Origin: a virus
DNA: 64,000 bases
IMG/VR virus record: IMGVR_UViG_3300032236_001478
Location: 17,624 to 81,623 of that record
Direction: 5' to 3' (one strand)
Shown here: positions 1 to 64,000 of the stretch, one piece after another
Numbering within the stretch: the first letter of the stretch is position 1
Layout: each line of letters begins with the position of its first letter
Translations under genes and position numbers: made by a program
The notes under the pieces: generated by a model
The model's database searches: none
What the model was told of the DNA's origin: nothing
Seen by the model: only the letters and a program-made list of their open reading frames with translations

Positions 1-2
1 AA

Positions 3-1697
3 ACATATGACAACACACAAAAAAATTATGTTCCGTTAGTATTATTTCCTGACCAAGAAAGATTAATCTTGGATTATGAAGAATACAATGAAAACATTAC
101 AAAAAAATATAGACAAGCCGGAGTATCAACAGTTACCGCTGCTTGGGTTTCTAGAAAATTACAATTAGCTAAACCTGAAAAACCAGAAAGGGTATTGTGT
201 ATTGCAAACAAACGTGATACTGCAATTGAATTAGCAAATAAAATCAGACATTTCTTAGAGCAATGGCCTGAATGGATGAATGTTGGGTTTTCACCTGATA
301 AAAACTCAGAAAGTAGATTTAGATTAAATAATGGTTGTGAAGTAAAAGCGGTTGCAACCTCAGGTGACGCCTTGCGTGGTTATACACCTACAATATTGAT
401 ATTTGACGAGGCTGCGTATATTGAAGCTGGCGAAGACTTCTGGGCGGCTTCTATGGCCTCTCTTTCTACGGGTGGTAAGATTATATTGATTTCAACACCA
501 AATGGTTACGATCCAATTTATTATGGTGTTTATGACCAAGCGGTTCGTAAAATGAATGACTTTCATATTACAGATTTAAGATGGTTTAAAGATCCACGTT
601 ATACTAAAGATTTGAGATGGGTTAAATGTAACGACATTTGTCATTATATGTTAAACAGAGAACAATACAATGATGATGAAGTTGTTATGTATGATTTTGA
701 TATTGAAAAATACAGAGAGTACGAAGAACAGGGTTATAAACCATTTTCATCTTGGTTTGAGTCAATGTCTAAAAAATTCAAGTTTGATAGACGTAAAATT
801 GCACAGGAGTTGGAATGTGACTTTTTGGGTTCTGGTGATGGTGTTATTCCAGGGGATGTGCAACAAGATATAAGAAAAAATCAAATCAGAGAACCCAAAG
901 AAAAGTATATGCAAGGTACGATGTGGCAATGGAAAGAGCCAGTAATCGGACATCGTTATATTATGGGTGTTGACGTTAGTAGAGGTGATAGTGAAGATTT
1001 TTCATCAATAAGTGTTATTGATTTTGATGAAAGAGAACAAGTATTAGAATATATCGGTAAGATACCACCAGATGATTTAGCGGCTATAGCATATAAATGG
1101 GGTGTATTATATGATGCATTTATTGTTATAGATATAACAGGTGGTATGGGTATTGCAACATCAAGAAAGTTACAAGAAATGAATTATAAAAACTTGTATA
1201 TTGATGGTATTAATACACAGAATGTTTGGGAGTATGATAAAAAGAAATTAGAGAAAATACCAGGTATTAATTTCAACAATAAAAGAACGCAAATAATTGC
1301 TGCATTTGAGGAACAAGTTAGAAAGGGTTTCCAAATACGTTCAAGTAGACTATTAAATGAATTGAATACATTCGTTTATGTTAATGGTAGACCAGATCAC
1401 ATGAAAGGTGCGCATGACGATGCTATTATGAGTATGTCTATGGCATTGTTTGCTGGTGAAATATCATTTAGTCAGTTAACTAAGAACACAAATCAAAACA
1501 AAGCTATGATTGAGTCATGGGCTATGTCAGAAAGAACGTATGAACCTCAAAAGTCATTTTATTCTTATGGACCAGCAATGGATATGATAGGATCAATGGC
1601 TATGGATAATCAACAAATTTACCATAGAGATAATCCAATGAATATGCCACAAAACGCTTATCAAGATTATAGATGGTTATTTGGGCCTCGTAAATAG
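3..1697 (+). CDS. 17: Terminase large subunit (T4 gp17-like), 5' end outside window
   Basis: DNA-packaging motor that pumps and cuts the concatemer at the portal. The frame is open from base 3 through the window edge, and the first candidate start inside it (a TTG at 69) is internal, so the N-terminus is missing. Counting from that TTG: a Walker-A-like loop RQAGVST at residues 15-21, Walker B LIFDE at 110-114, and a coupling motif STPNG at 142-146. The C-terminal RNase-H-like nuclease has its acidic residues in GVDVSRG (about 302), VIDITGG (about 355) and GAHDDA (about 450). The order ATPase-then-nuclease and the portal gene directly downstream match T4 gp17-gp20. The Walker A loop lacks the usual GKT/S lysine, as in other deviant terminases. 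Identification is firm; the true start cannot be seen. Confidence 0.93.
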   Translation, partial: TYDNTQKNYVPLVLFPDQERLILDYEEYNENITKKYRQAGVSTVTAAWVSRKLQLAKPEKPERVLCIANKRDTAIELANKIRHFLEQWPEWMNVGFSPDKNSESRFRLNNGCEVKAVATSGDALRGYTPTILIFDEAAYIEAGEDFWAASMASLSTGGKIILISTPNGYDPIYYGVYDQAVRKMNDFHITDLRWFKDPRYTKDLRWVKCNDICHYMLNREQYNDDEVVMYDFDIEKYREYEEQGYKPFSSWFESMSKKFKFDRRKIAQELECDFLGSGDGVIPGDVQQDIRKNQIREPKEKYMQGTMWQWKEPVIGHRYIMGVDVSRGDSEDFSSISVIDFDEREQVLEYIGKIPPDDLAAIAYKWGVLYDAFIVIDITGGMGIATSRKLQEMNYKNLYIDGINTQNVWEYDKKKLEKIPGINFNNKRTQIIAAFEEQVRKGFQIRSSRLLNELNTFVYVNGRPDHMKGAHDDAIMSMSMALFAGEISFSQLTKNTNQNKAMIESWAMSERTYEPQKSFYSYGPAMDMIGSMAMDNQQIYHRDNPMNMPQNAYQDYRWLFGPRK

Positions 1698-1739
1698 TCT
1701 TCCTTTACACGAAATATTAGTTTATATTATAAAGAAAAG

Positions 1740-1747
1740 TATTTATA
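1740..1747 (+). promoter_or_regulatory. Late-promoter-like TATTTATA box before portal
   Basis: Exact TATTTATA, with 6 nt between the box and the portal ATG at 1754. It is one of a family of same-orientation copies before structural genes. Promoter function is inferred. Confidence 0.55.
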
Positions 1748-1753
1748 TAGAAT

Positions 1754-3601
1754 ATGGCACAAAATCCTACTGTCTTTCAGAAACTAACAAGAATGTTCGG
1801 TTTTCCGGGCCAAACCCCAAAACAGGATACACCTTCGTTTAATTTCAGTAAAGATGAAATATTAAAAACAGATAGTAGAGAAGATTATGAAAAAGCAATG
1901 TTGCAAGCTCAACAGAGTCAATACATTGCTGACAAATGGACAAAATTAGATCAATCTCTCTACAACCAATCGGTTTATTACGAACCTAATAGACTTGCAG
2001 CATACTATGACTATGAATCAATGGAATTTACTCCAGAGGTTTCAGCAGCGTTAGATATCTATGCGGAAGAATCAACAACAATGTCAGAGAAAGGTGAGAT
2101 ATTAACTATCTATTCTGATTCTGATAGAGTTAAAAGTATATTACATGATTTATTTCATACTAAAATGGATATCAATACGAACTTACAAATGTGGGCTCGT
2201 GGTATGTCAAAGTATGGCGATAACTTTGTTTATCTTAAAATAGATCCAGAAAAAGGTATTGTTGGTGTTCAACAATTACCGAATATTGAAATAGAAAGAA
2301 TTGAAGGTGCAGCATCTAAGACACCAAATCAAAAAGATATTAAAGTACCAACAAGAGAATTAAGATTCCAATGGAAGAATAAAGATTTGGAATTTCAAGC
2401 TTGGGAAGTTGCTCACTTTAGATTATTAGGTGATGATAGAAAATTACCTTATGGTACTTCAATGTTAGATAAAATTAGACGTATTTGGAAACAATTATTA
2501 TTGGCTGAAGATGCGATGTTAATTTATAGAACATCTAGAGCACCTGAAAGACGTGTATTTAAGGTTTTCGTTGGTAATATGGATGATAAAGATATTGATC
2601 CATACGTACAACGTGTTGCTAATAAATTTAAGCGTCAACCAGTTTCTGATCCTCGTAACGGCCAAGTGGATATGAGATATAACCAAATGGCAGTAGATCA
2701 GGATTTCTTTATTCCAGTTCGTGACCCAGGGCAACAATCTCCGATTGAAACATTACCTGGAGCACAGAATTTAGGTGAGATTGCCGACATTGAATATATC
2801 CAAAAGAAAATGTTAGCTGCTCTTCGTATTCCAAAAGCATTTTTAGGTTTCGAGGAAGTTGTTGGTGATGGTAAGAATTTAGCATTAATGGATATACGTT
2901 TTGCTAGAACAATTAATAAAATCCAAAAATCTTTAATACAAGAATTAAATAAAGTTGCGTTAATACATCTATTCTTATTAGGAATGGAAGATGATTACAC
3001 AAACTTCCAATTATCTTTAACAAACCCATCTGCACAATCTGATTTATTAAGAATTGAGCAATGGAAAGAAAAGGTAACGTTATATAAAGATGCAACATCA
3101 GATCAATCACAAGTTGGTATTTTACCAGTATCACATACATGGGCTAAAAAGAATATCTTAGGATTTAGTGATAGTGAAGTATTACTTGATTTACAACAAC
3201 AACGTTTAGAAAGAGCTATTGGATTTGAGTTAACAAACACACAAAATATTATTAAGCGTTCTGGTGTATTTGATGATGTTGATTCTAAATATGGTATACC
3301 TGAAGATGAAAGAGAAGCATTAGAAAAATCAGGACAATTAGGTGGAGAAGCTCCAGGTGGTGGTGAAGGCGGTGCTTTAGGCGGCGCAGAATTAGGTGGT
3401 GCTCCTGCTGGAGGCGCACCAGAAGGTGGTGGTGGCGAAGCACCATTAAGTGAAAATTTCTTCGTTAAATCAAAAAGATCTAAAATATTATCAATGTTAG
3501 ACGAAACATCTGCTGAAGATAACATATTATTCGATATGGAACGTGCACAACGTAATATTTATGAAATAGAAAATAAAATAAAAGACATATTAAACGACTA
3601 A
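1754..3601 (+). CDS. 20: Portal vertex protein (T4 gp20-like)
   Basis: Forms the dodecameric portal of the capsid, through which DNA enters and to which the neck attaches. The gp20 signature is seen in the N-terminal half (YYDYESMEFTPEVSAALDIYAEE and ADIEYIQKKM LAALRIPKAFLGFEE segments). At 615 aa it is longer than T4 gp20 (about 520 aa); the excess is largely a Gly/Ala/Glu-rich low-complexity linker at about residues 529-566, followed by a charged helical tail. It sits between the terminase and a possible core protein gene, as in T4. The leader is A/T-rich with no Shine-Dalgarno sequence. The Gly-rich linker is unusual for a portal and may be a flexible C-terminal arm. Identification is firm. 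Confidence 0.93.
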   Translation: MAQNPTVFQKLTRMFGFPGQTPKQDTPSFNFSKDEILKTDSREDYEKAMLQAQQSQYIADKWTKLDQSLYNQSVYYEPNRLAAYYDYESMEFTPEVSAALDIYAEESTTMSEKGEILTIYSDSDRVKSILHDLFHTKMDINTNLQMWARGMSKYGDNFVYLKIDPEKGIVGVQQLPNIEIERIEGAASKTPNQKDIKVPTRELRFQWKNKDLEFQAWEVAHFRLLGDDRKLPYGTSMLDKIRRIWKQLLLAEDAMLIYRTSRAPERRVFKVFVGNMDDKDIDPYVQRVANKFKRQPVSDPRNGQVDMRYNQMAVDQDFFIPVRDPGQQSPIETLPGAQNLGEIADIEYIQKKMLAALRIPKAFLGFEEVVGDGKNLALMDIRFARTINKIQKSLIQELNKVALIHLFLLGMEDDYTNFQLSLTNPSAQSDLLRIEQWKEKVTLYKDATSDQSQVGILPVSHTWAKKNILGFSDSEVLLDLQQQRLERAIGFELTNTQNIIKRSGVFDDVDSKYGIPEDEREALEKSGQLGGEAPGGGEGGALGGAELGGAPAGGAPEGGGGEAPLSENFFVKSKRSKILSMLDETSAEDNILFDMERAQRNIYEIENKIKDILND

Positions 3602-3603
3602 CA

Positions 3604-4341
3604 ATGAATAAATTTGGTGTAGTAAAATCTAAATTGTTAACCAAACTAACTGAATCTTACGCAAAACAAAACAAAGCAGAGATTAAAGATATATTAACAA
3701 CAATAAAGGAAAATAAAGATTTTAAGGAAATGTATTTGTTTTACGAAGAAATCGAAAACAAATATATTGAAGATAATGAAATTGCAAAATTATATGTTGA
3801 GGGATTAAGCACTTATTTTGGTCAATCAATTAGTAACTTAAATATGTTTTGTGAATCATTAGAAAGTAAATTAGTTGATATAGAAATTACAACTAATGAA
3901 ATATATGAATCATTAGATATATTATGTGAAAAAGATTCATTATCAAATATTGAAAAAAAGGTTATTGCAAAAAAGAAATTAATCGAGCACTTAACAACTA
4001 AAAAAGAAATTAAAGAATCAAAAGAAACTACTTTAGTACCAAATGAAACCCTCCTTAATGCGATATTGGCTAACAACTTTAATGTACTCTACAATCAAAC
4101 ATTATCTGAATCAGAAAAAGAAGAATTGAAAAATATATTATCAATTTCTCATGATGATTTAGTTACTAAAAGTAATGAATTAGCAGAATCGGTTATTAAT
4201 CAAATATCATCACTTTTAAGTGAATCAAATGATACTGATTTATCTAAGAAATTAAATGCTGTGAAAAACGAGGTTACTCAAATGAGTCCATCGCGATACA
4301 ATTATTACAGATTAACAGAATTAAAGAACGGACTTAATTAA
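3604..4341 (+). CDS. Hypothetical protein in prohead-core position
   Basis: 245-aa charged, Lys/Glu/Asn-rich, probably helical protein with no motif I recognise. The ATG follows the portal stop by two bases, so it is co-transcribed with the portal. In T4 the small prohead core genes 67 and 68 lie in this place between portal and protease, so a core or scaffold role is a positional guess only. Its last codons lie inside a palindrome shared with the convergent bS21 gene, so both proteins end in the same five residues (KNGLN). No membrane segment or signal peptide is visible. Confidence 0.75.
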   Translation: MNKFGVVKSKLLTKLTESYAKQNKAEIKDILTTIKENKDFKEMYLFYEEIENKYIEDNEIAKLYVEGLSTYFGQSISNLNMFCESLESKLVDIEITTNEIYESLDILCEKDSLSNIEKKVIAKKKLIEHLTTKKEIKESKETTLVPNETLLNAILANNFNVLYNQTLSESEKEELKNILSISHDDLVTKSNELAESVINQISSLLSESNDTDLSKKLNAVKNEVTQMSPSRYNYYRLTELKNGLN

Positions 4342-4353
4342 GTCCGTTTTTTA
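4323..4353. terminator. Palindromic terminator shared by convergent genes
   Basis: Perfect 22-bp palindrome at 4327-4348 (half-site AACGGACTTAA). It is followed on the + side by a run of six T (4347-4352) and on the - side by a weaker T-rich stretch. It contains the stop codons of both the 245-aa protein gene (+) and the bS21 gene (-), and probably terminates both transcripts. Confidence 0.75.
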
Positions 4354-4525
4354 TTTGTTGTACGTAGATAGCTTTCAATTTTTCTGTTCTTTTTATTACA
4401 GATGGTTTTGTGAAAGTTTGTCTATCTCTCAATTTTTGGATTTGCTTTGTTTTCTGAACTTTATTTTTATAAGTTCTTAAAGCACTTTCGATTGTTTTTT
4501 CTTTTGTTACGTCGATTATAATCAT
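4334..4525 (-). CDS. rpsU: Ribosomal protein bS21, phage-encoded
   Basis: 63-aa basic protein with the full bS21 layout: N-terminal strand MIIIDV, then a long helix (ESALRTYKNKVQKT), a basic turn (LRDRQTFTKPSV) and a C-terminal helix (KRTEKLKAIYVQQ). The FxKPSVxxR segment and the Tyr at residue 54 look like the Bacteroidota form rather than the E. coli form. bS21 sits on the 30S platform next to the 3' end of 16S rRNA. In Flavobacteriia it helps hide the anti-Shine-Dalgarno sequence, so a phage copy could bias translation. I start it at the ATG at 4525, where family members begin; an in-frame upstream ATG at 4543 would add six non-family residues. It lies antisense among head genes, its 3' end overlaps the convergent gene by 8 nt, and no Shine-Dalgarno is seen before it. 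Confidence 0.88.
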   Translation of the reverse strand: MIIIDVTKEKTIESALRTYKNKVQKTKQIQKLRDRQTFTKPSVIKRTEKLKAIYVQQIKNGLN

Positions 4526-4542
4526 ATGAAATAAGTATATCA

Positions 4543-4550
4543 CAAATATA
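4543..4550 (-). promoter_or_regulatory. Bacteroidota-like -7 box upstream of bS21
   Basis: On the - strand this reads TATATTTG, an exact match to the Bacteroidota -7 consensus TAnnTTTG, ending 17 nt before the bS21 ATG. No clear -33 TTG is seen at the expected distance, so the assignment is weak. Confidence 0.35.
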
Positions 4551-4628
4551 TTAATTATTTTTGGAATTATAAGTTTTTTTTGTTATTTTTCATTATACAC
4601 CATAAAAAATGTTAATGACAAATGAATA

Positions 4629-5054
4629 ATGAAAATTGGTAAGTATATCCCATTGGGATCGTACAACGAAGTAAAAATCGGTTATGGCACCGTAGATCAT
4701 AAGAACTTAAAGACCATTTATCTTAAATTAAATTCCTGGGTTCAACCAGATAATGAAACCGAAGATTTCGATTCTTTAATACAAAAAACAAGAAGGAAAA
4801 TTAAAGAAATGGTGTATAATCTTAATTCACCATATTTCAAGAAACAATGTATTGTTGATTTAGATATTAGAACAAAAGGCATTAAGCTTGATAAACGTTC
4901 TTTTATGAATCTAGAAATAACATTATATGTTGAGAATTTCTTTGATATTAAAACATCTGATACAAAAAAATTAGTTAAAGATATCTTATTGCAAACAATA
5001 GACACAACTTTAATTGATAAAAAGCTATTCAATTTCCACAAAAACAAGAAATAA
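4629..5054 (+). CDS. Hypothetical protein before prohead protease
   Basis: 141-aa protein of alternating strand-like and basic helical segments (for example KTRRKIKEMVYNL and a VDLDIRT strand near residues 77-83). I do not recognise the family. It sits within the head gene run, after the bS21 gene and before the protease; the protease has its own TATTTATA box, so the two may be separately transcribed. No TATTTATA box or Shine-Dalgarno is visible ahead of this gene. A head-assembly role would be positional inference only. Confidence 0.7.
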   Translation: MKIGKYIPLGSYNEVKIGYGTVDHKNLKTIYLKLNSWVQPDNETEDFDSLIQKTRRKIKEMVYNLNSPYFKKQCIVDLDIRTKGIKLDKRSFMNLEITLYVENFFDIKTSDTKKLVKDILLQTIDTTLIDKKLFNFHKNKK

Positions 5055-5068
5055 TGCTGATATCATAG

Positions 5069-5076
5069 TATTTATA
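5069..5076 (+). promoter_or_regulatory. Late-promoter-like TATTTATA box before protease
   Basis: Exact TATTTATA, 16 nt before the protease ATG at 5093, in the 38-bp gap after the upstream gene. Function inferred from the recurring motif. Confidence 0.55.
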
Positions 5077-5092
5077 GAGATAAATTCTATAA

Positions 5093-5782
5093 ATGAAGAT
5101 ATTAGGACCAAAAGAATCCGGACACGGAATTTTGATTGAATACGACGCAGGACACGTTTCACCTGACGAAAACAAAAAAATATTACAAGAAGCTATGGAA
5201 TTAGATTTTTCTAAAGATCTAATTCTATATGCTGTTTTGCAAAAATACGACACTCCAAATAAGAACGGTAGAATCTACCCAAAACCTATTCTTTACAGAG
5301 AAAACGAAAAATATCAATCACTAATCAAAAAAGGTAGTGCATTGAATGAATTAAACCACCCATCTTCCTCACTTATCGATTTAGACAGAGTTTCACACTC
5401 AATTCTTGAAACATGGTGGGATGGTAAAATGTTAATGGGAAAAATCAAATTATTTACATCTCCAGGTTGGAAGAAAATGGGTATAGTATCCACTAAAGGG
5501 GATCAAGCAGCTATGTTATTAATGAACGGTGCAACATTAGGTATTTCATCTCGTGGTGTTGGTTCATTGAAACAAGTTAAAGGTGAGAACATAGTACAAG
5601 ATGATTATGAACTTGTATGTTTTGATTTAGTGTCATCACCATCAACTCCAGGTGCTTATGTATTTAAAGATCCATCCGAAAGAGATCAATTCCAAGAAGA
5701 GGTTGCAGAACGTCAAGCGCCTCAAGTTGATGACCGAATGAAAAAATTAATGGGTCGTCTTGATAGTTTTTTAGGTAAATAA
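5093..5782 (+). CDS. 21: Prohead core protease (T4 gp21-like, S77 family)
   Basis: Serine protease that matures the prohead by cleaving scaffold and capsid proteins, mostly after L/I-x-E sites. The catalytic His is seen in ELNHP (His89) and the Ser in the LGISSRG loop (about Ser152/153), with the conserved FDLVSSPSTPGA segment at about 177-188. Length 229 aa is close to T4 gp21 (212 aa). It lies immediately before the scaffold and capsid genes, its presumed substrates. The capsid protein contains a plausible I-N-E cleavage site at residues 58-60. Identification is firm. Confidence 0.92.
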   Translation: MKILGPKESGHGILIEYDAGHVSPDENKKILQEAMELDFSKDLILYAVLQKYDTPNKNGRIYPKPILYRENEKYQSLIKKGSALNELNHPSSSLIDLDRVSHSILETWWDGKMLMGKIKLFTSPGWKKMGIVSTKGDQAAMLLMNGATLGISSRGVGSLKQVKGENIVQDDYELVCFDLVSSPSTPGAYVFKDPSERDQFQEEVAERQAPQVDDRMKKLMGRLDSFLGK

Positions 5783-5806
5783 GCAATTTTATGGCGATAG
5801 CAATAT

Positions 5807-5829
5807 AGAAAAATAGATTTTTCTTTTTT
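5807..5829 (+). terminator. Weak A/T hairpin with T tract
   Basis: AGAAAAAT and ATTTTTCT arms are nearly contiguous and followed by TTTTTC, between the protease gene and the next TATTTATA box. The stem is all A/T apart from one pair, so it would be weak. Confidence 0.25.
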
Positions 5830-5835
5830 CTAGAC

Positions 5836-5843
5836 TATTTATA
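5836..5843 (+). promoter_or_regulatory. Late-promoter-like TATTTATA box before scaffold gene
   Basis: Exact TATTTATA, 27 nt before the scaffold ATG at 5871. Function inferred from the recurring motif. Confidence 0.5.
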
Positions 5844-5870
5844 AGGTAATAAACAATATTTTATTTCACA

Positions 5871-7196
5871 ATGAGCGAAAAAAACATTTTAGAACAAGCA
5901 CTTCTTCAAATTAATACATTAGAAGAAGCTGTAAAGCAAAACGCAAAAGGTATACTGGCTTCAACTATGAAGGAAGAACTTAAAGACTTGCTTAAAGAAT
6001 CATTGGAAGAAGAGGAAGAGACTCATCCTATGGATGAAGCAACTCCTGAAGAAGAGGAAGAAAAAGATATGTCAGGTGACGACGACGCATCTTCTGAAGA
6101 AGAAGATACTGAGTTAGATACTGATGATGACACAGACCTCGATAACGCAGACGAACCAACTGGTGAGTTTGGATCAGAAGAAGATGCTGATAGCGACGTT
6201 GAAGACGGCGAATATCCTGCAGATTCTGAAATGGACACAGATGCTGATACTGATTCAGATATGGGTCTTGATGCAAACGACGATGTTGATAGTGACGACG
6301 ATGTAATGGATATGACAGGTGCTTCTGACGAAGAAGTTATTAGAGTATTCAAGAAAATGAAACCAGAAGATGGTATCGTTGTTAAAAAAGACGGTAATAC
6401 AGTTGAGTTCCAAGATGGCGACAACGACTACGTTATCAAATTAGATGAAAATGAAGAATCACATGATGAGACTTTATATGAAATCGATTTAGACGAAGAG
6501 GAAGAAGAAGAAACTGAAGAAGAAGTTCATGAAGAAAAACACCCTGGTGTTAAAGGTCATGGTCCTAAAAAAGTAAGTTTCGAGCCAGCTAAGAAAGGTT
6601 TCGACGAGAAAAAATCTCACGTTAACCCTCTTAAAAACACTCACAAACCAAAGAAATTTGAGTTCTCTGAGGAAGAAGAAGGTACTGAAGAAAAAATCGA
6701 AGCAACTGAAGCTGCAAGAACAAAATCAAATCCACACGGTGATAAAAACGGTATGGATAGAGCAGGTATAAAATCTAAAAAGATGTATAAAGCCGGTTCA
6801 TCAATCAACGAAGAAGTTGAAACTTTGAAAAAACAAAATGCTGAGTATAAAAAAGCTTTAGTATTGTTTAAGGATAAGTTAAACGAAGTTGCTGTGTTCA
6901 ATGCAAACTTAGCTTACGCTACACGTCTATTTACTGAAAATTCAACAACAAAAACGGAGAAACTTAATATATTAAAGAGATTTGATACAGTTTCTTCTTT
7001 ACAAGAATCAAAAAGCTTGTTTAATACAATACAATCTGAATTAAGCACAAAAACTACAACAGTTGCTGAATCAGTTGCAGAAAAAATCTCTAGCACACCA
7101 TCAACATCATCTTCTACTGAGGTATTATCAGAAGCTAAGGCTTATGAAAATCCACAATTCAGCAGAATGAAAGATTTGATGAAAAAATTAAAATAA
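5871..7196 (+). CDS. 22: Prohead scaffold/core protein (T4 gp22-like)
   Basis: Internal scaffold around which the capsid assembles, later digested by the gp21 protease. It is 441 aa. Residues about 46-146 are almost entirely Asp/Glu/Ser/Thr, with a second acidic block near 200-220. A basic segment follows, then a helical C-terminal half with a conserved-looking NEVAVFNANLAYATRLF segment (about 345-360), typical of gp22-like proteins. It lies exactly between protease and capsid genes as in T4. The acidic block is long compared with T4 gp22 (269 aa) and produces large antisense reading frames that are not genes. Assignment rests on position, acidity and the C-terminal segment. Confidence 0.82.
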   Translation: MSEKNILEQALLQINTLEEAVKQNAKGILASTMKEELKDLLKESLEEEEETHPMDEATPEEEEEKDMSGDDDASSEEEDTELDTDDDTDLDNADEPTGEFGSEEDADSDVEDGEYPADSEMDTDADTDSDMGLDANDDVDSDDDVMDMTGASDEEVIRVFKKMKPEDGIVVKKDGNTVEFQDGDNDYVIKLDENEESHDETLYEIDLDEEEEEETEEEVHEEKHPGVKGHGPKKVSFEPAKKGFDEKKSHVNPLKNTHKPKKFEFSEEEEGTEEKIEATEAARTKSNPHGDKNGMDRAGIKSKKMYKAGSSINEEVETLKKQNAEYKKALVLFKDKLNEVAVFNANLAYATRLFTENSTTKTEKLNILKRFDTVSSLQESKSLFNTIQSELSTKTTTVAESVAEKISSTPSTSSSTEVLSEAKAYENPQFSRMKDLMKKLK

Positions 7197-7223
7197 AAAT
7201 TAAAAACAAAATACAATTCAAAA

Positions 7224-8969
7224 ATGGGAGCATTATTAGAATCAGGTATGGTTGGTAACATCGGTCTTAAGCACCTTAGAGTTATCAAAGAAGATACCAT
7301 CAAAAAATGGGACGAATTAGGCTTTTTAGAAGGTTTAGACGGTCACCAAAAAGATAACATCGCGCAATTATATGAAAACCAAGCGTCTTACTTAATCAAC
7401 GAAGCAGCAGTAGCTGATGCGTCTGGTTCATTCGAGACTGTGGTATTCCCTATCATTCGTCGTGTGTTCTCTAAATTATTAGCTAACGACATCGTGTCTG
7501 TACAAGCTATGAACTTACCAATTGGTAAATTATTCTACTTCATTCCTAAGATTCAGGAAAGAAACGCTGGGGCTCACTACCATCCTTATGGTTACCCATC
7601 AAACTCTACTGATCCTAATGAAGGATACACTGGAGGTAACTTATATGACCGTTTCTATGAAACTGGTACTATGACAACTGGTGCTGATGCTGACGTAAAT
7701 TCAGGTTTATTTGACTACTCAAAAGGTCAATATTCTGCAGTTACTTTATCAGCAGTTTCAGCTGTTACTTTCTCAGCTGGTGTTGTTTCTGGTATTGCTG
7801 ATTCAGCTTTAACTGGTACATCAACTAACGCATCATTAGTTTTCAAATTTACTGGTTTCACTAAAGATGGTGAAGGTAAATTAATCGGGCCTAATGGTAA
7901 CGCAATGGATACTGAAGAATTCTTAGCTTCTGCAGTTGTAACTGTAGGTGGTACTGCTAGAAACTTCAATATCGTTACACAAAAATATGGTAAAGGTATC
8001 GTAGAATACGGTCAAAAAGTATCTACAACTAACTACCCTCAAGGTAACTACTACCAAGATACAGTTGACCAAGAAGGTTCAATGTATATCCAAGTAGATT
8101 TACAAAACTATAGTGCAACTTCAGGTTTCTCTAACATTACTTTAGCTAACAGCAATGTTGCAGGTACTGTTTCTTTAACTTACAGAGTGTATGACACTTT
8201 AGAATTTGAAGATCAAATTGGTGAGGTATCTTTTGATTTACAATCAGTAACAGTTTCTGTAACTGAAAGAAAATTAAGAGCTACATGGTCTCCAGAATTA
8301 GCTCAAGACGTTAGTGCATTCCACAACATCGATGCTGAAGCTGAATTAACAGCTTTATTATCTGAGCAAATCGCTGCAGAAGTTGACCGTGAAATTTTAC
8401 GTGACTTACGTAAAGGTGCTGCATGGACAGCTAAATGGGATTACAATGGTTGGAAGTACGGTGGTGCTAGTGGTGCAACTTTACAAGGTTACACTCAAAA
8501 AGACTGGAACCAAACTTTGGTTACTAAGATCAACCAAATCTCAGCTCAAATCCACAAAACTACGTTAAGAGGTGGTGCTAACTGGATCGTTGTTTCTTCA
8601 GAAGTTTCTGCAGTATTCGATGATTTAGAGTATTTCCACGTATCTAACGCAGAACCAGAGCAAGATCAATATAACATGGGTATTGAAAAAATAGGTTCAG
8701 TAGCTGGTCGTTACCAAGTTTACCGTGATCCTTATTTCCCAGCTAACAAAATCTTGATAGGCCACAAAGGTAAATCATTATTAGATGCTGGTTATATCTA
8801 CGCACCATATGTGCCATTACAATTAACTCCAACAATGTACAATCCATTCTCAATGACTCCAATCAAAGGTATCATGACTCGTTACGCGAAGAAAATGGTA
8901 AACAACCGTTACTTTGGTGTTATCACTGTAAGTGGTATCCAAGTGTTCGATATGAATACATTAAGATAA
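7224..8969 (+). CDS. 23: Major capsid protein (T4 gp23-like)
   Basis: Shell protein of the head. Family features seen: an N-terminal propeptide region ending in LINE|AAVADA (possible gp21 cleavage after Glu60), then FETVVFPIIRRVF and VQAMNLPIGKLFYF, which correspond to gp23's conserved region. The C-terminus has the conserved ending with ITVSGIQVFDMNTLR. Length 581 aa versus 521 aa in T4; extra residues fall in a Ser/Thr/Ala-rich insertion at about 165-290. The gene is 28 nt after the scaffold gene and is followed by a strong terminator. The leader ends TTCAAAA-ATG with no Shine-Dalgarno. Confidence 0.95.
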   Translation: MGALLESGMVGNIGLKHLRVIKEDTIKKWDELGFLEGLDGHQKDNIAQLYENQASYLINEAAVADASGSFETVVFPIIRRVFSKLLANDIVSVQAMNLPIGKLFYFIPKIQERNAGAHYHPYGYPSNSTDPNEGYTGGNLYDRFYETGTMTTGADADVNSGLFDYSKGQYSAVTLSAVSAVTFSAGVVSGIADSALTGTSTNASLVFKFTGFTKDGEGKLIGPNGNAMDTEEFLASAVVTVGGTARNFNIVTQKYGKGIVEYGQKVSTTNYPQGNYYQDTVDQEGSMYIQVDLQNYSATSGFSNITLANSNVAGTVSLTYRVYDTLEFEDQIGEVSFDLQSVTVSVTERKLRATWSPELAQDVSAFHNIDAEAELTALLSEQIAAEVDREILRDLRKGAAWTAKWDYNGWKYGGASGATLQGYTQKDWNQTLVTKINQISAQIHKTTLRGGANWIVVSSEVSAVFDDLEYFHVSNAEPEQDQYNMGIEKIGSVAGRYQVYRDPYFPANKILIGHKGKSLLDAGYIYAPYVPLQLTPTMYNPFSMTPIKGIMTRYAKKMVNNRYFGVITVSGIQVFDMNTLR

Positions 8970-8984
8970 TCTTAATCGGAATCA

Positions 8985-9016
8985 TAAAAAAACCCTCGAG
9001 AAATCGGGGGTTTTTT
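8985..9016 (+). terminator. Intrinsic terminator after capsid gene
   Basis: CCCTCGA (8993-8999) pairs with TCGGGGG (9004-9010) around a GAAA loop, flanked by a run of A before and six T after. Strong Rho-independent form. Confidence 0.9.
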
Positions 9017-9047
9017 ATTGTACAATATTTTTATTATATTATAAACT

Positions 9048-9344
9048 ATGGAATACGAAAAGCTTAGATTAGACGTTTTGCAGAAGCTTATTGACGAAAG
9101 AGGTATAACTTGTAAGAACAAGAAAGAAGAGATAATTAAGTACCTTAAAATGGACGATGAGGGTAAGTATATGTATGATATTACTTACGAAAGAACTCAA
9201 GGAGGTTACTTTGTTGGTATTGACATAAAAGATCACCAACACTTAATACAAATGAGTAAATTTATTGAGAAAGGGGAGGCTAGGCGATTAAATCGTTATG
9301 AAAATAATCGTATAATGTATTTTTCTAGTGTAAAATTAATGTAA
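9048..9344 (+). CDS. Small protein with SAP-like N-terminal motif
   Basis: 98 aa. Residues about 5-34 (LRLDVLQKLIDERGI then KKEEIIKYLK) have the spacing of a SAP helix-extended loop-helix, a putative DNA-binding motif. The C-terminal half is unassigned. It has its own position after the capsid terminator. A near-match to the late box (TATTTTTA at 9026-9033) lies 14 nt ahead of the ATG. Its stop directly abuts that of the convergent gene. Could bind DNA during packaging or late expression, but this is inference. Confidence 0.7.
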   Translation: MEYEKLRLDVLQKLIDERGITCKNKKEEIIKYLKMDDEGKYMYDITYERTQGGYFVGIDIKDHQHLIQMSKFIEKGEARRLNRYENNRIMYFSSVKLM

Positions 9345-10070
9345 TTACCAAGCTTTACAACTCCAATATCTTGCTTTCCAACGTGGTCCCGGATTTTCAC
9401 AATGATGTCTTGCTCTAAACGATTTACGATGAGATGGTATGTTTTTTTTAATTCTCATGTTAGGATCACCAAAATTAACCTTAACAACATTACCTTTATC
9501 ATTTTTAACATAAACAGAACGTTTTTTAGGCCCATTAGGGGTTAAAAATGGTTTACCAAGTTGAACTTTACGTCCTTGGTATTCAGCTTCATTTAATATA
9601 TCGTCAGCAATAAAATCTGTAGATTGAACTATACCAAATTCATCTTCTTCGATAATTGTACTTTCGTCAATTGGAACACAGTTAGGAACTTGTTTACCGT
9701 CTTTTTCTTTTGTTCCGTATGCTCTATAACCTTTCCAACAAGGATTTTTCATTTTCTTTTTACCTTCGTTCATACTGAATTGATTCATATCCGCAGATAC
9801 TGGTTCTTCATCAGCTTGATGACCTTTGGTTTCATTCATAATAAAATCAAATACTTGATCCATTAATGATTTAGCTTCGGTCATATGATCGTCAGCCCAA
9901 TCATGTCCTTGACTTAAAAGTTGGTCAATTGTTGATGGATCAATTTGTCTAAGCAATTTACATTGTCTTTCTATTTGATCTAAATTCTGGAAGAACATAT
10001 AGTTTTCTTCCATTTTTTCATTTTCAATTAATCTTTTAAGTTGTGATTCGGTTAAAATTATCTTTTGCAT
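9345..10070 (-). CDS. Virion-associated hypothetical protein with conserved phage C-terminal module
   Basis: 241 aa. The N-terminus (KIILTESQLKRLIENE) is a short amphipathic helix motif resembling leaders seen on other proteins of such phages. A middle segment NPCWKGYRAYGTKEKDGK (about 108-125) and a basic C-terminus with MRIKKNIPSHRKSFRARHHC and a final YWSCKAW match short modules I recall from many T4-like cyanophage and flavophage proteins (DUF6321-like). The three-Cys C-terminal region might bind a metal or cross-link. A TATTTATA box only 4 nt upstream of the ATG indicates late expression. Role unknown; a head-internal protein is possible because the N-terminus could act as a capsid-targeting peptide. 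Confidence 0.7.
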   Translation of the reverse strand: MQKIILTESQLKRLIENEKMEENYMFFQNLDQIERQCKLLRQIDPSTIDQLLSQGHDWADDHMTEAKSLMDQVFDFIMNETKGHQADEEPVSADMNQFSMNEGKKKMKNPCWKGYRAYGTKEKDGKQVPNCVPIDESTIIEEDEFGIVQSTDFIADDILNEAEYQGRKVQLGKPFLTPNGPKKRSVYVKNDKGNVVKVNFGDPNMRIKKNIPSHRKSFRARHHCENPGPRWKARYWSCKAW

Positions 10071-10074
10071 AATC

Positions 10075-10082
10075 TATAAATA
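10075..10082 (-). promoter_or_regulatory. Late-promoter-like box, 4 nt from start codon
   Basis: Reads TATTTATA on the - strand, followed by GATT and the ATG at 10070. The spacing leaves almost no room for a leader. Confidence 0.5.
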
Positions 10083-11480
10083 TTACTTTTCAGATACAAT
10101 TTCAAATTTGATTGTATCTTTATACATTATTTCTTCATTATTAACTATAGCTTTAAATTCTAGATAGTATTCTCTAGGTATTAAATAAGTTGTGTCTATC
10201 ATGAATGAATTTTCATTAGATTTATCCATTAATGTCCATTCATGAATTGGTACTTGAATATGTCCACCTTCGTCAACCCAAATTCTATAAAAAACATTGT
10301 CTAATAATACTGTTCTAGGGTTGTTAATATCTCTAAATGAAACAACTACTTTTCTTTTTTCACCACTTTGTAATTTTTCATTTAATCTTAAACCATAATA
10401 CTGAACAGCATATCTAGTAAATTGAGTTTCATTACCACCAATCTTTATTTGATTTGTAATTGGGTATGGAACAAATTTTTGAGAAACATCTGCTAATGCA
10501 ACTTGATTTATTTGTAAGTTTTTCCATTTATCATAATAAAATCTTTTACCGTCACAAGTTACGTTCTCAATACCAAAAGTCACTTTATATACACCACATC
10601 TAACATGTGTTACATCTAAATTACTTAATCCGCTAATTACGTTACCATTAGAATCTGTAATATCAACTACAGGCATTAAATCTAAGTTAATGCAATTTGT
10701 ACCTTGAGAAACATATAAGTATAAATTTTGCTCTAGTTGTTCAACAAAATTATCTCTGTTATCCATGATTGTATCGTCAAAATAAGACTCTACATAAGGC
10801 TCAAAGAATGTTTGGGTATATTTGGTAAAGAATGCTACAGATTGGTCTACATCAGGAGATAATTGAGAATATACCACAGCAAATGCTAGCCCTAATCCTT
10901 GGTCTGTCGCACCAGAAACTAATATGCTATTTACATAATCAGTTATATCAAAATCAATATTCTCAAATCCATTATCAAAATGGATTACACTTCCTGAAGT
11001 GCCGGCAACAATAGTAGGTGAATCATTGTAAACACCTACTGTGGACCATTGATCTAAAGTATTTCTGTAAAACCAGTTAGAAGGTCTTTCGTCATATGTT
11101 TTGTTACCAGAAACAAAGTCATAGCTTTCATTTTGATAATCAAAACCAATACCTTCATCCCAATATTCATCTTCTGGTATTTGGAAAAGAATTAAATCAA
11201 AAGAAGTTGCTCTGTCTCTACCAGTTGTTCTATTTTCACCCTTTAATCCCTCGTCACCAAAAATTGTATTTGTAAGGTGTAAAGTGTGTTTTGTATTAGA
11301 ATCAACAATTACTTCGTTGTTGTCAACTCTTCTTTTTAATTCAGTAAAATCTACTTTAAATAAAAATTTTGAGAATCCTGAGCCATAAAATATCTCAGTT
11401 GTTGGATTTTTTGCAGTGTTAACCTGCATATCCTTAATAATTGTGTTGTTTTTCTCAAAATATGAACGGAAATACGACAT
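10083..11480 (-). CDS. Putative virion structural protein, beta-rich
   Basis: 465-aa protein with no recognisable catalytic motif. The central part (FDITDYVNSILVSG then DQGLGLAFAVVY, about 177-210) resembles carbohydrate-binding/DNRLRE-like beta-sandwich domains. The C-terminal 130 residues look like a beta-sandwich carrying strands such as KRKVVVSFRDI. It has its own TATTTATA box 10 nt upstream. It is adjacent to a baseplate spike-like gene in the same orientation, which suggests a tail or baseplate appendage. No signal peptide or membrane segment. Confidence 0.65.
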   Translation of the reverse strand: MSYFRSYFEKNNTIIKDMQVNTAKNPTTEIFYGSGFSKFLFKVDFTELKRRVDNNEVIVDSNTKHTLHLTNTIFGDEGLKGENRTTGRDRATSFDLILFQIPEDEYWDEGIGFDYQNESYDFVSGNKTYDERPSNWFYRNTLDQWSTVGVYNDSPTIVAGTSGSVIHFDNGFENIDFDITDYVNSILVSGATDQGLGLAFAVVYSQLSPDVDQSVAFFTKYTQTFFEPYVESYFDDTIMDNRDNFVEQLEQNLYLYVSQGTNCINLDLMPVVDITDSNGNVISGLSNLDVTHVRCGVYKVTFGIENVTCDGKRFYYDKWKNLQINQVALADVSQKFVPYPITNQIKIGGNETQFTRYAVQYYGLRLNEKLQSGEKRKVVVSFRDINNPRTVLLDNVFYRIWVDEGGHIQVPIHEWTLMDKSNENSFMIDTTYLIPREYYLEFKAIVNNEEIMYKDTIKFEIVSEK

Positions 11481-11490
11481 TTCTTTTTAT

Positions 11491-11498
11491 TATAAATA
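11491..11498 (-). promoter_or_regulatory. Late-promoter-like box
   Basis: Reads TATTTATA on the - strand, 10 nt before the ATG at 11480, in the gap after the upstream gene. Confidence 0.5.
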
Positions 11499-11503
11499 TC
11501 CAA

Positions 11504-13039
11504 TTAGTTGATTCTAATTGAATTGTTCAATAAGTCATTTTCCAGGGTATTGATTTGATTCTGTAATCTTATAAAATTAGGATCTTCCTTAACAAGAGGA
11601 TCAGTAAGATTATGCTGATGACTTTCGAATAAATCCATCATAGCTTTCAATACGTCCACTAATACTTCACCTCTAACTAAAGCATAGGTATTTGGTTCAA
11701 TATCTTGTATATAGTTTTCTTGGGTTGGTTCATAATTGTCAACTTTCTTGAAATCAATTATCTTCTCAAATTCATTGGTATCAGTTGAAACAAAATAAAT
11801 CCTATCTGATTTTAATGCTGCAAAAGTTTGTTCTTGATTTACATCACTTTTAACAAGTGCTTTTTGTATTTCTTTTTTTGTTGTTATTGGTGGTTTAGCA
11901 CTATAACTAGAATAAATTAAACCGCTTTTAACATAATTGAAAATTGAGACATTTTGGAATATTAAAACTCTATTATTAGTTTCAGTCGGGCCTAAATTTC
12001 TATTTTGACATTCATCGGTAGGTCTAAAATAAAATGGGTGCATATCAGTTTCCTTATATGTGTTAGCGACTCTATTTAAACCATATTTGTGTAGTAAATT
12101 AATAGTGTTTCTGATTGTCACATAACATTGTATGTTACCAGAAGCACCAGTAATTGTAAATGTTGGCGTAGTGGTATCGTTATTATTCTTTAAGAAATAA
12201 TTATTTGGATTTAATAGAATACATTTTTCGTTTATTGCTGAATCACCTAATTTAACATTTTCAATTCTGAAATCTGTTCCAGCATTTTCTGTATTGTACA
12301 CGAAAAAGTTAATGTTCTGTGTATCACCAGTAAAATTATCAATTGAATATTCTATCATATATTTTACTTGACCAGTAGCCCCAGATGTGCTTTCAACAAC
12401 AATATCTTGATATTCTAAAACATGTGGAAATTTCTTAAGGTGTAGTGTTGCAGTTCTATCGGCCATTATTGGCTTAGAAGCTAACGCTACTTTCTGTTCA
12501 TCATTAGCAAAATCTTTACTAATTAATTTACCACCTCTTAAATTGATACCATTTTCAGTAAACACGACATCTGATCCAGATCTACCATAAATTGCATAAT
12601 CGGTTGGTTTTGCTAATGAATTTTTAGTTCTATCATCATAATAGTAACCCTTTCTGGTTCCTTCATTGATAAACATTTTAGGTCCGAAATCATTAGACAT
12701 CCCATAAGTTGTATGAGTAAGTTGGTTACCAAAAAATTGACCGTTTTTTGTGAAATCATGTGTAGTTGTAAATGGCCCAGGAATATAAAAAACGTTAACC
12801 CTGTCTTTATCAGTATCAAATTGTAATATCATTACAGATTGACCCGAATATGGGATTGGATTTATTTGATAAGGTAAAAGTGGACTAGCAACAAATTTAT
12901 CATCTCTTGACCATTCAACATAGTTGTCTTTGGCTTTTTCAACCTCACCAGTTAATTCATTATATGTTGAATAACGAATTCTACCAATTCCTAATGGGTC
13001 TATATTATCTCTTACAATACCAACGTCAATTATTTTCAT
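11504..13039 (-). CDS. Baseplate central spike-like protein with gp5-type OB fold
   Basis: 511 aa. The N-terminus (GIVRDNIDPLGIGRIR, residues 7-22) has the GxVxDxxDPxxxGRVRV signature of the OB-fold of T4 gp5, VgrG and related spike proteins; a second conserved part follows (PLLPYQINPIPYSGQSVMILQF). The C-terminus contains DLFESHQHNLTDPL, like the His-containing end of spike proteins, followed by a short coiled coil. I see no lysozyme domain, so this would be a spike without the muramidase present in T4 gp5. It overlaps the upstream gene by 4 nt (start/stop overlap). Confidence 0.7.
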   Translation of the reverse strand: MKIIDVGIVRDNIDPLGIGRIRYSTYNELTGEVEKAKDNYVEWSRDDKFVASPLLPYQINPIPYSGQSVMILQFDTDKDRVNVFYIPGPFTTTHDFTKNGQFFGNQLTHTTYGMSNDFGPKMFINEGTRKGYYYDDRTKNSLAKPTDYAIYGRSGSDVVFTENGINLRGGKLISKDFANDEQKVALASKPIMADRTATLHLKKFPHVLEYQDIVVESTSGATGQVKYMIEYSIDNFTGDTQNINFFVYNTENAGTDFRIENVKLGDSAINEKCILLNPNNYFLKNNNDTTTPTFTITGASGNIQCYVTIRNTINLLHKYGLNRVANTYKETDMHPFYFRPTDECQNRNLGPTETNNRVLIFQNVSIFNYVKSGLIYSSYSAKPPITTKKEIQKALVKSDVNQEQTFAALKSDRIYFVSTDTNEFEKIIDFKKVDNYEPTQENYIQDIEPNTYALVRGEVLVDVLKAMMDLFESHQHNLTDPLVKEDPNFIRLQNQINTLENDLLNNSIRIN

Positions 13040-13236
13040 TTGTTAATCCTTTTTTTAATCTCGTCGTTTACGTCATTATACATTTTTTCAATAGTATCTA
13101 AATGTCTAGTAAGACTTATAATTAAATCTTTTGTTTTGTTAAATTCGGTTTCTAATTGTTGGGAAACAACATATAAATCCTTATTGGATTTGTTTTCAAG
13201 GTTTTCCACTATTTCAACTAATTTTTCCTTTTCCAT
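13036..13236 (-). CDS. Small coiled-coil protein
   Basis: 66 aa, almost entirely heptad-like (VEIVENLENKSNKDL, then QQLETEFNKTKDLI), highly charged. It sits between the 627-aa protein gene and the spike-like gene, 1 nt after the former and overlapping the latter by 4 nt, so translation is probably coupled. An assembly chaperone or small structural partner is possible. No homologue recognised. Confidence 0.65.
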   Translation of the reverse strand: MEKEKLVEIVENLENKSNKDLYVVSQQLETEFNKTKDLIISLTRHLDTIEKMYNDVNDEIKKRINK

Positions 13237-13237
13237 T

Positions 13238-15121
13238 TTACAATTTAATTCCTGCTGTTTTTATTATACCAGGTGGTAAAATTAATGGTCCGGATAAACC
13301 TGGGATTGGTATTATTGCAGCTTGGTTACCACTTAATATTTTACTATTTTGGCTGTTCTCATCATCATGACCTTTAACTATAGAAGAAAATACGTGATTT
13401 AATTTATTAGTTGTACCATGAATTGGGGATGTATTAACACCCTTATTGTTAGCCATTTTAGTTATATTCATAATAGCTCTTGTTTGGCTATATCCGCTTC
13501 TATAATCAGCTAAGGATAATAAGAATCCAGGTATGTTCAAGCTAAAGCTAGCTGCCGATAATGCGGTTTGTATTGCGTTTGTGATCAATTTATAAAGTAC
13601 TTGACAGTTATCTAAATTTTGATCTAATATTTTTTTCAATATAGCAATTAAAGAAGCCACAATAGCATAGTATCTTTTATACTTCTCTTTCAATATACTT
13701 AATGCTGTAATTTTAAGAAAATCTAAAAGATCTTTTTTGATTCTAATCCAAAATTCATGTATAAATTTCCAATATAATTTTTTTACAATCTTAAAGAATA
13801 ATTTATATAATTTTTTTACAATATCTTTAACTTTCTCAGCACCACCATTAATCAATTTATATATTAAAACAATTGGTAATAACATTTTTGGTGATAGCAC
13901 GGCAGCGATCATTGCATATGGCATGTTTAAGTTGAAATTATTAAACACACTAGCATGAAAGTCTTCAGGTGTTAGTCCACTATCAGATGCATCATGTGCA
14001 TCATTCGCCATGTTTTCTAAGAAATCATTTACCTTATCTGCTAAATCATTATTTGGTAAATAAACAAAATCCTCTAAGTGTTTTGTTGGAATAGGGTACT
14101 CAAAATTATTACAATCAGCAAATTTCATGACTCTTCTAAATCTTCTAGATTCATCATCTAAATCAATACCTTCAACGTCATCAAAATTGAAATAAAATTC
14201 AACGTCTTCATCATTTTCCTCAAATTGAGGTTCGTTCTGATTTAGACCTGTTTTTTTTGGTGTACCACAGTTTGCGAAAATCTTTGATAATACTCTGTTT
14301 AATTCATTTAAACTAATATTAAATCTTTGTGAGTTATCATCACCCATACTAAGTAACAATATAGCCATTCTCATAACATCTGGCTTTTTTGGTACGTGTA
14401 TATTAGAAAAGAAATTTTTAAGAAAGCTCCCAACAGTCATATTATTTCCGGTTAAACCAGAAAACCCATAACTTTGTGAATCTTCTTTCCAATAAACAGT
14501 AAATAATTCCTGATTTGGTGCAATCATGAAATGGTATGGTTGATGATTTGTAAATAAATCATGTAATTTTCTATTAATTTGTTGACCGACGTCTGTGATG
14601 TCTTCATATAAAACTTGACCCATTTTAGCTAATGGATCTATGGTTAGAACATTTAATAAATCAAAGTCACTTGGCAGTAACTCCATTGTATCAGATGGTA
14701 TCGGCGTTTCAGAACCACAAATACCATCCCCAGCAAAAAAAACATCTTGAGAAGCTTCTAATACAATTTGTTGTACTGATTTCATTGTGATGTCAACAGA
14801 CTCTTCAATAATTTGTTTAAGTCTATTTTTTACCGGTAATTTATATTTTGATGCTTGATATTTTTGAGATGTGCCTAGGAATGGCTCAACCATTTCACAC
14901 ACATCCTTAAACACATTTGATGCGTTTTCTTTTTTTCTTTTTAACTTAGATTTTAAGTCAGATAATTTTTTAGGATATTGACCTTGTTGAGATGGTAAAT
15001 CCTTGATCAAAGAATCTTTCAACGAATCATTATCTTGAAGATTCGGATCATCGTTTATACTGTGTATAACAGATATAGTTGAACGAATGTCTTGTTTTTG
15101 ATCTTGTATATTATTAGCCAT
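13238..15121 (-). CDS. Large protein with hydrophobic/basic helical region, baseplate cluster
   Basis: 627 aa, family not recognised. The N-terminal 60 residues are charged. Residues about 401-424 are strongly hydrophobic (MPYAMIAAVLSPKMLLPIVLI), followed by a Lys/aromatic-rich amphipathic stretch at 425-480 and another hydrophobic helix at 484-499. The last 25 residues are Pro/Gly/Ile-rich. The gene overlaps its upstream neighbour by one base and precedes the coiled-coil and spike-like genes. A membrane-interacting tail component, or a protein with a buried hydrophobic helical core, is inferred from this pattern. No signal peptide. Confidence 0.7.
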   Translation of the reverse strand: MANNIQDQKQDIRSTISVIHSINDDPNLQDNDSLKDSLIKDLPSQQGQYPKKLSDLKSKLKRKKENASNVFKDVCEMVEPFLGTSQKYQASKYKLPVKNRLKQIIEESVDITMKSVQQIVLEASQDVFFAGDGICGSETPIPSDTMELLPSDFDLLNVLTIDPLAKMGQVLYEDITDVGQQINRKLHDLFTNHQPYHFMIAPNQELFTVYWKEDSQSYGFSGLTGNNMTVGSFLKNFFSNIHVPKKPDVMRMAILLLSMGDDNSQRFNISLNELNRVLSKIFANCGTPKKTGLNQNEPQFEENDEDVEFYFNFDDVEGIDLDDESRRFRRVMKFADCNNFEYPIPTKHLEDFVYLPNNDLADKVNDFLENMANDAHDASDSGLTPEDFHASVFNNFNLNMPYAMIAAVLSPKMLLPIVLIYKLINGGAEKVKDIVKKLYKLFFKIVKKLYWKFIHEFWIRIKKDLLDFLKITALSILKEKYKRYYAIVASLIAILKKILDQNLDNCQVLYKLITNAIQTALSAASFSLNIPGFLLSLADYRSGYSQTRAIMNITKMANNKGVNTSPIHGTTNKLNHVFSSIVKGHDDENSQNSKILSGNQAAIIPIPGLSGPLILPPGIIKTAGIKL

Positions 15122-15492
15122 TACAATTCGTAAGTACTTGATTTATTATCATCAATGTCACCCATCATTTTTTCAAGGATGGCTCTGTCTTCATCAGATA
15201 ACTCTAATTTACCAGCTGGTCCACCTTTTGGTCCTGACATTTGTTTAAGTAAAACACTTTGTAATTTAACTAACGAGATTTTCTTCTCGGTACAGTCGTT
15301 TAATATTTTTTGTTGTTCTTTGATTACAGGACCAATCGTACTCATATCTTCAGCGTCTTTCATGAAAGACATCATTTTACGAAGAATGGTAGATGCGGTA
15401 TTTCTGTTTTCAACCACATCATTATAGATTTCCTGCATTAAAGCTAAAGCTGATTCAACATTTAAGCTTATATTACTTCTAGGTGTTCTCAT
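15121..15492 (-). CDS. Hypothetical helical protein, first gene of baseplate-type operon
   Basis: 123 aa, mainly helical, with a flexible GPKGGPAG linker at about 91-98 and an acidic C-terminus. It starts the - strand operon running to 11504. A TATTTATT box lies 4 nt before the ATG. Its last base overlaps the start of the 627-aa protein gene. No family recognised. Confidence 0.7.
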   Translation of the reverse strand: MRTPRSNISLNVESALALMQEIYNDVVENRNTASTILRKMMSFMKDAEDMSTIGPVIKEQQKILNDCTEKKISLVKLQSVLLKQMSGPKGGPAGKLELSDEDRAILEKMMGDIDDNKSSTYEL

Positions 15493-15496
15493 ACTA

Positions 15497-15504
15497 AATA
15501 AATA
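15497..15504 (-). promoter_or_regulatory. Late-promoter-like box, 4 nt from start codon
   Basis: Reads TATTTATT on the - strand, followed by TAGT-ATG (15492). It differs from the main motif at the last base only. Confidence 0.45.
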
Positions 15505-15507
15505 GAT

Positions 15508-16206
15508 TTAATCTAAAAACCCAGCAATTATACCTTCGTATATCTTCTTAAATCTTTTTAGCGAAATTCTTATTTCTTTGGTTGATAAAGAAGTCATTTC
15601 TCTTAGTGATAGTAAAATAAGGTTCTTATTGAATTTATTACCCTCACCAACCTGAAAAATCTTATCGAAATTACTAAAGATCTCTAAAAGGGCGTAACCT
15701 AGTTTAGTCTCATTTTCGTTTAGATTTTCATTCTCAATGAAGTCTTCTAGAGATATCGTCAGTTTAATAATAACGTCTCGATAGTCGATAATATATTCAT
15801 CTATAACATAAGACAAATCAGATCTTTCTTCAATATCAGATGAGATGTCATCATAAGAAACACTACGATTTTGTTCTTTAGTGTCTTTCTGTATGGCACC
15901 CATAAGGTAATTCTTACAAATTGTACCAAAATAAGAATATGCTTTGTGATTTGCAGTTGGGTCAAATTTGTTTATTTTTGTTATAAGAAATGACATGGTA
16001 TCGGTATGAATTTCCTCAAATTCCATGTCTTTCCTATAAAGCTTGTAACGGCGGATAATACTTTCCACCATAATAATCAGGGGTTCTCTTAAATATTCAT
16101 TGAATATCTTGTTACGTTCATCATCGGATTCGGATTGGAGATATCGTACAACCGCTTGTTCTTGATCCTCCCCAAAATATATTTTTTGGGTTCGTTTTCT
16201 TGGCAT
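15508..16206 (-). CDS. 55: Late-transcription sigma factor (T4 gp55-like)
   Basis: 232 aa. The central part (ESIIRRYKLYRKDMEFEEIH, then NKFDPTANHKAYSYFGTICKNYL, about 53-110) is the region-2 core of sigma-70-type factors, in the compact form of T4 gp55, followed by a shorter basic C-terminal helix bundle. In T4, gp55 directs host RNA polymerase to late promoters with coactivators gp33 and gp45; neither of those is visible here. It is the last gene of a - strand run with two glycosyltransferases and abuts the GT2 gene (stop next to start). It is the best candidate to read the TATTTATA boxes of this window. Confidence 0.85.
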   Translation of the reverse strand: MPRKRTQKIYFGEDQEQAVVRYLQSESDDERNKIFNEYLREPLIIMVESIIRRYKLYRKDMEFEEIHTDTMSFLITKINKFDPTANHKAYSYFGTICKNYLMGAIQKDTKEQNRSVSYDDISSDIEERSDLSYVIDEYIIDYRDVIIKLTISLEDFIENENLNENETKLGYALLEIFSNFDKIFQVGEGNKFNKNLILLSLREMTSLSTKEIRISLKRFKKIYEGIIAGFLD

Positions 16207-16992
16207 TTAGGCTTCTACATAATTAATATCTCGTTTATTCTTAAAGAAAAATTCTTTCTTTGCTGCATCCAACCAGAACTTAACTTCATCTTCAGAAAGT
16301 TTGCTAGACTCTTCATTTTTATAATTCCAAAACAATGAATCCTCTCTTAAATTTGTATGCTCATAACCAACTTTAGGTACTGTCATCACAACAACCCCAT
16401 TGTTTGTCATTCTTAATAAGAATTCATAGCCAAAAGTTAATTTGATATTATCCTTAAATCCGCCATTATCTAAAATAACTTTTGTTTTATAAAGACCGCC
16501 ACTAATTTGATAGTTTTGATAATCTAATAAAACTTCATTATCTAAAAATCCTTGTCTATCTGTAAATCCATATGCCCATACAGATTCGTTCATTAAACTA
16601 ATAAAACTACCTTCTGAATTAATGTCTCTAACAATAGGTAAGAAAATACTTACATCAGGATAGATTTTTACGTATTCACTTATTGACTTAAACCAAACTG
16701 GTTTATATACGTCATCAATTTCTAAAATGCTAAACCATTCAGTATCACAATTTTGTGCTCCTCTATTGATTTGAGAACAAAAATCAGTTTCGCCTGTGTG
16801 TACGTTATATGCAATTTCTAAATCACTACCTAAATCAATCTTATCAATTTCGGTTTTCACACTTGATGGACAAACTATTAATAATTTCACATCACTAGCA
16901 AAATCTTTTACAGAGTCTACCGCTTTTATTAGTAATTTACTATAATCATCGTTCATTTTATGAACGGGTAAAATAATTGTTATATTTTTCAT
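16207..16992 (-). CDS. Family 2-like (GT-A) glycosyltransferase
   Basis: 261 aa. N-terminus ITIILPVHKMNDDYSKLLIKAVDSV is the typical GT2 beginning, followed by CSQINRGAQNCDTEWFSILEIDD at about 72-94, where IDD takes the place of the metal-binding DxD. SGGLYKTKVILDNGGF is the usual acceptor-side motif. It overlaps the following GT-B gene by one base. Target unknown: DNA base modification (as in T4), a virion protein or host surface sugar are all possible. No membrane anchor. Confidence 0.85.
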   Translation of the reverse strand: MKNITIILPVHKMNDDYSKLLIKAVDSVKDFASDVKLLIVCPSSVKTEIDKIDLGSDLEIAYNVHTGETDFCSQINRGAQNCDTEWFSILEIDDVYKPVWFKSISEYVKIYPDVSIFLPIVRDINSEGSFISLMNESVWAYGFTDRQGFLDNEVLLDYQNYQISGGLYKTKVILDNGGFKDNIKLTFGYEFLLRMTNNGVVVMTVPKVGYEHTNLREDSLFWNYKNEESSKLSEDEVKFWLDAAKKEFFFKNKRDINYVEA

Positions 16993-18056
16993 TATGCTGG
17001 GTCTTCTTGTTTTAATTTACTTAATGCAATTTCTAACGTTTCAGTTCTTTTAGTTTCTAAAGAATCAAAAATTGAGATTATATTATTTTTTGTTGTTTCA
17101 GCATCATAAGGTAATAAAGTTTCTTTCATTTTTTCTTTAACTTCTTCACTTAATTCAATACCATCAATCCAAGCTAAAACAAATGTTCCGATTAAATCTG
17201 TTAACTTATTAATGTCTTCAGTCCAAATACCATTTTCGCCAATCCATTCTGGTTCAACATCCGGTACTTTACCAATAACAGGTACGCCACATTTCATTGA
17301 TTCTAATGGGAATGTTCCAAATGTAGATTCATTATCAACCCAAACTGATACCATACACTCTTTTAGATTTGTTGCGAAATCATCATATGTCATATTGATC
17401 ATATCTCTAAAAGTGATCCATCTTAATTGTGGATATTTCAAGTAAAATTCAGAAATAACTCTTCTATGGATATTTCTATCTCTACAATGAATTGCTACGT
17501 AAGGTTTTTTTGGTAAATCTAATGGACTAAAAATTTCATCAATGATTGGTGGAATTACAAACACTAAAGATTCTGGAAATACATCTAAGATATATTTTTT
17601 AGTTTCATTTGTTGTTGTGATTGCACGATCAAAACCAAAATCACTCCATCTGCTACCTACTGGTAAATTCTCAAATATGTAATCCTTTTGTTGAACTAAC
17701 ATTACTTTGATACATTTAATGCTTGATAATTGTTGTAATGCATTAGAATAATATTCTGGAACTACAATAACATCATCAATATTAATACTAACTTTATCAT
17801 CTTTAATTGTTACAATTGGAAGGTCTTTATACTTTTCACCTAACCATGTCTCAACTCCAGTGTAGTTTTTATCTTCTACTAAAATTTTAGCATTAGTGCC
17901 GTTTTGTTTTAATGTTATCGCCATATCGTAAATGTGTTTTACGGAGGCTCTTGGACTTGTTTTCGTGTCGTATGTTAAAAAATATACAACATTCTCATTT
18001 GTTTTCAATCTGTCAATTGCAGATTGTAAGTTTTCTATGTTATTATTCATCGTCAT
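16992..18056 (-). CDS. GT-B (family 1/4-like) glycosyltransferase
   Basis: 354 aa. The C-terminal half carries the nucleotide-sugar-binding signature STFGTFPLESMKCGVPVIG (about 263-281) followed by VPDVEPEWIGENGIW, as in GT4-type enzymes. The N-terminal half is a Rossmann-like domain (VVYFLTYDTKTSPRASVKHI). It overlaps the upstream 95-aa gene by 14 nt and the GT2 gene by one base, so the three are probably one unit. An alternative start is the ATG at 18050. Confidence 0.83.
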   Translation of the reverse strand: MTMNNNIENLQSAIDRLKTNENVVYFLTYDTKTSPRASVKHIYDMAITLKQNGTNAKILVEDKNYTGVETWLGEKYKDLPIVTIKDDKVSINIDDVIVVPEYYSNALQQLSSIKCIKVMLVQQKDYIFENLPVGSRWSDFGFDRAITTTNETKKYILDVFPESLVFVIPPIIDEIFSPLDLPKKPYVAIHCRDRNIHRRVISEFYLKYPQLRWITFRDMINMTYDDFATNLKECMVSVWVDNESTFGTFPLESMKCGVPVIGKVPDVEPEWIGENGIWTEDINKLTDLIGTFVLAWIDGIELSEEVKEKMKETLLPYDAETTKNNIISIFDSLETKRTETLEIALSKLKQEDPA

Positions 18057-18330
18057 CTTCTTCTATTAAAATATTATGTTTTATTAATGTGTTGAATGCA
18101 ATTTTAAATGCAATGCTTGTACCTTTTTGTGTGAATGCACTAATTTCTTCATCTATTTCTTCAGCTTCTGATAAAACGGTACCTAAACACATTTTAACAA
18201 CTTCATACTTAAAGATATTGACTTCTAAAGTGTCATTACCATCTTCATCTTTTATGGTGTCTCCTGTTTTGCATCGTTCAGTAATTGATTCGAGTTCGAT
18301 GTAGTATTGTTTTCCGAATAATTCGAGCAT
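18043..18330 (-). CDS. Hypothetical acidic protein
   Basis: 95 aa, helical, acidic C-terminus (LIEEDDDE). It overlaps the HAD-like gene upstream by 79 nt in another frame and the GT-B gene by 14 nt, an unusually compact arrangement. The sequence (LEVNIFKYEVVKMCLGTVL, then SIAFKIAFNTLIKHNIL) looks protein-like and I recall similar short proteins in aquatic T4-like phages. Function unknown. Confidence 0.6.
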   Translation of the reverse strand: MLELFGKQYYIELESITERCKTGDTIKDEDGNDTLEVNIFKYEVVKMCLGTVLSEAEEIDEEISAFTQKGTSIAFKIAFNTLIKHNILIEEDDDE

Positions 18331-18899
18331 AATTCTTTTATTTCTGTTAATTTAGTTATTTCTAAACTATTTGTAAAGTATTGATTATAAACAGTGTTGA
18401 ATTTGTATACAATTTTATTTTCTGGACAAGATTTAACAACGTCATGATTATCTGTAATCCACATATCGCATTTAGTCCACAATTCATCAATGTCAGATGA
18501 ATTTGCGAATTTTATATTGTTTCCTAAGAAACCATTTTTTGATAAGAAAAATAAAGTTGCTGGTTTAGCCTTACCTAATTCATCTAAACCAATTAATGTA
18601 ATATTGTGATCTTTATTATTGTAAATAATATTATTAAGATCACTGAATGTTGTTGAATAACTTAATCCAGCATGACCAAAGATTTCAATTGGGTATTCGA
18701 TAAATAAAAAATACTCAAATTCTTCTCTAGACTGAAATTTATATGAGGCAAATAAATTATTATTTTCAATAGGTTCTGTAATACCGTACTCAAAAGAATC
18801 GTCTTCTAATTCAGAATCAAAAAAAGCATCTTTGTAATGATAATCTAATTTTTGTATTGTGTTTCTTATAACACCATCTATACTAATGAATATTTCCAT
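18252..18899 (-). CDS. HAD-like protein with altered catalytic motif
   Basis: 215 aa from the ATG at 18899; an in-frame TTG at 18920 gives a longer version. The N-terminus MEIFISIDGVIRNT resembles HAD motif I (DxDGV) but the nucleophilic Asp position is Ser (S-I-D-G). Later, KPATLFFLSKNG and KCDMWITDNHDVVKSCP resemble motifs around the C-terminal half of phage 5'(3')-nucleotidase-like HAD proteins. It heads the run that leads to glycosyltransferases and sigma factor. If the Asp is truly absent it may be inactive as a phosphatase. Confidence in the fold is moderate. Confidence 0.6.
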   Translation of the reverse strand: MEIFISIDGVIRNTIQKLDYHYKDAFFDSELEDDSFEYGITEPIENNNLFASYKFQSREEFEYFLFIEYPIEIFGHAGLSYSTTFSDLNNIIYNNKDHNITLIGLDELGKAKPATLFFLSKNGFLGNNIKFANSSDIDELWTKCDMWITDNHDVVKSCPENKIVYKFNTVYNQYFTNSLEITKLTEIKELCSNYSENNTTSNSNQLLNDAKQETP

Positions 18900-18936
18900 A
18901 ATAGAAATATACACTGACAAAGATCAGAAGTAAACA

Positions 18937-19650
18937 CTAATCGTATCTTTGTAAGATTTCTCCAATGATTGGATTTCTTACAATATCTTGATTACCAAAC
19001 TCAAATACACCAATACCTTTAACGCCTTCTAATCTTTTCTTAGCATCGTATAAACCAGATTTAGTTTTGTCCTTAAATTTATCAGATTGTTCTAAGTCTC
19101 CAGATAAGAAAAATTTAGAGTTAAATCCAATACGAGTTAACAATAATTTAATCTGAGCAGGCGTCGCATTTTGCGCTTCCTCGAAAACTAAAATGGTATT
19201 ATCTACGTTCCAACCACGCATGTAAGCTAGTGCTGCAACTTCAATATAACCTTGGTCTTTCAATGTTTCACGAGCCTCTTTACCAATGATTTTATTTAAT
19301 AGATAATATGATGGATAAATGTATGGATCTAATTTCTCTTCTAAACCACCAGGAAGTGATCCTAATTTCTCTTCTGCTTCAACAGCTGGTCTAACAATAA
19401 TAATCTTTTCATACTTGTTAGAATCGTCGTATAATAGGTCTACAGCACGTTTCATCGCGATATATGACTTACCAACACCTGCTGGTCCGAAACACAATGT
19501 GATTTGATTTTCCCCGAGTATTTTCCAATACTCCTCTTGGTTTTTAGTCAGGAACTTTTCTTTAGGACGTTTGATGATTTGTCTGATCCTGTCTTTATGT
19601 GATGTTTTTTTCTCTTCTACTTGAACGGTTGCTTTTTGTTTACTTGGCAA
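18937..19650 (-). CDS. phoH: PhoH-family ATPase
   Basis: 237 aa. Walker A GPAGVGKS at residues 55-62, IIIVRPAVEAEEKLGSLPG at 83-101 and Walker B VFEEAQN at 155-161, the standard PhoH layout; the ending FGNQDIVRNPIIGEIL is also typical. The N-terminal 35 residues are basic. Common in aquatic phages; its function in phages is not settled (RNA helicase-like or phosphate-starvation-linked roles have been proposed). The start is a TTG at 19650; the nearest in-frame stop lies a short distance upstream and no ATG is available. A TATTTATA box lies 32 nt upstream. Confidence 0.88.
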   Translation of the reverse strand: MPSKQKATVQVEEKKTSHKDRIRQIIKRPKEKFLTKNQEEYWKILGENQITLCFGPAGVGKSYIAMKRAVDLLYDDSNKYEKIIIVRPAVEAEEKLGSLPGGLEEKLDPYIYPSYYLLNKIIGKEARETLKDQGYIEVAALAYMRGWNVDNTILVFEEAQNATPAQIKLLLTRIGFNSKFFLSGDLEQSDKFKDKTKSGLYDAKKRLEGVKGIGVFEFGNQDIVRNPIIGEILQRYD

Positions 19651-19682
19651 AATTTTAGCTTTTAATGTGTCCGTTTATTTTC

Positions 19683-19690
19683 TATAAATA
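19683..19690 (-). promoter_or_regulatory. Late-promoter-like box before PhoH gene
   Basis: Reads TATTTATA on the - strand, 32 nt before the TTG start at 19650. Confidence 0.45.
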
Positions 19691-19694
19691 TGTC

Positions 19695-20315
19695 CTATTT
19701 TCCAGTACTACCAAACCCACCCGAACCTCTTTCGGAATCCGACAATTCAGGTACTTGGGTCATATATATTTGAGGATAAGGTAAGATCATAATTTGAGCA
19801 CCTCTTTCACCAACATTATATGAAAGACTATCTAAACCTTGTGTCTTTTTAAAAGTGGCTTGGATTTCCCCTCTGTAACCACTATCAATTACACCCACAC
19901 AATTAGATAATATTAAATCTTGATTACGAACTGATGAACGTGGGAAAATTAATCCAACATAACCTTTAGGGATTTCCATTGCAATACCAAAACCATATGT
20001 AATACTAAAACTAGTATTTTCTTTAATATCTGTAATTGTTAAATCCATACCAGCATCACCAACTTTAGAATAAGATGGTATAACTGCATTATCATCTAAT
20101 TTTTTAACTTTAACAACAACACCAAGATCTGGTTGTGTGAAATTTGTTTGATTTTCAGTTGTTGCTTCTTTTACAACATCATCATTAATAGCGTTTAATA
20201 CTTTATTAAGATCCTCCATAAAATTTTGATTGAAATCGTCAAAATTGTCTGCAGAAAAGTTTTTTTCTAAGTCTTCTAATTTTTTAATATATCCCTCTAA
20301 TTCTTCTTTATTCAT
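19695..20315 (-). CDS. dut: dUTPase with N-terminal extension
   Basis: 206 aa. Hydrolyses dUTP to dUMP, keeping uracil out of DNA and feeding dTMP synthesis. All five trimeric-dUTPase motifs are seen: GDAGMDL (86-92), PRSS (125-128), NCVGVIDSGYRGE (138-150), GERGAQ (169-174) and RGSGGFGSTG (196-205). The first 60 residues are a helical acidic extension not found in typical 150-aa dUTPases. The start overlaps the previous gene by 8 nt. Functionally it pairs with the ribonucleotide reductase genes at the window's end. Confidence 0.93.
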   Translation of the reverse strand: MNKEELEGYIKKLEDLEKNFSADNFDDFNQNFMEDLNKVLNAINDDVVKEATTENQTNFTQPDLGVVVKVKKLDDNAVIPSYSKVGDAGMDLTITDIKENTSFSITYGFGIAMEIPKGYVGLIFPRSSVRNQDLILSNCVGVIDSGYRGEIQATFKKTQGLDSLSYNVGERGAQIMILPYPQIYMTQVPELSDSERGSGGFGSTGK

Positions 20316-20526
20316 GATTCTTTTTTTCTTCTATCCATTTATCAAAAGCCTTAAGTCGTTTTTTAAGGTCATCATCTTGTTGTCTTAAACAACATTCAAC
20401 TAAAATATCTGTAATTCTTTGTAACTCTTCAATAGTAATTTTAACACCAACTGAATTAACATAATCAAGAGCCAATTTACTTTGTGACTGGCGCATAATT
20501 TGTATATCTTTACTATAAAAGTTCAT
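20308..20526 (-). CDS. Small hypothetical protein upstream of dUTPase
   Basis: 72 aa, helical, charged (ending FDKWIEEKKNHE). It overlaps the dUTPase start by 8 nt, so the two are likely translated together. No family recognised and no promoter box visible directly upstream. Confidence 0.65.
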   Translation of the reverse strand: MNFYSKDIQIMRQSQSKLALDYVNSVGVKITIEELQRITDILVECCLRQQDDDLKKRLKAFDKWIEEKKNHE

Positions 20527-20544
20527 CAGTTGGTGTTAAATTAA

Positions 20545-20781
20545 TTATTTACTTTTGTAATATTCAGGTGTGTTTTTTTCATCGATAACGCACTCAATAG
20601 GCATTTTAACGACGCTTAAACTTTCACTACCTCTTATATCACCTGATCTGTAATTTGCTGCAACAATTGTCGCTTCTTCTACTGATTCTGCTTGTAATAC
20701 GTATTTTACTTTTTTAATACGTGGGTTTCCTTCTCTGTCCATTTGTTCGGTTTCATAACCGATTGTAACTAAATAATACAT
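20545..20781 (-). CDS. Small DUF4494-like protein
   Basis: 78 aa: MYYLVTIGYETEQ, then KVKYVLQAESVEEATIVAANY. The pattern of an N-terminal strand pair followed by a 'VEEAT' helix resembles the DUF4494 family of Bacteroidota and their phages. Function unknown. It lies between the third glycosyltransferase and the small gene ahead of dUTPase. Confidence 0.6.
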   Translation of the reverse strand: MYYLVTIGYETEQMDREGNPRIKKVKYVLQAESVEEATIVAANYRSGDIRGSESLSVVKMPIECVIDEKNTPEYYKSK

Positions 20782-20787
20782 GTTGTT

Positions 20788-22017
20788 TTATTTTATTATT
20801 GATTTAAAAAATTCTATTCTGTCTTGACAAGTTTTCTTTAATGAATATTTGTCTTTAACTGTTTCATATAAACGTTCACCTAGATCTTGAATCATATTAG
20901 GATTATCAATCAAACGTTTCATATGTTTTGCCCAGTCTTTATGATTCTTATTTTCACCAACTAATAATGCATTTCCTTTATTATTAAACTTACCTTCATC
21001 TACAGCTGAAATTAAATCTAATGTGTATGGTTGAACATTACTAGCAATGATTGCTTTTTTATGGAATCCAGCTTCAATAACTTTCAATTGTGATTTATTT
21101 GCGTTGAATTCTGAATTAACAAGTGGTGCTAAAGATACATCAAATGTGTTATAATTTGTTGCATATGTGTTAATCTCTTTAGTCCATCTTCTTCTATATG
21201 TTTTATCAGAATCATCGTATGGTATTTCTAAAAATTGTGATAAATAACTTTTATAATTTTCATCAAGATATCTATAATTGTCAGTGAAGATATTTTCATA
21301 TCTATACCATACAGTTTCCATTGGTTTTATTGGTCTTTGTCTTTGTTGTTTTGTAATCGAATCAATTTCAGTAACATTACCTCTAAGATCAAATCCACAA
21401 AGAACCATCTGTACATTATCCTTATTAGAATTTAATACACTAGCGATACCATTAGTCATTAATGTAATATCGTGTAAGTGGGATGAGCCACCTAACCAAC
21501 CAAATCTAATTCTATTAGATTGTTCTGGGTTTCTTTGGAATTGAGGTTCGTCTTCGTTAACCGCATTTGGGAAAACTTCGACATTTTTCAATTTCAATTT
21601 ATCAAATATTGTTTTTTGGAATATTGGTGTTGTTGTTGTAACATAATCAACAGTTTTCAACATGTCGATTTTCATTTCACCAATTTTAGACATCTTAACG
21701 GCTTGATACATTGGGTGTCTTTGATCAACAAACCAAAGATCATCAATATCCATAATTACTTTTTTACCAACAGATTGTAACCATTTTATACGTTTTATAT
21801 TATCATCATGGTTGGTTTGATGAATAAATGTATGGAATACAACAATATCATAATCAGCAAAATATGCATCGTTATTATCTGCATTGTAAGTTATATCTAT
21901 ATGAACATCATCTGTGAAATGTTCCCCTATGTAGGTATATGGATCAGATATCCTGAATTTACCTACCCCGTGCTTATCCGATGGAATTGCTAAAATTTTA
22001 ATTTTTGACATTAACAT
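20788..22017 (-). CDS. GT-B glycosyltransferase (family 4-like), 409 aa
   Basis: Third glycosyltransferase of the window. The N-terminal Rossmann half includes DYDIVVFHTFIHQ and VIMDIDDLWF; the central linker has FPNAVNEDEPQF and RIRFGWLGGSSHLHDITLM, a GT4-type signature; the C-terminal part has SQLKVIEAGFHKKAIIAS (about 312-330), the site where the conserved Glu contacts the nucleotide sugar. Start ATG at 22017, with an alternative at 22011. Its target is unknown; its distance from the GT2/GT-B pair suggests it acts separately or later in the same glycan. Confidence 0.85.
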   Translation of the reverse strand: MLMSKIKILAIPSDKHGVGKFRISDPYTYIGEHFTDDVHIDITYNADNNDAYFADYDIVVFHTFIHQTNHDDNIKRIKWLQSVGKKVIMDIDDLWFVDQRHPMYQAVKMSKIGEMKIDMLKTVDYVTTTTPIFQKTIFDKLKLKNVEVFPNAVNEDEPQFQRNPEQSNRIRFGWLGGSSHLHDITLMTNGIASVLNSNKDNVQMVLCGFDLRGNVTEIDSITKQQRQRPIKPMETVWYRYENIFTDNYRYLDENYKSYLSQFLEIPYDDSDKTYRRRWTKEINTYATNYNTFDVSLAPLVNSEFNANKSQLKVIEAGFHKKAIIASNVQPYTLDLISAVDEGKFNNKGNALLVGENKNHKDWAKHMKRLIDNPNMIQDLGERLYETVKDKYSLKKTCQDRIEFFKSIIK

Positions 22018-22073
22018 TAATCATTTGTAATAATATACAAAAATTAATTCAGAAAACAAAATGGTTGAAAGAT

Positions 22074-22658
22074 CTATTTTGCTTTGTTAACGCCTGTGAT
22101 TTTTCCCTTGAATACAGAATCACCAACTTTCAATACTAAATTTTCGTTGATTGATTGTGTTTGTTGTGCAGTAAGAATTTGATTTAACTTTTCATCTAAA
22201 ACTTTACGAACAGTATTTTCAACTAAAGTTGCTAATGATGTCATGTCAATAGATGATGACGGATTATTATATCTTGGTTGTGCTGACTGTTTACTTGATT
22301 TTGATGAAACACCTTCCTGTTCCATTAATCTTTTAGCTCCTTGGATAAAGTCCATGTCTAAGCTATCATTTAATGAAATTTGTGGAATTGGATTTTCTAT
22401 CATTGCTTGTTTAATTGCTGCTGGTAATTTAGAATTGTTAATTTTATCTATGTTCATTTCAGCATTAACAGCTCTTCTAGATGGTGTTGGTGCTGCTGTT
22501 TGTTGATTCATTAAATCTTCAGGATTACTTCTTAAAACAGCTTCATTTACATGACCTCTTTCAAAATTACCTCCATCAACTTTATTCATAACTTTTTTTG
22601 CTTGAACTAGTTTACTCATTAAGTCATTAGCTGATATTGTTCCTTTTCCTTGTTCCAT
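22074..22658 (-). CDS. Hypothetical protein, accessory virion cluster
   Basis: 194 aa, low-complexity Asn/Gln/Ser/Pro-rich centre with a helical segment (LATLVENTVRKVLDEKLNQIL) and a small C-terminal strand pair (LVLKVGDSVFKGKITGV). I do not recognise a family but the C-terminal module recurs in T4-like marine phages as I recall. Last gene of the unit beginning at 25315. No clear promoter box before it. Confidence 0.65.
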   Translation of the reverse strand: MEQGKGTISANDLMSKLVQAKKVMNKVDGGNFERGHVNEAVLRSNPEDLMNQQTAAPTPSRRAVNAEMNIDKINNSKLPAAIKQAMIENPIPQISLNDSLDMDFIQGAKRLMEQEGVSSKSSKQSAQPRYNNPSSSIDMTSLATLVENTVRKVLDEKLNQILTAQQTQSINENLVLKVGDSVFKGKITGVNKAK

Positions 22659-22686
22659 TTCTATTTTTTTTATAAGATACTATAAT

Positions 22687-23532
22687 TTATAAAAACATTA
22701 AACGTTTAATTCTATTAATGCTTTCATTTAATTGATTATTTTCTTCCTCTTCTGGATTTTCATCACCTGGAACTTCTGGTTCTGGTGTTGGTTTTGTGCC
22801 ATTTAATCTTGGTGGTTCTTTAGACGGTTTAGTTTTAGGTTTTGGTTGTGGTAATTCAGTTGCAGCTGGTTCTGTTGTTGGTTCAGTTGGTGTTGGTTCC
22901 ACTTGTGGGGTTGGTTGAGTTGGTTGTACCTCAGGTGCTGCTGCAGTTGGTTGAACTTGTGGTTCAACTGGTGTTGGTTCTGCTTGTGCTTGTGGTGTTG
23001 GTTCAGTAGGTGTAACTTCTGGTTCTGCAGTTGGAACAGTAGTTGGTTTTGGTGTTGGCTTTCTTTGTTTTCTTGGTTTTTTTGGTTCAGCACTGAAATC
23101 AGTTGAAGCATATATTTTAATTAACGGCCAATAAGCATTACCATCTTGTTTTTCATCTGGATTAAATCCAGGTTTTGGACCTTCATAATTGCTATCTAAA
23201 TCAATTTTGATATTTGACATTCTAGATAATAAAAACGTTCTCCATTGATTTTGTTCCAGTCCTTTTTTAGAAACATTAGGTGAAGGTACCCAAGCTCTAA
23301 TAGCCATTTTGTTTTTGTTAGTTAAACCTATCGCAACAGGTTCAACTTTTTTTCTATTACCTTTCAATACTTTTTCAGGACCTTGTGCTGGACCAGTATA
23401 CATAAAAGTAATTGGACGTCTATTAACAATAGCATCAACAATAGCTTTCATTCCAGATGTCTTTAATAACATTTTGTTATATGTTTCACCTGTAAGAACT
23501 TCAACTAATAATATTTCAGATAATGATTTCAT
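22687..23532 (-). CDS. WYL-like domain protein with Pro/Thr/Glu tail
   Basis: 281 aa. Residues about 27-113 look like a WYL domain: RRPITFMYTGPAQG, then KKVEPVAIGLTNKNKMAIRAW and WRTFLLSRMSNI match its strand order and conserved positions. WYL domains usually sense ligands in transcription regulators; no helix-turn-helix is present here. Residues about 150-255 are a Pro/Thr/Glu/Gln low-complexity tract. The C-terminus NESINRIKRLMFL resembles that of the 165-aa protein two genes upstream. It overlaps the repeat-protein gene by one base. A role as a virion or regulatory accessory is inferred. Confidence 0.7.
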   Translation of the reverse strand: MKSLSEILLVEVLTGETYNKMLLKTSGMKAIVDAIVNRRPITFMYTGPAQGPEKVLKGNRKKVEPVAIGLTNKNKMAIRAWVPSPNVSKKGLEQNQWRTFLLSRMSNIKIDLDSNYEGPKPGFNPDEKQDGNAYWPLIKIYASTDFSAEPKKPRKQRKPTPKPTTVPTAEPEVTPTEPTPQAQAEPTPVEPQVQPTAAAPEVQPTQPTPQVEPTPTEPTTEPAATELPQPKPKTKPSKEPPRLNGTKPTPEPEVPGDENPEEEENNQLNESINRIKRLMFL

Positions 23533-24077
23533 TAAAAATCTGGGTATGTTTTATTTTCTCCCCATTTATTTGTTGCTAAAGATTTCATTCTATTTTGTAT
23601 GTCAATAGATGTTCCAACCTCAAATGTGCTAGGATTTTGTCCTTCACCTACTGGTGATATTGCATCTGGATTTGTAACACCATATTGATAATTTTCACCA
23701 TATCTATTGAATGCCATAGTTTTATTTCTTGTTAATATATCATCTTTTGTACCAACGGTACCACTATCATTAACTTGACCCATTCCGAAATTATCACCGT
23801 CAGACTTTGCGTCTTTAGAGTTAATTCCATAACCATTATTTTCAGAATATCTATTGAAACCTAAAGTTTCATTTCTTGTTAAAATATCTTTACTTGTCCC
23901 AACTTCACCATAAAAATTTTGTCCGTCACCTTTTGGTGAGATTGCGTCTGGATTGTTAATACCATAACCATTATTTTCAGAATATCTATTTATTGCTAAT
24001 TCAGTATTTCTATATTGAACTGCAATTAATTCTAATGGTGATGTAGGTGTACTACCCATATTAGTTTGATCTGCCAT
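23532..24077 (-). CDS. Tandem-repeat protein (three and a half 45-49 aa units)
   Basis: 181 aa built from repeats starting at residues 30, 75, 124 and 170. Each begins N-R/K-Y/W-S/G-E-N, continues with YGI/V, a GDGQN-like acidic turn, a VGT(S/K)xDI segment and an RN/RM end, and the last is truncated. It resembles repeat proteins I recall in Bacteroidota-type T4-like phages. A surface or internal structural role is inferred. It overlaps the WYL gene by one base and lies one base after its upstream neighbour. No catalytic motif. Confidence 0.7.
   Translation of the reverse strand: MADQTNMGSTPTSPLELIAVQYRNTELAINRYSENNGYGINNPDAISPKGDGQNFYGEVGTSKDILTRNETLGFNRYSENNGYGINSKDAKSDGDNFGMGQVNDSGTVGTKDDILTRNKTMAFNRYGENYQYGVTNPDAISPVGEGQNPSTFEVGTSIDIQNRMKSLATNKWGENKTYPDF
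23571..23990 (-). repeat. Tandem repeat within the 181-aa protein gene
   Basis: Three 135-147 bp units, with a shared stretch of nearly 30 nt (the complement of the codons for NRYSENNGYGI) that is identical in the first two units near 23828-23855 and 23966-23993. This points to a fairly recent duplication. The third unit is more diverged. Confidence 0.7.
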
Positions 24078-24078
24078 A

Positions 24079-24576
24079 TTATAACATTAATTTTTTAATT
24101 CTATTTATTTCTTCCTCAAATAATTTACCCATACTTAAAGATGATACTGAAGACGCATGTGAATTACTCTTCATCATATTCAATGGTGGTAAAAAATCAG
24201 GTTTCTTAGTATGCTTTTTCAAGAAACTGTTTTTTCTTTCTCCAGTCATAGCAGTCATACTATCTGCATTTTTTCTACCTTCTTTTCTATTAACAATTAA
24301 GTCTCTTTCACCTTGTAAAAATTGTTTCCCCCAGTTTTTCATTAAATCACCACCGTAAAGATCATATTTTTGTTTGTCTTTACCGGCATCCATATATGTT
24401 AAGTCATGTATGATCTTTTTTAACTGACCATAAGTGACTTTTTTATCATTTATTATATTTTTAGCTCTATCAATACCAGATACACTTACCCCATTAAGAC
24501 CTTGGATTGTATGGTTGATCTTATCTAAGATATTTTGTGGAACATCAAAAATTCTACTTTTTAATTCTTTATTCAT
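24079..24576 (-). CDS. Hypothetical protein with C-terminal NRIKKLM motif
   Basis: 165 aa. VTYGQLKKIIHDLTY and GGDLMKNWGKQFLQGERD (about 48-98) form a module I recall in several T4-like and jumbo phages. The last 13 residues, EEEINRIKKLML, match the C-terminus of the WYL-like protein. Overlaps the upstream gene by 8 nt. No known function; probably a virion or head-internal protein by association. Confidence 0.68.
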   Translation of the reverse strand: MNKELKSRIFDVPQNILDKINHTIQGLNGVSVSGIDRAKNIINDKKVTYGQLKKIIHDLTYMDAGKDKQKYDLYGGDLMKNWGKQFLQGERDLIVNRKEGRKNADSMTAMTGERKNSFLKKHTKKPDFLPPLNMMKSNSHASSVSSLSMGKLFEEEINRIKKLML

Positions 24577-25315
24577 CTTCGTTTTCTAGTTCGCTCTTAA
24601 TATCGTCTAAGCTTAAACCATGATTTTTCATTGTGTTTTTCAATGAAAATAATTGTCTTTTTATTATTGGATGGATAACTTTAGCTTCTTCAGTCTCTTT
24701 AGTTACAATATCGTTATCCTTTGCTTTTTTCTTTTTTAGAAGATTGTCGATGTATTCTTCCATGAAGTTTAATGGGTTTTCAACTAATCTTACCATATCA
24801 TCTGGTAATTTCTCTTCATAACCTAATGCGCCCATTCTTTCCTTTGCTTCTTCATCAGATAACCCTAAATCTTTAGTGAAATGACGATATGCTTCATCAT
24901 AATCAGCATCTTGCATAATTGTTTCATCAGCACCTAATGTTTTGCTCATGTCACTTTCAGCCCAATATCTTAAAGATGTGTGAGTACCATGAACACCATG
25001 AGTTCCCATAGAACCAGCAGCGGTTTTAACAACCATATCTGTGGTCCAATCATCTGTAACACCTTTTGTGTTGAAATCAGTTGGGAACGAACTTGTTGCT
25101 ATATTACCGTTTTTGTCAACTATTTCATCAACCTCTTCTTCTTTTTCTACTTTGTCAGGTATTTTTTCGTAATCTGTCTTATCAGAAAACTCTTTAGCCC
25201 ATTTAGCCCATTTCTTACCTTTTTTACCTCCCTTACCTGCTTGCGCGTAGAAATAGCGTTGTTGTGCTTTTGATGCGAATTTTTCCTCAATCACCTGTTT
25301 TATAAAATTATTCAT
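24569..25315 (-). CDS. Hypothetical protein with SKAQQ motif, head of accessory unit
   Basis: 248 aa. The N-terminus FASKAQQRYFYAQAG plus a basic GKGGKKGKKWAKWAKEFSD stretch resembles a motif found in many phage proteins, often linked to virion assembly. The C-terminus is acidic. The gene starts the - strand run to 22074 behind a TATTTATA box. It faces a divergent appendage gene. Confidence 0.68.
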   Translation of the reverse strand: MNNFIKQVIEEKFASKAQQRYFYAQAGKGGKKGKKWAKWAKEFSDKTDYEKIPDKVEKEEEVDEIVDKNGNIATSSFPTDFNTKGVTDDWTTDMVVKTAAGSMGTHGVHGTHTSLRYWAESDMSKTLGADETIMQDADYDEAYRHFTKDLGLSDEEAKERMGALGYEEKLPDDMVRLVENPLNFMEEYIDNLLKKKKAKDNDIVTKETEEAKVIHPIIKRQLFSLKNTMKNHGLSLDDIKSELENEDE

Positions 25316-25330
25316 TCAAATAGACTTTTA

Positions 25331-25338
25331 TATAAATA
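25331..25338 (-). promoter_or_regulatory. Late-promoter-like box for accessory unit
   Basis: Reads TATTTATA on the - strand, 15 nt before the ATG at 25315. Part of a divergent pair with the + strand box at 25356. Confidence 0.55.
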
Positions 25339-25355
25339 TCAAATGATACGAAAGA

Positions 25356-25363
25356 TATTTATA
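25356..25363 (+). promoter_or_regulatory. Late-promoter-like box for appendage gene
   Basis: TATTTATA, then GAAAC and the ATG at 25369. Divergent from the box at 25331, so both strands carry the motif in their own sense orientation within 33 bp. Confidence 0.55.
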
Positions 25364-25368
25364 GAAAC

Positions 25369-26514
25369 ATGAATACTCAAAATATTTTAGGATTTTATGG
25401 TTATAAATTGGATTTACAGCTAGATTCTTCGGAATTTTATGACTTTGAGTTGTCAAAAGACGACTATATTGATGGAAGTTTAACGAATATCCTAAGTTAT
25501 GACCCCGTATTATCATCTGATTTCACAAATAATATAGATGTACCATACCAAGTTGGGATTGATCAGAATTCTGATATTAAAAGAAGAAACGAATTAGGAT
25601 GGACAGCAAATTTTGTTTTCAATAGAAACAATTTACCTTGGAGTTCGGGTTCGGTGTTTTATTATTGGGGTATAACTAATGAAACAACAGCATCAAATTA
25701 CTTAGATAATAACTTATCATTCCAATTTACAGATGAGGGTGAAGTATCTTGGTATTCATATCATTATTCTGGATTATGTGATTCAACTTCTGGTTATACA
25801 ACAACATCTTATGTTGCTAGTGGTAAAACAGATACATTATGTTCTAATGGAACAAATGATGATTTTACCATTACTGTAACATTTGAGAGAAATTACACAC
25901 TTACAGAATGTTCATTAGACAATGATGGTGGATGGAATGATATGATTCCTGGTCCGCATGCAGTTCCTTATAGTGATTCTGTGTGGGACGGTCCAACAGC
26001 AAATACTGGTTCTTTCATTGGTCATGCGGATCAAATTGTAACTGGATATACAATGACAACAGGTTCATTGGATTGGTTAACAGGTGCAACACAATACACA
26101 TATGTTGAGGTGTTAAATAAAAAATGGTGGAATTCAAGAAATATGCGTTTAGGTACATTGAAAATATACTTAAATGGTGTAAGAATATATAAATTATTAG
26201 ATTGGGAAGAAATTATTCCATCTCAAAGAAGTTCAATAAACCCTATGATTCAATCTTGGGGTGGCGGTACTTCTGGTTCTCTTAATTTACATGTAGGGGA
26301 TACACAATTTTTGTTGAAAAATATAAAATATTATGATGTTCCTTTGGATTTTGTACAAGTTAAAACATTATATAATCAAATAAAACCTTCGTTTAGTATA
26401 AGTGAATGTAATGAACCTTGTGTTGATAATGTATCAGCATTTTCGGTTGTTGGGTTATTAACTGAAATAAACGAATATATCTACACTGAAGATGGCAATC
26501 TAATAATCTATTAA
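25369..26514 (+). CDS. Putative appendage protein, concanavalin-like fold
   Basis: 381 aa, aromatic and Thr/Ser-rich. The last third (TLKIYLNGVRIYKLLDWEEI, then QFLLKNIKYYDVPLDFVQVKTLYNQI) matches the end of LamG/concanavalin-like domains, where a final strand and helix ('LYN') follow. Such domains bind glycans in phage fibres. First of a run of + strand appendage genes. No catalytic residues recognised. Confidence 0.65.
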   Translation: MNTQNILGFYGYKLDLQLDSSEFYDFELSKDDYIDGSLTNILSYDPVLSSDFTNNIDVPYQVGIDQNSDIKRRNELGWTANFVFNRNNLPWSSGSVFYYWGITNETTASNYLDNNLSFQFTDEGEVSWYSYHYSGLCDSTSGYTTTSYVASGKTDTLCSNGTNDDFTITVTFERNYTLTECSLDNDGGWNDMIPGPHAVPYSDSVWDGPTANTGSFIGHADQIVTGYTMTTGSLDWLTGATQYTYVEVLNKKWWNSRNMRLGTLKIYLNGVRIYKLLDWEEIIPSQRSSINPMIQSWGGGTSGSLNLHVGDTQFLLKNIKYYDVPLDFVQVKTLYNQIKPSFSISECNEPCVDNVSAFSVVGLLTEINEYIYTEDGNLIIY

Positions 26515-26516
26515 AC

Positions 26517-26524
26517 TATTTATA
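26517..26524 (+). promoter_or_regulatory. Late-promoter-like box, 3 nt from start codon
   Basis: TATTTATA immediately followed by TGA and ATG at 26528. The overlapping ATG at 26524 is out of frame. Confidence 0.5.
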
Positions 26525-26527
26525 TGA

Positions 26528-28402
26528 ATGGCAAATAAAAAAATAACCCAATTAGCTAGTGGTTCAGCAAATATACCTTTATCAGGTTCTACCGCAGTAG
26601 TTTATAATGGTACAACTTACCAACAAACAATCTCATCACTTAGACAAAATTTAGTAGATAGTGGTTCTCACCATTTTACTGGAAGTCAATATATTAATGG
26701 TAATTTAATCGTAACTGGTTCAATTATCGCACAGGAATTTATTATTAGTTCATCAGTTTCACACATTACTGTTGAAACAGTAAGTGGTTCGTCAAACTTT
26801 GGTGACACATTTGATGATAATCATAATTTTACTGGATCGGTGAATGTAACTGGTTCGTTAAACGTAAAAGGAAATACTAGATTTTCAAGTCTACTTGTTG
26901 GGACAGCTTCTTTCCAAACAGATAATCCTGAAGTTTTAAGTGTTGCTAATAGTGGAAGTTTCAACGTAGCACATTTTGATGCAAACAATCAATATTATGC
27001 TCAGATAAACTTGAAAAACTGGAATTCTGGTAATAATTCAAGTGGTGATATAGTTGTTACCGCAGATAACGGTAATGAAGGTATACATTATGTTGACCTT
27101 GGTATTAACTCATCAACATATACGGGTGGTTTAGTTGGTGCCGAAAATGATGCTTACTTATTAAATGTTGGTAACGATCTTTACATTGGAACTGTTGGTG
27201 GCGGTTTTCATCCGGGTGATGTTAGAATTTTTACACAAAATAGTTGGCAAGAGCCACAAATTTCAGTTAGTGGATCAGGACAAATAATGTTTAATACTGG
27301 ATCTGTAGCAAACGGATTTGAGTATGAGTTTAGTGGTAGTGTTAAATTAGATAATCAATTGAAAGTTGATGGATCAGTTACAGCTTCTTATTTTGTTGGT
27401 GATGGTAGTCATTTAACTAATTTACCAGTACAAACGACTAATGTAAGTATGTTCTTATCATCTAGTGCGTTTAATACATTCTATACTTCATCTTATTTAG
27501 CATATAGTTCATCACTTAATAGTAGGTTATCAAGTTTAGAGTCATATAGTGATGATGATAGTTATTTTGCTACAACAGGATCAAACACATTTGTTGGAGA
27601 TCAAACTGTTCATGGAATAATTTACAATAACAATATTCATAATATTGATACAGACTTAAACATTATAGCTGAAAATTTCAACAATATTGGTTTATGGGCT
27701 GAAGGTGGTACAATAAATGTCACAGGTTCATTATTAGTAAGTGGTTCACAAGTAATACAAAGTGTAAATCCTAATGCAAACTATGTTTCAAAATTTGCTG
27801 GTTATGTTGGGGGGGCTAAAATGGCAATTGGTGTTAGCTCTGACCCTAATTTTGGTGTAACTAATGACATATTAAATGGAGATGAAAATGGTTACTCACC
27901 ATACACAATTACTGCCGAATCTATCACAATAAACGCGCCATCAACATTTAATGCAAATATAGATACAAATGGTAATAGTATACGAACAAATGGTGGTGAT
28001 ATAAGAGGTAATAATTTTAGAGTTGATAATATTCTTACTTTAGGTGCAACAAGTGAAAGATTTACAGTTACAGATGGTGCTAGTGTTCCAAACGCTCAAC
28101 CACCAGAATTTGATTATACATATTGTGCCATAGCATATGTTAGTAACTATATAAACGCTATTGATATTAAATTAATTAATGTTCCTGAAGACAGTAATAG
28201 AGCTTTAGGTTTTACGGTAATACTTGATGAAACAACAAATAAAGAAATTAACTCATTTGTTATCAATAATGAAGTACAAAGTATATTATGGTTTGGTGGT
28301 AGTCAACCTGATACTATTCCGAATGTATTTAATATATTTTCATTTAGTATGTTAAGAATAAGTGGTACTTGGAAAGTATTTGGTCAATTAACAACATTCT
28401 AA
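26528..28402 (+). CDS. Tail-fibre-like protein
   Basis: 624 aa, Ser/Thr/Gly/Asn-rich. An N-terminal anchor-like segment (KKITQLASGSANI) is followed by repeated GSxNVTGSLxVxGN-type beta repeats (for example at about 98-115 and 395-405), the texture of a trimeric fibre shaft. Residues about 343-362 (TGSNTFVGDQTVHGIIY) recur in the other large fibre-like protein. It is separated by one base from the next gene. The receptor-binding end cannot be placed. No chaperone gene is obvious beside it. Confidence 0.75.
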   Translation: MANKKITQLASGSANIPLSGSTAVVYNGTTYQQTISSLRQNLVDSGSHHFTGSQYINGNLIVTGSIIAQEFIISSSVSHITVETVSGSSNFGDTFDDNHNFTGSVNVTGSLNVKGNTRFSSLLVGTASFQTDNPEVLSVANSGSFNVAHFDANNQYYAQINLKNWNSGNNSSGDIVVTADNGNEGIHYVDLGINSSTYTGGLVGAENDAYLLNVGNDLYIGTVGGGFHPGDVRIFTQNSWQEPQISVSGSGQIMFNTGSVANGFEYEFSGSVKLDNQLKVDGSVTASYFVGDGSHLTNLPVQTTNVSMFLSSSAFNTFYTSSYLAYSSSLNSRLSSLESYSDDDSYFATTGSNTFVGDQTVHGIIYNNNIHNIDTDLNIIAENFNNIGLWAEGGTINVTGSLLVSGSQVIQSVNPNANYVSKFAGYVGGAKMAIGVSSDPNFGVTNDILNGDENGYSPYTITAESITINAPSTFNANIDTNGNSIRTNGGDIRGNNFRVDNILTLGATSERFTVTDGASVPNAQPPEFDYTYCAIAYVSNYINAIDIKLINVPEDSNRALGFTVILDETTNKEINSFVINNEVQSILWFGGSQPDTIPNVFNIFSFSMLRISGTWKVFGQLTTF

Positions 28403-28403
28403 T

Positions 28404-29084
28404 ATGCCAATAAAATCATTGTTTTCTAATAGATTTAAACCAGTAGGCGGTGGTATTGTGCCAGCGCCTGAAGAAGGTTTTTTATCTGCTGAAGATGGTA
28501 CATCATTACAAAACGAAAATGAAGCGTATCTTGATATTGATGGCCAAATAACTGGACAGACAATAACACCTACACCAACACCGACCCTAACATCAACACC
28601 AACAGCAACGACTACCCCTACTCCGACATCAACAAGCACACCTACGCCAACACCTACTTCAACAAGTGGTGGTGTTAGTTCGGGTAGCTATTATTTCTAT
28701 TATTCAACTGAAGGAATATTAAACGTAGGTCCGCCATTAACAAATGGTAATGCAATATTTAGAAATTTAACAAATAATACACAGGTATTTGACCCTAATT
28801 TTAGTAGTGGTACTGGTGAATTATATTTTTGTACAAAAGATAGTAACGGAACATCGTATAACACACAATTCAGTAATCTACAAACAAGTGGTGGAACAAT
28901 AACAATAAGACAAGGAAGTAATAGTGCAACTTTTACTGCCGCAACAGGTGGTCAATTTGCTTATAATCCTGGAGGAGGTGGTGGAAATGGTTTTTTACTA
29001 ATACGTAGTGGTCAAATTATAACTCAAACACAAACCTGTTCTAAGTTTAATGCTACTGACCCAATTTCACTAACATTCAGTTAA
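28404..29084 (+). CDS. Fibre-cluster protein with Thr-Pro repeat linker
   Basis: 226 aa. A short N-terminal domain, then a Thr/Pro/Ser repeat linker (about 55-87), then a beta-rich C-terminal domain ending in a Gly run (PGGGGGNGF). The layout suggests a structural protein with two small domains on a flexible stalk. Starts one base after the preceding stop, so co-translated. No family recognised. Confidence 0.68.
   Translation: MPIKSLFSNRFKPVGGGIVPAPEEGFLSAEDGTSLQNENEAYLDIDGQITGQTITPTPTPTLTSTPTATTTPTPTSTSTPTPTPTSTSGGVSSGSYYFYYSTEGILNVGPPLTNGNAIFRNLTNNTQVFDPNFSSGTGELYFCTKDSNGTSYNTQFSNLQTSGGTITIRQGSNSATFTAATGGQFAYNPGGGGGNGFLLIRSGQIITQTQTCSKFNATDPISLTFS
28568..28668 (+). repeat. Thr-Pro codon repeat
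   Basis: Imperfect repetition of ACA/ACT-CCA/CCT codons coding the Thr-Pro linker of the 226-aa protein. Codons vary, so selection may act on the protein rather than slippage alone. Confidence 0.6.
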
Positions 29085-29101
29085 AATAAAAGACAAAACA
29101 A

Positions 29102-29109
29102 TATTTATA
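29102..29109 (+). promoter_or_regulatory. Late-promoter-like box
   Basis: TATTTATA, 7 nt before the ATG at 29117, in the gap after the 226-aa protein gene. Confidence 0.5.
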
Positions 29110-29116
29110 ATATAAG

Positions 29117-30961
29117 ATGGCAAAAAGTAAAATATCACAATTACCACAATATACAGGAGATACGACAGGTGTTTATCTTTTGATGGATAATGCAAATCAA
29201 ACACAAACATTTAAAGTTCTTAAAGAAGATATTATAACAAATATAACTTTACCAACTGGGTTAGTATCAAGTAGTAATCAAATTTCATATACTGGATTAA
29301 CAAACATACCAAATGGTATAATATCAGGTAGTTCACAAGTATTAAATGGTAGTGGTATTATTTCTAGTTCAACACAATTAACAGCGTCAATGGATGTTAG
29401 ATATCTAAATGTAACTGGCGAAAATGTTGTTTCTTCTTCATCACAAATATCTTATACTGGAATTACTAACGTACCTTCAGGAATTGTTAGTGGATCTGCA
29501 CAATCAACAACTTGGGGTTATTTAACAACATCGTCATTTAATACTGTTTCTGGTTCATTAGATAGCAGATTAGATGCCGTAGAGTTATTAAGTTCATCAC
29601 TTACTGTTGCGGCTAATAGCACAACAAAAATATTAGATAGTGTTTCATATACTAACGCAAGTTCATGGACAGCAACCTATGCAGGTAATGGTGGGTCAGT
29701 TAAGGTTGAAGCTAATTTTACAGCATACGCAAGTTCAACAGGCGGTAAAACAATGACTTTATATCGAGATGGTGTTGCAGTTGATACTGGATATTTTTAT
29801 TTTAATACTGCAAATGTTCATGCAACAATGCCAACATTATATTATATTGGAACAAATGAAATAGGTTCACACACTTATAGCATTGGTGTTAATTCAGGTG
29901 TATTGATAGATCCTCAAGATTACGCATCAATTATTGTAACTGAAGTATTCAATGCTTTGATTACTGGAAGTTTAAATTATGTACAAGTTTTAGGAGATAG
30001 AAGAGCAGGTATAACTTCATCGGGAACCGCAATTATTAGTGGTAGTATAACAACTAAAGGTAATCCAATACAAATAATTGTCACAGGTGATGCGAATCCA
30101 ATAGGTGCATCTGGTTGGGCAAGATTACAACTTTATAGAAATAGTACACCTATTGGAAATATAGTACAGGCAGAAAATGGTTCGAATTTAAACATACCAT
30201 ACTGTTTAAATATTATAGATAATCCAGGTGCTGGGACTTATACTTATTACATGAAAACTGGTACTATGAGTGGTACTATAGATTTTGGGGAAGCTAGTGG
30301 TCCAACTTTGACAATGATTGAATTAGGTTCTATTGCACAAATGGCTAGTCTTGGATATGCAATAACAGGATCAAATACATTTAATGGAGATCAAACAATC
30401 ACAGGACAAATAAATGTAGGTACAAGTAGTGGTAATGAAGGTGGACAGATAAACTTAGCGTTAGCTCAAACAAACCAAACGTTAACTGGAAGTGTCAATA
30501 TTGATGTATATCAAAATAGACTTAGATTTTGGGAAGGTGGCGGAAATGCTAGAGGTGTAAGTATTGATTTAAGTAAAGCGCCTAATAGTGTTAATGCGGA
30601 TTTATTATGGAAAATGAGTGGTATTGTAAATGCTGGAACATTTGTAACTTTGGATAATATAAAGGCGACAGTGACAACAAGTGGTAATCGTGGTTTAAGT
30701 TTAGCAACTGTATCGGGAACGGTCACAGGATATGTTTCAGGTCAATATCAAGTAATGACAGGTGGAGGTGGTGCTGGTGCAAGCAGTACAAGTTTATCAA
30801 CAAGCGCAACTACTTCATTGTTTAGTTGGAATTTTACTAGTGAAGGTGATACTGCTACGTACATTTTAAGAGATAACACAAATAATAGAGTTTATAGAAT
30901 TATTATGATAATTGGTGGTGCATACAACAATAACTTTATTTCAATAGAAAGATTATACTAA
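29117..30961 (+). CDS. Tail-fibre-like protein, second copy type
   Basis: 614 aa. N-terminus MAKSKISQLPQYTGD resembles that of the other fibre protein and may be the shared anchor. Two early repeats (ISYTGLTNIPNGIISGSSQ and ISYTGITNVPSGIVSGSAQ, about 55-125) and the shared TGSNTFNGDQTITGQI segment (about 418-433) follow. Middle region has two jelly-roll-like repeats. The C-terminus (MTGGGGAGASSTS) is Gly-rich. Followed after one base by the BppU-like gene. Confidence 0.75.
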   Translation: MAKSKISQLPQYTGDTTGVYLLMDNANQTQTFKVLKEDIITNITLPTGLVSSSNQISYTGLTNIPNGIISGSSQVLNGSGIISSSTQLTASMDVRYLNVTGENVVSSSSQISYTGITNVPSGIVSGSAQSTTWGYLTTSSFNTVSGSLDSRLDAVELLSSSLTVAANSTTKILDSVSYTNASSWTATYAGNGGSVKVEANFTAYASSTGGKTMTLYRDGVAVDTGYFYFNTANVHATMPTLYYIGTNEIGSHTYSIGVNSGVLIDPQDYASIIVTEVFNALITGSLNYVQVLGDRRAGITSSGTAIISGSITTKGNPIQIIVTGDANPIGASGWARLQLYRNSTPIGNIVQAENGSNLNIPYCLNIIDNPGAGTYTYYMKTGTMSGTIDFGEASGPTLTMIELGSIAQMASLGYAITGSNTFNGDQTITGQINVGTSSGNEGGQINLALAQTNQTLTGSVNIDVYQNRLRFWEGGGNARGVSIDLSKAPNSVNADLLWKMSGIVNAGTFVTLDNIKATVTTSGNRGLSLATVSGTVTGYVSGQYQVMTGGGGAGASSTSLSTSATTSLFSWNFTSEGDTATYILRDNTNNRVYRIIMIIGGAYNNNFISIERLY

Positions 30962-30962
30962 T

Positions 30963-31331
30963 ATGGAGTTTTTTATAAGACAAGGTTCAAATGAACCAAT
31001 TTTAAAATTAAAGCTTATCGATGATGGTAAGAATGATTTATCATCTTTTAATGATAGGTTAGAAAATAGTGTAATTACCTTCGAAATGTCCGATATTGTT
31101 ACAGAAGCACCACAAGTATTAAATGGTCAATGCCTTCTTACTAATAAAATACAATTATATAATCAAACAACACCAGAATATTATATAACTTACAGATTTT
31201 CAAGCGATGATACATCTGTAAAAGGAAAATATGAAGGGATTATTACAATACAATTTTTAGATACAAACTCAAATCCAACGACTAAATTGATTCTACCGAT
31301 TAATGAAAAATTATACATTAATGTGGTGTAA
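30963..31331 (+). CDS. BppU-N-like baseplate/fibre attachment protein
   Basis: 122 aa. MEFFIRQGSNEPILKLKLIDDGKNDLSSF and a late SVKGKYEGIITIQFLD strand are the pattern of the N-terminal domain of BppU-type baseplate upper proteins, which anchor receptor-binding proteins. It immediately follows the fibre-like gene and ends the appendage run. A connector between fibre and baseplate is inferred. Only the N-terminal-type domain is present. Confidence 0.65.
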   Translation: MEFFIRQGSNEPILKLKLIDDGKNDLSSFNDRLENSVITFEMSDIVTEAPQVLNGQCLLTNKIQLYNQTTPEYYITYRFSSDDTSVKGKYEGIITIQFLDTNSNPTTKLILPINEKLYINVV

Positions 31332-31332
31332 T

Positions 31333-31363
31333 TTGTTTTTTTAAGTTTTTTTTTATATATTAG
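31333..31363 (+). promoter_or_regulatory. Host-type promoter before DNA polymerase
   Basis: TTG at 31333-31335 and TATATTAG at 31356-31363, with 20 nt between them, resembling the Bacteroidota -33/-7 arrangement (one mismatch from TAnnTTTG). No TATTTATA box precedes this gene. Predicts a leader of about 55 nt. Confidence 0.45.
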
Positions 31364-31424
31364 TTACGTTAAAGGCAAATTACAATTTATTGTAAGCTAA
31401 TGTGTCACCATATAAAATAAAAAA

Positions 31425-34331
31425 ATGAAAGAGGTCATCTCTCAAGAAGTCATTGAAGATTTCTTAAACGGCTCAGATCCTGAGCAGTATATCGTCAATT
31501 TAGAGTACGATTACAGATCCAATACAATTTACAAAATTATTCAAGATCCTGAGAAAGGTAAAATTGTAACACAAGATACTTTTACACCATTCTTATGGGT
31601 TGGTGATTTAGTTGGTCTTAATTTCTATAACAATAGAAAGAGTGAACAAAAAAGAAAAATGACCGAGCATGGCATTTTAATTGAAAGACTTGAGACACAT
31701 GGTAATGAAAGGCTTGAAGCTGGATTATGTTACATGGTAAAAAGTTTAAAGTCATATACAAACCTCATATCTTTTTTCAAAGAAGGTGGTTTAGATCCAT
31801 GGGGAGAAAAACATAAAAAGTATTTTCAAATACTATCTCCGGTTGAACAATATCTTGTACAAAAAAAGAAAAGATTATTTAAGGGAATTGAAGAATATGA
31901 TGATGTTCACAGACTTGTATTCGATATTGAGACCACGGGTTTAGATCCATTGGTCGACAAAATAATTTTGATAGGTTTAAAAGATAATAAAGGTTTTTCT
32001 AAAACACTAGATGCGTTTGGTGACGAAGGTGAAAAACAATGTATTGAAGATTTCTTTTTATTAGTAAAAGAATTAAAACCAACAATATTAGCAGGTTATA
32101 ACTCAGCTGCGTTTGACTTTCCATTTATTATAAAAAGGGCTGAAATATTAGGTATTGATGTTTCTAGTTTAACAAAAGTATTAAATCCAAAAGAAGGTCT
32201 CAAGCAAAGAGAAGCAATGCTAAAATTAGCAAATGAAGTTGAACCTTATAATCAATTTATGATATGGGGGGTTAGTATTATTGATATTGCTCATGCGGTT
32301 AGACGTGCACAGGCAATTAATTCTGAAATCAAATCATGGGGATTAAAATATATCACAAAATATCTAGAGAAAGAGAAACCTAATCGTGTCTATGTTGATG
32401 GCGCATTTATTTCTAAAATTTATTTAGAGAATGAAAGTTATTATGCTAATCCAAAAACAGGAAATTATAAATTAATTGGAGAACCTGGAACTGAAGGTTT
32501 ACTTGAAAAGTATCCAGGTAAGTTTGAAATATGGACAGGTAGAAAAATTGTGGAACAATATCTAGATGATGACTTATATGAAACTATGGTTGTAGATGAT
32601 AGTTTCTCACAATCAACATTCTTATTATCAAAAGTAATTCCAACAACATATGAACGTGTAGCTACTATGGGTACTGCAACACTTTGGAAAATGGTTATGT
32701 CAGCTTGGAGTTATGAACATAATTTAGCAATACCGGCACGAGATGAAAAAAGAGCAATTACAGGTGGATTATCTAGATTGTTAAACGTTGGTTATGCGAA
32801 AAATATTGTTAAGTTTGACTATGCTTCTCTATACCCATCTATTCAATTAGTATATGATGTATTTCCAGAATGCGATGTGATGGGGGTGCAAAAATCAATG
32901 TTAAAATACTTTCGAAATATTCGTATTAAATATAAAAGATTAACTGGTGAATATAAAACATCTAATCCTGCATTATCTGAAATGTATGATAGAAAACAGT
33001 TACCAATTAAGATTTTTATTAACGCATACTTTGGATCATTATCTGCACCACACGTATTTCCTTGGGGTGATATGAATATGGGTGAAACAATTACATGTGT
33101 TGGTAGACAATGTTTGAGAATGATGATTATGTTTTTCCAAAAGAAAGGATATAAACCTCTTGTGATGGATACGGATGGTGTTAACTTTGAAACTCCTGAT
33201 GATATTGATTCACATGTTTATATTGGTAAAGGTTTAAATGAATTATCAATAGAAGGTAAAGAATACATAGGAATAGAAGCTGACACTGCTGAATTCAATG
33301 ATTTATTTATGCGAAATGAAATGGGTTTGGATATTGATTATACCGCGCCTGCTTGTATTAACATATCTAGAAAAAACTACATCATCAAATTGATGAAGAA
33401 AGGTAAAGAAAAGATTAAGTTAACGGGTAATACTATTAAATCAAAAAAATTACAACAATATGTTGTAGATTTCTTAGATGATGGTTTAAAGTATTTGTTA
33501 AATGGTGACGGTCATACTTTTTTAGAATTGTATTATGAAACAATAGAAAAACTTTATAATAAAGAAATACCTTTAGCAAAGATTGCAAATAAATCTCGTG
33601 TTAAACAAAGTATTAATGATTATAAAAAACACACTAAGAAAGTAACAAAGTCTGGTTCACTTATGGCAAGACAAGCACATATGGAACTTGTTTTACAAAA
33701 TGATTATCCAGCAACGTTAGGTGAAACAATTTATTATGTAAACAATGGTGTGAAAAAATCTAGTGGCGATGTTCAAAAAATAACAAAACCAACTAAAAAA
33801 CAACAAGAAGAATACACAACTAAACATGGTAAGTTAATGCCTAATGATTATATTGAGATTAACTGTTACATGATACCTGAAAAAGAAATTGTTAATAACC
33901 CAGAATTAAAAGGTGACTATAACGTAGCGAGATACATTAGTATTTTTAATAAAAGAATTGAACCACTTTTAGTTGTATTCAAACCTGAAATAAGAGATGA
34001 CATTTTAATTGAGGCACCAGAAGAAAGACAATATTTTACTAAAACACAATGTGATTTAGTTTCTGGATTTCCATTAAAAGAAGATGGGCAAGATAAAATA
34101 GAAGAGGTGATGACACTATCTGATAGTGAAGTAATCTTTTGGAATAGAGTTAACAGAGATCCATTCTTCATGTATGTTGATAACACAATTGAATTAGTTG
34201 ATCAATATTGGGTTGAACATAATAGAAAAGTTGTTGCTTTTCAAGTTCAAAGTATCAAGAATAATGAAGATGAAGAAATCATAGAAAATAATGCACATGA
34301 TTTTGCTTATCATGCAACATCAGGCGATTAA
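31425..34331 (+). CDS. 43: DNA polymerase, family B (T4 gp43-like)
   Basis: 968 aa replicative polymerase with 3'-5' exonuclease. Exonuclease motif I FDIETTG at 166-172. Polymerase motif A DYASLYPS at 465-472, motif B K(529)IFINAYFG and motif C DTDG at 582-585. Length is close to T4 gp43 (898 aa) with insertions. Motif C ends in Gly where many B-family enzymes have Ser (DTDS). The 3' end overlaps the convergent neck-like gene by four bases. Preceded by a host-type promoter, consistent with early or middle expression. Confidence 0.95.
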   Translation: MKEVISQEVIEDFLNGSDPEQYIVNLEYDYRSNTIYKIIQDPEKGKIVTQDTFTPFLWVGDLVGLNFYNNRKSEQKRKMTEHGILIERLETHGNERLEAGLCYMVKSLKSYTNLISFFKEGGLDPWGEKHKKYFQILSPVEQYLVQKKKRLFKGIEEYDDVHRLVFDIETTGLDPLVDKIILIGLKDNKGFSKTLDAFGDEGEKQCIEDFFLLVKELKPTILAGYNSAAFDFPFIIKRAEILGIDVSSLTKVLNPKEGLKQREAMLKLANEVEPYNQFMIWGVSIIDIAHAVRRAQAINSEIKSWGLKYITKYLEKEKPNRVYVDGAFISKIYLENESYYANPKTGNYKLIGEPGTEGLLEKYPGKFEIWTGRKIVEQYLDDDLYETMVVDDSFSQSTFLLSKVIPTTYERVATMGTATLWKMVMSAWSYEHNLAIPARDEKRAITGGLSRLLNVGYAKNIVKFDYASLYPSIQLVYDVFPECDVMGVQKSMLKYFRNIRIKYKRLTGEYKTSNPALSEMYDRKQLPIKIFINAYFGSLSAPHVFPWGDMNMGETITCVGRQCLRMMIMFFQKKGYKPLVMDTDGVNFETPDDIDSHVYIGKGLNELSIEGKEYIGIEADTAEFNDLFMRNEMGLDIDYTAPACINISRKNYIIKLMKKGKEKIKLTGNTIKSKKLQQYVVDFLDDGLKYLLNGDGHTFLELYYETIEKLYNKEIPLAKIANKSRVKQSINDYKKHTKKVTKSGSLMARQAHMELVLQNDYPATLGETIYYVNNGVKKSSGDVQKITKPTKKQQEEYTTKHGKLMPNDYIEINCYMIPEKEIVNNPELKGDYNVARYISIFNKRIEPLLVVFKPEIRDDILIEAPEERQYFTKTQCDLVSGFPLKEDGQDKIEEVMTLSDSEVIFWNRVNRDPFFMYVDNTIELVDQYWVEHNRKVVAFQVQSIKNNEDEEIIENNAHDFAYHATSGD

Positions 34332-35443
34332 ATCATAGTAAACGGAGTTGGCATCGCACGAAACTTAAGAGCTTTGTTTGTGTTTTCAGCTTCGTTTGCT
34401 TTTCTTTCTAACATTTTGTCTGGACGTAATCTTTCAAGACGAGCCATTAATTCTTCAATTAATTTTGATCTTTCATCCTTACCTTCAGTAAGTAATGATT
34501 GATAATCTAATTGAACTTCGCTGTCTGGAACTTTAAGTGCTCCTGAAAATTTACCATAAATTCTACCAAGCGATTCTTTAGCATATCCTGTCATATACTT
34601 TCTTACCCAGTTTTGTGCTGGTCTATTTAAGTCATCCCAGGTAAGTTGTTGTGTCATTACATCTGAAGGTAATTTAACAATATCTTTGTTTTGTGATAAA
34701 CAAGTGTCTCTATCTTGTGTGTCGTAGTACCAATACCAAACTTTAAAGTTGTTTTGTACAATGTTTAAGAAATCAAATCGACCTCCAGGGGTATTGTATA
34801 AGTGAATATATTTTTTCCCATCAGGACCTGCAGTAATTCTATATGTACAATCGCCACCTATCAATCTATTTTTAATATTTCTGTCTTGCATTCTAGCTAA
34901 CAAATCATAAGCTGGAAGCATAAAATAAGAACCTTGAGCACCTACTTGAGCAAATCCACCCACGCCACCAAATCCAACACCACCTAATCCGCCAAATCCA
35001 CCCATGAATGGATCTACAATAGAATCTGTTAATGTAGCACGGCTAAACCATAAAAGTTCATTTATTTCTCTTCCTGCTGGAATTTCGTAAACTTGTTGAC
35101 CCGATACTAAAGTAAAGAAGTCCTTTTTAAGAATATTATCTCCGTTTGCTTGTAAACCAACAATTTTAGAATATGCATAACTAAATCTTGTTTCGTAGTT
35201 TAAATCATTTGTAATAAATGCTCTCGCTACGGACTGAGTGTCAACATTAATACCGATTAATTCACCCCATTGAGATTCAATTAACCAGTTATTTACATAT
35301 TCTTCATAATCATTAAGAGATAATTCGATGAATGTATCTAATTGTTCTTCAGTTAATTCTATACCTCTAACCGGCATCCCTAACAAATTAAGGATTTGTG
35401 AATATAGTTTTTCTTTTTCTGTTGCACTTATTGGAGTAGCCAT
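34328..35443 (-). CDS. Putative neck protein (T4 gp13-like)
   Basis: 371 aa. The N-terminal helical part (MPVRGIELTEEQLDTFIELSLNDYEEYVNNW) and the strand-rich part (KKDFFTLVSGQQVYEIPAGREINELLW) match, as I recall, a widespread T4-like neck/head-completion family; a Gly-rich loop (FMGGFGGLGGVGFGG, about 144-160) interrupts it. The gene is isolated from the other neck genes by the SNF2 gene. Preceded by TATTTATT 16 nt upstream. The gp13 name is a tentative call; another neck or completion protein is possible. Confidence 0.6.
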   Translation of the reverse strand: MATPISATEKEKLYSQILNLLGMPVRGIELTEEQLDTFIELSLNDYEEYVNNWLIESQWGELIGINVDTQSVARAFITNDLNYETRFSYAYSKIVGLQANGDNILKKDFFTLVSGQQVYEIPAGREINELLWFSRATLTDSIVDPFMGGFGGLGGVGFGGVGGFAQVGAQGSYFMLPAYDLLARMQDRNIKNRLIGGDCTYRITAGPDGKKYIHLYNTPGGRFDFLNIVQNNFKVWYWYYDTQDRDTCLSQNKDIVKLPSDVMTQQLTWDDLNRPAQNWVRKYMTGYAKESLGRIYGKFSGALKVPDSEVQLDYQSLLTEGKDERSKLIEELMARLERLRPDKMLERKANEAENTNKALKFRAMPTPFTMI

Positions 35444-35448
35444 AGACT

Positions 35449-35478
35449 TTGTTTATAAGAATAAATATCATATATTTG
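35449..35478 (+). promoter_or_regulatory. Host-type promoter for small gene
   Basis: TTG (35449-35451), 19 nt, then TATATTTG (35471-35478), an exact match to the Bacteroidota -33/-7 consensus. It lies 4 nt before the ATG at 35483, which implies a leaderless or very short-leader mRNA. Confidence 0.5.
35460..35467 (-). promoter_or_regulatory. Late-promoter-like box before neck-like gene
   Basis: Reads TATTTATT on the - strand, 16 nt before the ATG at 35443. It interleaves with the opposite-strand host-type promoter. Confidence 0.4.
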
Positions 35479-35482
35479 GGTT

Positions 35483-35680
35483 ATGAACGAAACATTATTA
35501 ACCATATTCCAAGTAGCTGGACAAAAAGATTATGAATTTTCATACAAAACAGGAACATTACCTGAAAATGTTTTTACATTAGATAAGGACAATAAAAAAT
35601 TATTTGTTTTTATTGGTAATCCTGAAGCAGAAGATTTAGATACTATTCTGAAGGACTTGTTGGTAAATCTTCAGAAATAA
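35483..35680 (+). CDS. Small hypothetical protein
   Basis: 65 aa, compact alpha/beta-like pattern. Its 3' end overlaps the convergent SNF2 gene by 38 nt. It has a host-type promoter and faces the opposite strand from its neighbours. No family recognised; existence moderately supported by the promoter and the protein-like composition. Confidence 0.5.
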   Translation: MNETLLTIFQVAGQKDYEFSYKTGTLPENVFTLDKDNKKLFVFIGNPEAEDLDTILKDLLVNLQK

Positions 35681-37424
35681 CTGCACTGATTACATCTTTG
35701 GTAAACGATTCTGAATATTCTCCTTCACCCATTACCTGGTCAATTACATTCTTCTTCTTTTGAAGGATATTGTAAATTTGCATTTCAATTGTATTCTCAA
35801 AAACAGGGTAATATACTAAGACACCTTTTGTTTGTCCGTAGCGATATGCTCTATCTTCGCCTTGTGAGTGATCCGCCGGCACAAAAGATAAGTCATTCAT
35901 AATCACAACTTCCGCAGCAGTCAATGTAAGGCCCACACCTGCTGCTTTGATGTTACCAATGAATACTCTGATTTTGTCATCGTTTTGAAACCTATCAACC
36001 GATACCTGTCTTTTATCCTTAGACATACGACCATCAACAGTTACAGAGTTCTTTTTATATTTCTCATGTATCATATCTAAAGTTAAAGTAAAGTTGGTTA
36101 AAACGATTACTTTTTTACCTTGTTCAAGACATTTATCAATTAATTCACAAGTAAATGGTACCTTTTCATAAGATATCAATTGTCTTATTTTCATAAGTCT
36201 ATTCAATGTAACCGAAATGCTTTCTTTCTTTTGATTTTCTTTGGTAATTCTCATGAACTCATCTAACTCATCGTCATATAGAGTGTTTTTAAGCTCCAAA
36301 AATACAGGGGCGATAATCTTCTCAGGGAGATCTAGGATATCTGTCTTTAATCGTCTTAAAATGATGTTCTTGGTCCTTTCTCGTAGCTCATCTAGATTGC
36401 TAGATCCGCTAGTGTTCCAAATCTTTTTATTTCCAACAGTAAATTGGAAGCCCTTACAATATCTACGAACATAGTTTTGCCAATTAAGGGTTAAAGGTGA
36501 TCTAACAATCTTAAGTAAGTTAAAATAGTTTATAGGTCTTGAAGTCATTGGTGTACCCGTGAGCAACCATACTTTAGGTATTTTTTCTAAAATGTCATTC
36601 AATAACTTGGTTCGCTGCGCTGTGCTGTTAGATATATAATGCGCTTCGTCCACTATCGCTAATTCAAACTTTTCATTTGTAATTAATTTATATGCATCGC
36701 TATCCTCACTCTTTTCAGTTGTATGGAAGTTTTTAAGAATATCGTAGTTAATAATGTAGAAATCAAAAGTTGAACCCCATTTTCTACCCTCAACAATTAA
36801 AATACGTCTATTTGTGTAGTTTTTAATCTCTCTTTCCCAGTTAATCTTTAATGATGCTGGACATACAATCAATACTTTCTTAGCTTCACTTTCAATCGAA
36901 GCGAGAACCGCAGCGGTAGTTTTACCAAGACCCATGTCATCGGCTAAAATGAACCTATCATTAGCCAAAAGACGTTCAATAGCAATTTTTTGATGCTCCA
37001 TTGGTGGTCTTACATCATATTTTGAATAATCAATAACTCTATTAAGTTTTTTTTCTTCAGCAAGTAATGCAAACTTAGGTATCCACATTGCAGATAACGC
37101 TTCGCTTTCAAAAAGTCTTCCCCATATATGAAATGCTTTGTCAGAATCACATAATAATTTCTCAACCCATACTTTTTCAGGGGCTTTAGACAATAGTTTA
37201 TCTTCTTTTAACTTTTCAGCAAAGCTTGCGTCTAGGTTAACAAACTTCCTAGCTACTTTAGGAATGGTATTTTGATGTTTTAAAACATAATCTGCTTGTG
37301 TTCTAGTTAGCGCATAGTTTTTATTGTCAAAAAGTCTCCTTTTCCACTCCAATATTTGATTATTAGATCCAGAATAAGATGTTAATATCTCTCTAGCTTC
37401 AATTTCAGGTATTTTAGTGCTCAT
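35643..37424 (-). CDS. SNF2-family DNA helicase/translocase
   Basis: 593 aa from the ATG at 37424 (a longer reading frame starting at 37496 lacks support: it would span the late box and the divergent gene's start). N-terminal half: Q-like MEHQKIAIERLL, Walker A DDMGLGKTT, motif II IVDEAHYIS, motif III LLTGTPMTSRP. C-terminal half: NRLMKIRQLISYEK, VIVLTNFTLTLD, then motif V/VI GVGLTLTAA and DRAYRYGQT. This is the SMARCAL1/HARP-like type of phage SNF2 protein, which may remodel forks or displace proteins, possibly replacing T4 UvsW or Dda. Preceded by TATTTATA. Confidence 0.9.
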   Translation of the reverse strand: MSTKIPEIEAREILTSYSGSNNQILEWKRRLFDNKNYALTRTQADYVLKHQNTIPKVARKFVNLDASFAEKLKEDKLLSKAPEKVWVEKLLCDSDKAFHIWGRLFESEALSAMWIPKFALLAEEKKLNRVIDYSKYDVRPPMEHQKIAIERLLANDRFILADDMGLGKTTAAVLASIESEAKKVLIVCPASLKINWEREIKNYTNRRILIVEGRKWGSTFDFYIINYDILKNFHTTEKSEDSDAYKLITNEKFELAIVDEAHYISNSTAQRTKLLNDILEKIPKVWLLTGTPMTSRPINYFNLLKIVRSPLTLNWQNYVRRYCKGFQFTVGNKKIWNTSGSSNLDELRERTKNIILRRLKTDILDLPEKIIAPVFLELKNTLYDDELDEFMRITKENQKKESISVTLNRLMKIRQLISYEKVPFTCELIDKCLEQGKKVIVLTNFTLTLDMIHEKYKKNSVTVDGRMSKDKRQVSVDRFQNDDKIRVFIGNIKAAGVGLTLTAAEVVIMNDLSFVPADHSQGEDRAYRYGQTKGVLVYYPVFENTIEMQIYNILQKKKNVIDQVMGEGEYSESFTKDVISAVISEDLPTSPSE

Positions 37425-37434
37425 ATTAAAGAAA

Positions 37435-37442
37435 TATAAATA
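37435..37442 (-). promoter_or_regulatory. Late-promoter-like box before SNF2 gene
   Basis: Reads TATTTATA on the - strand, 10 nt before the ATG at 37424; divergent from the + box at 37463. Confidence 0.5.
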
Positions 37443-37462
37443 ATAACAATCACTTTGTGTAC

Positions 37463-37470
37463 TATTTATT
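37463..37470 (+). promoter_or_regulatory. Late-promoter-like box, 3 nt from start codon
   Basis: TATTTATT followed by GGT and ATG at 37474. Too close for a normal leader. Confidence 0.45.
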
Positions 37471-37473
37471 GGT

Positions 37474-37986
37474 ATGAATAACAAATTACCAATCACCCGT
37501 TTAGGTAAGTTTTTCTCTAACGAAGACTTTGATTTACAGATACAAATAGGTCAGGAATATTTGAGTGGTGACTTGAATATGAAGCTTGTTTTATTCCGTG
37601 TGGATAGACAAAAGACAAGTAATGATGATGTATATGGTGAAGTTGGGGCTGATGAGATCAAGTATTTCCCTCCAGTTGAGTTTAATGCATTAGTTAGAAT
37701 TGATGCACCAACTAATAAATCATATAAATCTGGTTTAATGAGATACAATGAACCAGGAAATATGACTATATCTGTTTACTTAAAGCAATTAGAAGATTTG
37801 GGTGTTGAAATTAAGTACGGAGATTATATTGGTTATCCTGAAACTGAAGAGAGAATGAGATATTATACAGTTACAAATGACGGTAAGGTTACTTCAGACA
37901 ATAAACACAACTTATTTGGTTATAGACCATATTATAGAACAATAACTTGTACACCAGCACAAGAAAAAGAATTTAGAGGAGTATAA
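37474..37986 (+). CDS. Putative neck/head-completion protein
   Basis: 170 aa, alpha/beta, with VYGEVGADEIKYFPPVEFNALV (about 54-75) and GDYIGYPETEERMRYYTVTNDG (about 117-137). I recall related short proteins next to tail completion genes in T4-like phages, but I cannot name the T4 equivalent (gp14 is possible). It is one base from the next gene, so it is probably one unit with the tail-completion protein. Confidence 0.6.
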   Translation: MNNKLPITRLGKFFSNEDFDLQIQIGQEYLSGDLNMKLVLFRVDRQKTSNDDVYGEVGADEIKYFPPVEFNALVRIDAPTNKSYKSGLMRYNEPGNMTISVYLKQLEDLGVEIKYGDYIGYPETEERMRYYTVTNDGKVTSDNKHNLFGYRPYYRTITCTPAQEKEFRGV

Positions 37987-37987
37987 C

Positions 37988-39220
37988 ATGCCATTACCAA
38001 GAAGAAAAACAGACATACAGATTTACAAGGGTAAAGAGTTGACAGATAGAAGACAGGAGATGTTGAACATGATTACCAAAGAAAACACCTATCTTCCTGA
38101 GCCAATTTTACATGATGACCTAGATAGAGGTATGTTAGATTTCATTAACAATAATTTCAAAATTGTTAGTGATGGTAAAACAATTCCAGTTATACAAAAG
38201 ATTTTAACAATTCAAAGATGGGCGGAAGTTTTAAATAATTGGGAGTTTGCTGATGACGATAATAACATGAAAGTACCTTTTATAGGTATAATCAGAAGAC
38301 CAGATGTTCAACCTGGCACAAATCCATCAATTACAAGAACAATACCACAAAGGTTGCCAGTACACTACGCGACCGTAGCGACTTGGAATGGAACACAAAT
38401 GGGTGCTGACGTTTACAAAATACCTCAGCCCGTAGCGATTGATATTAGCTTTGATGTTACGATTGTGTGTAGTAAAATTAGAGAACTTAATAAGTTGAAC
38501 AAAACTGTAATGCAAATTTTTTCATCTAGACAAGCTTACACAACAGTAAAAGGTCACTATATTCCTATTGTTTTGGAAAAGGTTGAGGATAATTCACCTA
38601 TTGATCAAATTGATGGTCGTAGATTTTATCTACAAAACTATTCGTTTACAATGTTAGGATTTTTAATCGATGAAGAAGAGTTTGAGGTAAAACCAGCCGT
38701 AAGTAGGTTCATGTTACTTACTGAATTTATAAAATCGAATAATTATGCTAAAAAGTTTATCAATAAATTAATTAACATAGTTGTTGCAACATTTAGAGCA
38801 GATGGAATGCAAACCTCATTCAGTGTGGGTGAATCTATAGCAATCCTATTTAATGTGGAAATCAATGGTTTGATACAAGAAAGGGATGTTGACTATTATC
38901 ATATTGTTGGAACATCTAAAATTACTTTTGATACGGCACCATACCAAGGAAGTGTAATTACAATCAAGTATTATGCAGGTAAAAGTAGCGTTCTTATTGA
39001 CAACTATGGTAAACAATTACAAGTTGCGACTGAAAACTTCTATTATAGTGATAGTTTAATATTCCCAACTATAAATGGTATCAATAGTGTTGTAAGTGTA
39101 GACGTTAATGGTATTGCTCAAGAAGAAAATGTTGGATTTGAAATCCATACAGCAACTAGCATCAAATTATTAGCCACACCTTTGGTTGGGTGGAAAGTAG
39201 GTATCACTTACTTATATTAA
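37988..39220 (+). CDS. Putative tail terminator / sheath-completion protein (gp15-like)
   Basis: 410 aa. The central part (PQPVAIDISFDVTIVCSKI, then MQIFSSRQAYTTVKGHYIPIVLE) and YLQNYSFTMLGFLIDEEEFEVKPAVSR (about 213-240) resemble the gp15-type tail terminator of T4-like phages. The C-terminal 150 residues are two related beta modules that T4 gp15 lacks. The position before the sheath gene fits. Its stop overlaps the convergent small gene by four bases. Confidence 0.6.
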   Translation: MPLPRRKTDIQIYKGKELTDRRQEMLNMITKENTYLPEPILHDDLDRGMLDFINNNFKIVSDGKTIPVIQKILTIQRWAEVLNNWEFADDDNNMKVPFIGIIRRPDVQPGTNPSITRTIPQRLPVHYATVATWNGTQMGADVYKIPQPVAIDISFDVTIVCSKIRELNKLNKTVMQIFSSRQAYTTVKGHYIPIVLEKVEDNSPIDQIDGRRFYLQNYSFTMLGFLIDEEEFEVKPAVSRFMLLTEFIKSNNYAKKFINKLINIVVATFRADGMQTSFSVGESIAILFNVEINGLIQERDVDYYHIVGTSKITFDTAPYQGSVITIKYYAGKSSVLIDNYGKQLQVATENFYYSDSLIFPTINGINSVVSVDVNGIAQEENVGFEIHTATSIKLLATPLVGWKVGITYLY

Positions 39221-39375
39221 GATTCACCGTAAATGTCTTTTTTCTTGGGTTTACAGGTCTCATCTATTAGTTTTTCAAGAACTCTGTAAATTTTAAGCCC
39301 TTGTTTAGCACAATAGTCTTTTAATAAGTCATGATGTTTCTCACTTATTTTAACATTTTTTGTTTTCATTTTCAT
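39217..39375 (-). CDS. Small ribbon-helix-helix-like protein
   Basis: 52 aa, not obvious from standard length cutoffs. KNVKISEKHHDLLKDYCAKQ and a GLKIYRVLEKLIDETC helix match the strand-helix-turn-helix layout of Arc/MetJ-type ribbon-helix-helix DNA-binding proteins. Start chosen at the ATG at 39375 (alternative at 39369). The C-terminus is Lys-rich. It is antisense in the gap between tail-completion and sheath genes, beside a perfect 10-bp tandem repeat. RHH proteins are often autorepressors; that role is inferred here. Confidence 0.7.
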   Translation of the reverse strand: MKMKTKNVKISEKHHDLLKDYCAKQGLKIYRVLEKLIDETCKPKKKDIYGES

Positions 39376-39382
39376 ATCTAAA

Positions 39383-39390
39383 GATAAATA
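39383..39390 (-). promoter_or_regulatory. Late-promoter-like box before RHH-like gene
   Basis: Reads TATTTATC on the - strand, 7 nt before the ATG at 39375. One mismatch from the motif. Confidence 0.4.
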
Positions 39391-39410
39391 AGGATAAAAT
39401 AGGATAAAAT
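39391..39410. repeat. Tandem 10-bp repeat AGGATAAAAT, possible operator
   Basis: Two exact adjacent copies of AGGATAAAAT, abutting the box of the small RHH-like gene. A short inverted pair (ACTAT, CTAA, ATAGT) follows at 39411-39424. Adjacent direct repeats are the usual operator form for RHH repressors. Confidence 0.5.
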
Positions 39411-39457
39411 ACTATCTAAATAGTGAAAATCTTGGAAATCTTTGTTGAAATCAAAGA

Positions 39458-39465
39458 TATTTATA
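39458..39465 (+). promoter_or_regulatory. Late-promoter-like box before tail sheath gene
   Basis: TATTTATA, 33 nt before the ATG at 39499. Confidence 0.55.
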
Positions 39466-39498
39466 AGTTAAATAATAAATTTTTAATTAAATCAATCA

Positions 39499-42351
39499 AT
39501 GGCAAATTCAAACAAAGTCTTCGTTTCTCCTGGTGTTTATACCTCAGAAACAGATTTAACTTTCGTGGCACAGAGTGTAGGTGTTACAACATTAGGTTTA
39601 GTTGGTGAGACTTTACAAGGTCCAGCATTTGAACCTGTGTTAATATCTGATTTTACTACCTTCAAAACATACTTTGGTGGTACTTCACCAATTGTTGACA
39701 TAAACGGATACCCAAAATATGGTCTACCGTATGTCGCAAAAGCATATTTACAAGAATCTAACCAATTATTCGTAACTCGTATTTTGGGATTAACTGGCTA
39801 CATGGCAGGTGTAACTTATGGTATTACTGCTTTAGGTGGTATGACTGTTGATTTAACATCATATGGTACTACAACTGGAACAGCAAATCCACATACTCAT
39901 GCTGCAATGACTGGTGGTACTTTTTATCATGAATTAACTGGATATACATCTGTAAATGGTAATTCATTTGCAGCATATATTGAAGCTCATTATAGTGGTA
40001 TTACAAATGCAGACAATGGTAAATGGTTTACAATAGGTGCAATTCCTAGTGGACACACTCCAGGCGGTACTCAATTAGTTTCTCCATTAACTGGAAGATT
40101 AGTTGACAATACAACAAATGGTAAAGAGTGGTATAATATTTTAACAAATGGTGTTGATGAAGTTTACACATATGTGTTTGTTTATAATAGTGGTGACACA
40201 TCATTCCACGTAACAAAATACACATTTGATGCTATGGTAAATCAAGATTACGATGGTAAAGTGGTGTGTTTATTGAGATCAAGAGGTCAATATCATAGAG
40301 AAAACTTAGTTTATCAAGTTACAGGTAATGAGGCAGTTTCTATTACAACACCTAACAATATGACAATAAACCCAAAAGCAGAATTTACAATTTCTGTAAC
40401 TCCTGATACTGGCGGAACAAAAACATATACTATTTCTTTGGATAATACTGATACAAAATATGTAACTAAAGTATTAGGTGTAGATCCATTTGATAAAGAA
40501 ATGGGTGCATATCCATTATACACTTACGAGGCGTATCCAAATTTAATTTCCCAATTATATTCAAAAGGTTTAATTAGAGGTTTAAATACAAATATTGTTT
40601 CTCAAGATGAGGGAACTGATTTTGTTGGACAATATCAACATCCAGTATCTCCAATGGTAGTTTCTGAAGTAAGAGGTGGTGTAGTTACAGATTTATTTAG
40701 TTTCATTGCAGTTTCTGATGGTGATGCCGGTAACTATATCAACAAAATCAGTATTGAAAATATTAACTTAAACACAGGTGAATTTGATGTACTTATTCGT
40801 AGTTTTAATGATAGTGACGATAACGTAGTTGCTGTTGAAACATACAAAAGATGTACAATGGACCCAACTGCTCCTGGTTTCATCGGTAAAAAAATAGGTA
40901 CTGCAGATGGTTTATATACATTGAATAGCAAATATGTAATGTTAGTTTTAGCTGATAATTTTGCTACAGACGCAATTCCTGCAGGATTTAAAGGATGTTA
41001 TACTAAAGATAATATTGGTGGTCTTGTTTATAAAACTGAGTATCACCAATCTGGTGATGTGGTATCTTACTTATCTGATGGTACACCAGTTATCACAAAT
41101 GGTGATAAAGTTAAAAGAACAAGCTTAGGTTTAAGTTCATCATCTCAAAGTGGTGCAAGTTATGATAATGACATGTTCAAATACAAAGGTGCTTCTTCTT
41201 TAAGTGGTGTTACTACTTTCGGTTTCCACCTTTCATCTAATGCATCTGGAATTGTTGATAATTCTGACAACGTTTTATTCAAAACAACTCCTTATGATTT
41301 AGAAGGTCAATCTGGAACATACAATCCATTAACAGCAACAACATATTGTAAATTTACAATGCCTATGTTTGGTGGTTTTGACGGTTGGGATATCTACAGA
41401 CAAACAAGAACAAATACTGATCAATACATTTTTGGTAAACCTGATTATACATCTGGAAATACTTTAAATGGTGGTGTATTCAGTACTACAATTCCTAACT
41501 CTGATTACTATTCTTTTTTACAAGGTATTCAAACATTTGCAAACCCAGAAGCAGTTAATATCAACGTATTTGCAACTCCAGGTATCGATTGGTCAAACAA
41601 TTTATCTTTAGTTACACAAGCAATTGATATGATTGAAAACGATAGAGCAGATTCACTTTATATTATTGATTCACCTAATGATACTGATGTTAATTCAATC
41701 ACTTCTTCATTCTATGATCAAGGAATTGATAGTAACTATTCAGCAACATACTGGCCTTGGATACAAATTTTAGATGCGGATAACGCAACTCAATTGTTCA
41801 TACCTCCAACAGGTGAAGTAGTTAAGAATATAGCATTAACAGATAACGTAGCTTATCCTTGGTTCGCAGTAGCGGGATATACAAGAGGTTTAGTTAAATC
41901 TATTAAGGCAGCTAAAAAATTAACATTAGACGATAGAGATAATTTATATAAAAATAGAATTAACCCTATTGCTACTTTCTCTGATACCGGAACTATTATT
42001 TGGGGTAACAAAACTCTTCAAATTAGAGAATCTGCGTTGGATAGAATTAATGTTAGAAGATTGTTACTAAGAGCAAGAAAATTAATTTCTGCTGTTGCAG
42101 TTAGATTGTTATTTGAACAAAATGATGATACTGTAAGACAAGAATTCTTAAGATTAGTAAATCCAATCTTAGATGCTATTAAAAAAGAAAGAGGTTTAAC
42201 AGATTTCCGTGTAACGGTATCTAGTGATCCTTCGGATATAGATAATAATTTGATGGTTGGTAAAATATTCATAAAACCAACTAGATCATTAGAATATATA
42301 GATCTGAATTTCGTAATAACTCCAACTGGAGCTTCATTCGAAAACGTATAA
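39499..42351 (+). CDS. 18: Tail sheath protein (T4 gp18-like)
   Basis: 950 aa contractile sheath subunit. N-terminus FVSPGVYTSETDLTFVAQSVG is the conserved sheath start. The C-terminal part carries the sheath-family segment KKLTLDDRDNLYKNRINPIATF (about 804-825), RKLISAVAVRLLFEQND and the final LRLVNPILDAIKKERGL. T4 gp18 is 659 aa; the extra length lies in a Thr/Gly-rich middle insertion (about 100-400), probably surface domains. Followed by a strong terminator, then the tube gene. Confidence 0.95.
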   Translation: MANSNKVFVSPGVYTSETDLTFVAQSVGVTTLGLVGETLQGPAFEPVLISDFTTFKTYFGGTSPIVDINGYPKYGLPYVAKAYLQESNQLFVTRILGLTGYMAGVTYGITALGGMTVDLTSYGTTTGTANPHTHAAMTGGTFYHELTGYTSVNGNSFAAYIEAHYSGITNADNGKWFTIGAIPSGHTPGGTQLVSPLTGRLVDNTTNGKEWYNILTNGVDEVYTYVFVYNSGDTSFHVTKYTFDAMVNQDYDGKVVCLLRSRGQYHRENLVYQVTGNEAVSITTPNNMTINPKAEFTISVTPDTGGTKTYTISLDNTDTKYVTKVLGVDPFDKEMGAYPLYTYEAYPNLISQLYSKGLIRGLNTNIVSQDEGTDFVGQYQHPVSPMVVSEVRGGVVTDLFSFIAVSDGDAGNYINKISIENINLNTGEFDVLIRSFNDSDDNVVAVETYKRCTMDPTAPGFIGKKIGTADGLYTLNSKYVMLVLADNFATDAIPAGFKGCYTKDNIGGLVYKTEYHQSGDVVSYLSDGTPVITNGDKVKRTSLGLSSSSQSGASYDNDMFKYKGASSLSGVTTFGFHLSSNASGIVDNSDNVLFKTTPYDLEGQSGTYNPLTATTYCKFTMPMFGGFDGWDIYRQTRTNTDQYIFGKPDYTSGNTLNGGVFSTTIPNSDYYSFLQGIQTFANPEAVNINVFATPGIDWSNNLSLVTQAIDMIENDRADSLYIIDSPNDTDVNSITSSFYDQGIDSNYSATYWPWIQILDADNATQLFIPPTGEVVKNIALTDNVAYPWFAVAGYTRGLVKSIKAAKKLTLDDRDNLYKNRINPIATFSDTGTIIWGNKTLQIRESALDRINVRRLLLRARKLISAVAVRLLFEQNDDTVRQEFLRLVNPILDAIKKERGLTDFRVTVSSDPSDIDNNLMVGKIFIKPTRSLEYIDLNFVITPTGASFENV

Positions 42352-42372
42352 AATATAATAAAAACAATTAAG

Positions 42373-42407
42373 TGGGGGATAGGCATAGTATCCCCCATTT
42401 TAATTTT
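42373..42407 (+). terminator. Intrinsic terminator after sheath gene
   Basis: TGGGGGATA (42373-42381) and TATCCCCCA (42389-42397) make a perfect 9-bp stem with loop GGCATAG, followed by TTTTAATTTT. Very strong. Confidence 0.9.
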
Positions 42408-42578
42408 GCTGAGGTAAGGATATCGTAATTCCAATAATTTTTTTAGTATTTTTTATGATTATTTTATAAGAATTATTGGTTAAGAATAGAAAATAGTTTG
42501 AGGATATGCAAAAAGCTACGATTTTTTTTTGACAAAGTCAAATTTCAACCCCAAATTAAAATATTTTAAATAACGATA

Positions 42579-42586
42579 TATTTATC
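42579..42586 (+). promoter_or_regulatory. Late-promoter-like box before tail tube gene
   Basis: TATTTATC, 36 nt before the ATG at 42623. The 271-bp gap after the sheath gene otherwise holds only the terminator and A/T-rich sequence. Confidence 0.45.
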
Positions 42587-42622
42587 TAAAAGCAAATAAA
42601 CTAAAAACTAATATAGAAAAAA

Positions 42623-43111
42623 ATGGCTGATTTATTAATGAAAATGCCGGTTCCATACGAACCAAAACGTAAAAATAGGTTTATCTTAAGATTTGATTCA
42701 TCTTTAGGTATAAATGAGTGGTATGTTCAATCAACTGCTCGTCCTAGTGCTAAAATTGGTGTTACTCCAATACCATTCTTAAACACATCAACTTACGTTG
42801 CTGGTAGATTTGAGTGGAACACTATTAAAGTTACATTTAGAGATCCAATCGGTCCTTCAGCTGCTCAAGCTTTAATGGAATGGTTCCGTTTACACGCTGA
42901 ATCAGTTACAGGTAGAATGGGATATGCAGCAGGTTACAAAAAAGACGTTGAATTAGACATGTTAGATCCAACAGGTGTTGTGGTTGAAAAATGGATATTA
43001 CAACAATGTTTCTTAGAAGATGTTAACTTTGGTGAATTATCATATGACCAGGATGGTTTAGCGACTGTAGATGCTACTTTGAGAATGGATAGATGTATTT
43101 TAGTATACTAA
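42623..43111 (+). CDS. 19: Tail tube protein (T4 gp19-like)
   Basis: 162 aa, the length of T4 gp19 (163 aa). Conserved features include KRKNRFILRFDSSLGINEWYVQS near the start and WNTIKVTFRDPIGPSAAQAL (about 74-93). It forms the rigid tube inside the sheath. Lies after the sheath gene with terminators on both sides, so it is a single-gene unit and may be expressed at high level. Leader has no Shine-Dalgarno. Confidence 0.93.
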   Translation: MADLLMKMPVPYEPKRKNRFILRFDSSLGINEWYVQSTARPSAKIGVTPIPFLNTSTYVAGRFEWNTIKVTFRDPIGPSAAQALMEWFRLHAESVTGRMGYAAGYKKDVELDMLDPTGVVVEKWILQQCFLEDVNFGELSYDQDGLATVDATLRMDRCILVY

Positions 43112-43133
43112 TACACTTAACATATTGATTTAC

Positions 43134-43186
43134 AATCCATTATAATTATTGTTCCATGTGGAACGTAGTTATAATGGATTTTTTTA
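43134..43186 (+). terminator. Intrinsic terminator after tube gene
   Basis: AATCCATTATAA (43134-43145) pairs with TTATAATGGATT (43169-43180), with an inner hairpin GTTCC-ATGT-GGAAC (43151-43164), then TTTTTTT. Strong. Confidence 0.88.
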
Positions 43187-43229
43187 TTTAAAACTTTACT
43201 TTACAATAGTTATTGTTTAAACTAGATAC

Positions 43230-43982
43230 ATGGATAATAACTTAAAAATAGACCCTTCAATCGCCTATGATGTGGTACAGTTACCTTCAGGCGGAATACA
43301 TTACACAAATAATAGAAAATCATTAAGAGTAGCGTATTTAACTGCTTCTGATGAAAATATTCTTTCTTCACCCAACTTATTACAATCGGATAGTGTTGTT
43401 GATGAACTATTAAAAAGAAAAATTTTAGATAGAGATTTCGATATTAATGATCTTGTTAATGATGATAGACAAGCAATATTGATTTTTTTAAGAAATACTG
43501 CATTTGGTTCAGATTATAAAATTACTATGACTGATCCAAAAACGAAAGAACCATTTGAAGCAACAATTGATTTATCCGTTATGAAAACAAGGGATTTAAC
43601 ATTAATTCCAGATGCAAATGGTGAATATGAATTTTATATGGAAGTATCAAAAGTTCCTGTCACTTTTAAATTTTTAAATAATAAACAAGAACAAGAATTA
43701 GAAAAAATACGAGCTTCCGCAACAGGAAATACCGTTGCACCAACAAATACAAAAAGACTGGAAATGATGATTAAAAGCGTAAACGGCGAAAGATCATTAA
43801 TGCCAATTTATAATTTCATACAAAATATGCCAATTAAAGATTCGCAAGACTTTAAAAGATTTGCAACAAAAAATAAGCCAGGATTAGATTTATTATATGA
43901 AGTTATTACCCCATCAGGAGAAAAAGTCCCAGTTTTAGTGGACTTTGGGGTTGACTTTTTTCGTCCTTTCTACGGAATATAA
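43230..43982 (+). CDS. 26: Baseplate-hub assembly protein (T4 gp26-like)
   Basis: 250 aa. The N-terminus (VVQLPSGGIHYTNNRKSLRVAYLTASDENIL) and NDDRQAILIFLRNTAFGSDYKITMTDP match the family that includes T4 gp26-type hub chaperones. It ends FFRPFYGI just after a T6 run, where a second reading frame is open into a short gp51-like stretch that may be reached by a programmed frameshift. No late-type box is seen before it. Identification is moderate to good. Confidence 0.75.
   Translation: MDNNLKIDPSIAYDVVQLPSGGIHYTNNRKSLRVAYLTASDENILSSPNLLQSDSVVDELLKRKILDRDFDINDLVNDDRQAILIFLRNTAFGSDYKITMTDPKTKEPFEATIDLSVMKTRDLTLIPDANGEYEFYMEVSKVPVTFKFLNNKQEQELEKIRASATGNTVAPTNTKRLEMMIKSVNGERSLMPIYNFIQNMPIKDSQDFKRFATKNKPGLDLLYEVITPSGEKVPVLVDFGVDFFRPFYGI
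43956..43961 (+). other. Possible slippery T6 run for -2 or +1 frameshift
   Basis: GAC-TTT-TTT-CGT in the 0 frame. A -2 slip on TTT-TTT reads TTC-GTC, a +1 skip reads GTC; both enter the frame of the downstream gp51-like segment, which has been open since 43939. No downstream stimulatory structure was identified. Confidence 0.3.
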
Positions 43983-43992
43983 GCAAAGTTTG

Positions 43993-44109
43993 ATGAAAGA
44001 ACTTGTTTTTTTAATTAGACAAGGATTTAGTTATCAAGACTTCTTAATTATGCCAATACACGAAAGAAGATATCTTATTGACTACATATTAGAACTTGAA
44101 AAAAGCTAA
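43993..44109 (+). CDS. gp51-like short reading frame (38 aa)
   Basis: The frame MKELVFLIRQGFSYQDFLIMPIHERRYLIDYILELEKS (given in parts: helix, aromatic turn, then PIHERRY) has the short helix-proline-arginine-aromatic pattern of the C-terminal segment found after gp26-type proteins in T4-like phages. It may be translated from its own ATG or as a C-terminal extension of the gp26-like protein through a frameshift. Two frames separate it from its upstream neighbour. Short, so confidence is limited. Confidence 0.5.
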   Translation: MKELVFLIRQGFSYQDFLIMPIHERRYLIDYILELEKS

Positions 44110-44116
44110 ATTTTTG

Positions 44117-44124
44117 TATTTATA
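44117..44124 (+). promoter_or_regulatory. Late-promoter-like box before tape measure gene
   Basis: TATTTATA, 13 nt before the ATG at 44138. Confidence 0.55.
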
Positions 44125-44137
44125 ATAAAATAGCTAA

Positions 44138-46072
44138 ATGCAATTAATAGATTTACTTACGGCGGATGGTAAAATAGCAACTTCAAGCGGAGCTTTTAAA
44201 AAACTAAAAGAAATTTTTAGCGACGCTGATAGAGTTAGAGATAAAATTAACGAAGGTCTTAAGGATGCCGCTACACAAATTAGTGGTGGAAACCAAAAAT
44301 CTACTGCATTTTCAGATTTTGCTCAAGGTTCTATGAAAGCTATTTTAAATAGTGCATATGATAGATTAGGTAATGAAGCATATAGAATGGGTAAAAACCA
44401 ACTTGGTTCTATATTTGAAGATATGGCAAAAGAAATTGCCAGCTTAAATTATGATGGTGTAATAAGTAAATTTATTGGTGGTATTTTAGGTAAATCAGCA
44501 AAAGCCGCAGAAGACATTGCTAAAATTAGTGATAAAGCTATTGAAATTGCTAAAGCTAAAGGTGGAATAGTTGGTGAATTAGGTAATTCAATGCAAGAGA
44601 CAATTTTGCAAGCGTTACCTAAAGCAACAGAAATGGGTGTTACCGTTAATGAATTAATGGAATCCACTCAAAAAATGCTTGTTAATTCAGGAAGAATTGT
44701 TACATATTCAAAAGAAACTTTAACAGACGCTTTAACATCAGGAAAAGCATTTACTGAATATTCAGGTCAAATTTTAGAAAACGGAGAAAATTTTAGAAAT
44801 GTTGGAATTGGTTTAGCCGGAGCAACTGAAAATATCAATAAAATTGGAGCAAAAAGTGTTGCAATAGGTCTTAATGCTAAAGAAGTTACTAAGACTGTAA
44901 TGGCAAATTTAGATAAATTAAATGAATACGGTTTTAAAAATGGTGTTGAAGGTTTATCTAGAATGGTACAAGAAGCACAGTCTTTAAACATGAAAATGGA
45001 CAGCGTTTTTAAAATTGCAGAAAAAGGGTTTAGTCCAGAAAGTGCTATTGAATTAAGTGCAAAATTATCGGTTATAGGTGGAGCTGTTGGTGCTTTTAAA
45101 GATGTACCAAGATTAATGTATGACACAACAAATGATGCTGAAGATTTACAAAAGTCATTGTTAGAAGCCGCTTCAAGTTTAGCTACATATAATACCGAAA
45201 CTAAACAATTTGAAGTGTCTGGGGCAAATATGAGAAGAGCGCATGAAATGGCTGCAGCTTTAGGTATGGATATGAAAGATTTGAATAGTTTAGCAAAAAA
45301 GGCGGCAGCAAAAATGGAAGCGATGGGGGAAATCGACATGATGGGCAATATGAGTGATGATCAAAAAGAATTTATTGCAAATATGGCTCAAGTAGGTAAG
45401 AACGGCGAAATGGTAATACATTTACCTAAAGATATTAAAGAAAAAATGGGCTTTAGTGATACTATTGTTAACTTAAAAGATTTAAGCGCAGATCAAGTAG
45501 ATAACATTAAAAAATTACAAGAAGAAATGGCTGAAAAAGCCGAAAGTCCAGAAGAGATAGCTAAAGATCAACTTAATGAAATGACAAGGTTATCAAATTT
45601 AACAAGCGCAATATATTATCAATTAGGTAATTTAATTCATCAAAGAGGAGCGGGCGCAAGAGAAAAAATAGGATTAACTGCTAAAGGTTTGTCTGGGTCA
45701 AGCGACCTTCTTATGAGTACAATTTTTAGTAAAATTGAAGCAGGGGAAAGAGCCAGATTAGCTTCACAATTTGGAACAGATATTATTAATTTAAAACCTA
45801 AAAACGAACCTAGTAAAGAACAATCTGATTTATTTGATAAAGTAAAAAATAACCTTAAAAAGGTTTTTGAAGATCAAAAAAAGAAAGAAGATAGAGAAGC
45901 TGGAAAAGATATCACAGGTAAATTGGACGTTAACTTAAAAATTACAAGCGATAATAATATGGACATTGCAGGTAGAATGGATAAAGACCCTAAGTTTAGA
46001 GCTGATTTTGTTGATAGTATTACAGAAAGTGCTAGATCTTATTTTTCAAAGGGTGAAGTAATAGAAGGATAA
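44138..46072 (+). CDS. 29: Tail tape-measure protein (T4 gp29-like)
   Basis: 644 aa, mostly helical, Ala/Lys/Glu-rich, with no catalytic site and a weakly hydrophobic central region; typical for a tape measure that sets tail length and occupies the tube lumen. T4 gp29 is 590 aa, so a similar tail length is implied. Position between tube/hub chaperone genes and large baseplate genes fits. Identified by composition, length and place rather than by sequence signature. Confidence 0.68.
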   Translation: MQLIDLLTADGKIATSSGAFKKLKEIFSDADRVRDKINEGLKDAATQISGGNQKSTAFSDFAQGSMKAILNSAYDRLGNEAYRMGKNQLGSIFEDMAKEIASLNYDGVISKFIGGILGKSAKAAEDIAKISDKAIEIAKAKGGIVGELGNSMQETILQALPKATEMGVTVNELMESTQKMLVNSGRIVTYSKETLTDALTSGKAFTEYSGQILENGENFRNVGIGLAGATENINKIGAKSVAIGLNAKEVTKTVMANLDKLNEYGFKNGVEGLSRMVQEAQSLNMKMDSVFKIAEKGFSPESAIELSAKLSVIGGAVGAFKDVPRLMYDTTNDAEDLQKSLLEAASSLATYNTETKQFEVSGANMRRAHEMAAALGMDMKDLNSLAKKAAAKMEAMGEIDMMGNMSDDQKEFIANMAQVGKNGEMVIHLPKDIKEKMGFSDTIVNLKDLSADQVDNIKKLQEEMAEKAESPEEIAKDQLNEMTRLSNLTSAIYYQLGNLIHQRGAGAREKIGLTAKGLSGSSDLLMSTIFSKIEAGERARLASQFGTDIINLKPKNEPSKEQSDLFDKVKNNLKKVFEDQKKKEDREAGKDITGKLDVNLKITSDNNMDIAGRMDKDPKFRADFVDSITESARSYFSKGEVIEG

Positions 46073-46087
46073 TTTTATAAAAATATC

Positions 46088-46095
46088 TATTTATA
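46088..46095 (+). promoter_or_regulatory. Late-promoter-like box before large baseplate genes
   Basis: TATTTATA, 14 nt before the ATG at 46110. Likely drives the three-gene unit to 56240. Confidence 0.55.
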
Positions 46096-46109
46096 GTATA
46101 AACAATTAG

Positions 46110-49100
46110 ATGCCAACTCATTTAGATTTTGATGGAACAAACAGCTTTAGGAGCAAGTTAATTGCTAGGACATTACCTTCACCTAATGGCCCTCAAACAT
46201 ACACGTCCACAAATTATAACTTTGGCACACTTTCAGATTATTCAGATATTAAACAAGGACCTATTGATGCATTAGAACCATCTAAAGTAAAACAATATGG
46301 TACTTTAAACACATATAAGCCGGATCAATATTTTATTAAGGATAGATTAGAAGAATTACCTAGAAGAGCTAACTTAAATTTATATCCTTATTTCGTAGCG
46401 AACAATGATAACACATTAATAGGTGTTTTAAATTCTAAATCCTATGATAATGAATCTGAATTATTTAAATTCGCTGCGAAATATATAACAACAGATAGTA
46501 ATGGTCCAATTGCAGCGAGAGTTCAACAAAATACAATTTCTAACAATATTAATGGTGCTAGTTCATTAGAAACATTTACTAATAACTCATCATCAGTGAC
46601 TGGTGCTTTAACAGGTAAACAACCTTTAGTTCCACAGAACTATGGTATTACTGTTGATAACAGTGCTAATTCAAATGGCAACAATCAAGACTTTATGGAA
46701 GTATTGTCTGGTAAAAAATCACCATTTGCTGAAATACCTGGACAATATTTAGATATTCCTAATAATCCAGTTAGATATACAACACCACAAGCAATTCCAT
46801 TAAGAGTAACAGATTCTAAAGATCCATCACAACCTGCATCATTTAGTCCTACACCAACAGTAGGTACCGCAGCGGCTGGATTAGCTAGTTCATTATTACA
46901 AGATATTACTAGTGTTGTATCATCATTAGTTGGTATACCACCACAATTAACAAGCCCATTCCCTTCTGATTTATTAATTCAGTATATGGGTAGTGGACAA
47001 CAACAAGTTTTATTTAATAATTTATCATATTCATATTATAGACCGGATTATACTGTTGTAGGTACATCTAAAAATGGTATTTTACCACCAGTAGGTTATG
47101 CATATGTTGGTGACGACACATATGAAGATGTTAGATATGCAATGTCTGATTTTAATGGTACACAAATAAGAAGCTCATATTATTTGAGTTTAATGTTTGA
47201 TCCATTACAAGCTGAATTATTTCAAACTGAAAAGAATATTACCCAAGGTGGTAAAGTTAGTGGTAATCTTACTTGGATTAGTAACAATTCAGATTTTAGT
47301 TTACTTGGTAAAAATAACGCAGAATGGAATGCACAATCATCTCAATATATTGAAAGTCTTTCTGGTACCTATTCATTTAGAGGTGAATCAATTTTAAATA
47401 AGACACAACAAATATTAAATGCTAAACCAAAAGGCACTGAAGGTAAAACACATGTAGGTAATGTTATTGATCAAACAAGTAGAGTGTTTAGAGAAGGTGA
47501 TAGATATATGTCAAGAGGTTCTGCTGTTCAATATGTTAGTAGTTATACAAAACAACCAAGTGGTGTAGAATATGGTAGAGTATGGACAAAAGATAGACCA
47601 TATATGCACAACTCAGATACTATGAAAAACTCTTCTTTACTTAGAAAGTTTAATGATAGTATTTTAGATAGTCCATATAATCTAAACATTGGACCAATGT
47701 CAAATGGTAATAAAAGTTTTGAAAATTCATCAAATATTAAAAATGGTGTTGCAACAAAATATATGTTATCAATAGAAAATTTGGCATGGAAAACATCAAA
47801 TAGAAAAGGATTTACATATAGTGATTTACCATTTTCAGAAAGAGGACCTAATGGTGGTAGAGTTATGTGGTTTCCACCATATGATATCAAATTTAATGAA
47901 AGTTTAAGTGCAAAGTGGGAGCCAAATGTATTTTTAGGACGTACAGAACCTGTTTATACGTATCAAAATGCTGAAAGAGATGGAACACTTTCTTTCAAAA
48001 TTGTAGTTGACCATCCAAGTATATTGAATGTTATGAGAGATAAATTTTTCTCAGACAAAGGTATCTTTACACAAGAAGAAATTGAAAACTATTTTGTTTC
48101 ATTTTTTGCCGGTTGTGAAAAACTTGATTTTTATTCTATAATTAGAAAATATACATCATTAGATCAAAGTGATGCTGAAGCAATACAACAATATTTACAA
48201 TATTTTAAAGATAATAAAAAATCTGACACATATTATAAAACTAAGTTTACTCAAACTGCAGGTCAAATTGTAAGTAAAGCGCCAACATCAATGGTAAGTG
48301 CTGAAGTTTTAACTACAGCATCAACTGGGTTAAATGTTGTTAATACAGCAATACAAGGAGCTTCTGTTAATGCAAATACTGGTTTTGCTTCGTATGCAAG
48401 CGTTGCCGCTAATTCTACAAATGTTTCATTAGATATTGAAAAAGAAACAGTAACAAAAGCACCACCAACCGATCAGTTAAAAAAATTGATAATGAAAACT
48501 TTATCAGAAGATTTCTATTTTAAACAATTAGAATCTACTGACCCAATAGTTTTTAGTTCATTAAAAGAAAAGTTAAAATATTTTCATCCAGGTTTTCACT
48601 CAACAACACCAGAAGGTTTAAATTCTAGATTAACATTTTTACATCAGTGTACAAGACCAGGTGATACTATTCCTGTTAAGTCTAATAATGTAGATAATAG
48701 TAATTTAGATGCTAGAAATACTACTTTTGGTCCACCTCCAATTTGTGTTTTAAGAGTTGGTGATTTTTTTAATTCTAAAGTTATTATCAAGAGTATTCAA
48801 TTACAATATGAAAATTCATTATTTGATTTAAACCCAGAAGGTATAGGTGTACAACCTATGATTGCTGATGTTACTATGAATATTTCATTTATTGGTGGTC
48901 AAGGTTTAAAAGAACCAGTTGCACAATTACAAAATGCATTAAGTTTTAATTTTTACGGAAATACTGAAGTTTACGATTATAGATCAACAGCAACAGAAGA
49001 TAGAAGTAAATTCAATATAAGTGAATTAGAAAAATTCGTAATGAATACTCCTAAAACACCAAAAATAGCATCTGTACCACAATCGCCTGATAGTCCAATT

Positions 49101-50132
49101 TATGAAAAATATATTGGAACATTAAATGGTAATAATTTAGTATATGCTAATTATTTCTCAAATACTAGTGCACCTGAAAATATATTTACAGCAACAAAAA
49201 AATATTTTGATGCCGCTACTGCAAAATATATTAAATATAAAACAACCTATGGGCCACTATTGCTACCATTATTCTTTTCAAACGATTTGAGGGGGAAAAA
49301 TACTTTAGATGTTAACGATACTACATCTTCAACAGTAACAATTAATCTTATTGGTACCTATAATAAAGGTAGTGAATATCCTGTGTTATTAGATAACTTA
49401 CATAATTCATTAAAAAGTTCATTTGGTAATATTAGTAGTATTAGTAATGCATTAGGTTTTGATAACTTTATGAGTGAATCTGTAATAAAAAGATCTGACA
49501 AAATCATATCAAGTTACTTTCAAAATTTAGTTGAAAATGTCATTTCTACATTAGAGAAAGAAAACACAAACGATATTGATAAAAATAGAAATGCATTTAT
49601 CTCAATTATTGATAAACTTAATTTTATAATGAGCACAAACGGTATAGATGCTCAATTATTGAAAGATTCATCTAAAGCTTTAGAATTATCTGATTTTGAT
49701 GCTGAAGTATTTTTTGGTTATTACAGCGATGTGATAGATCATATTGGTGCTTTTGGCACAGTTTTCAATGATAATTTAGATAATACTATCAATTTTAAAA
49801 CTTCAGGAGCAATAGGTGAAAGCAATTTCTTAATCTTATTATCTAAATTTTGGAAAATTACAGATATAAAAGCATTATATACTGGTTCATCAGATAGTGG
49901 TTTATTTAATGATGACATATTAAACAAAATAACAGATCAGTTAAATTCGTTTAATGAAACAATAACAACAGATGAAATTAATATAGAAAATCCTCCGACA
50001 TTAACGTCATCAGATGATTTTACATACGGTACAACAGATAGCACAATAACTAGCAATCAATTAGATACCCTAAAAGCAATATTCAACACAAAAGACTATA
50101 GCTCAAATTCTTCATTAAATTTTTATAGATGA
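46110..50132 (+). CDS. Large baseplate/tail-tube-initiator-like protein, 1340 aa
   Basis: No single T4 gene of this size lies here. Residues about 575-640 (GGRVMWFPPYDIKFNESLS, then PVYTYQNAERDGTLSFKIVVDHPS) resemble a conserved segment of baseplate proteins that cap the tube in T4-like phages (gp48/gp54 region). The N-terminal 350 residues and C-terminal 500 residues are unassigned; the C-terminus is Asp/Thr/Ser-rich. Its stop overlaps the gp53-like start by four bases. A fused or expanded baseplate protein is inferred. Confidence 0.65.
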   Translation: MPTHLDFDGTNSFRSKLIARTLPSPNGPQTYTSTNYNFGTLSDYSDIKQGPIDALEPSKVKQYGTLNTYKPDQYFIKDRLEELPRRANLNLYPYFVANNDNTLIGVLNSKSYDNESELFKFAAKYITTDSNGPIAARVQQNTISNNINGASSLETFTNNSSSVTGALTGKQPLVPQNYGITVDNSANSNGNNQDFMEVLSGKKSPFAEIPGQYLDIPNNPVRYTTPQAIPLRVTDSKDPSQPASFSPTPTVGTAAAGLASSLLQDITSVVSSLVGIPPQLTSPFPSDLLIQYMGSGQQQVLFNNLSYSYYRPDYTVVGTSKNGILPPVGYAYVGDDTYEDVRYAMSDFNGTQIRSSYYLSLMFDPLQAELFQTEKNITQGGKVSGNLTWISNNSDFSLLGKNNAEWNAQSSQYIESLSGTYSFRGESILNKTQQILNAKPKGTEGKTHVGNVIDQTSRVFREGDRYMSRGSAVQYVSSYTKQPSGVEYGRVWTKDRPYMHNSDTMKNSSLLRKFNDSILDSPYNLNIGPMSNGNKSFENSSNIKNGVATKYMLSIENLAWKTSNRKGFTYSDLPFSERGPNGGRVMWFPPYDIKFNESLSAKWEPNVFLGRTEPVYTYQNAERDGTLSFKIVVDHPSILNVMRDKFFSDKGIFTQEEIENYFVSFFAGCEKLDFYSIIRKYTSLDQSDAEAIQQYLQYFKDNKKSDTYYKTKFTQTAGQIVSKAPTSMVSAEVLTTASTGLNVVNTAIQGASVNANTGFASYASVAANSTNVSLDIEKETVTKAPPTDQLKKLIMKTLSEDFYFKQLESTDPIVFSSLKEKLKYFHPGFHSTTPEGLNSRLTFLHQCTRPGDTIPVKSNNVDNSNLDARNTTFGPPPICVLRVGDFFNSKVIIKSIQLQYENSLFDLNPEGIGVQPMIADVTMNISFIGGQGLKEPVAQLQNALSFNFYGNTEVYDYRSTATEDRSKFNISELEKFVMNTPKTPKIASVPQSPDSPIYEKYIGTLNGNNLVYANYFSNTSAPENIFTATKKYFDAATAKYIKYKTTYGPLLLPLFFSNDLRGKNTLDVNDTTSSTVTINLIGTYNKGSEYPVLLDNLHNSLKSSFGNISSISNALGFDNFMSESVIKRSDKIISSYFQNLVENVISTLEKENTNDIDKNRNAFISIIDKLNFIMSTNGIDAQLLKDSSKALELSDFDAEVFFGYYSDVIDHIGAFGTVFNDNLDNTINFKTSGAIGESNFLILLSKFWKITDIKALYTGSSDSGLFNDDILNKITDQLNSFNETITTDEINIENPPTLTSSDDFTYGTTDSTITSNQLDTLKAIFNTKDYSSNSSLNFYR

Positions 50133-50455
50133 GTAACCAATATTATGATAGATACCAAGATTTTGTAGTTGATGGTGAATTTTTAATTATACCCGGTATA
50201 CAAATACCATTAAAGTCAACTGACCAATTTATACAATATAAAAAAGGAATTGATAGATTGGATAAAATATCTCAAGACAGGTATAATACACCATTATTTA
50301 GTTGGTTAATTATGTTAGCAAATCCATCGGCTGGGCCTACAGAATTTGAGATACCAGATAATACAACATTAAGGATACCTTTTCCTCTAATTAATACTTT
50401 ACAAGATTATAAAAAAGCTGTAGAGTTGTATAAATTATACTATGGCGAACAGTAA
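50129..50455 (+). CDS. 53: Baseplate wedge protein (T4 gp53-like)
   Basis: 108 aa. YYDRYQDFVVDGEFLIIPGIQIP near the start and RIPFPL near the end fit the LysM-like gp53 that joins wedge and tube in T4 (196 aa there). It overlaps both neighbours (4 nt and 14 nt), so the three large baseplate genes are translationally coupled. Shorter than T4 gp53, perhaps because functions moved into the adjacent giant proteins. Confidence 0.7.
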   Translation: MSNQYYDRYQDFVVDGEFLIIPGIQIPLKSTDQFIQYKKGIDRLDKISQDRYNTPLFSWLIMLANPSAGPTEFEIPDNTTLRIPFPLINTLQDYKKAVELYKLYYGEQ

Positions 50456-53400
50456 TATTAATAATAGTGATGACATATATGTAAAGGTTGATGTAAATAA
50501 TTTAGTTCATATTGACCCAGGTGCTTCTGTTGATAAAAGTGGACAAATAACGACTAGAAATGTTGCACAAGAAAACTTAGTAACTTATGTTAATCTAGAA
50601 GCAGATTTAATTCCTAGAACGACTTTCTTCGCTGACGGAGAAAAAAGTACGTTATTATCCATTGCTGAAGGTAAATTAAATTTTTTAAGAAATACTGACG
50701 GTTCTGATTATGACACAACTTGGTCAGAAGCATTTTATCCAAAACCAGAAAACCAAAAAAACGGTGCTAATATTGGAAATTATGATAGAACTTCACAAAG
50801 TTTTGGTATTTCCTCAATTAATATGTCAACTAAAGGTCTTAATGGTATTCCTGATGTTACAATTAATTTTATAGATGTAAGGGGTAAAACGTTATTTGAA
50901 GCCCCTAGTAATTCGCCGTATCAATCATTCTTTCATTTACCATGGCCTATATTCTATTTAACAATAAAAGGATATTATGGTAAAGCGATTCGTTATAGAT
51001 TACACTTAGTTGAATTCTCAAGTAAATTTAATGGTAATAATGGAAATTTTGAAATTACTACTAAATTTTTAGGATCTACTTTTACATATTTGAACGACAT
51101 TAAGTTACAAAATATGATGGTGGCACCTTATATGTATCTAGTTGAAACAGCTAATGAGCCATATAAACAAAACTATAGTACAGGTTTAGTTGATGTCACA
51201 ATATCTAGAACAACAAAAGGCTATCAAGTTTTAAAATCTGTTTATGATGAGTACAAAGCTAAAAAATTAATCCCACAAGACTTTCCTGTTAAAACAATTA
51301 ATGAGCTTCTAATTAATGCTCAGTCTGCTGAGAGATTATTAGAAACTGAAATATTTGAAAATACTGTTGATTTTAAAGTTTTAGGTAGTATAAAAGAATT
51401 TGAAAAGATTATTAATAATTTTGCTTCGGCAATCAATACTTGGGGTAACTCTTATTTAGATTTAAAACATCCACAAATTATTGATAATGTTCAGTATTTT
51501 CCTTTAAATAAAGCTGCTAGCGAAGCAGATAAAACAGGTAACAATGGTCAACCAACATTAGATAGTATTACTAGTACTGTACAAAAGGGGGCACTTAATC
51601 AGATTATTGAATTATATAAAACACAAGCAGAAACAAATCTTGCTTTTGGAAAAGCATTTGATCCGAAACTTATTAAAGATAAAGATATTACATTAAAACA
51701 AATATTATTTGACAAATATTTGATTAATCAATATTACACATTAACACCAGAACTTAATGGTAAGTATGGGGTAGCAATAACAGTATTGTTAGATGAAATT
51801 AATTTAATTAACAAAGAATTTATTTCACAAAAGAATAGTCTGCAGGATAAATTAGAAGCTAAGATGAATAGTATTCTTAAAAATTCTAAAGGTGGTTTAG
51901 GATTTACACCAACTATTAGAAATATTTTCGCAGTTATTTTGGCTAGTGCTGATACGTACATTAGATTAATGAAAGATGTACATTCTAAAGCTATTGAGAA
52001 ATCTAAAGATAGACAAATTAAAGTTAATGGTAGTAAATTAGCGGATGGTTCAATAGAAGGTTTATATCCTTGGCCTCAGATTAAGAAAAAGACAAATGAT
52101 GGAACAGCAATTCTTATGTATCCTGGTGATCCAGATATTGCAGGACAATTAGATGCTACTAATCCAACAATGTGGCCTGAAATTGAATTCATAGAATTAT
52201 ATGAAAGTATTGCAACAAAAAGATCTGACCCATTAACTGGCAATGATATCGATTTGAGCAAATTAAACTTTGTATTTGAAGACGATAAATCGGTTAGAGA
52301 TAGTAATAATGTTTCAACATTATTAAATTTGTCAGACATTTATCCATATAGCGATAAGACTATGGCAAATTTAGTGTATGAAATTTATGAAAGAATTTTT
52401 TATATGACTTCATACGATTCATTTTCTACATTAGCTAATCTTAATCTTAGAGATAAAGAGGTAGAAACAATTAAAAATTCGTTAGATGATGACGAAGATT
52501 TAAAAACACAAATAATTGCTATTGCTAAATCTGGATCAACATCATATATTCACACATTTTTACAAAGTTATTCCCCATTTGAAAGATACCCATATGTTGA
52601 AGAGTATTTACCAACTGTTGATTATATAAAACAATATGTTGAAAATGGTGATTATTTAATTGAACCATATGTGAACTTAATTCAAAAAACATATAGCGAT
52701 AATGGTTATACCGATTTTGAGAACGAATTGAATAAATATGACCCAGAGGATTATAGGTATAATATTTATCCGTTTAACTCAAATACATATCAATCTTATT
52801 TAGGTAGAGCTTTAAGAAAAGAGGATTTTAAATTTACAGGGTTATTATCAGTTAATGCAAGAGATTCATTTATTTCATCTCAAATATATCCAGCTTTATG
52901 GGTAAAAGATAATTTTGTTGATAATTTATTTTCTAATAGTATTAAATTAAGTGGTCTTACAGATACAATTACAAGAAATATTTTAAATACCCCATATTTT
53001 CATAAACAACTTTCAAATGATTTTTATAGTGGTGGCAGTGTTGGTAGATACGCTGGGTCAGCTTATTTACTTTTAAATTCATTACCATTTCATGATTTAG
53101 ATGAAGTAATAACATCAGATAGTGGCTCTTCAATTCTTATGTCATCCATGTTTAAAGAAATAGGTTCATCCCATTTTTTACCATATCATATGATTTTAAA
53201 ATGGGGTTCAATCTACCATAGATACAAGAATTATATTTTAAACGGTGTTGACATTATAAATGGTTCAACTATTCCAATTGATGGAAAAACATATTTTAAC
53301 GATCAAAATAGTGGAATCACATTTTCATATAGTGGGTATTCTAAAAATTCTTCAGCTGTAGATACATATGAAACATACATAAGCGGTACAACAATTTATA

Positions 53401-56240
53401 GTGATAATACAACACCAAATGATGCTGTATATTATCAAAATACTATAGGTCTTTATCCATATTATCAAAATGTTTATAATCAAATAGTTAATGGATCACT
53501 TTTATTTTATCCTGGACAAACGCCAAGTGAAAATGAAAAATTCGGGGATTTAATAGTGAATAGCAATACTGCTGCAGTTAATTTTAACAAAGCAGCTAGT
53601 GACGGTGTAATTAACTTTTTTACGAGAAATCCAAATGCAAGTAAAGGTTTATTAGTTTCATGTTATTCAAATAACTTCAAAATTAATGTGGGTGATTTAA
53701 CATATACATTATTACCATCATATGGCGATAACATATCATATAATTTAGTTGAATACAATAATGAATATGAACAAGACGCATTTAAAATAATTTGGTCAAC
53801 GGAAGATCAAACTAATATAATATCTGCACCATCAACTAATTTACCTAATTATAGTGGTAATAGTATGCCATCTTATAATCAATATTTTAAGAATATTGCG
53901 GATGGTACATATACTATGAGTTCAAATAATAGAAAGGTTATAGATTTAATTGCAACATTTAGCCCTTCAATGTTGGATGACTTTGAACAAATGTTTTTAG
54001 ATTTTACAACCTTAAAATTAACCACTAATGCGGTTTCAAAAAACCCATACAAGTATAGTAATTTTCAAGACTTATTGAAAGCAATATCATCAGTATCTAT
54101 TTCAGATGTGACTGAAAATGATATTACAACTTTTGTAACTGCTCAAAATAAAAATTTAACAGCTATTACAAAAACAATATTAAGTAATGATAACTTAGTT
54201 AAGTTTACAATAGGTAATCCAAAACAAATTGACAATTATGTTTTATATGGTGTTTCTGGAATAAATCCAAAGTACCTTAATAATATAAATCAATATTCAA
54301 GTTCACAATTAACACAAGATAATCTAAAGTATATAAAATTATATATTGGTGAAGATTTAGAAGGATATTATCAGCAGTATTTTGCATTAATGAATATTGA
54401 GATTAATCAAGAAAACATTAAAGCACATAGACAACTTGCAAGAATATATGCAGGATATATGGCTAGCAATGCAAGAGAAAATAGTCATTTTGTTACAACA
54501 ACAACAGCGTTCCAAAGTTATTTAAAAACAGAAATTGTTATACCTCATCAAACAAGGTTTTTAGACTTATTTAATAACTTATTAAATAAGATAGCTAAAG
54601 AGCTACCACCAAAACCTAGACAGGCGGTGACACCAACTCATGGGTACAATACTGAAAAAACTACAAAATTAGAAACTTATAATTTCTTTAAAGAATTTAA
54701 TGATAAATGGATTGGTGGTAATTCAATAGGTCAGAATCCAATTTTAGAAGATTTTTTATTTTTAGATAGAGCTAATGCTGATATTGGGGACCAACTATAC
54801 TTAAGTTTAACTAGATTAGTACCACTTGGTGATGCAAAGAATGCTAAAAAAAGTTTATTTAGTATTATTAGTATTTTGATTAATGGTGAAAATATTGACT
54901 TTAGACCTTTACCGGCTTATGTTAATTTTTATGGTACTAATTTTACAAACACTAAAAAAGTTTCATCAGCAAAAGATGTTGCTAAAAATTTATTTGGTAC
55001 GTTTTTAGAAGTGGATTACCAAGATTCACAACCTAAGATGCTTTTACAATATATTGGACCAGTTTCAAAATATCTACCAATAAATCAAATTAGTAATAAG
55101 TTCAAATATAAGTCAGATGGTTTTAATATTAATAATATTACTCCAAACCCTTTATTAATATCACAACAACAATTCGCTGCGCAAGATTATTCAAAATCAA
55201 ATAGAGTAGTAGGGTTTGAAATTAATTTTGGGGATCAAGGTAATAGTATGTTTAAATCATTTACAGTAGATCAAACATCTAAAACACCAACATCTGCAAC
55301 ATTCGAAGCGTATGAAGCGTTAGGTAGATCTGCTTCTGGTTCTAATACTGCTGAGGTTGATGTAAATTTATATGATGTTTATAGAACATATTCATATACT
55401 TGTGAGGTGACAGCTTTAGGTAATGTTATGATACAACCAACTATGTATTTTCATTTGAATAACATACCACTGTTTGAAGGGACTTATTTAATTATGGAAG
55501 TGCACCATGAAATTAGTGCTGGTGTTTTAAATACTAAATTTAAAGGTGTAAAAATGCCAATAGATAAGTTACCTCAATTACAAGATAGTTTTATTGCAGC
55601 ATATAGACCATTATTTGATAAATTACTTAACGCTGCGTTTACTAAAAAACAAACAGCAACGAATGTTCCAACAACCATTAAAACATATGCAATTAATGGT
55701 AAAAATACTGATATAGATTTTGGTACACAAAATATAACAGGGGAAGAATTAGTTGATAATTCATCTGGTTATTTAAATGGAATACCTTATAATGGACAAG
55801 ATGGTGAATCGCATGTACAATTAGTTAAATTTAATAATTCACAGTGGTTGAGAGCTGTGGTTGGATTTATGGGATTTGATTATGCGATACCAGATAATAA
55901 TGATATGACAGTTTTAACTGTGAAATCAGGTAAAGCAGTAAAATGGTCACATATTAAAGGACCTCTTACAGATTTTTATTCTTGTAGATTCAACTTTAAT
56001 GATACTGCACCACAAAATATTAAGGGAATGAAGTTCTTTAATCCAAGAAATAGTAAAGTTGATCCAATTTATGTTGAAAATACTTACGATTCTGTAAAGG
56101 ACTTATATTATGGAGCGGTTGACAATGCTTTACCACAAACAACAGATAAAGGAGTTGGTATTGGAATTGCAATGTCCAAGTCATTAATGCTTAAATTAAA
56201 GGTTAATACTGGAGATGTTGTGTATTTTAACATAAACTAA
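50442..56240 (+). CDS. Giant baseplate-hub-like protein, 1932 aa
   Basis: Largest protein of the window. N-terminal conserved part (GISSINMSTKGLNGIPDVTINF, then GKTLFEAPSNSPYQSFFHLPWPIFYLTIKGYYGKAIRYR) at about 120-190, given here in pieces. C-terminal part at about 1640-1700 (GNVMIQPTMYFHLNNIPLFEGTY, then VHHEISAG) resembles hub/gp27-type and gpD-like proteins. The middle 1300 residues are unassigned and Asn/Tyr/Ser-rich. Probably a hub or wedge protein fused with extra domains. Role is inferred from domain echoes and place. Confidence 0.65.
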   Translation: MANSNINNSDDIYVKVDVNNLVHIDPGASVDKSGQITTRNVAQENLVTYVNLEADLIPRTTFFADGEKSTLLSIAEGKLNFLRNTDGSDYDTTWSEAFYPKPENQKNGANIGNYDRTSQSFGISSINMSTKGLNGIPDVTINFIDVRGKTLFEAPSNSPYQSFFHLPWPIFYLTIKGYYGKAIRYRLHLVEFSSKFNGNNGNFEITTKFLGSTFTYLNDIKLQNMMVAPYMYLVETANEPYKQNYSTGLVDVTISRTTKGYQVLKSVYDEYKAKKLIPQDFPVKTINELLINAQSAERLLETEIFENTVDFKVLGSIKEFEKIINNFASAINTWGNSYLDLKHPQIIDNVQYFPLNKAASEADKTGNNGQPTLDSITSTVQKGALNQIIELYKTQAETNLAFGKAFDPKLIKDKDITLKQILFDKYLINQYYTLTPELNGKYGVAITVLLDEINLINKEFISQKNSLQDKLEAKMNSILKNSKGGLGFTPTIRNIFAVILASADTYIRLMKDVHSKAIEKSKDRQIKVNGSKLADGSIEGLYPWPQIKKKTNDGTAILMYPGDPDIAGQLDATNPTMWPEIEFIELYESIATKRSDPLTGNDIDLSKLNFVFEDDKSVRDSNNVSTLLNLSDIYPYSDKTMANLVYEIYERIFYMTSYDSFSTLANLNLRDKEVETIKNSLDDDEDLKTQIIAIAKSGSTSYIHTFLQSYSPFERYPYVEEYLPTVDYIKQYVENGDYLIEPYVNLIQKTYSDNGYTDFENELNKYDPEDYRYNIYPFNSNTYQSYLGRALRKEDFKFTGLLSVNARDSFISSQIYPALWVKDNFVDNLFSNSIKLSGLTDTITRNILNTPYFHKQLSNDFYSGGSVGRYAGSAYLLLNSLPFHDLDEVITSDSGSSILMSSMFKEIGSSHFLPYHMILKWGSIYHRYKNYILNGVDIINGSTIPIDGKTYFNDQNSGITFSYSGYSKNSSAVDTYETYISGTTIYSDNTTPNDAVYYQNTIGLYPYYQNVYNQIVNGSLLFYPGQTPSENEKFGDLIVNSNTAAVNFNKAASDGVINFFTRNPNASKGLLVSCYSNNFKINVGDLTYTLLPSYGDNISYNLVEYNNEYEQDAFKIIWSTEDQTNIISAPSTNLPNYSGNSMPSYNQYFKNIADGTYTMSSNNRKVIDLIATFSPSMLDDFEQMFLDFTTLKLTTNAVSKNPYKYSNFQDLLKAISSVSISDVTENDITTFVTAQNKNLTAITKTILSNDNLVKFTIGNPKQIDNYVLYGVSGINPKYLNNINQYSSSQLTQDNLKYIKLYIGEDLEGYYQQYFALMNIEINQENIKAHRQLARIYAGYMASNARENSHFVTTTTAFQSYLKTEIVIPHQTRFLDLFNNLLNKIAKELPPKPRQAVTPTHGYNTEKTTKLETYNFFKEFNDKWIGGNSIGQNPILEDFLFLDRANADIGDQLYLSLTRLVPLGDAKNAKKSLFSIISILINGENIDFRPLPAYVNFYGTNFTNTKKVSSAKDVAKNLFGTFLEVDYQDSQPKMLLQYIGPVSKYLPINQISNKFKYKSDGFNINNITPNPLLISQQQFAAQDYSKSNRVVGFEINFGDQGNSMFKSFTVDQTSKTPTSATFEAYEALGRSASGSNTAEVDVNLYDVYRTYSYTCEVTALGNVMIQPTMYFHLNNIPLFEGTYLIMEVHHEISAGVLNTKFKGVKMPIDKLPQLQDSFIAAYRPLFDKLLNAAFTKKQTATNVPTTIKTYAINGKNTDIDFGTQNITGEELVDNSSGYLNGIPYNGQDGESHVQLVKFNNSQWLRAVVGFMGFDYAIPDNNDMTVLTVKSGKAVKWSHIKGPLTDFYSCRFNFNDTAPQNIKGMKFFNPRNSKVDPIYVENTYDSVKDLYYGAVDNALPQTTDKGVGIGIAMSKSLMLKLKVNTGDVVYFNIN

Positions 56241-56261
56241 TGAAATTATACATTTTCTGGA

Positions 56262-56269
56262 TATTTATA
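56262..56269 (+). promoter_or_regulatory. Late-promoter-like box
   Basis: TATTTATA, 13 nt before the ATG at 56283. Confidence 0.55.
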
Positions 56270-56282
56270 TAAAAAACCAAAT

Positions 56283-56486
56283 ATGGAAAACAATAATTTA
56301 AGAAGTACCGTGGATCAATTTCTTAGCCCTAAACAAGTTAAAAGAACATCACAAGACGGTATGGAAAGAGAAGAATGTGATTTATTAACAGGAGAATGTT
56401 ATACAATCAGAGAAAAAGACGGAATAGTAGAAAGAATAAATAAAAAATACGTTACAAACGACGGTAGACAATTATTACAAGATTAA
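56283..56486 (+). CDS. Small hypothetical protein
   Basis: 67 aa. REECDLLTGECYTIREKDG (about 29-47) contains two Cys spaced by five residues and forms a short strand-rich module I recall in many T4-like phages of this type. Function unknown; four bases separate its stop from the start of the next gene. Confidence 0.68.
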   Translation: MENNNLRSTVDQFLSPKQVKRTSQDGMEREECDLLTGECYTIREKDGIVERINKKYVTNDGRQLLQD

Positions 56487-56489
56487 ACC

Positions 56490-57158
56490 ATGCTAGAGAA
56501 AAAACTATTAGAAGAAGTAAACAGGTACAAAAGTATTAACAAATACGCAGCGAACCTTTTAAATGAACAAGCGGTACCTCCAGCACCACCAGCAGGTGAT
56601 GAACCAGGCGCAACACCTCCAGCTGAGGATGCTCCGGCTCCAGGTTTAGGTGGTGACGTACCACCAGCAGGAGAAGCTGCGCCAGAAGCAACAGACATGC
56701 CACCAGCTACAGGTGCAACTGAAGATAACTCAACAGAAGAAGTTGATATTACTGATTTAGTTAATATGACTAAAAATATCAAAAAAGAATTAGAAACTAA
56801 TAAAACAGATAATAGCGGTGTTATTAGTAAAATGGACGATGTATTCAATAAAATAACAGAATTAGAAGGTAAGTTAGGCGAAATGGATAACATTATTGCT
56901 AAGATTGATCAACTAGGTGTTAAAATTGAAGAAATGAAACCAAAATCTCCAGTTGAGAAACTTGAAATGCGTTCTTTGGATTCATATCCATTTAACGAAA
57001 AACCAGACCAATTTTTTACACAAAAACAAGCAGAAATGCAAGCAAGTGGTAAAAATGAATATGTTTTGACTAAAGATGATGTAACTAATTATTCTAGAGA
57101 TCAAATCGCTAAAACTTTTACTCCAAACCAAGATGACGAATATGAAGCTAGGTACTGA
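56490..57158 (+). CDS. Hypothetical protein with Ala/Pro-rich linker and coiled coil
   Basis: 222 aa. N-terminal helix (LEEVNRYKSINKYAANLLNE), Ala/Pro/Gly/Glu-rich linker at about 28-78, then a heptad-like helix with ITELEGKLGEMDNIIAKIDQLG (about 114-135) and a C-terminal charged domain. The N-terminal helix resembles the amphipathic leaders on other virion-like proteins here. Probably a structural protein; overlaps the ferritin-like gene start by 26 nt. Confidence 0.65.
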   Translation: MLEKKLLEEVNRYKSINKYAANLLNEQAVPPAPPAGDEPGATPPAEDAPAPGLGGDVPPAGEAAPEATDMPPATGATEDNSTEEVDITDLVNMTKNIKKELETNKTDNSGVISKMDDVFNKITELEGKLGEMDNIIAKIDQLGVKIEEMKPKSPVEKLEMRSLDSYPFNEKPDQFFTQKQAEMQASGKNEYVLTKDDVTNYSRDQIAKTFTPNQDDEYEARY

Positions 57159-57516
57159 TATTCATGATTTGATGGAATACCATCAACAAATTAAAATTTT
57201 ACATTGGCAAACCGAAGGTTATGCTAGACATAAAGCATTTGATAGTGCTTATGAAGAATTAGGTGATTTAATTGATAAATTTGCTGAAGTTGCTATGGGC
57301 AAATATGGTAGATTTGTATTAGAAAATAATGACAAATCATTAAAACTTAAAAATTTATCAGAAATTCACATTATTGATTTCTTACAAGAGATAAAACATT
57401 TTCTAATTGGACTTACAGATGAGTATGACCAAAGAAAGGATAGTGATTTATTAAACATTAGAGATGAAATGTTAGGTGAGATTAATCAATTGGTTTACTT
57501 ACTTACATTAAAGTAA
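57133..57516 (+). CDS. Dps/ferritin-like protein (DUF5856-type)
   Basis: 127 aa. HDLMEYHQQIKILHWQTEGYARHKAF then YEELGDLIDKFAEVAMGKYG matches the start of the four-helix Dps-like family seen in aquatic T4-like phages (DUF5856): the His/Trp/Glu positions of HWQTEGYA and the following acidic helix are those expected near the metal site. Dps proteins bind DNA and iron. Whether this one binds iron, DNA or virion proteins is unknown. Start at 57133 or the ATG at 57142. Ended by a terminator. Confidence 0.72.
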   Translation: MTNMKLGTDIHDLMEYHQQIKILHWQTEGYARHKAFDSAYEELGDLIDKFAEVAMGKYGRFVLENNDKSLKLKNLSEIHIIDFLQEIKHFLIGLTDEYDQRKDSDLLNIRDEMLGEINQLVYLLTLK

Positions 57517-57538
57517 AAAAATATTTTAAAAATAATTG

Positions 57539-57567
57539 AGGCTTGATTTTGAAATCAGGCCTTTTTT
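57539..57567 (+). terminator. Intrinsic terminator after Dps-like gene
   Basis: AGGCTTGATT (57539-57548) pairs with AATCAGGCCT (57553-57562) with one G-T wobble, loop TTGA, then TTTTTT. Overlaps the -33 TTG of the next promoter. Confidence 0.85.
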
Positions 57568-57578
57568 ATGTATATTAG
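57549..57578 (+). promoter_or_regulatory. Host-type promoter before gp32 gene
   Basis: TTG (57549-57551), 19 nt, TATATTAG (57571-57578). The -33 element lies in the loop of the preceding terminator. The stretch TTTTTTATGTATATTAG closely matches that before the DNA polymerase gene. Confidence 0.5.
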
Positions 57579-57618
57579 TATCCATAGTCACTTATTAATT
57601 AATTTAAATGTAAAAAGT

Positions 57619-58467
57619 ATGTCAGTTTTAGACTCAGTACTAGCACAGTACGAAAAAAACAAACAAGGTGCCAATGCAGGACCTAAAGTAAGTTCAGAAG
57701 AAAGATTAAAGAAGTATTTTGCACCAATCTTACAAGGTGGTAAAACTTCAGGCGAAAAAAGAATTAGAATTTTACCAACTAAAGATGGTTCAACTCCATT
57801 TAAAGAAGTTTGGTTCCACGAAATTCAAGTGGACGGCAAATGGGTAAAATTATATGACCCAGGAAAAAACGAAGGTAAGCGTTCACCTTTAAACGAGGTT
57901 AATGAAGCTTTACGTAGTACTGGTGTTGAGCAAGACAGAGAATTAGCAAAAACATATAATCCTAAAAGATTTTATGTATTAAAAGTTATTGATCGTGATA
58001 ACGAACAAGACGGTGTTAAATTTTGGAGATTTAAACACAACGCAAAAGGTGAAGGTGTTTTAGATAAAATTATTCCTATTTGGAAAAACAAAGGAGATAT
58101 TACAGACCCAGATAAAGGTCGTGATTTAATTATCTCTTTATCTTTAACTAAAAACCCTAAGGGTGGTGAGTATACAAATATCTCATCTATTTTCCCTGAT
58201 GATGCGTCATTATTAAACGCTGACACAGCAAAAGCTGAAGAGTGGTTAAATGATGAATTAACTTGGGCAGACGTTTATTCTAAAAAACCAGAAGAATACT
58301 TAGAAGGTATTGCTAAAGGTTATGTTCCTAAGTGGAGCACTGACGCTAAGAAATGGATTTGGGGTGAAGAAGCTGAAGCTGCTGACTTAGGTGCGGCAAC
58401 AGCATCTGCGGCAATCGTTGCAGACCCACAAGTTGAAGAAGATGTAGATGAAGATCTTCCTTTCTAA
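57619..58467 (+). CDS. 32: Single-stranded DNA-binding protein (T4 gp32-like)
   Basis: 282 aa, coats ssDNA during replication and recombination. Start at the ATG at 57619 (a longer frame from 57568 has no family-like residues). The N-terminal basic part (MSVLDSVLAQYEKNKQG) and core (RFYVLKVIDRDNEQDGVKFWRFKHN) match gp32. The T4 zinc-binding His/Cys cluster is not seen: the corresponding region (WFHEIQVDGKWVKLYDP) has no Cys. The C-terminus is acidic and ends EDLPF, resembling the tip of bacterial SSB. Terminators flank it on both sides. Confidence 0.9.
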   Translation: MSVLDSVLAQYEKNKQGANAGPKVSSEERLKKYFAPILQGGKTSGEKRIRILPTKDGSTPFKEVWFHEIQVDGKWVKLYDPGKNEGKRSPLNEVNEALRSTGVEQDRELAKTYNPKRFYVLKVIDRDNEQDGVKFWRFKHNAKGEGVLDKIIPIWKNKGDITDPDKGRDLIISLSLTKNPKGGEYTNISSIFPDDASLLNADTAKAEEWLNDELTWADVYSKKPEEYLEGIAKGYVPKWSTDAKKWIWGEEAEAADLGAATASAAIVADPQVEEDVDEDLPF

Positions 58468-58481
58468 TTTGAAATAACTAT

Positions 58482-58507
58482 GCATGGGGATAAAACCCCA
58501 TGCTTTT
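58482..58507 (+). terminator. Intrinsic terminator after gp32 gene
   Basis: GCATGGGG (58482-58489), loop ATAAAA, CCCCATGC (58496-58503), then TTTT. Perfect 8-bp stem. It occupies the upstream part of a longer reading frame and rules out the start at 58484 for the next gene. Confidence 0.85.
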
Positions 58508-58528
58508 AAAAAATGTAAACGTAAAATA

Positions 58529-59530
58529 ATGGCAGGTATTAAAAAAACAGACTTTTCTTCAATAAAGAAAAAGTTTTCTAAAGAGGCAGAATATAAACCA
58601 GATCGTTTTTTAGATTTAGGTGATGCTTTTTTAAATGCAACTGGTCTTCCAGGTCCAGCAATAGGTCATATTAATATGTTTTTAGGTCACTCAGATACTG
58701 GTAAAACAACTGCACTTGTAAAAGCTGCTGTTGATGCACAAAAGAAAGGTATCTTACCTATTTTCATTATTACTGAACAAAAATGGAGTTGGGAACACGC
58801 AGTATTAATGGGATTTAATAAAGAAGATGATTTCTACTTATTTAACAGTGATTTTGAATACATTGAACAAATCACAGATTATATCAATGAAGTTTTAGAC
58901 GCACAAGATAAAGGTGAATTACCTCACGATATTTTATTCGTTTGGGATTCAGTTGGTTCAGTGCCTTGTAAAATGACATATGACGGTAAAGGTGGTAAAC
59001 AACACAATGCATCTGTATTATCAGATAAAATCGGTATGGGTATTAACCAACGTATATCTGGTTCAAGAAGAACTGATAAACAATATACAAATACATTGAT
59101 TATTGTAAATCAGCCTTGGGTTGAATTACCTGATAATCCTTTTGGACAACCAAAAATCAAAGCTAAAGGCGGTGAATCAATCTGGTTAAACTCAACATTA
59201 GTATTCCGTTTTGGAAACGAAAAAAATGCTGGTACAACTAAGATTAAAGTAACCAAGAATGGTAGAGAATTAAACATAGCTACAAGATCTAAAATTGTAA
59301 TTATGAAAAACCACGTAAACGGTATCGCGTTTAGTGATGGTAAGATTATGGTAACCCCACATGGTTTCATGAATGCAAGAGACAATGATGAGGAGAAAAA
59401 ATCTAGAGAAACTTATGTTAAAGAAAACCTTGCATATATTAGTGAAATATATACAAGAGCATTTAACGATAAGATCAGCGATGCAAGTGAACTTGATTTC
59501 AAAATAGAGTCATCTGGTGATGACGAATAA
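58529..59530 (+). CDS. uvsX: UvsX-like RecA-family recombinase
   Basis: 333 aa from the ATG at 58529. Walker A GHSDTGKT at residues 53-60; LFVWDSVGS is the Walker B region; the conserved NQPWVELPDNPFGQPK and KAKGGESIWLNSTLVFRF segments match the L2-like part of UvsX. Strand-exchange recombinase of phage replication and repair; T4 UvsX is 391 aa. Next to gp32 and RNase H, as in T4-like replication modules. The start is chosen because upstream sequence is a terminator hairpin. Confidence 0.93.
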   Translation: MAGIKKTDFSSIKKKFSKEAEYKPDRFLDLGDAFLNATGLPGPAIGHINMFLGHSDTGKTTALVKAAVDAQKKGILPIFIITEQKWSWEHAVLMGFNKEDDFYLFNSDFEYIEQITDYINEVLDAQDKGELPHDILFVWDSVGSVPCKMTYDGKGGKQHNASVLSDKIGMGINQRISGSRRTDKQYTNTLIIVNQPWVELPDNPFGQPKIKAKGGESIWLNSTLVFRFGNEKNAGTTKIKVTKNGRELNIATRSKIVIMKNHVNGIAFSDGKIMVTPHGFMNARDNDEEKKSRETYVKENLAYISEIYTRAFNDKISDASELDFKIESSGDDE

Positions 59531-59543
59531 ATGTAAAATTTAA

Positions 59544-60560
59544 ATGTCCGTATTACTTGTCGATGGAGATAATTTACTCACGATTGGTTTCTTTGGCCGC
59601 AAAAACTATTTCTATAAAGGAAAACATTTTGGCGGAATCTATCATTTCATTGACACTCTTAGGATGTCTTTTGAAACATACCAACTAGATAAGATCTGCG
59701 TGTTTTGGGATGGTGATGATGGTTCACTCTCACGCAAAAAGATATACCATTTATATAAGGAAAATCGTAAATCGAACAGATGGACTGATGAGGCCCAAAG
59801 TTCTTACGATTATCAAAGATCTAGGATAAAACAATACTTAGAGGAGTTATATATACGTCAAGGGGAGTTTCCAAATTGTGAGGCTGATGATTGTATAGCT
59901 TATTATTGTCAAAATTCGCCAAAAGAGAAAAAAATTGTCTATTCATCTGATAGAGATTTAGCTCAATTAGTGAGTGATAATACTAAATTATATAATCCTG
60001 CCCATCGCAAGTTATATGGTACTAACGATATTATTGAATATGACCATGAAAACATCTTAATTGAAAATGTTAAATTAGTTAAGATGTTATGTGGTGATCC
60101 ATCAGATAACATATATGGAATTAAGAATTTCGGTATTAAACGTTTTATTGCGTTATTTCCAGAAATACAAACACAAGCACTTACCTTAGAAGAAGTGCAA
60201 GAAAAAACAAATGTTCTATTTGAACAAGACAAGCACAACAAAACAATCCAAAACATTTTAACTGGTGTAACTAAATTAGGAGTTTTCGGGCAAGAATTTT
60301 ACGATATTGCAAAAAAAATCGTAGATTTAACTGAGCCAATCTTAACTGATGAAGCTAAAGAAAATATCAATTTATTAATTAAAGATTCACTAGATCCGGA
60401 AGGGCGTTCATATAAAAATACAATGAAATTAATGATGGAAGACGGTATTTTTACCGTTTTACCTAAATCAGATGATGCCTGGACAAAATTTTTAAACCCA
60501 TTTCTCAGGTTAACAAGAAAAGAGAAGAATAATCGTATTGTAAAATTTAAAATTAAGTAA
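59544..60560 (+). CDS. rnh: RNase H / 5'-3' exonuclease (T4 rnh-like, FEN1 family)
   Basis: 338 aa; removes RNA primers and flaps. LLVDGDNLL (Asp7, Asp9), VFWDGDD, CEADDCIAYY and YSSDRDLAQL give the acidic metal-binding cluster of the FEN family; LCGDPSDNIYGI is the conserved helix-hairpin-helix-side motif. T4 RNase H is 305 aa. Follows uvsX by 13 nt. No TATTTATA box. Confidence 0.92.
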   Translation: MSVLLVDGDNLLTIGFFGRKNYFYKGKHFGGIYHFIDTLRMSFETYQLDKICVFWDGDDGSLSRKKIYHLYKENRKSNRWTDEAQSSYDYQRSRIKQYLEELYIRQGEFPNCEADDCIAYYCQNSPKEKKIVYSSDRDLAQLVSDNTKLYNPAHRKLYGTNDIIEYDHENILIENVKLVKMLCGDPSDNIYGIKNFGIKRFIALFPEIQTQALTLEEVQEKTNVLFEQDKHNKTIQNILTGVTKLGVFGQEFYDIAKKIVDLTEPILTDEAKENINLLIKDSLDPEGRSYKNTMKLMMEDGIFTVLPKSDDAWTKFLNPFLRLTRKEKNNRIVKFKIK

Positions 60561-60561
60561 A

Positions 60562-61005
60562 ATGAACATTCAAGAACAAAACAAATTTGAGTTTTTGTTA
60601 ACGTTGGAAAAAAACATTATCTGTCAAAGATATTTCAATGTAAAAGACTACAATCCTGAGAGCAGAAGATCAATGGACCTACACTATTTGGTTAAAGAAA
60701 TTAGTGAAGAAATTAGCTATGATTTGAAAATAAAAAGTTCCAATTATTTGGTCGAAAATCAAAATTATTTTACCAATTCTGCAGTTGTGGATGAGGCAGA
60801 AAATAACGAAGCGCAATACTTTTTATTGCAGATTAAGCAGGGCGATGATGTATTTATTGAAAGAATATTTCCTGCGTATGTGTTCCCTCCTAGAATTAGA
60901 TATGCGGTAGATATTCGTCCTAGTTTAAGACGCATTTTGGCAGATTTAACAGACGTTATGTCACGTCAAGAACTAGAAACTACGTACCTTCAGTACGATT
61001 TATAA
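60562..61005 (+). CDS. Hypothetical protein in replication module
   Basis: 147 aa. Starts one base after the RNase H stop, so co-transcribed. Mixed alpha/beta with IICQRYFNVKDYN near residue 19 and FIERIFPAYVFPPRIRYAVDI at about 98-118. I do not recognise a T4 equivalent; in T4 this place holds dsbA/33/59-like small genes. A replication or transcription accessory is a positional guess. Confidence 0.7.
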   Translation: MNIQEQNKFEFLLTLEKNIICQRYFNVKDYNPESRRSMDLHYLVKEISEEISYDLKIKSSNYLVENQNYFTNSAVVDEAENNEAQYFLLQIKQGDDVFIERIFPAYVFPPRIRYAVDIRPSLRRILADLTDVMSRQELETTYLQYDL

Positions 61006-61029
61006 AATTAATGTAAAGTAATAAGAATT

Positions 61030-62412
61030 ATGAGCGAAAAGAATTTCGGGTACTTAGGTACGGGGTTTCAACTGTCCCTATTAAAAAATATTGTTGAGGA
61101 TAAAAAATTCGCTGAGTCTATTGTAGAAATTATTGAAAGTAACTATTTTGATAACAATTATTTTAGAGTTATCATGCAACATATCAAGGAAGTATATGCT
61201 AAACATACATATATACCTACATATGATGGTATTAAACAGTTAATTTTAACAGAAAGTACTAGAGATCAAACTGCTAAAACTTTAACTGACCAGGTTGACA
61301 TGATTAAAGAACAACCGTTAGTAGATTCGCAGCTGGTACAAGAAAATGCTTTGAATTTTTGTAAACAACAAGTCCTAAAGAAAGCCTTAAAAGAAGTCGA
61401 TTCTATTACATCTGAAGGTGCATTTGAAAACTATCATAAAATTGAGCAAATTATTCAAAAAGCCCTTCAAGTAGGAATATCTGACGATACTACTAAAGAC
61501 GTTTTTGAGGACATTTTAGACGCTTTAAGACCAGATAGTAGAGAAGTTATACCTACGGGATTAAATGGTATTGATAACCTTTTAAAAGGTGGTTTAGGTA
61601 GAGGTGAATTAGGTGTTGTATTGGCACCTACAGGAACAGGTAAAACAACTTTGTTAACTAAATTTGCTAATACAGCGTATAATGCCGGTTTTAATGTTGT
61701 ACAAATATTTTTTGAAGATAATGTTAACAATATTAGAAAGAAGCATTTTACAATTTGGACAAATATTGCCCCAGACGACCAACCAGATGTTGCTTCTGAA
61801 GTTGAAAAATTAGTAAAAGATGCACAAAACAGATCTACTGGTCAATTAAAACTTGTTAAATTACCAAGTGACTCAGTTACTATATCAGAAATAAAATCTA
61901 AAATTAGAAAGATGAAAGCCGATGGTTTTCGAATAGATTTACTAACTTTGGACTATGTTGATTGTGTTTCTCCTGAAAGATCAGCTTTTGGTGAAGAATG
62001 GAAAGGAGAAGGTGCGATTATGAGACAATTAGAAGCAATGACTGCTGAGTTTGATATTGCAATATGGACAGCAACCCAAGGTAATAGAGAATCTATTAAA
62101 TCAGAAGTTGTTACAACAGATCAAATGGGTGGTTCTATTAAGAAGGCACAAATTGGTCACGTGGTAATGTCAGTTGGTAAAACATTAGAGCAAAAAGAAC
62201 AAAACTTAGCTACATTGACATTGTTAAAGTCAAGAATTGGTAGAGATGGCGTAGTATTCAATAACTGTTTATTCAATAATGAATACCTTACAATCGATAC
62301 TGAAACACAAAACACTCTTCTTGGATTTGAAACTGATAAGTTACATCAAAAAGAAGAAAAAAACAAACAAAGAATTCGTGAATTAATGGACAAAAAAACC
62401 ATCAAAAACTAA
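61030..62412 (+). CDS. 41: Replicative DNA helicase (T4 gp41-like, DnaB type)
   Basis: 460 aa hexameric helicase of the T4-type replisome. Walker A APTGTGKT (200-207 approx.), RNA/DNA-binding and Walker B area [23 protein letters not shown], and [12 protein letters not shown] with KSRIGRDG complete the DnaB-type core. T4 gp41 is 475 aa. The partner primase gp61 is not in this window. Preceded by a 24-nt leader without a box. Confidence 0.94.
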
Positions 62413-62417
62413 TAATA

Positions 62418-63389
62418 ATGAAAGAGAAAATTTTAATTGAAAACCCGTATCGATTTGTATTATTTCCAATTGAACATGAGGATATTTGGAAGTTATATAA
62501 ACAACAAGAGGCGTGTATTTGGACTGCTGAAGAAATTGATTTGAGCCAGGATATCTCAGATTGGGAAAACAAGTTAAATGCCGATGAACAACACTTTATC
62601 AAACATGTATTAGCATTTTTTGCTGCATCTGATGGAATTGTTAATGAAAATATTGCACAGAATTTTGTAAATGAAGTTCAATATACTGAGGCGAAAATGT
62701 TTTATGGTTTTCAAATTATGATGGAAAATATTCATAGTGAAACTTATTCATTATTAATTGATTCATATATTAAAGACAAGGAAGAACAAATGCGTTTGTT
62801 CCATGCTATTGACACTATTCCAGCAATCATGGAAAAAGCAGAATGGGCTGTTAAATGGATTAATTCAAAATCATTTGTAGAAAGATTAATTGCTTTTGCG
62901 GCAGTTGAAGGAATATTCTTCTCAGGTTCATTTTGTTCAATTTTCTGGTTAAAGAAAAGAGGATTGATGCCTGGTTTAACATTCTCAAATGAATTGATTT
63001 CTCGTGATGAAGGTATGCATTGTGATTTTGCTTGTCATTTATATAACAACCATATTGAAGGAAAATTAAGTGAGAAAAAAATTAAAGAAATTATTTGTGG
63101 CGCTTTAGAAATTGAAAAGAAATTTATATTAGAGGCATTACCAGTAAGATTAATTGGTATGAATTCTGATTTAATGTCACAATATCTTGAATTTGTAACA
63201 GATAGATTATTAGTTTCGTTAGGTTGTTCTAAACAATACAATTCAAGTAACCCATTTGATTTTATGGAAAACATTGCAATTCAAGGTAAAACTAATTTCT
63301 TTGAAAAGAGAGTAGCAGAGTATCAAAAAGCAGGGGTACATAATGCGTCAGAAGATTTAGAATCTGCATTTGGCGATATTGATTTTTAA
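62418..63389 (+). CDS. nrdB: Ribonucleotide reductase small subunit, class Ia
   Basis: 323 aa; supplies the radical for dNTP synthesis. Iron/radical ligands seen: Asp72, Glu103, His106, Tyr110 (radical), Glu164, Glu198 and His201. The C-terminal tail [11 protein letters not shown] is the sort that docks on NrdA. Six bases after gp41 and 18 before nrdA, so one unit. Ribonucleotide reductase, dUTPase and DNA synthesis genes are consistent with a phage that makes its own dNTPs. Confidence 0.95.
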
Positions 63390-63407
63390 AAAAATAGATT
63401 TAATAAA

Positions 63408-64000
63408 ATGAAAGTAAAAAAAAGAGATGGTAGCCTCGAAGAGATGAGGTATGACAAAATTACTAGAAGAATTAGCGCTTTATGTGATGATTTAAACTTA
63501 GAATATATTGACCCAACATTTGTTACGTTAAAAGTAACATCTGGTATATATGATGGTATATCTACAACAGAATTAGATACACTTGCGGCTGAAATTGCTG
63601 CATCTATGGTGACAACACATCCGGATTATGCAAAATTAGCTGGTAGATTAGCCGTTTCTAATTTACATAGAACAACTCCTAAAAAATTCTCACAGTGCAT
63701 TAAAGAATTATATTCTTTTATTGAACCAAAAACTGGAAAAGAATCTTCTTTGATTTCAGATGAACTTTATGAGTTTGTATTAGCAAACAAAGAGGCGTTA
63801 GATGGCGCAATTGTGTTAGATAGAGATTTAGATTTCGATTATTTTGGTTTTAAAACTCTTGAAAGATCTTATCTATTAAAAGTAGGTAAAAGAATAGTGG
63901 AAAGACCACAATATATGTACATGAGAGTTGCTGCAGGTATTTGTAAAGGTGATGTAGAAATGGCAATTCGTATTTATAACGATTTATCACAACATTTTTA
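63408..64000 (+). CDS. nrdA: Ribonucleotide reductase large subunit, N-terminal part
   Basis: Open frame from the ATG at 63408 to the window end (197 complete codons), so truncated. The first 90 residues are an ATP-cone (KKRDGSLEEMRYDKITRRI then FVTLKVTSGIYDGISTTELD), the allosteric activity site; the following AKLAGRLAVSNLHRTTPKKFS and LLKVGKRIVERPQYMYMRVA are the typical start of the catalytic domain. The catalytic cysteines lie beyond the window. Confidence 0.93.
   Translation, partial: MKVKKRDGSLEEMRYDKITRRISALCDDLNLEYIDPTFVTLKVTSGIYDGISTTELDTLAAEIAASMVTTHPDYAKLAGRLAVSNLHRTTPKKFSQCIKELYSFIEPKTGKESSLISDELYEFVLANKEALDGAIVLDRDLDFDYFGFKTLERSYLLKVGKRIVERPQYMYMRVAAGICKGDVEMAIRIYNDLSQHF

Follow-up and report, generated by a model that had tools for sequence, protein, structure and literature searches.

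Virus-encoded and Cellular bS21 Proteins

The small subunit protein bS21 is the commonest of the ribosomal proteins encoded by viruses. Why phages should carry it is a sharper question in the Bacteroidota, because there bS21 hides the anti-Shine-Dalgarno (anti-SD) sequence, by way of which it also regulates its own production in some hosts. In Flavobacterium johnsoniae the bS21 gene, rpsU, is autoregulated via an extended SD that is read by ribosomes lacking bS21 (McNutt et al., 2023, PMC9976891); such ribosomes favor the SD-bearing rpsU message and perform worse on SD-less mRNAs, and the same authors speculate that autoregulation of rpsU could give the host some defense against phage bS21 (PMC9976891).

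Among phages, Chen et al. (2022, PMC9723584) describe 47 Bacteroidetes phage genomes with a reverse-strand bS21 gene in the same block as that analyzed here, note an aromatic residue at position 54 and divergence around residues 21-28, present the C-terminal half of bS21 as anchored against the 16S 3′ tail, and report transcription of phage bS21 with structural genes together with a proposal that the protein is substituted into host ribosomes. Since the arrangement, Tyr54 and the substitution hypothesis are published there (PMC9723584), the central claim on phage bS21 is already known. A pelagiphage bS21 has been found to enter Escherichia coli 70S ribosomes, which were ∼5% active in vitro (Mizuno et al., 2019, PMC6375957). 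What is new here is that phage bS21 genes throughout the family lack the signal on which feedback in some Flavobacterium hosts depends and that, as judged from folding and conservation, the end of the bS21 gene appears to double as a terminator-like element common to the convergent neighbor.

The Head-Gene Block and its Spread

The window (the whole stretch of DNA analyzed, 64 kb) is part of an 81.6-kb IMG/VR virus record, which is a fragment and not a complete genome. The genes around bS21 are as follows.

3-1697, + strand: large terminase subunit (TerL), beginning upstream of the window; PHROG match
1754-3601, + strand: portal protein; PHROG match
3604-4341, + strand: convergent neighbor of bS21, a 245-aa orphan protein with the C-terminus ...ELKNGLN; adjoins phage bS21 in the relatives examined
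4334-4525, − strand: bS21 coding sequence, 63 aa, stop codon at 4334-4336; Pfam, NCBIfam, PHROG and PDB matches
4629-5054, + strand: divergent neighbor of bS21, a 141-aa orphan protein; adjoins phage bS21 in the relatives examined
5093-5782, + strand: prohead (head maturation) protease; PHROG match
5871-7196, + strand: 441-aa protein at the scaffold position, placed by position only (no match in the PHROG search)
7224-8969, + strand: major head protein; PHROG match

The head block is T4-like, with bS21 antisense between the portal and prohead protease genes; TerL, portal, protease and major head protein all lie on the + strand, as implied by a preliminary description that had placed bS21 antisense inside a head-gene cluster. 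A tail sheath and T4-type baseplate domains are present in the window, consistent with a myovirus, and no tRNA genes were found within its 64 kb. The 245-aa and 141-aa orphans gave no reliable match to a known family in a PHROG search that included distant members; by positional likeness only, they occupy what we take to be the place of T4 gp67/gp68. One of the two may be the co-expressed bS21_CN of Chen et al. (PMC9723584). In relatives the divergent 141-aa gene is preceded by a conserved element, which reads ACACCATAA on the + strand and lies at 4596-4606 in the window.

A search of 80 portal relatives recovered bS21 in 66; in the remaining 14 the contig stops no more than 700 bases from the portal gene, short of the bS21 position. 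The order 245-aa orphan, antisense bS21, 141-aa orphan and protease is kept in marine lineages (portal identity 58-70%, TerL ∼61%), which extends the range of the gene to marine phages at that TerL distance. One marine lineage (L248-L262, L304) has the same antisense arrangement but a gap of 32-33 nt to the convergent gene, and its bS21 ends in KDSEI and carries KKS in place of KPS. Flavobacterium phage immuto (portal ∼36% identity) contains the block without bS21.

Identity and Conservation of the Phage Protein

The bS21 ORF is exact at 4334-4525 on the − strand, running from an ATG start to a TAA stop and encoding the 63-aa protein MIIIDVTKEKTIESALRTYKNKVQKTKQIQKLRDRQTFTKPSVIKRTEKLKAIYVQQIKNGLN. 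In the HMM comparison that the preliminary description had proposed, the protein exceeds both family cut-offs, scoring 46.3 bits against PF01165 (E 3.6e-12; curated cut-off 27) and 34.1 bits against TIGR00030 of NCBIfam (cut-off 28.95). It is also matched by PHROG 21469, ‘ribosomal protein S21’ (E 1e-6), and the nearest solved chains in a PDB search are 9i5v (E 6e-12) and F. johnsoniae bS21, 7jil (E 2e-11). The nearest cellular bS21s all belong to Bacteroidota, at identities of 58% or less, and the designation as a complete 63-aa bS21 of Bacteroidota type is borne out. An AlphaFold model (pLDDT 90) has two helices, at residues 12-35 and 41-59. A Foldseek comparison of the model with the PDB gave a single weak match (E 0.68) to the 57-residue chain 7qv1_b of a Bacillus subtilis disome entry, a chain named S21 in the PDB search, and says little because bS21 is so small and extended.

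When 100 distinct phage bS21s were compared with 138 distinct cellular ones, an aromatic residue was found at aligned position 54 in every protein of both groups, five of the phage proteins requiring a shifted alignment because of a 2-residue N-terminal deletion. The window protein has Tyr54, as had been noted from its sequence, and this residue is among 15 positions conserved in both groups. The 13 positions that differ most all fall within residues 5-30; from host to phage the changes include E8K, R14S/T, R21N/Q/S, F23V, D/E24Q, G27K, K/R30Q and a Q at residue 28. This divergence is almost fixed among phages and overlaps the positions given by Chen et al. (PMC9723584). The alignments indicate that the C-terminal half, which would bind the 16S tail, is kept and that the N-terminal half, expected to lie near the mRNA, is rewritten. 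Phage bS21 is under purifying selection, with a median dN/dS of ∼0.10 (51 comparisons, dS being near saturation); a chance ORF at 4334-4525 is ruled out by the family score, the conservation and dN/dS.

Some Flavobacteriales genomes carry two or three rpsU copies (L373-L374, L356 and L360, and L376-L377; genomes G080, G073 and G096). One copy in G096, L377, shares the V23/Q28 signature of the phage proteins and could have come from a phage.

Shine-Dalgarno Sequences and Feedback Control

SD strength was measured as the pairing energy between the 16S tail and the 25 leader bases nearest the start codon, −13 kcal/mol or below being counted as a strong SD. The window bS21 leader pairs at −5.1 kcal/mol, i.e., it has no meaningful SD, in agreement with the preliminary description. 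The whole phage family behaves likewise: across 118 distinct phage bS21 loci the median is −1.2 and the minimum −9.7 kcal/mol, so that none of the 118 leaders has a strong SD, which fits the earlier suggestion that the phage copy may escape feedback. The companion statement, that some flavobacterial rpsU genes have an SD used for such control, agrees with PMC9976891 and with the counts obtained here, a strong SD being present in 28 of 80 Bacteroidota rpsU genes whose products most resemble the phage protein (sampled best scores first) and in 16 of 70 sampled Flavobacteriales rpsU copies; Flavobacterium-type rpsU genes pair at about −19 to −27 kcal/mol. The Flavobacteriales frequency is lower than the 80% of rpsU genes with an SD given in PMC9976891, the energy method being different and the cellular sample non-random (best scores first, then hand-picked, with many streamlined genomes).

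The 118 phage and 70 cellular leaders differ with p 4e-12 (Mann-Whitney; the sequences are not independent). The contrast between phage and host is real but host-dependent; a universal one is ruled out by the 54 of 70 Flavobacteriales rpsU copies that are without a strong SD, and for the same reason exemption from feedback may be irrelevant in the host of this particular phage. Where the loop operates, the absence of SDs throughout the phage family leads to a simple prediction, namely that the phage copy is immune to feedback and the host copy shut down.

Over the 79 called genes of the phage the median SD pairing is −2.3 kcal/mol, and none is at or below −9 kcal/mol, which rules out an SD-switching scheme for phage genes. 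The further proposal of the preliminary description, that bS21 could retune host ribosomes toward phage messages lacking SDs, is weak, since the messages of Bacteroidota hosts are likewise without SDs (PMC6847099, PMC9976891). SD-lessness therefore cannot separate phage from host messages, and only host rpsU would be disfavored.

Promoter-like Boxes and Leader Length

Two promoter-like boxes precede the bS21 gene. The boxes described here are sequence matches in a genome of 69% A+T.

4543-4550, − strand: TATATTTG, host-type (sigma-ABfr) −7 promoter box with its T at −25 before the ATG; sequence match only
4531-4537, − strand: TACTTAT, a near match to the phage's own TATTTATA box; putative function

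In about half of 118 phage bS21 leaders a −7 box of host type (TAHHTTTG) begins 24-27 nt upstream of the ATG. As the sigma-ABfr −7 box lies 4-5 nt from the start site (PMC6847099), this position predicts a phage bS21 leader of 12-13 nt, too short for an extended SD; the F. johnsoniae rpsU leader is 25 nt long (PMC9976891). TA[ACT]TTAT, a looser form of TATTTATA, occurs within −20 to −5 in 88 of the 118 leaders (in shuffled A+T-rich leaders it is found somewhere in 70 nt 28% of the time), and a box of one type or the other is present in 108.

The TATTTATA box, which is the reverse complement of the T4 late box TATAAATA, is enriched about 14-fold before genes of this record, being found at window positions 1740-1747, 5069-5076 and 5836-5843 and upstream of other genes. 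In relatives it is conserved before the portal (74/77), protease (59/66) and 441-aa (47/51) genes and was found before the major head gene in none of 50. Its varying distance to the ATG and its absence before the major head gene are as expected of a promoter, and it looks like a phage promoter box; host-type and phage-type transcription may both serve bS21. At the portal gene TATTTATA is only 3-6 nt before the ATG, which hints at leaderless or near-leaderless late messages.

As a general promoter of the phage, TAnnTTTG is ruled out, since it precedes 5 of the 79 called genes against 3.4 expected. Among the block genes tested, the host-type box is common, besides bS21, only before a small gene that follows the major head gene (28/32 relatives); before the window's own copy of that gene (9048-9344) the TAnnTTTG box is absent.

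A Hairpin Shared by Convergent Genes

The bS21 gene and the 245-aa gene converge with an 8-nt overlap at 4334-4341, TTAATTAA, that includes both stop codons and forms the center of a palindrome, AACGGACTTAATTAAGTCCGTT.

4322-4353, both directions: palindromic hairpin, terminator-like in either direction, within which both convergent genes end, stop codons included; identified by folding and conservation

The hairpin folds with z about −6 on both strands, and its two orientations rank as the best terminator-like sites within the first 20 kb, although the run of T following bS21 is interrupted in the window. The stem covaries, being preserved in 99.6% of cells across 25 distinct relatives, with 12 cells changed on both sides (0/500 shuffles). 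Because the shared hairpin holds both stops, bS21 and its convergent partner both end in NGL plus a residue or so. At all 95 assessable NGL-type phage loci the convergent partner ends in GL, and the overlap is 8 or 4 nt. The C-terminal Leu codon is CTT in 82 of 95 compared with 36 of 386 at other Leu codons; for 14 of the 96 NGL-type loci searched, the stop was not found to be spanned by the longest stem. The 22 loci in which bS21 does not end in NGL are of other types, several of them retaining ELKNGL in the partner only. The conserved C-terminus of phage bS21 would appear to be at least partly a DNA-level consequence, and the hairpin is a caution against reading it purely as ribosome biology. 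Some Flavobacterium host bS21s end in DGLES, so that an ancestral similarity at the protein level is also possible.

Possible Roles of the Phage Protein

The gene probably encodes a working bS21, adapted to the phage, that takes the place of the host protein or supplements it in the 30S subunits of a Bacteroidota host. The residues common to host bS21s are retained, including the aromatic residue 54 that would stack on the 16S 3′ tail, and residues 5-30 are consistently remodeled. bS21 is a single gene to which promoter-like boxes and a terminator-like hairpin of its own belong, with no SD and with a predicted leader too short for an extended one. Once in the host 30S, phage bS21 would, together with bS18 and bS6, keep the anti-SD tail sequestered, and bS21-replete ribosomes would thereby stay available for SD-less phage messages in the late burst. 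In hosts whose rpsU needs an extended SD and bS21-lacking ribosomes, the phage copy would be exempt and its product would keep the host copy repressed, favoring one-way replacement. A one-way takeover of ribosomes through this feedback asymmetry, in which the SD-less phage gene ignores the loop and its product fills the bS21-lacking 30S subunits that translate host rpsU, so that host bS21 falls and phage bS21 replaces it, is advanced tentatively and seems unlikely; if true, the homeostatic loop of the host would become a switch, without a protease directed against host bS21. Given the ∼5% activity of ribosomes containing the pelagiphage protein (PMC6375957), phage bS21 could inhibit instead of help.

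Somewhat unlikely, in our estimation, is the hypothesis of Chen et al. that substituted ribosomes are biased toward phage over host messages by the remodeled N-terminal face, which lies close to the path of the mRNA (PMC9723584). The concentration of nearly fixed divergence at residues 5-30 would suit such selectivity, as would the co-expression of bS21 with structural genes reported in the same source. However, no phage-specific leader feature common to all late genes was found that bS21 might read, TATTTATA being at varying distances from the ATG and absent before the major head gene, and the divergence may instead reflect release from host constraints.

Substitution as a means of replacing or supplementing host bS21 also fits better than a shut-off role, in which phage bS21 would poison host ribosomes for host messages during takeover. 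This is improbable: the pelagiphage protein did cut E. coli in vitro translation to ∼5% (PMC6375957) but in a foreign host, and in the data of Chen et al. bS21 is expressed with structural genes (PMC9723584). At that late stage the phage needs the same ribosomes. Least probable of all is that bS21, as a small basic protein able to bind nucleic acids, serves in head assembly or the virion, which would explain its fixed place among head genes, locked between two orphan genes at the presumed T4 gp67/gp68 place, because strong purifying selection on ribosome-facing residues including aromatic 54 is a better fit to the ribosome, and the antisense position, promoter-like boxes and terminator-like hairpin argue against an operon-like head function. 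Possible virion packaging is mentioned by Chen et al. (PMC9723584).

Comparison with Known Systems

The freshwater Bacteroidetes myophages of clades a-e (Chen et al., PMC9723584) likewise have bS21 on the reverse strand between hypothetical genes in a TerL-portal-protease-MCP block, and share a Bacteroidetes-type bS21, the aromatic residue 54, overlapping divergent N-terminal positions and a low GC content (31%). Their complete genomes are 293-331 kb with 5-25 tRNAs, whereas the record analyzed here covers 81.6 kb of an incomplete genome, and tRNA genes are absent from the 64-kb window. They are reported to lose the proximity of bS21 to TerL below ∼70% similarity, whereas here it extends to marine relatives at ∼61% TerL identity. 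Those marine relatives, the SD survey, the promoter-like boxes and the shared palindromic terminator were not found in the available text of that study (PMC9723584).

Cellular bS21 of F. johnsoniae (PMC9976891; 7jil) is of the same family and length, shares Tyr54 and the C-terminal half, and is 44% identical to the window protein, but the N-terminal half is rewritten in the phage. Its gene is autoregulated, with an extended SD in a 25-nt leader, whereas the phage gene has no SD and a predicted leader without room for one. The bS21 of pelagiphage HTVC008M (PMC6375957) is also encoded by an aquatic myovirus; it is nearest to that of its alphaproteobacterial host and enters E. coli ribosomes, whereas entry into ribosomes is a prediction for the Bacteroidota type. 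In Microcystis phage Mel-JY01 (PP395634) rpsU is also located inside a related head block (portal ∼39% identical), but on the same strand as the head genes, between protease and MCP, and with a clearly different bS21 sequence, and it is probably a separate acquisition.
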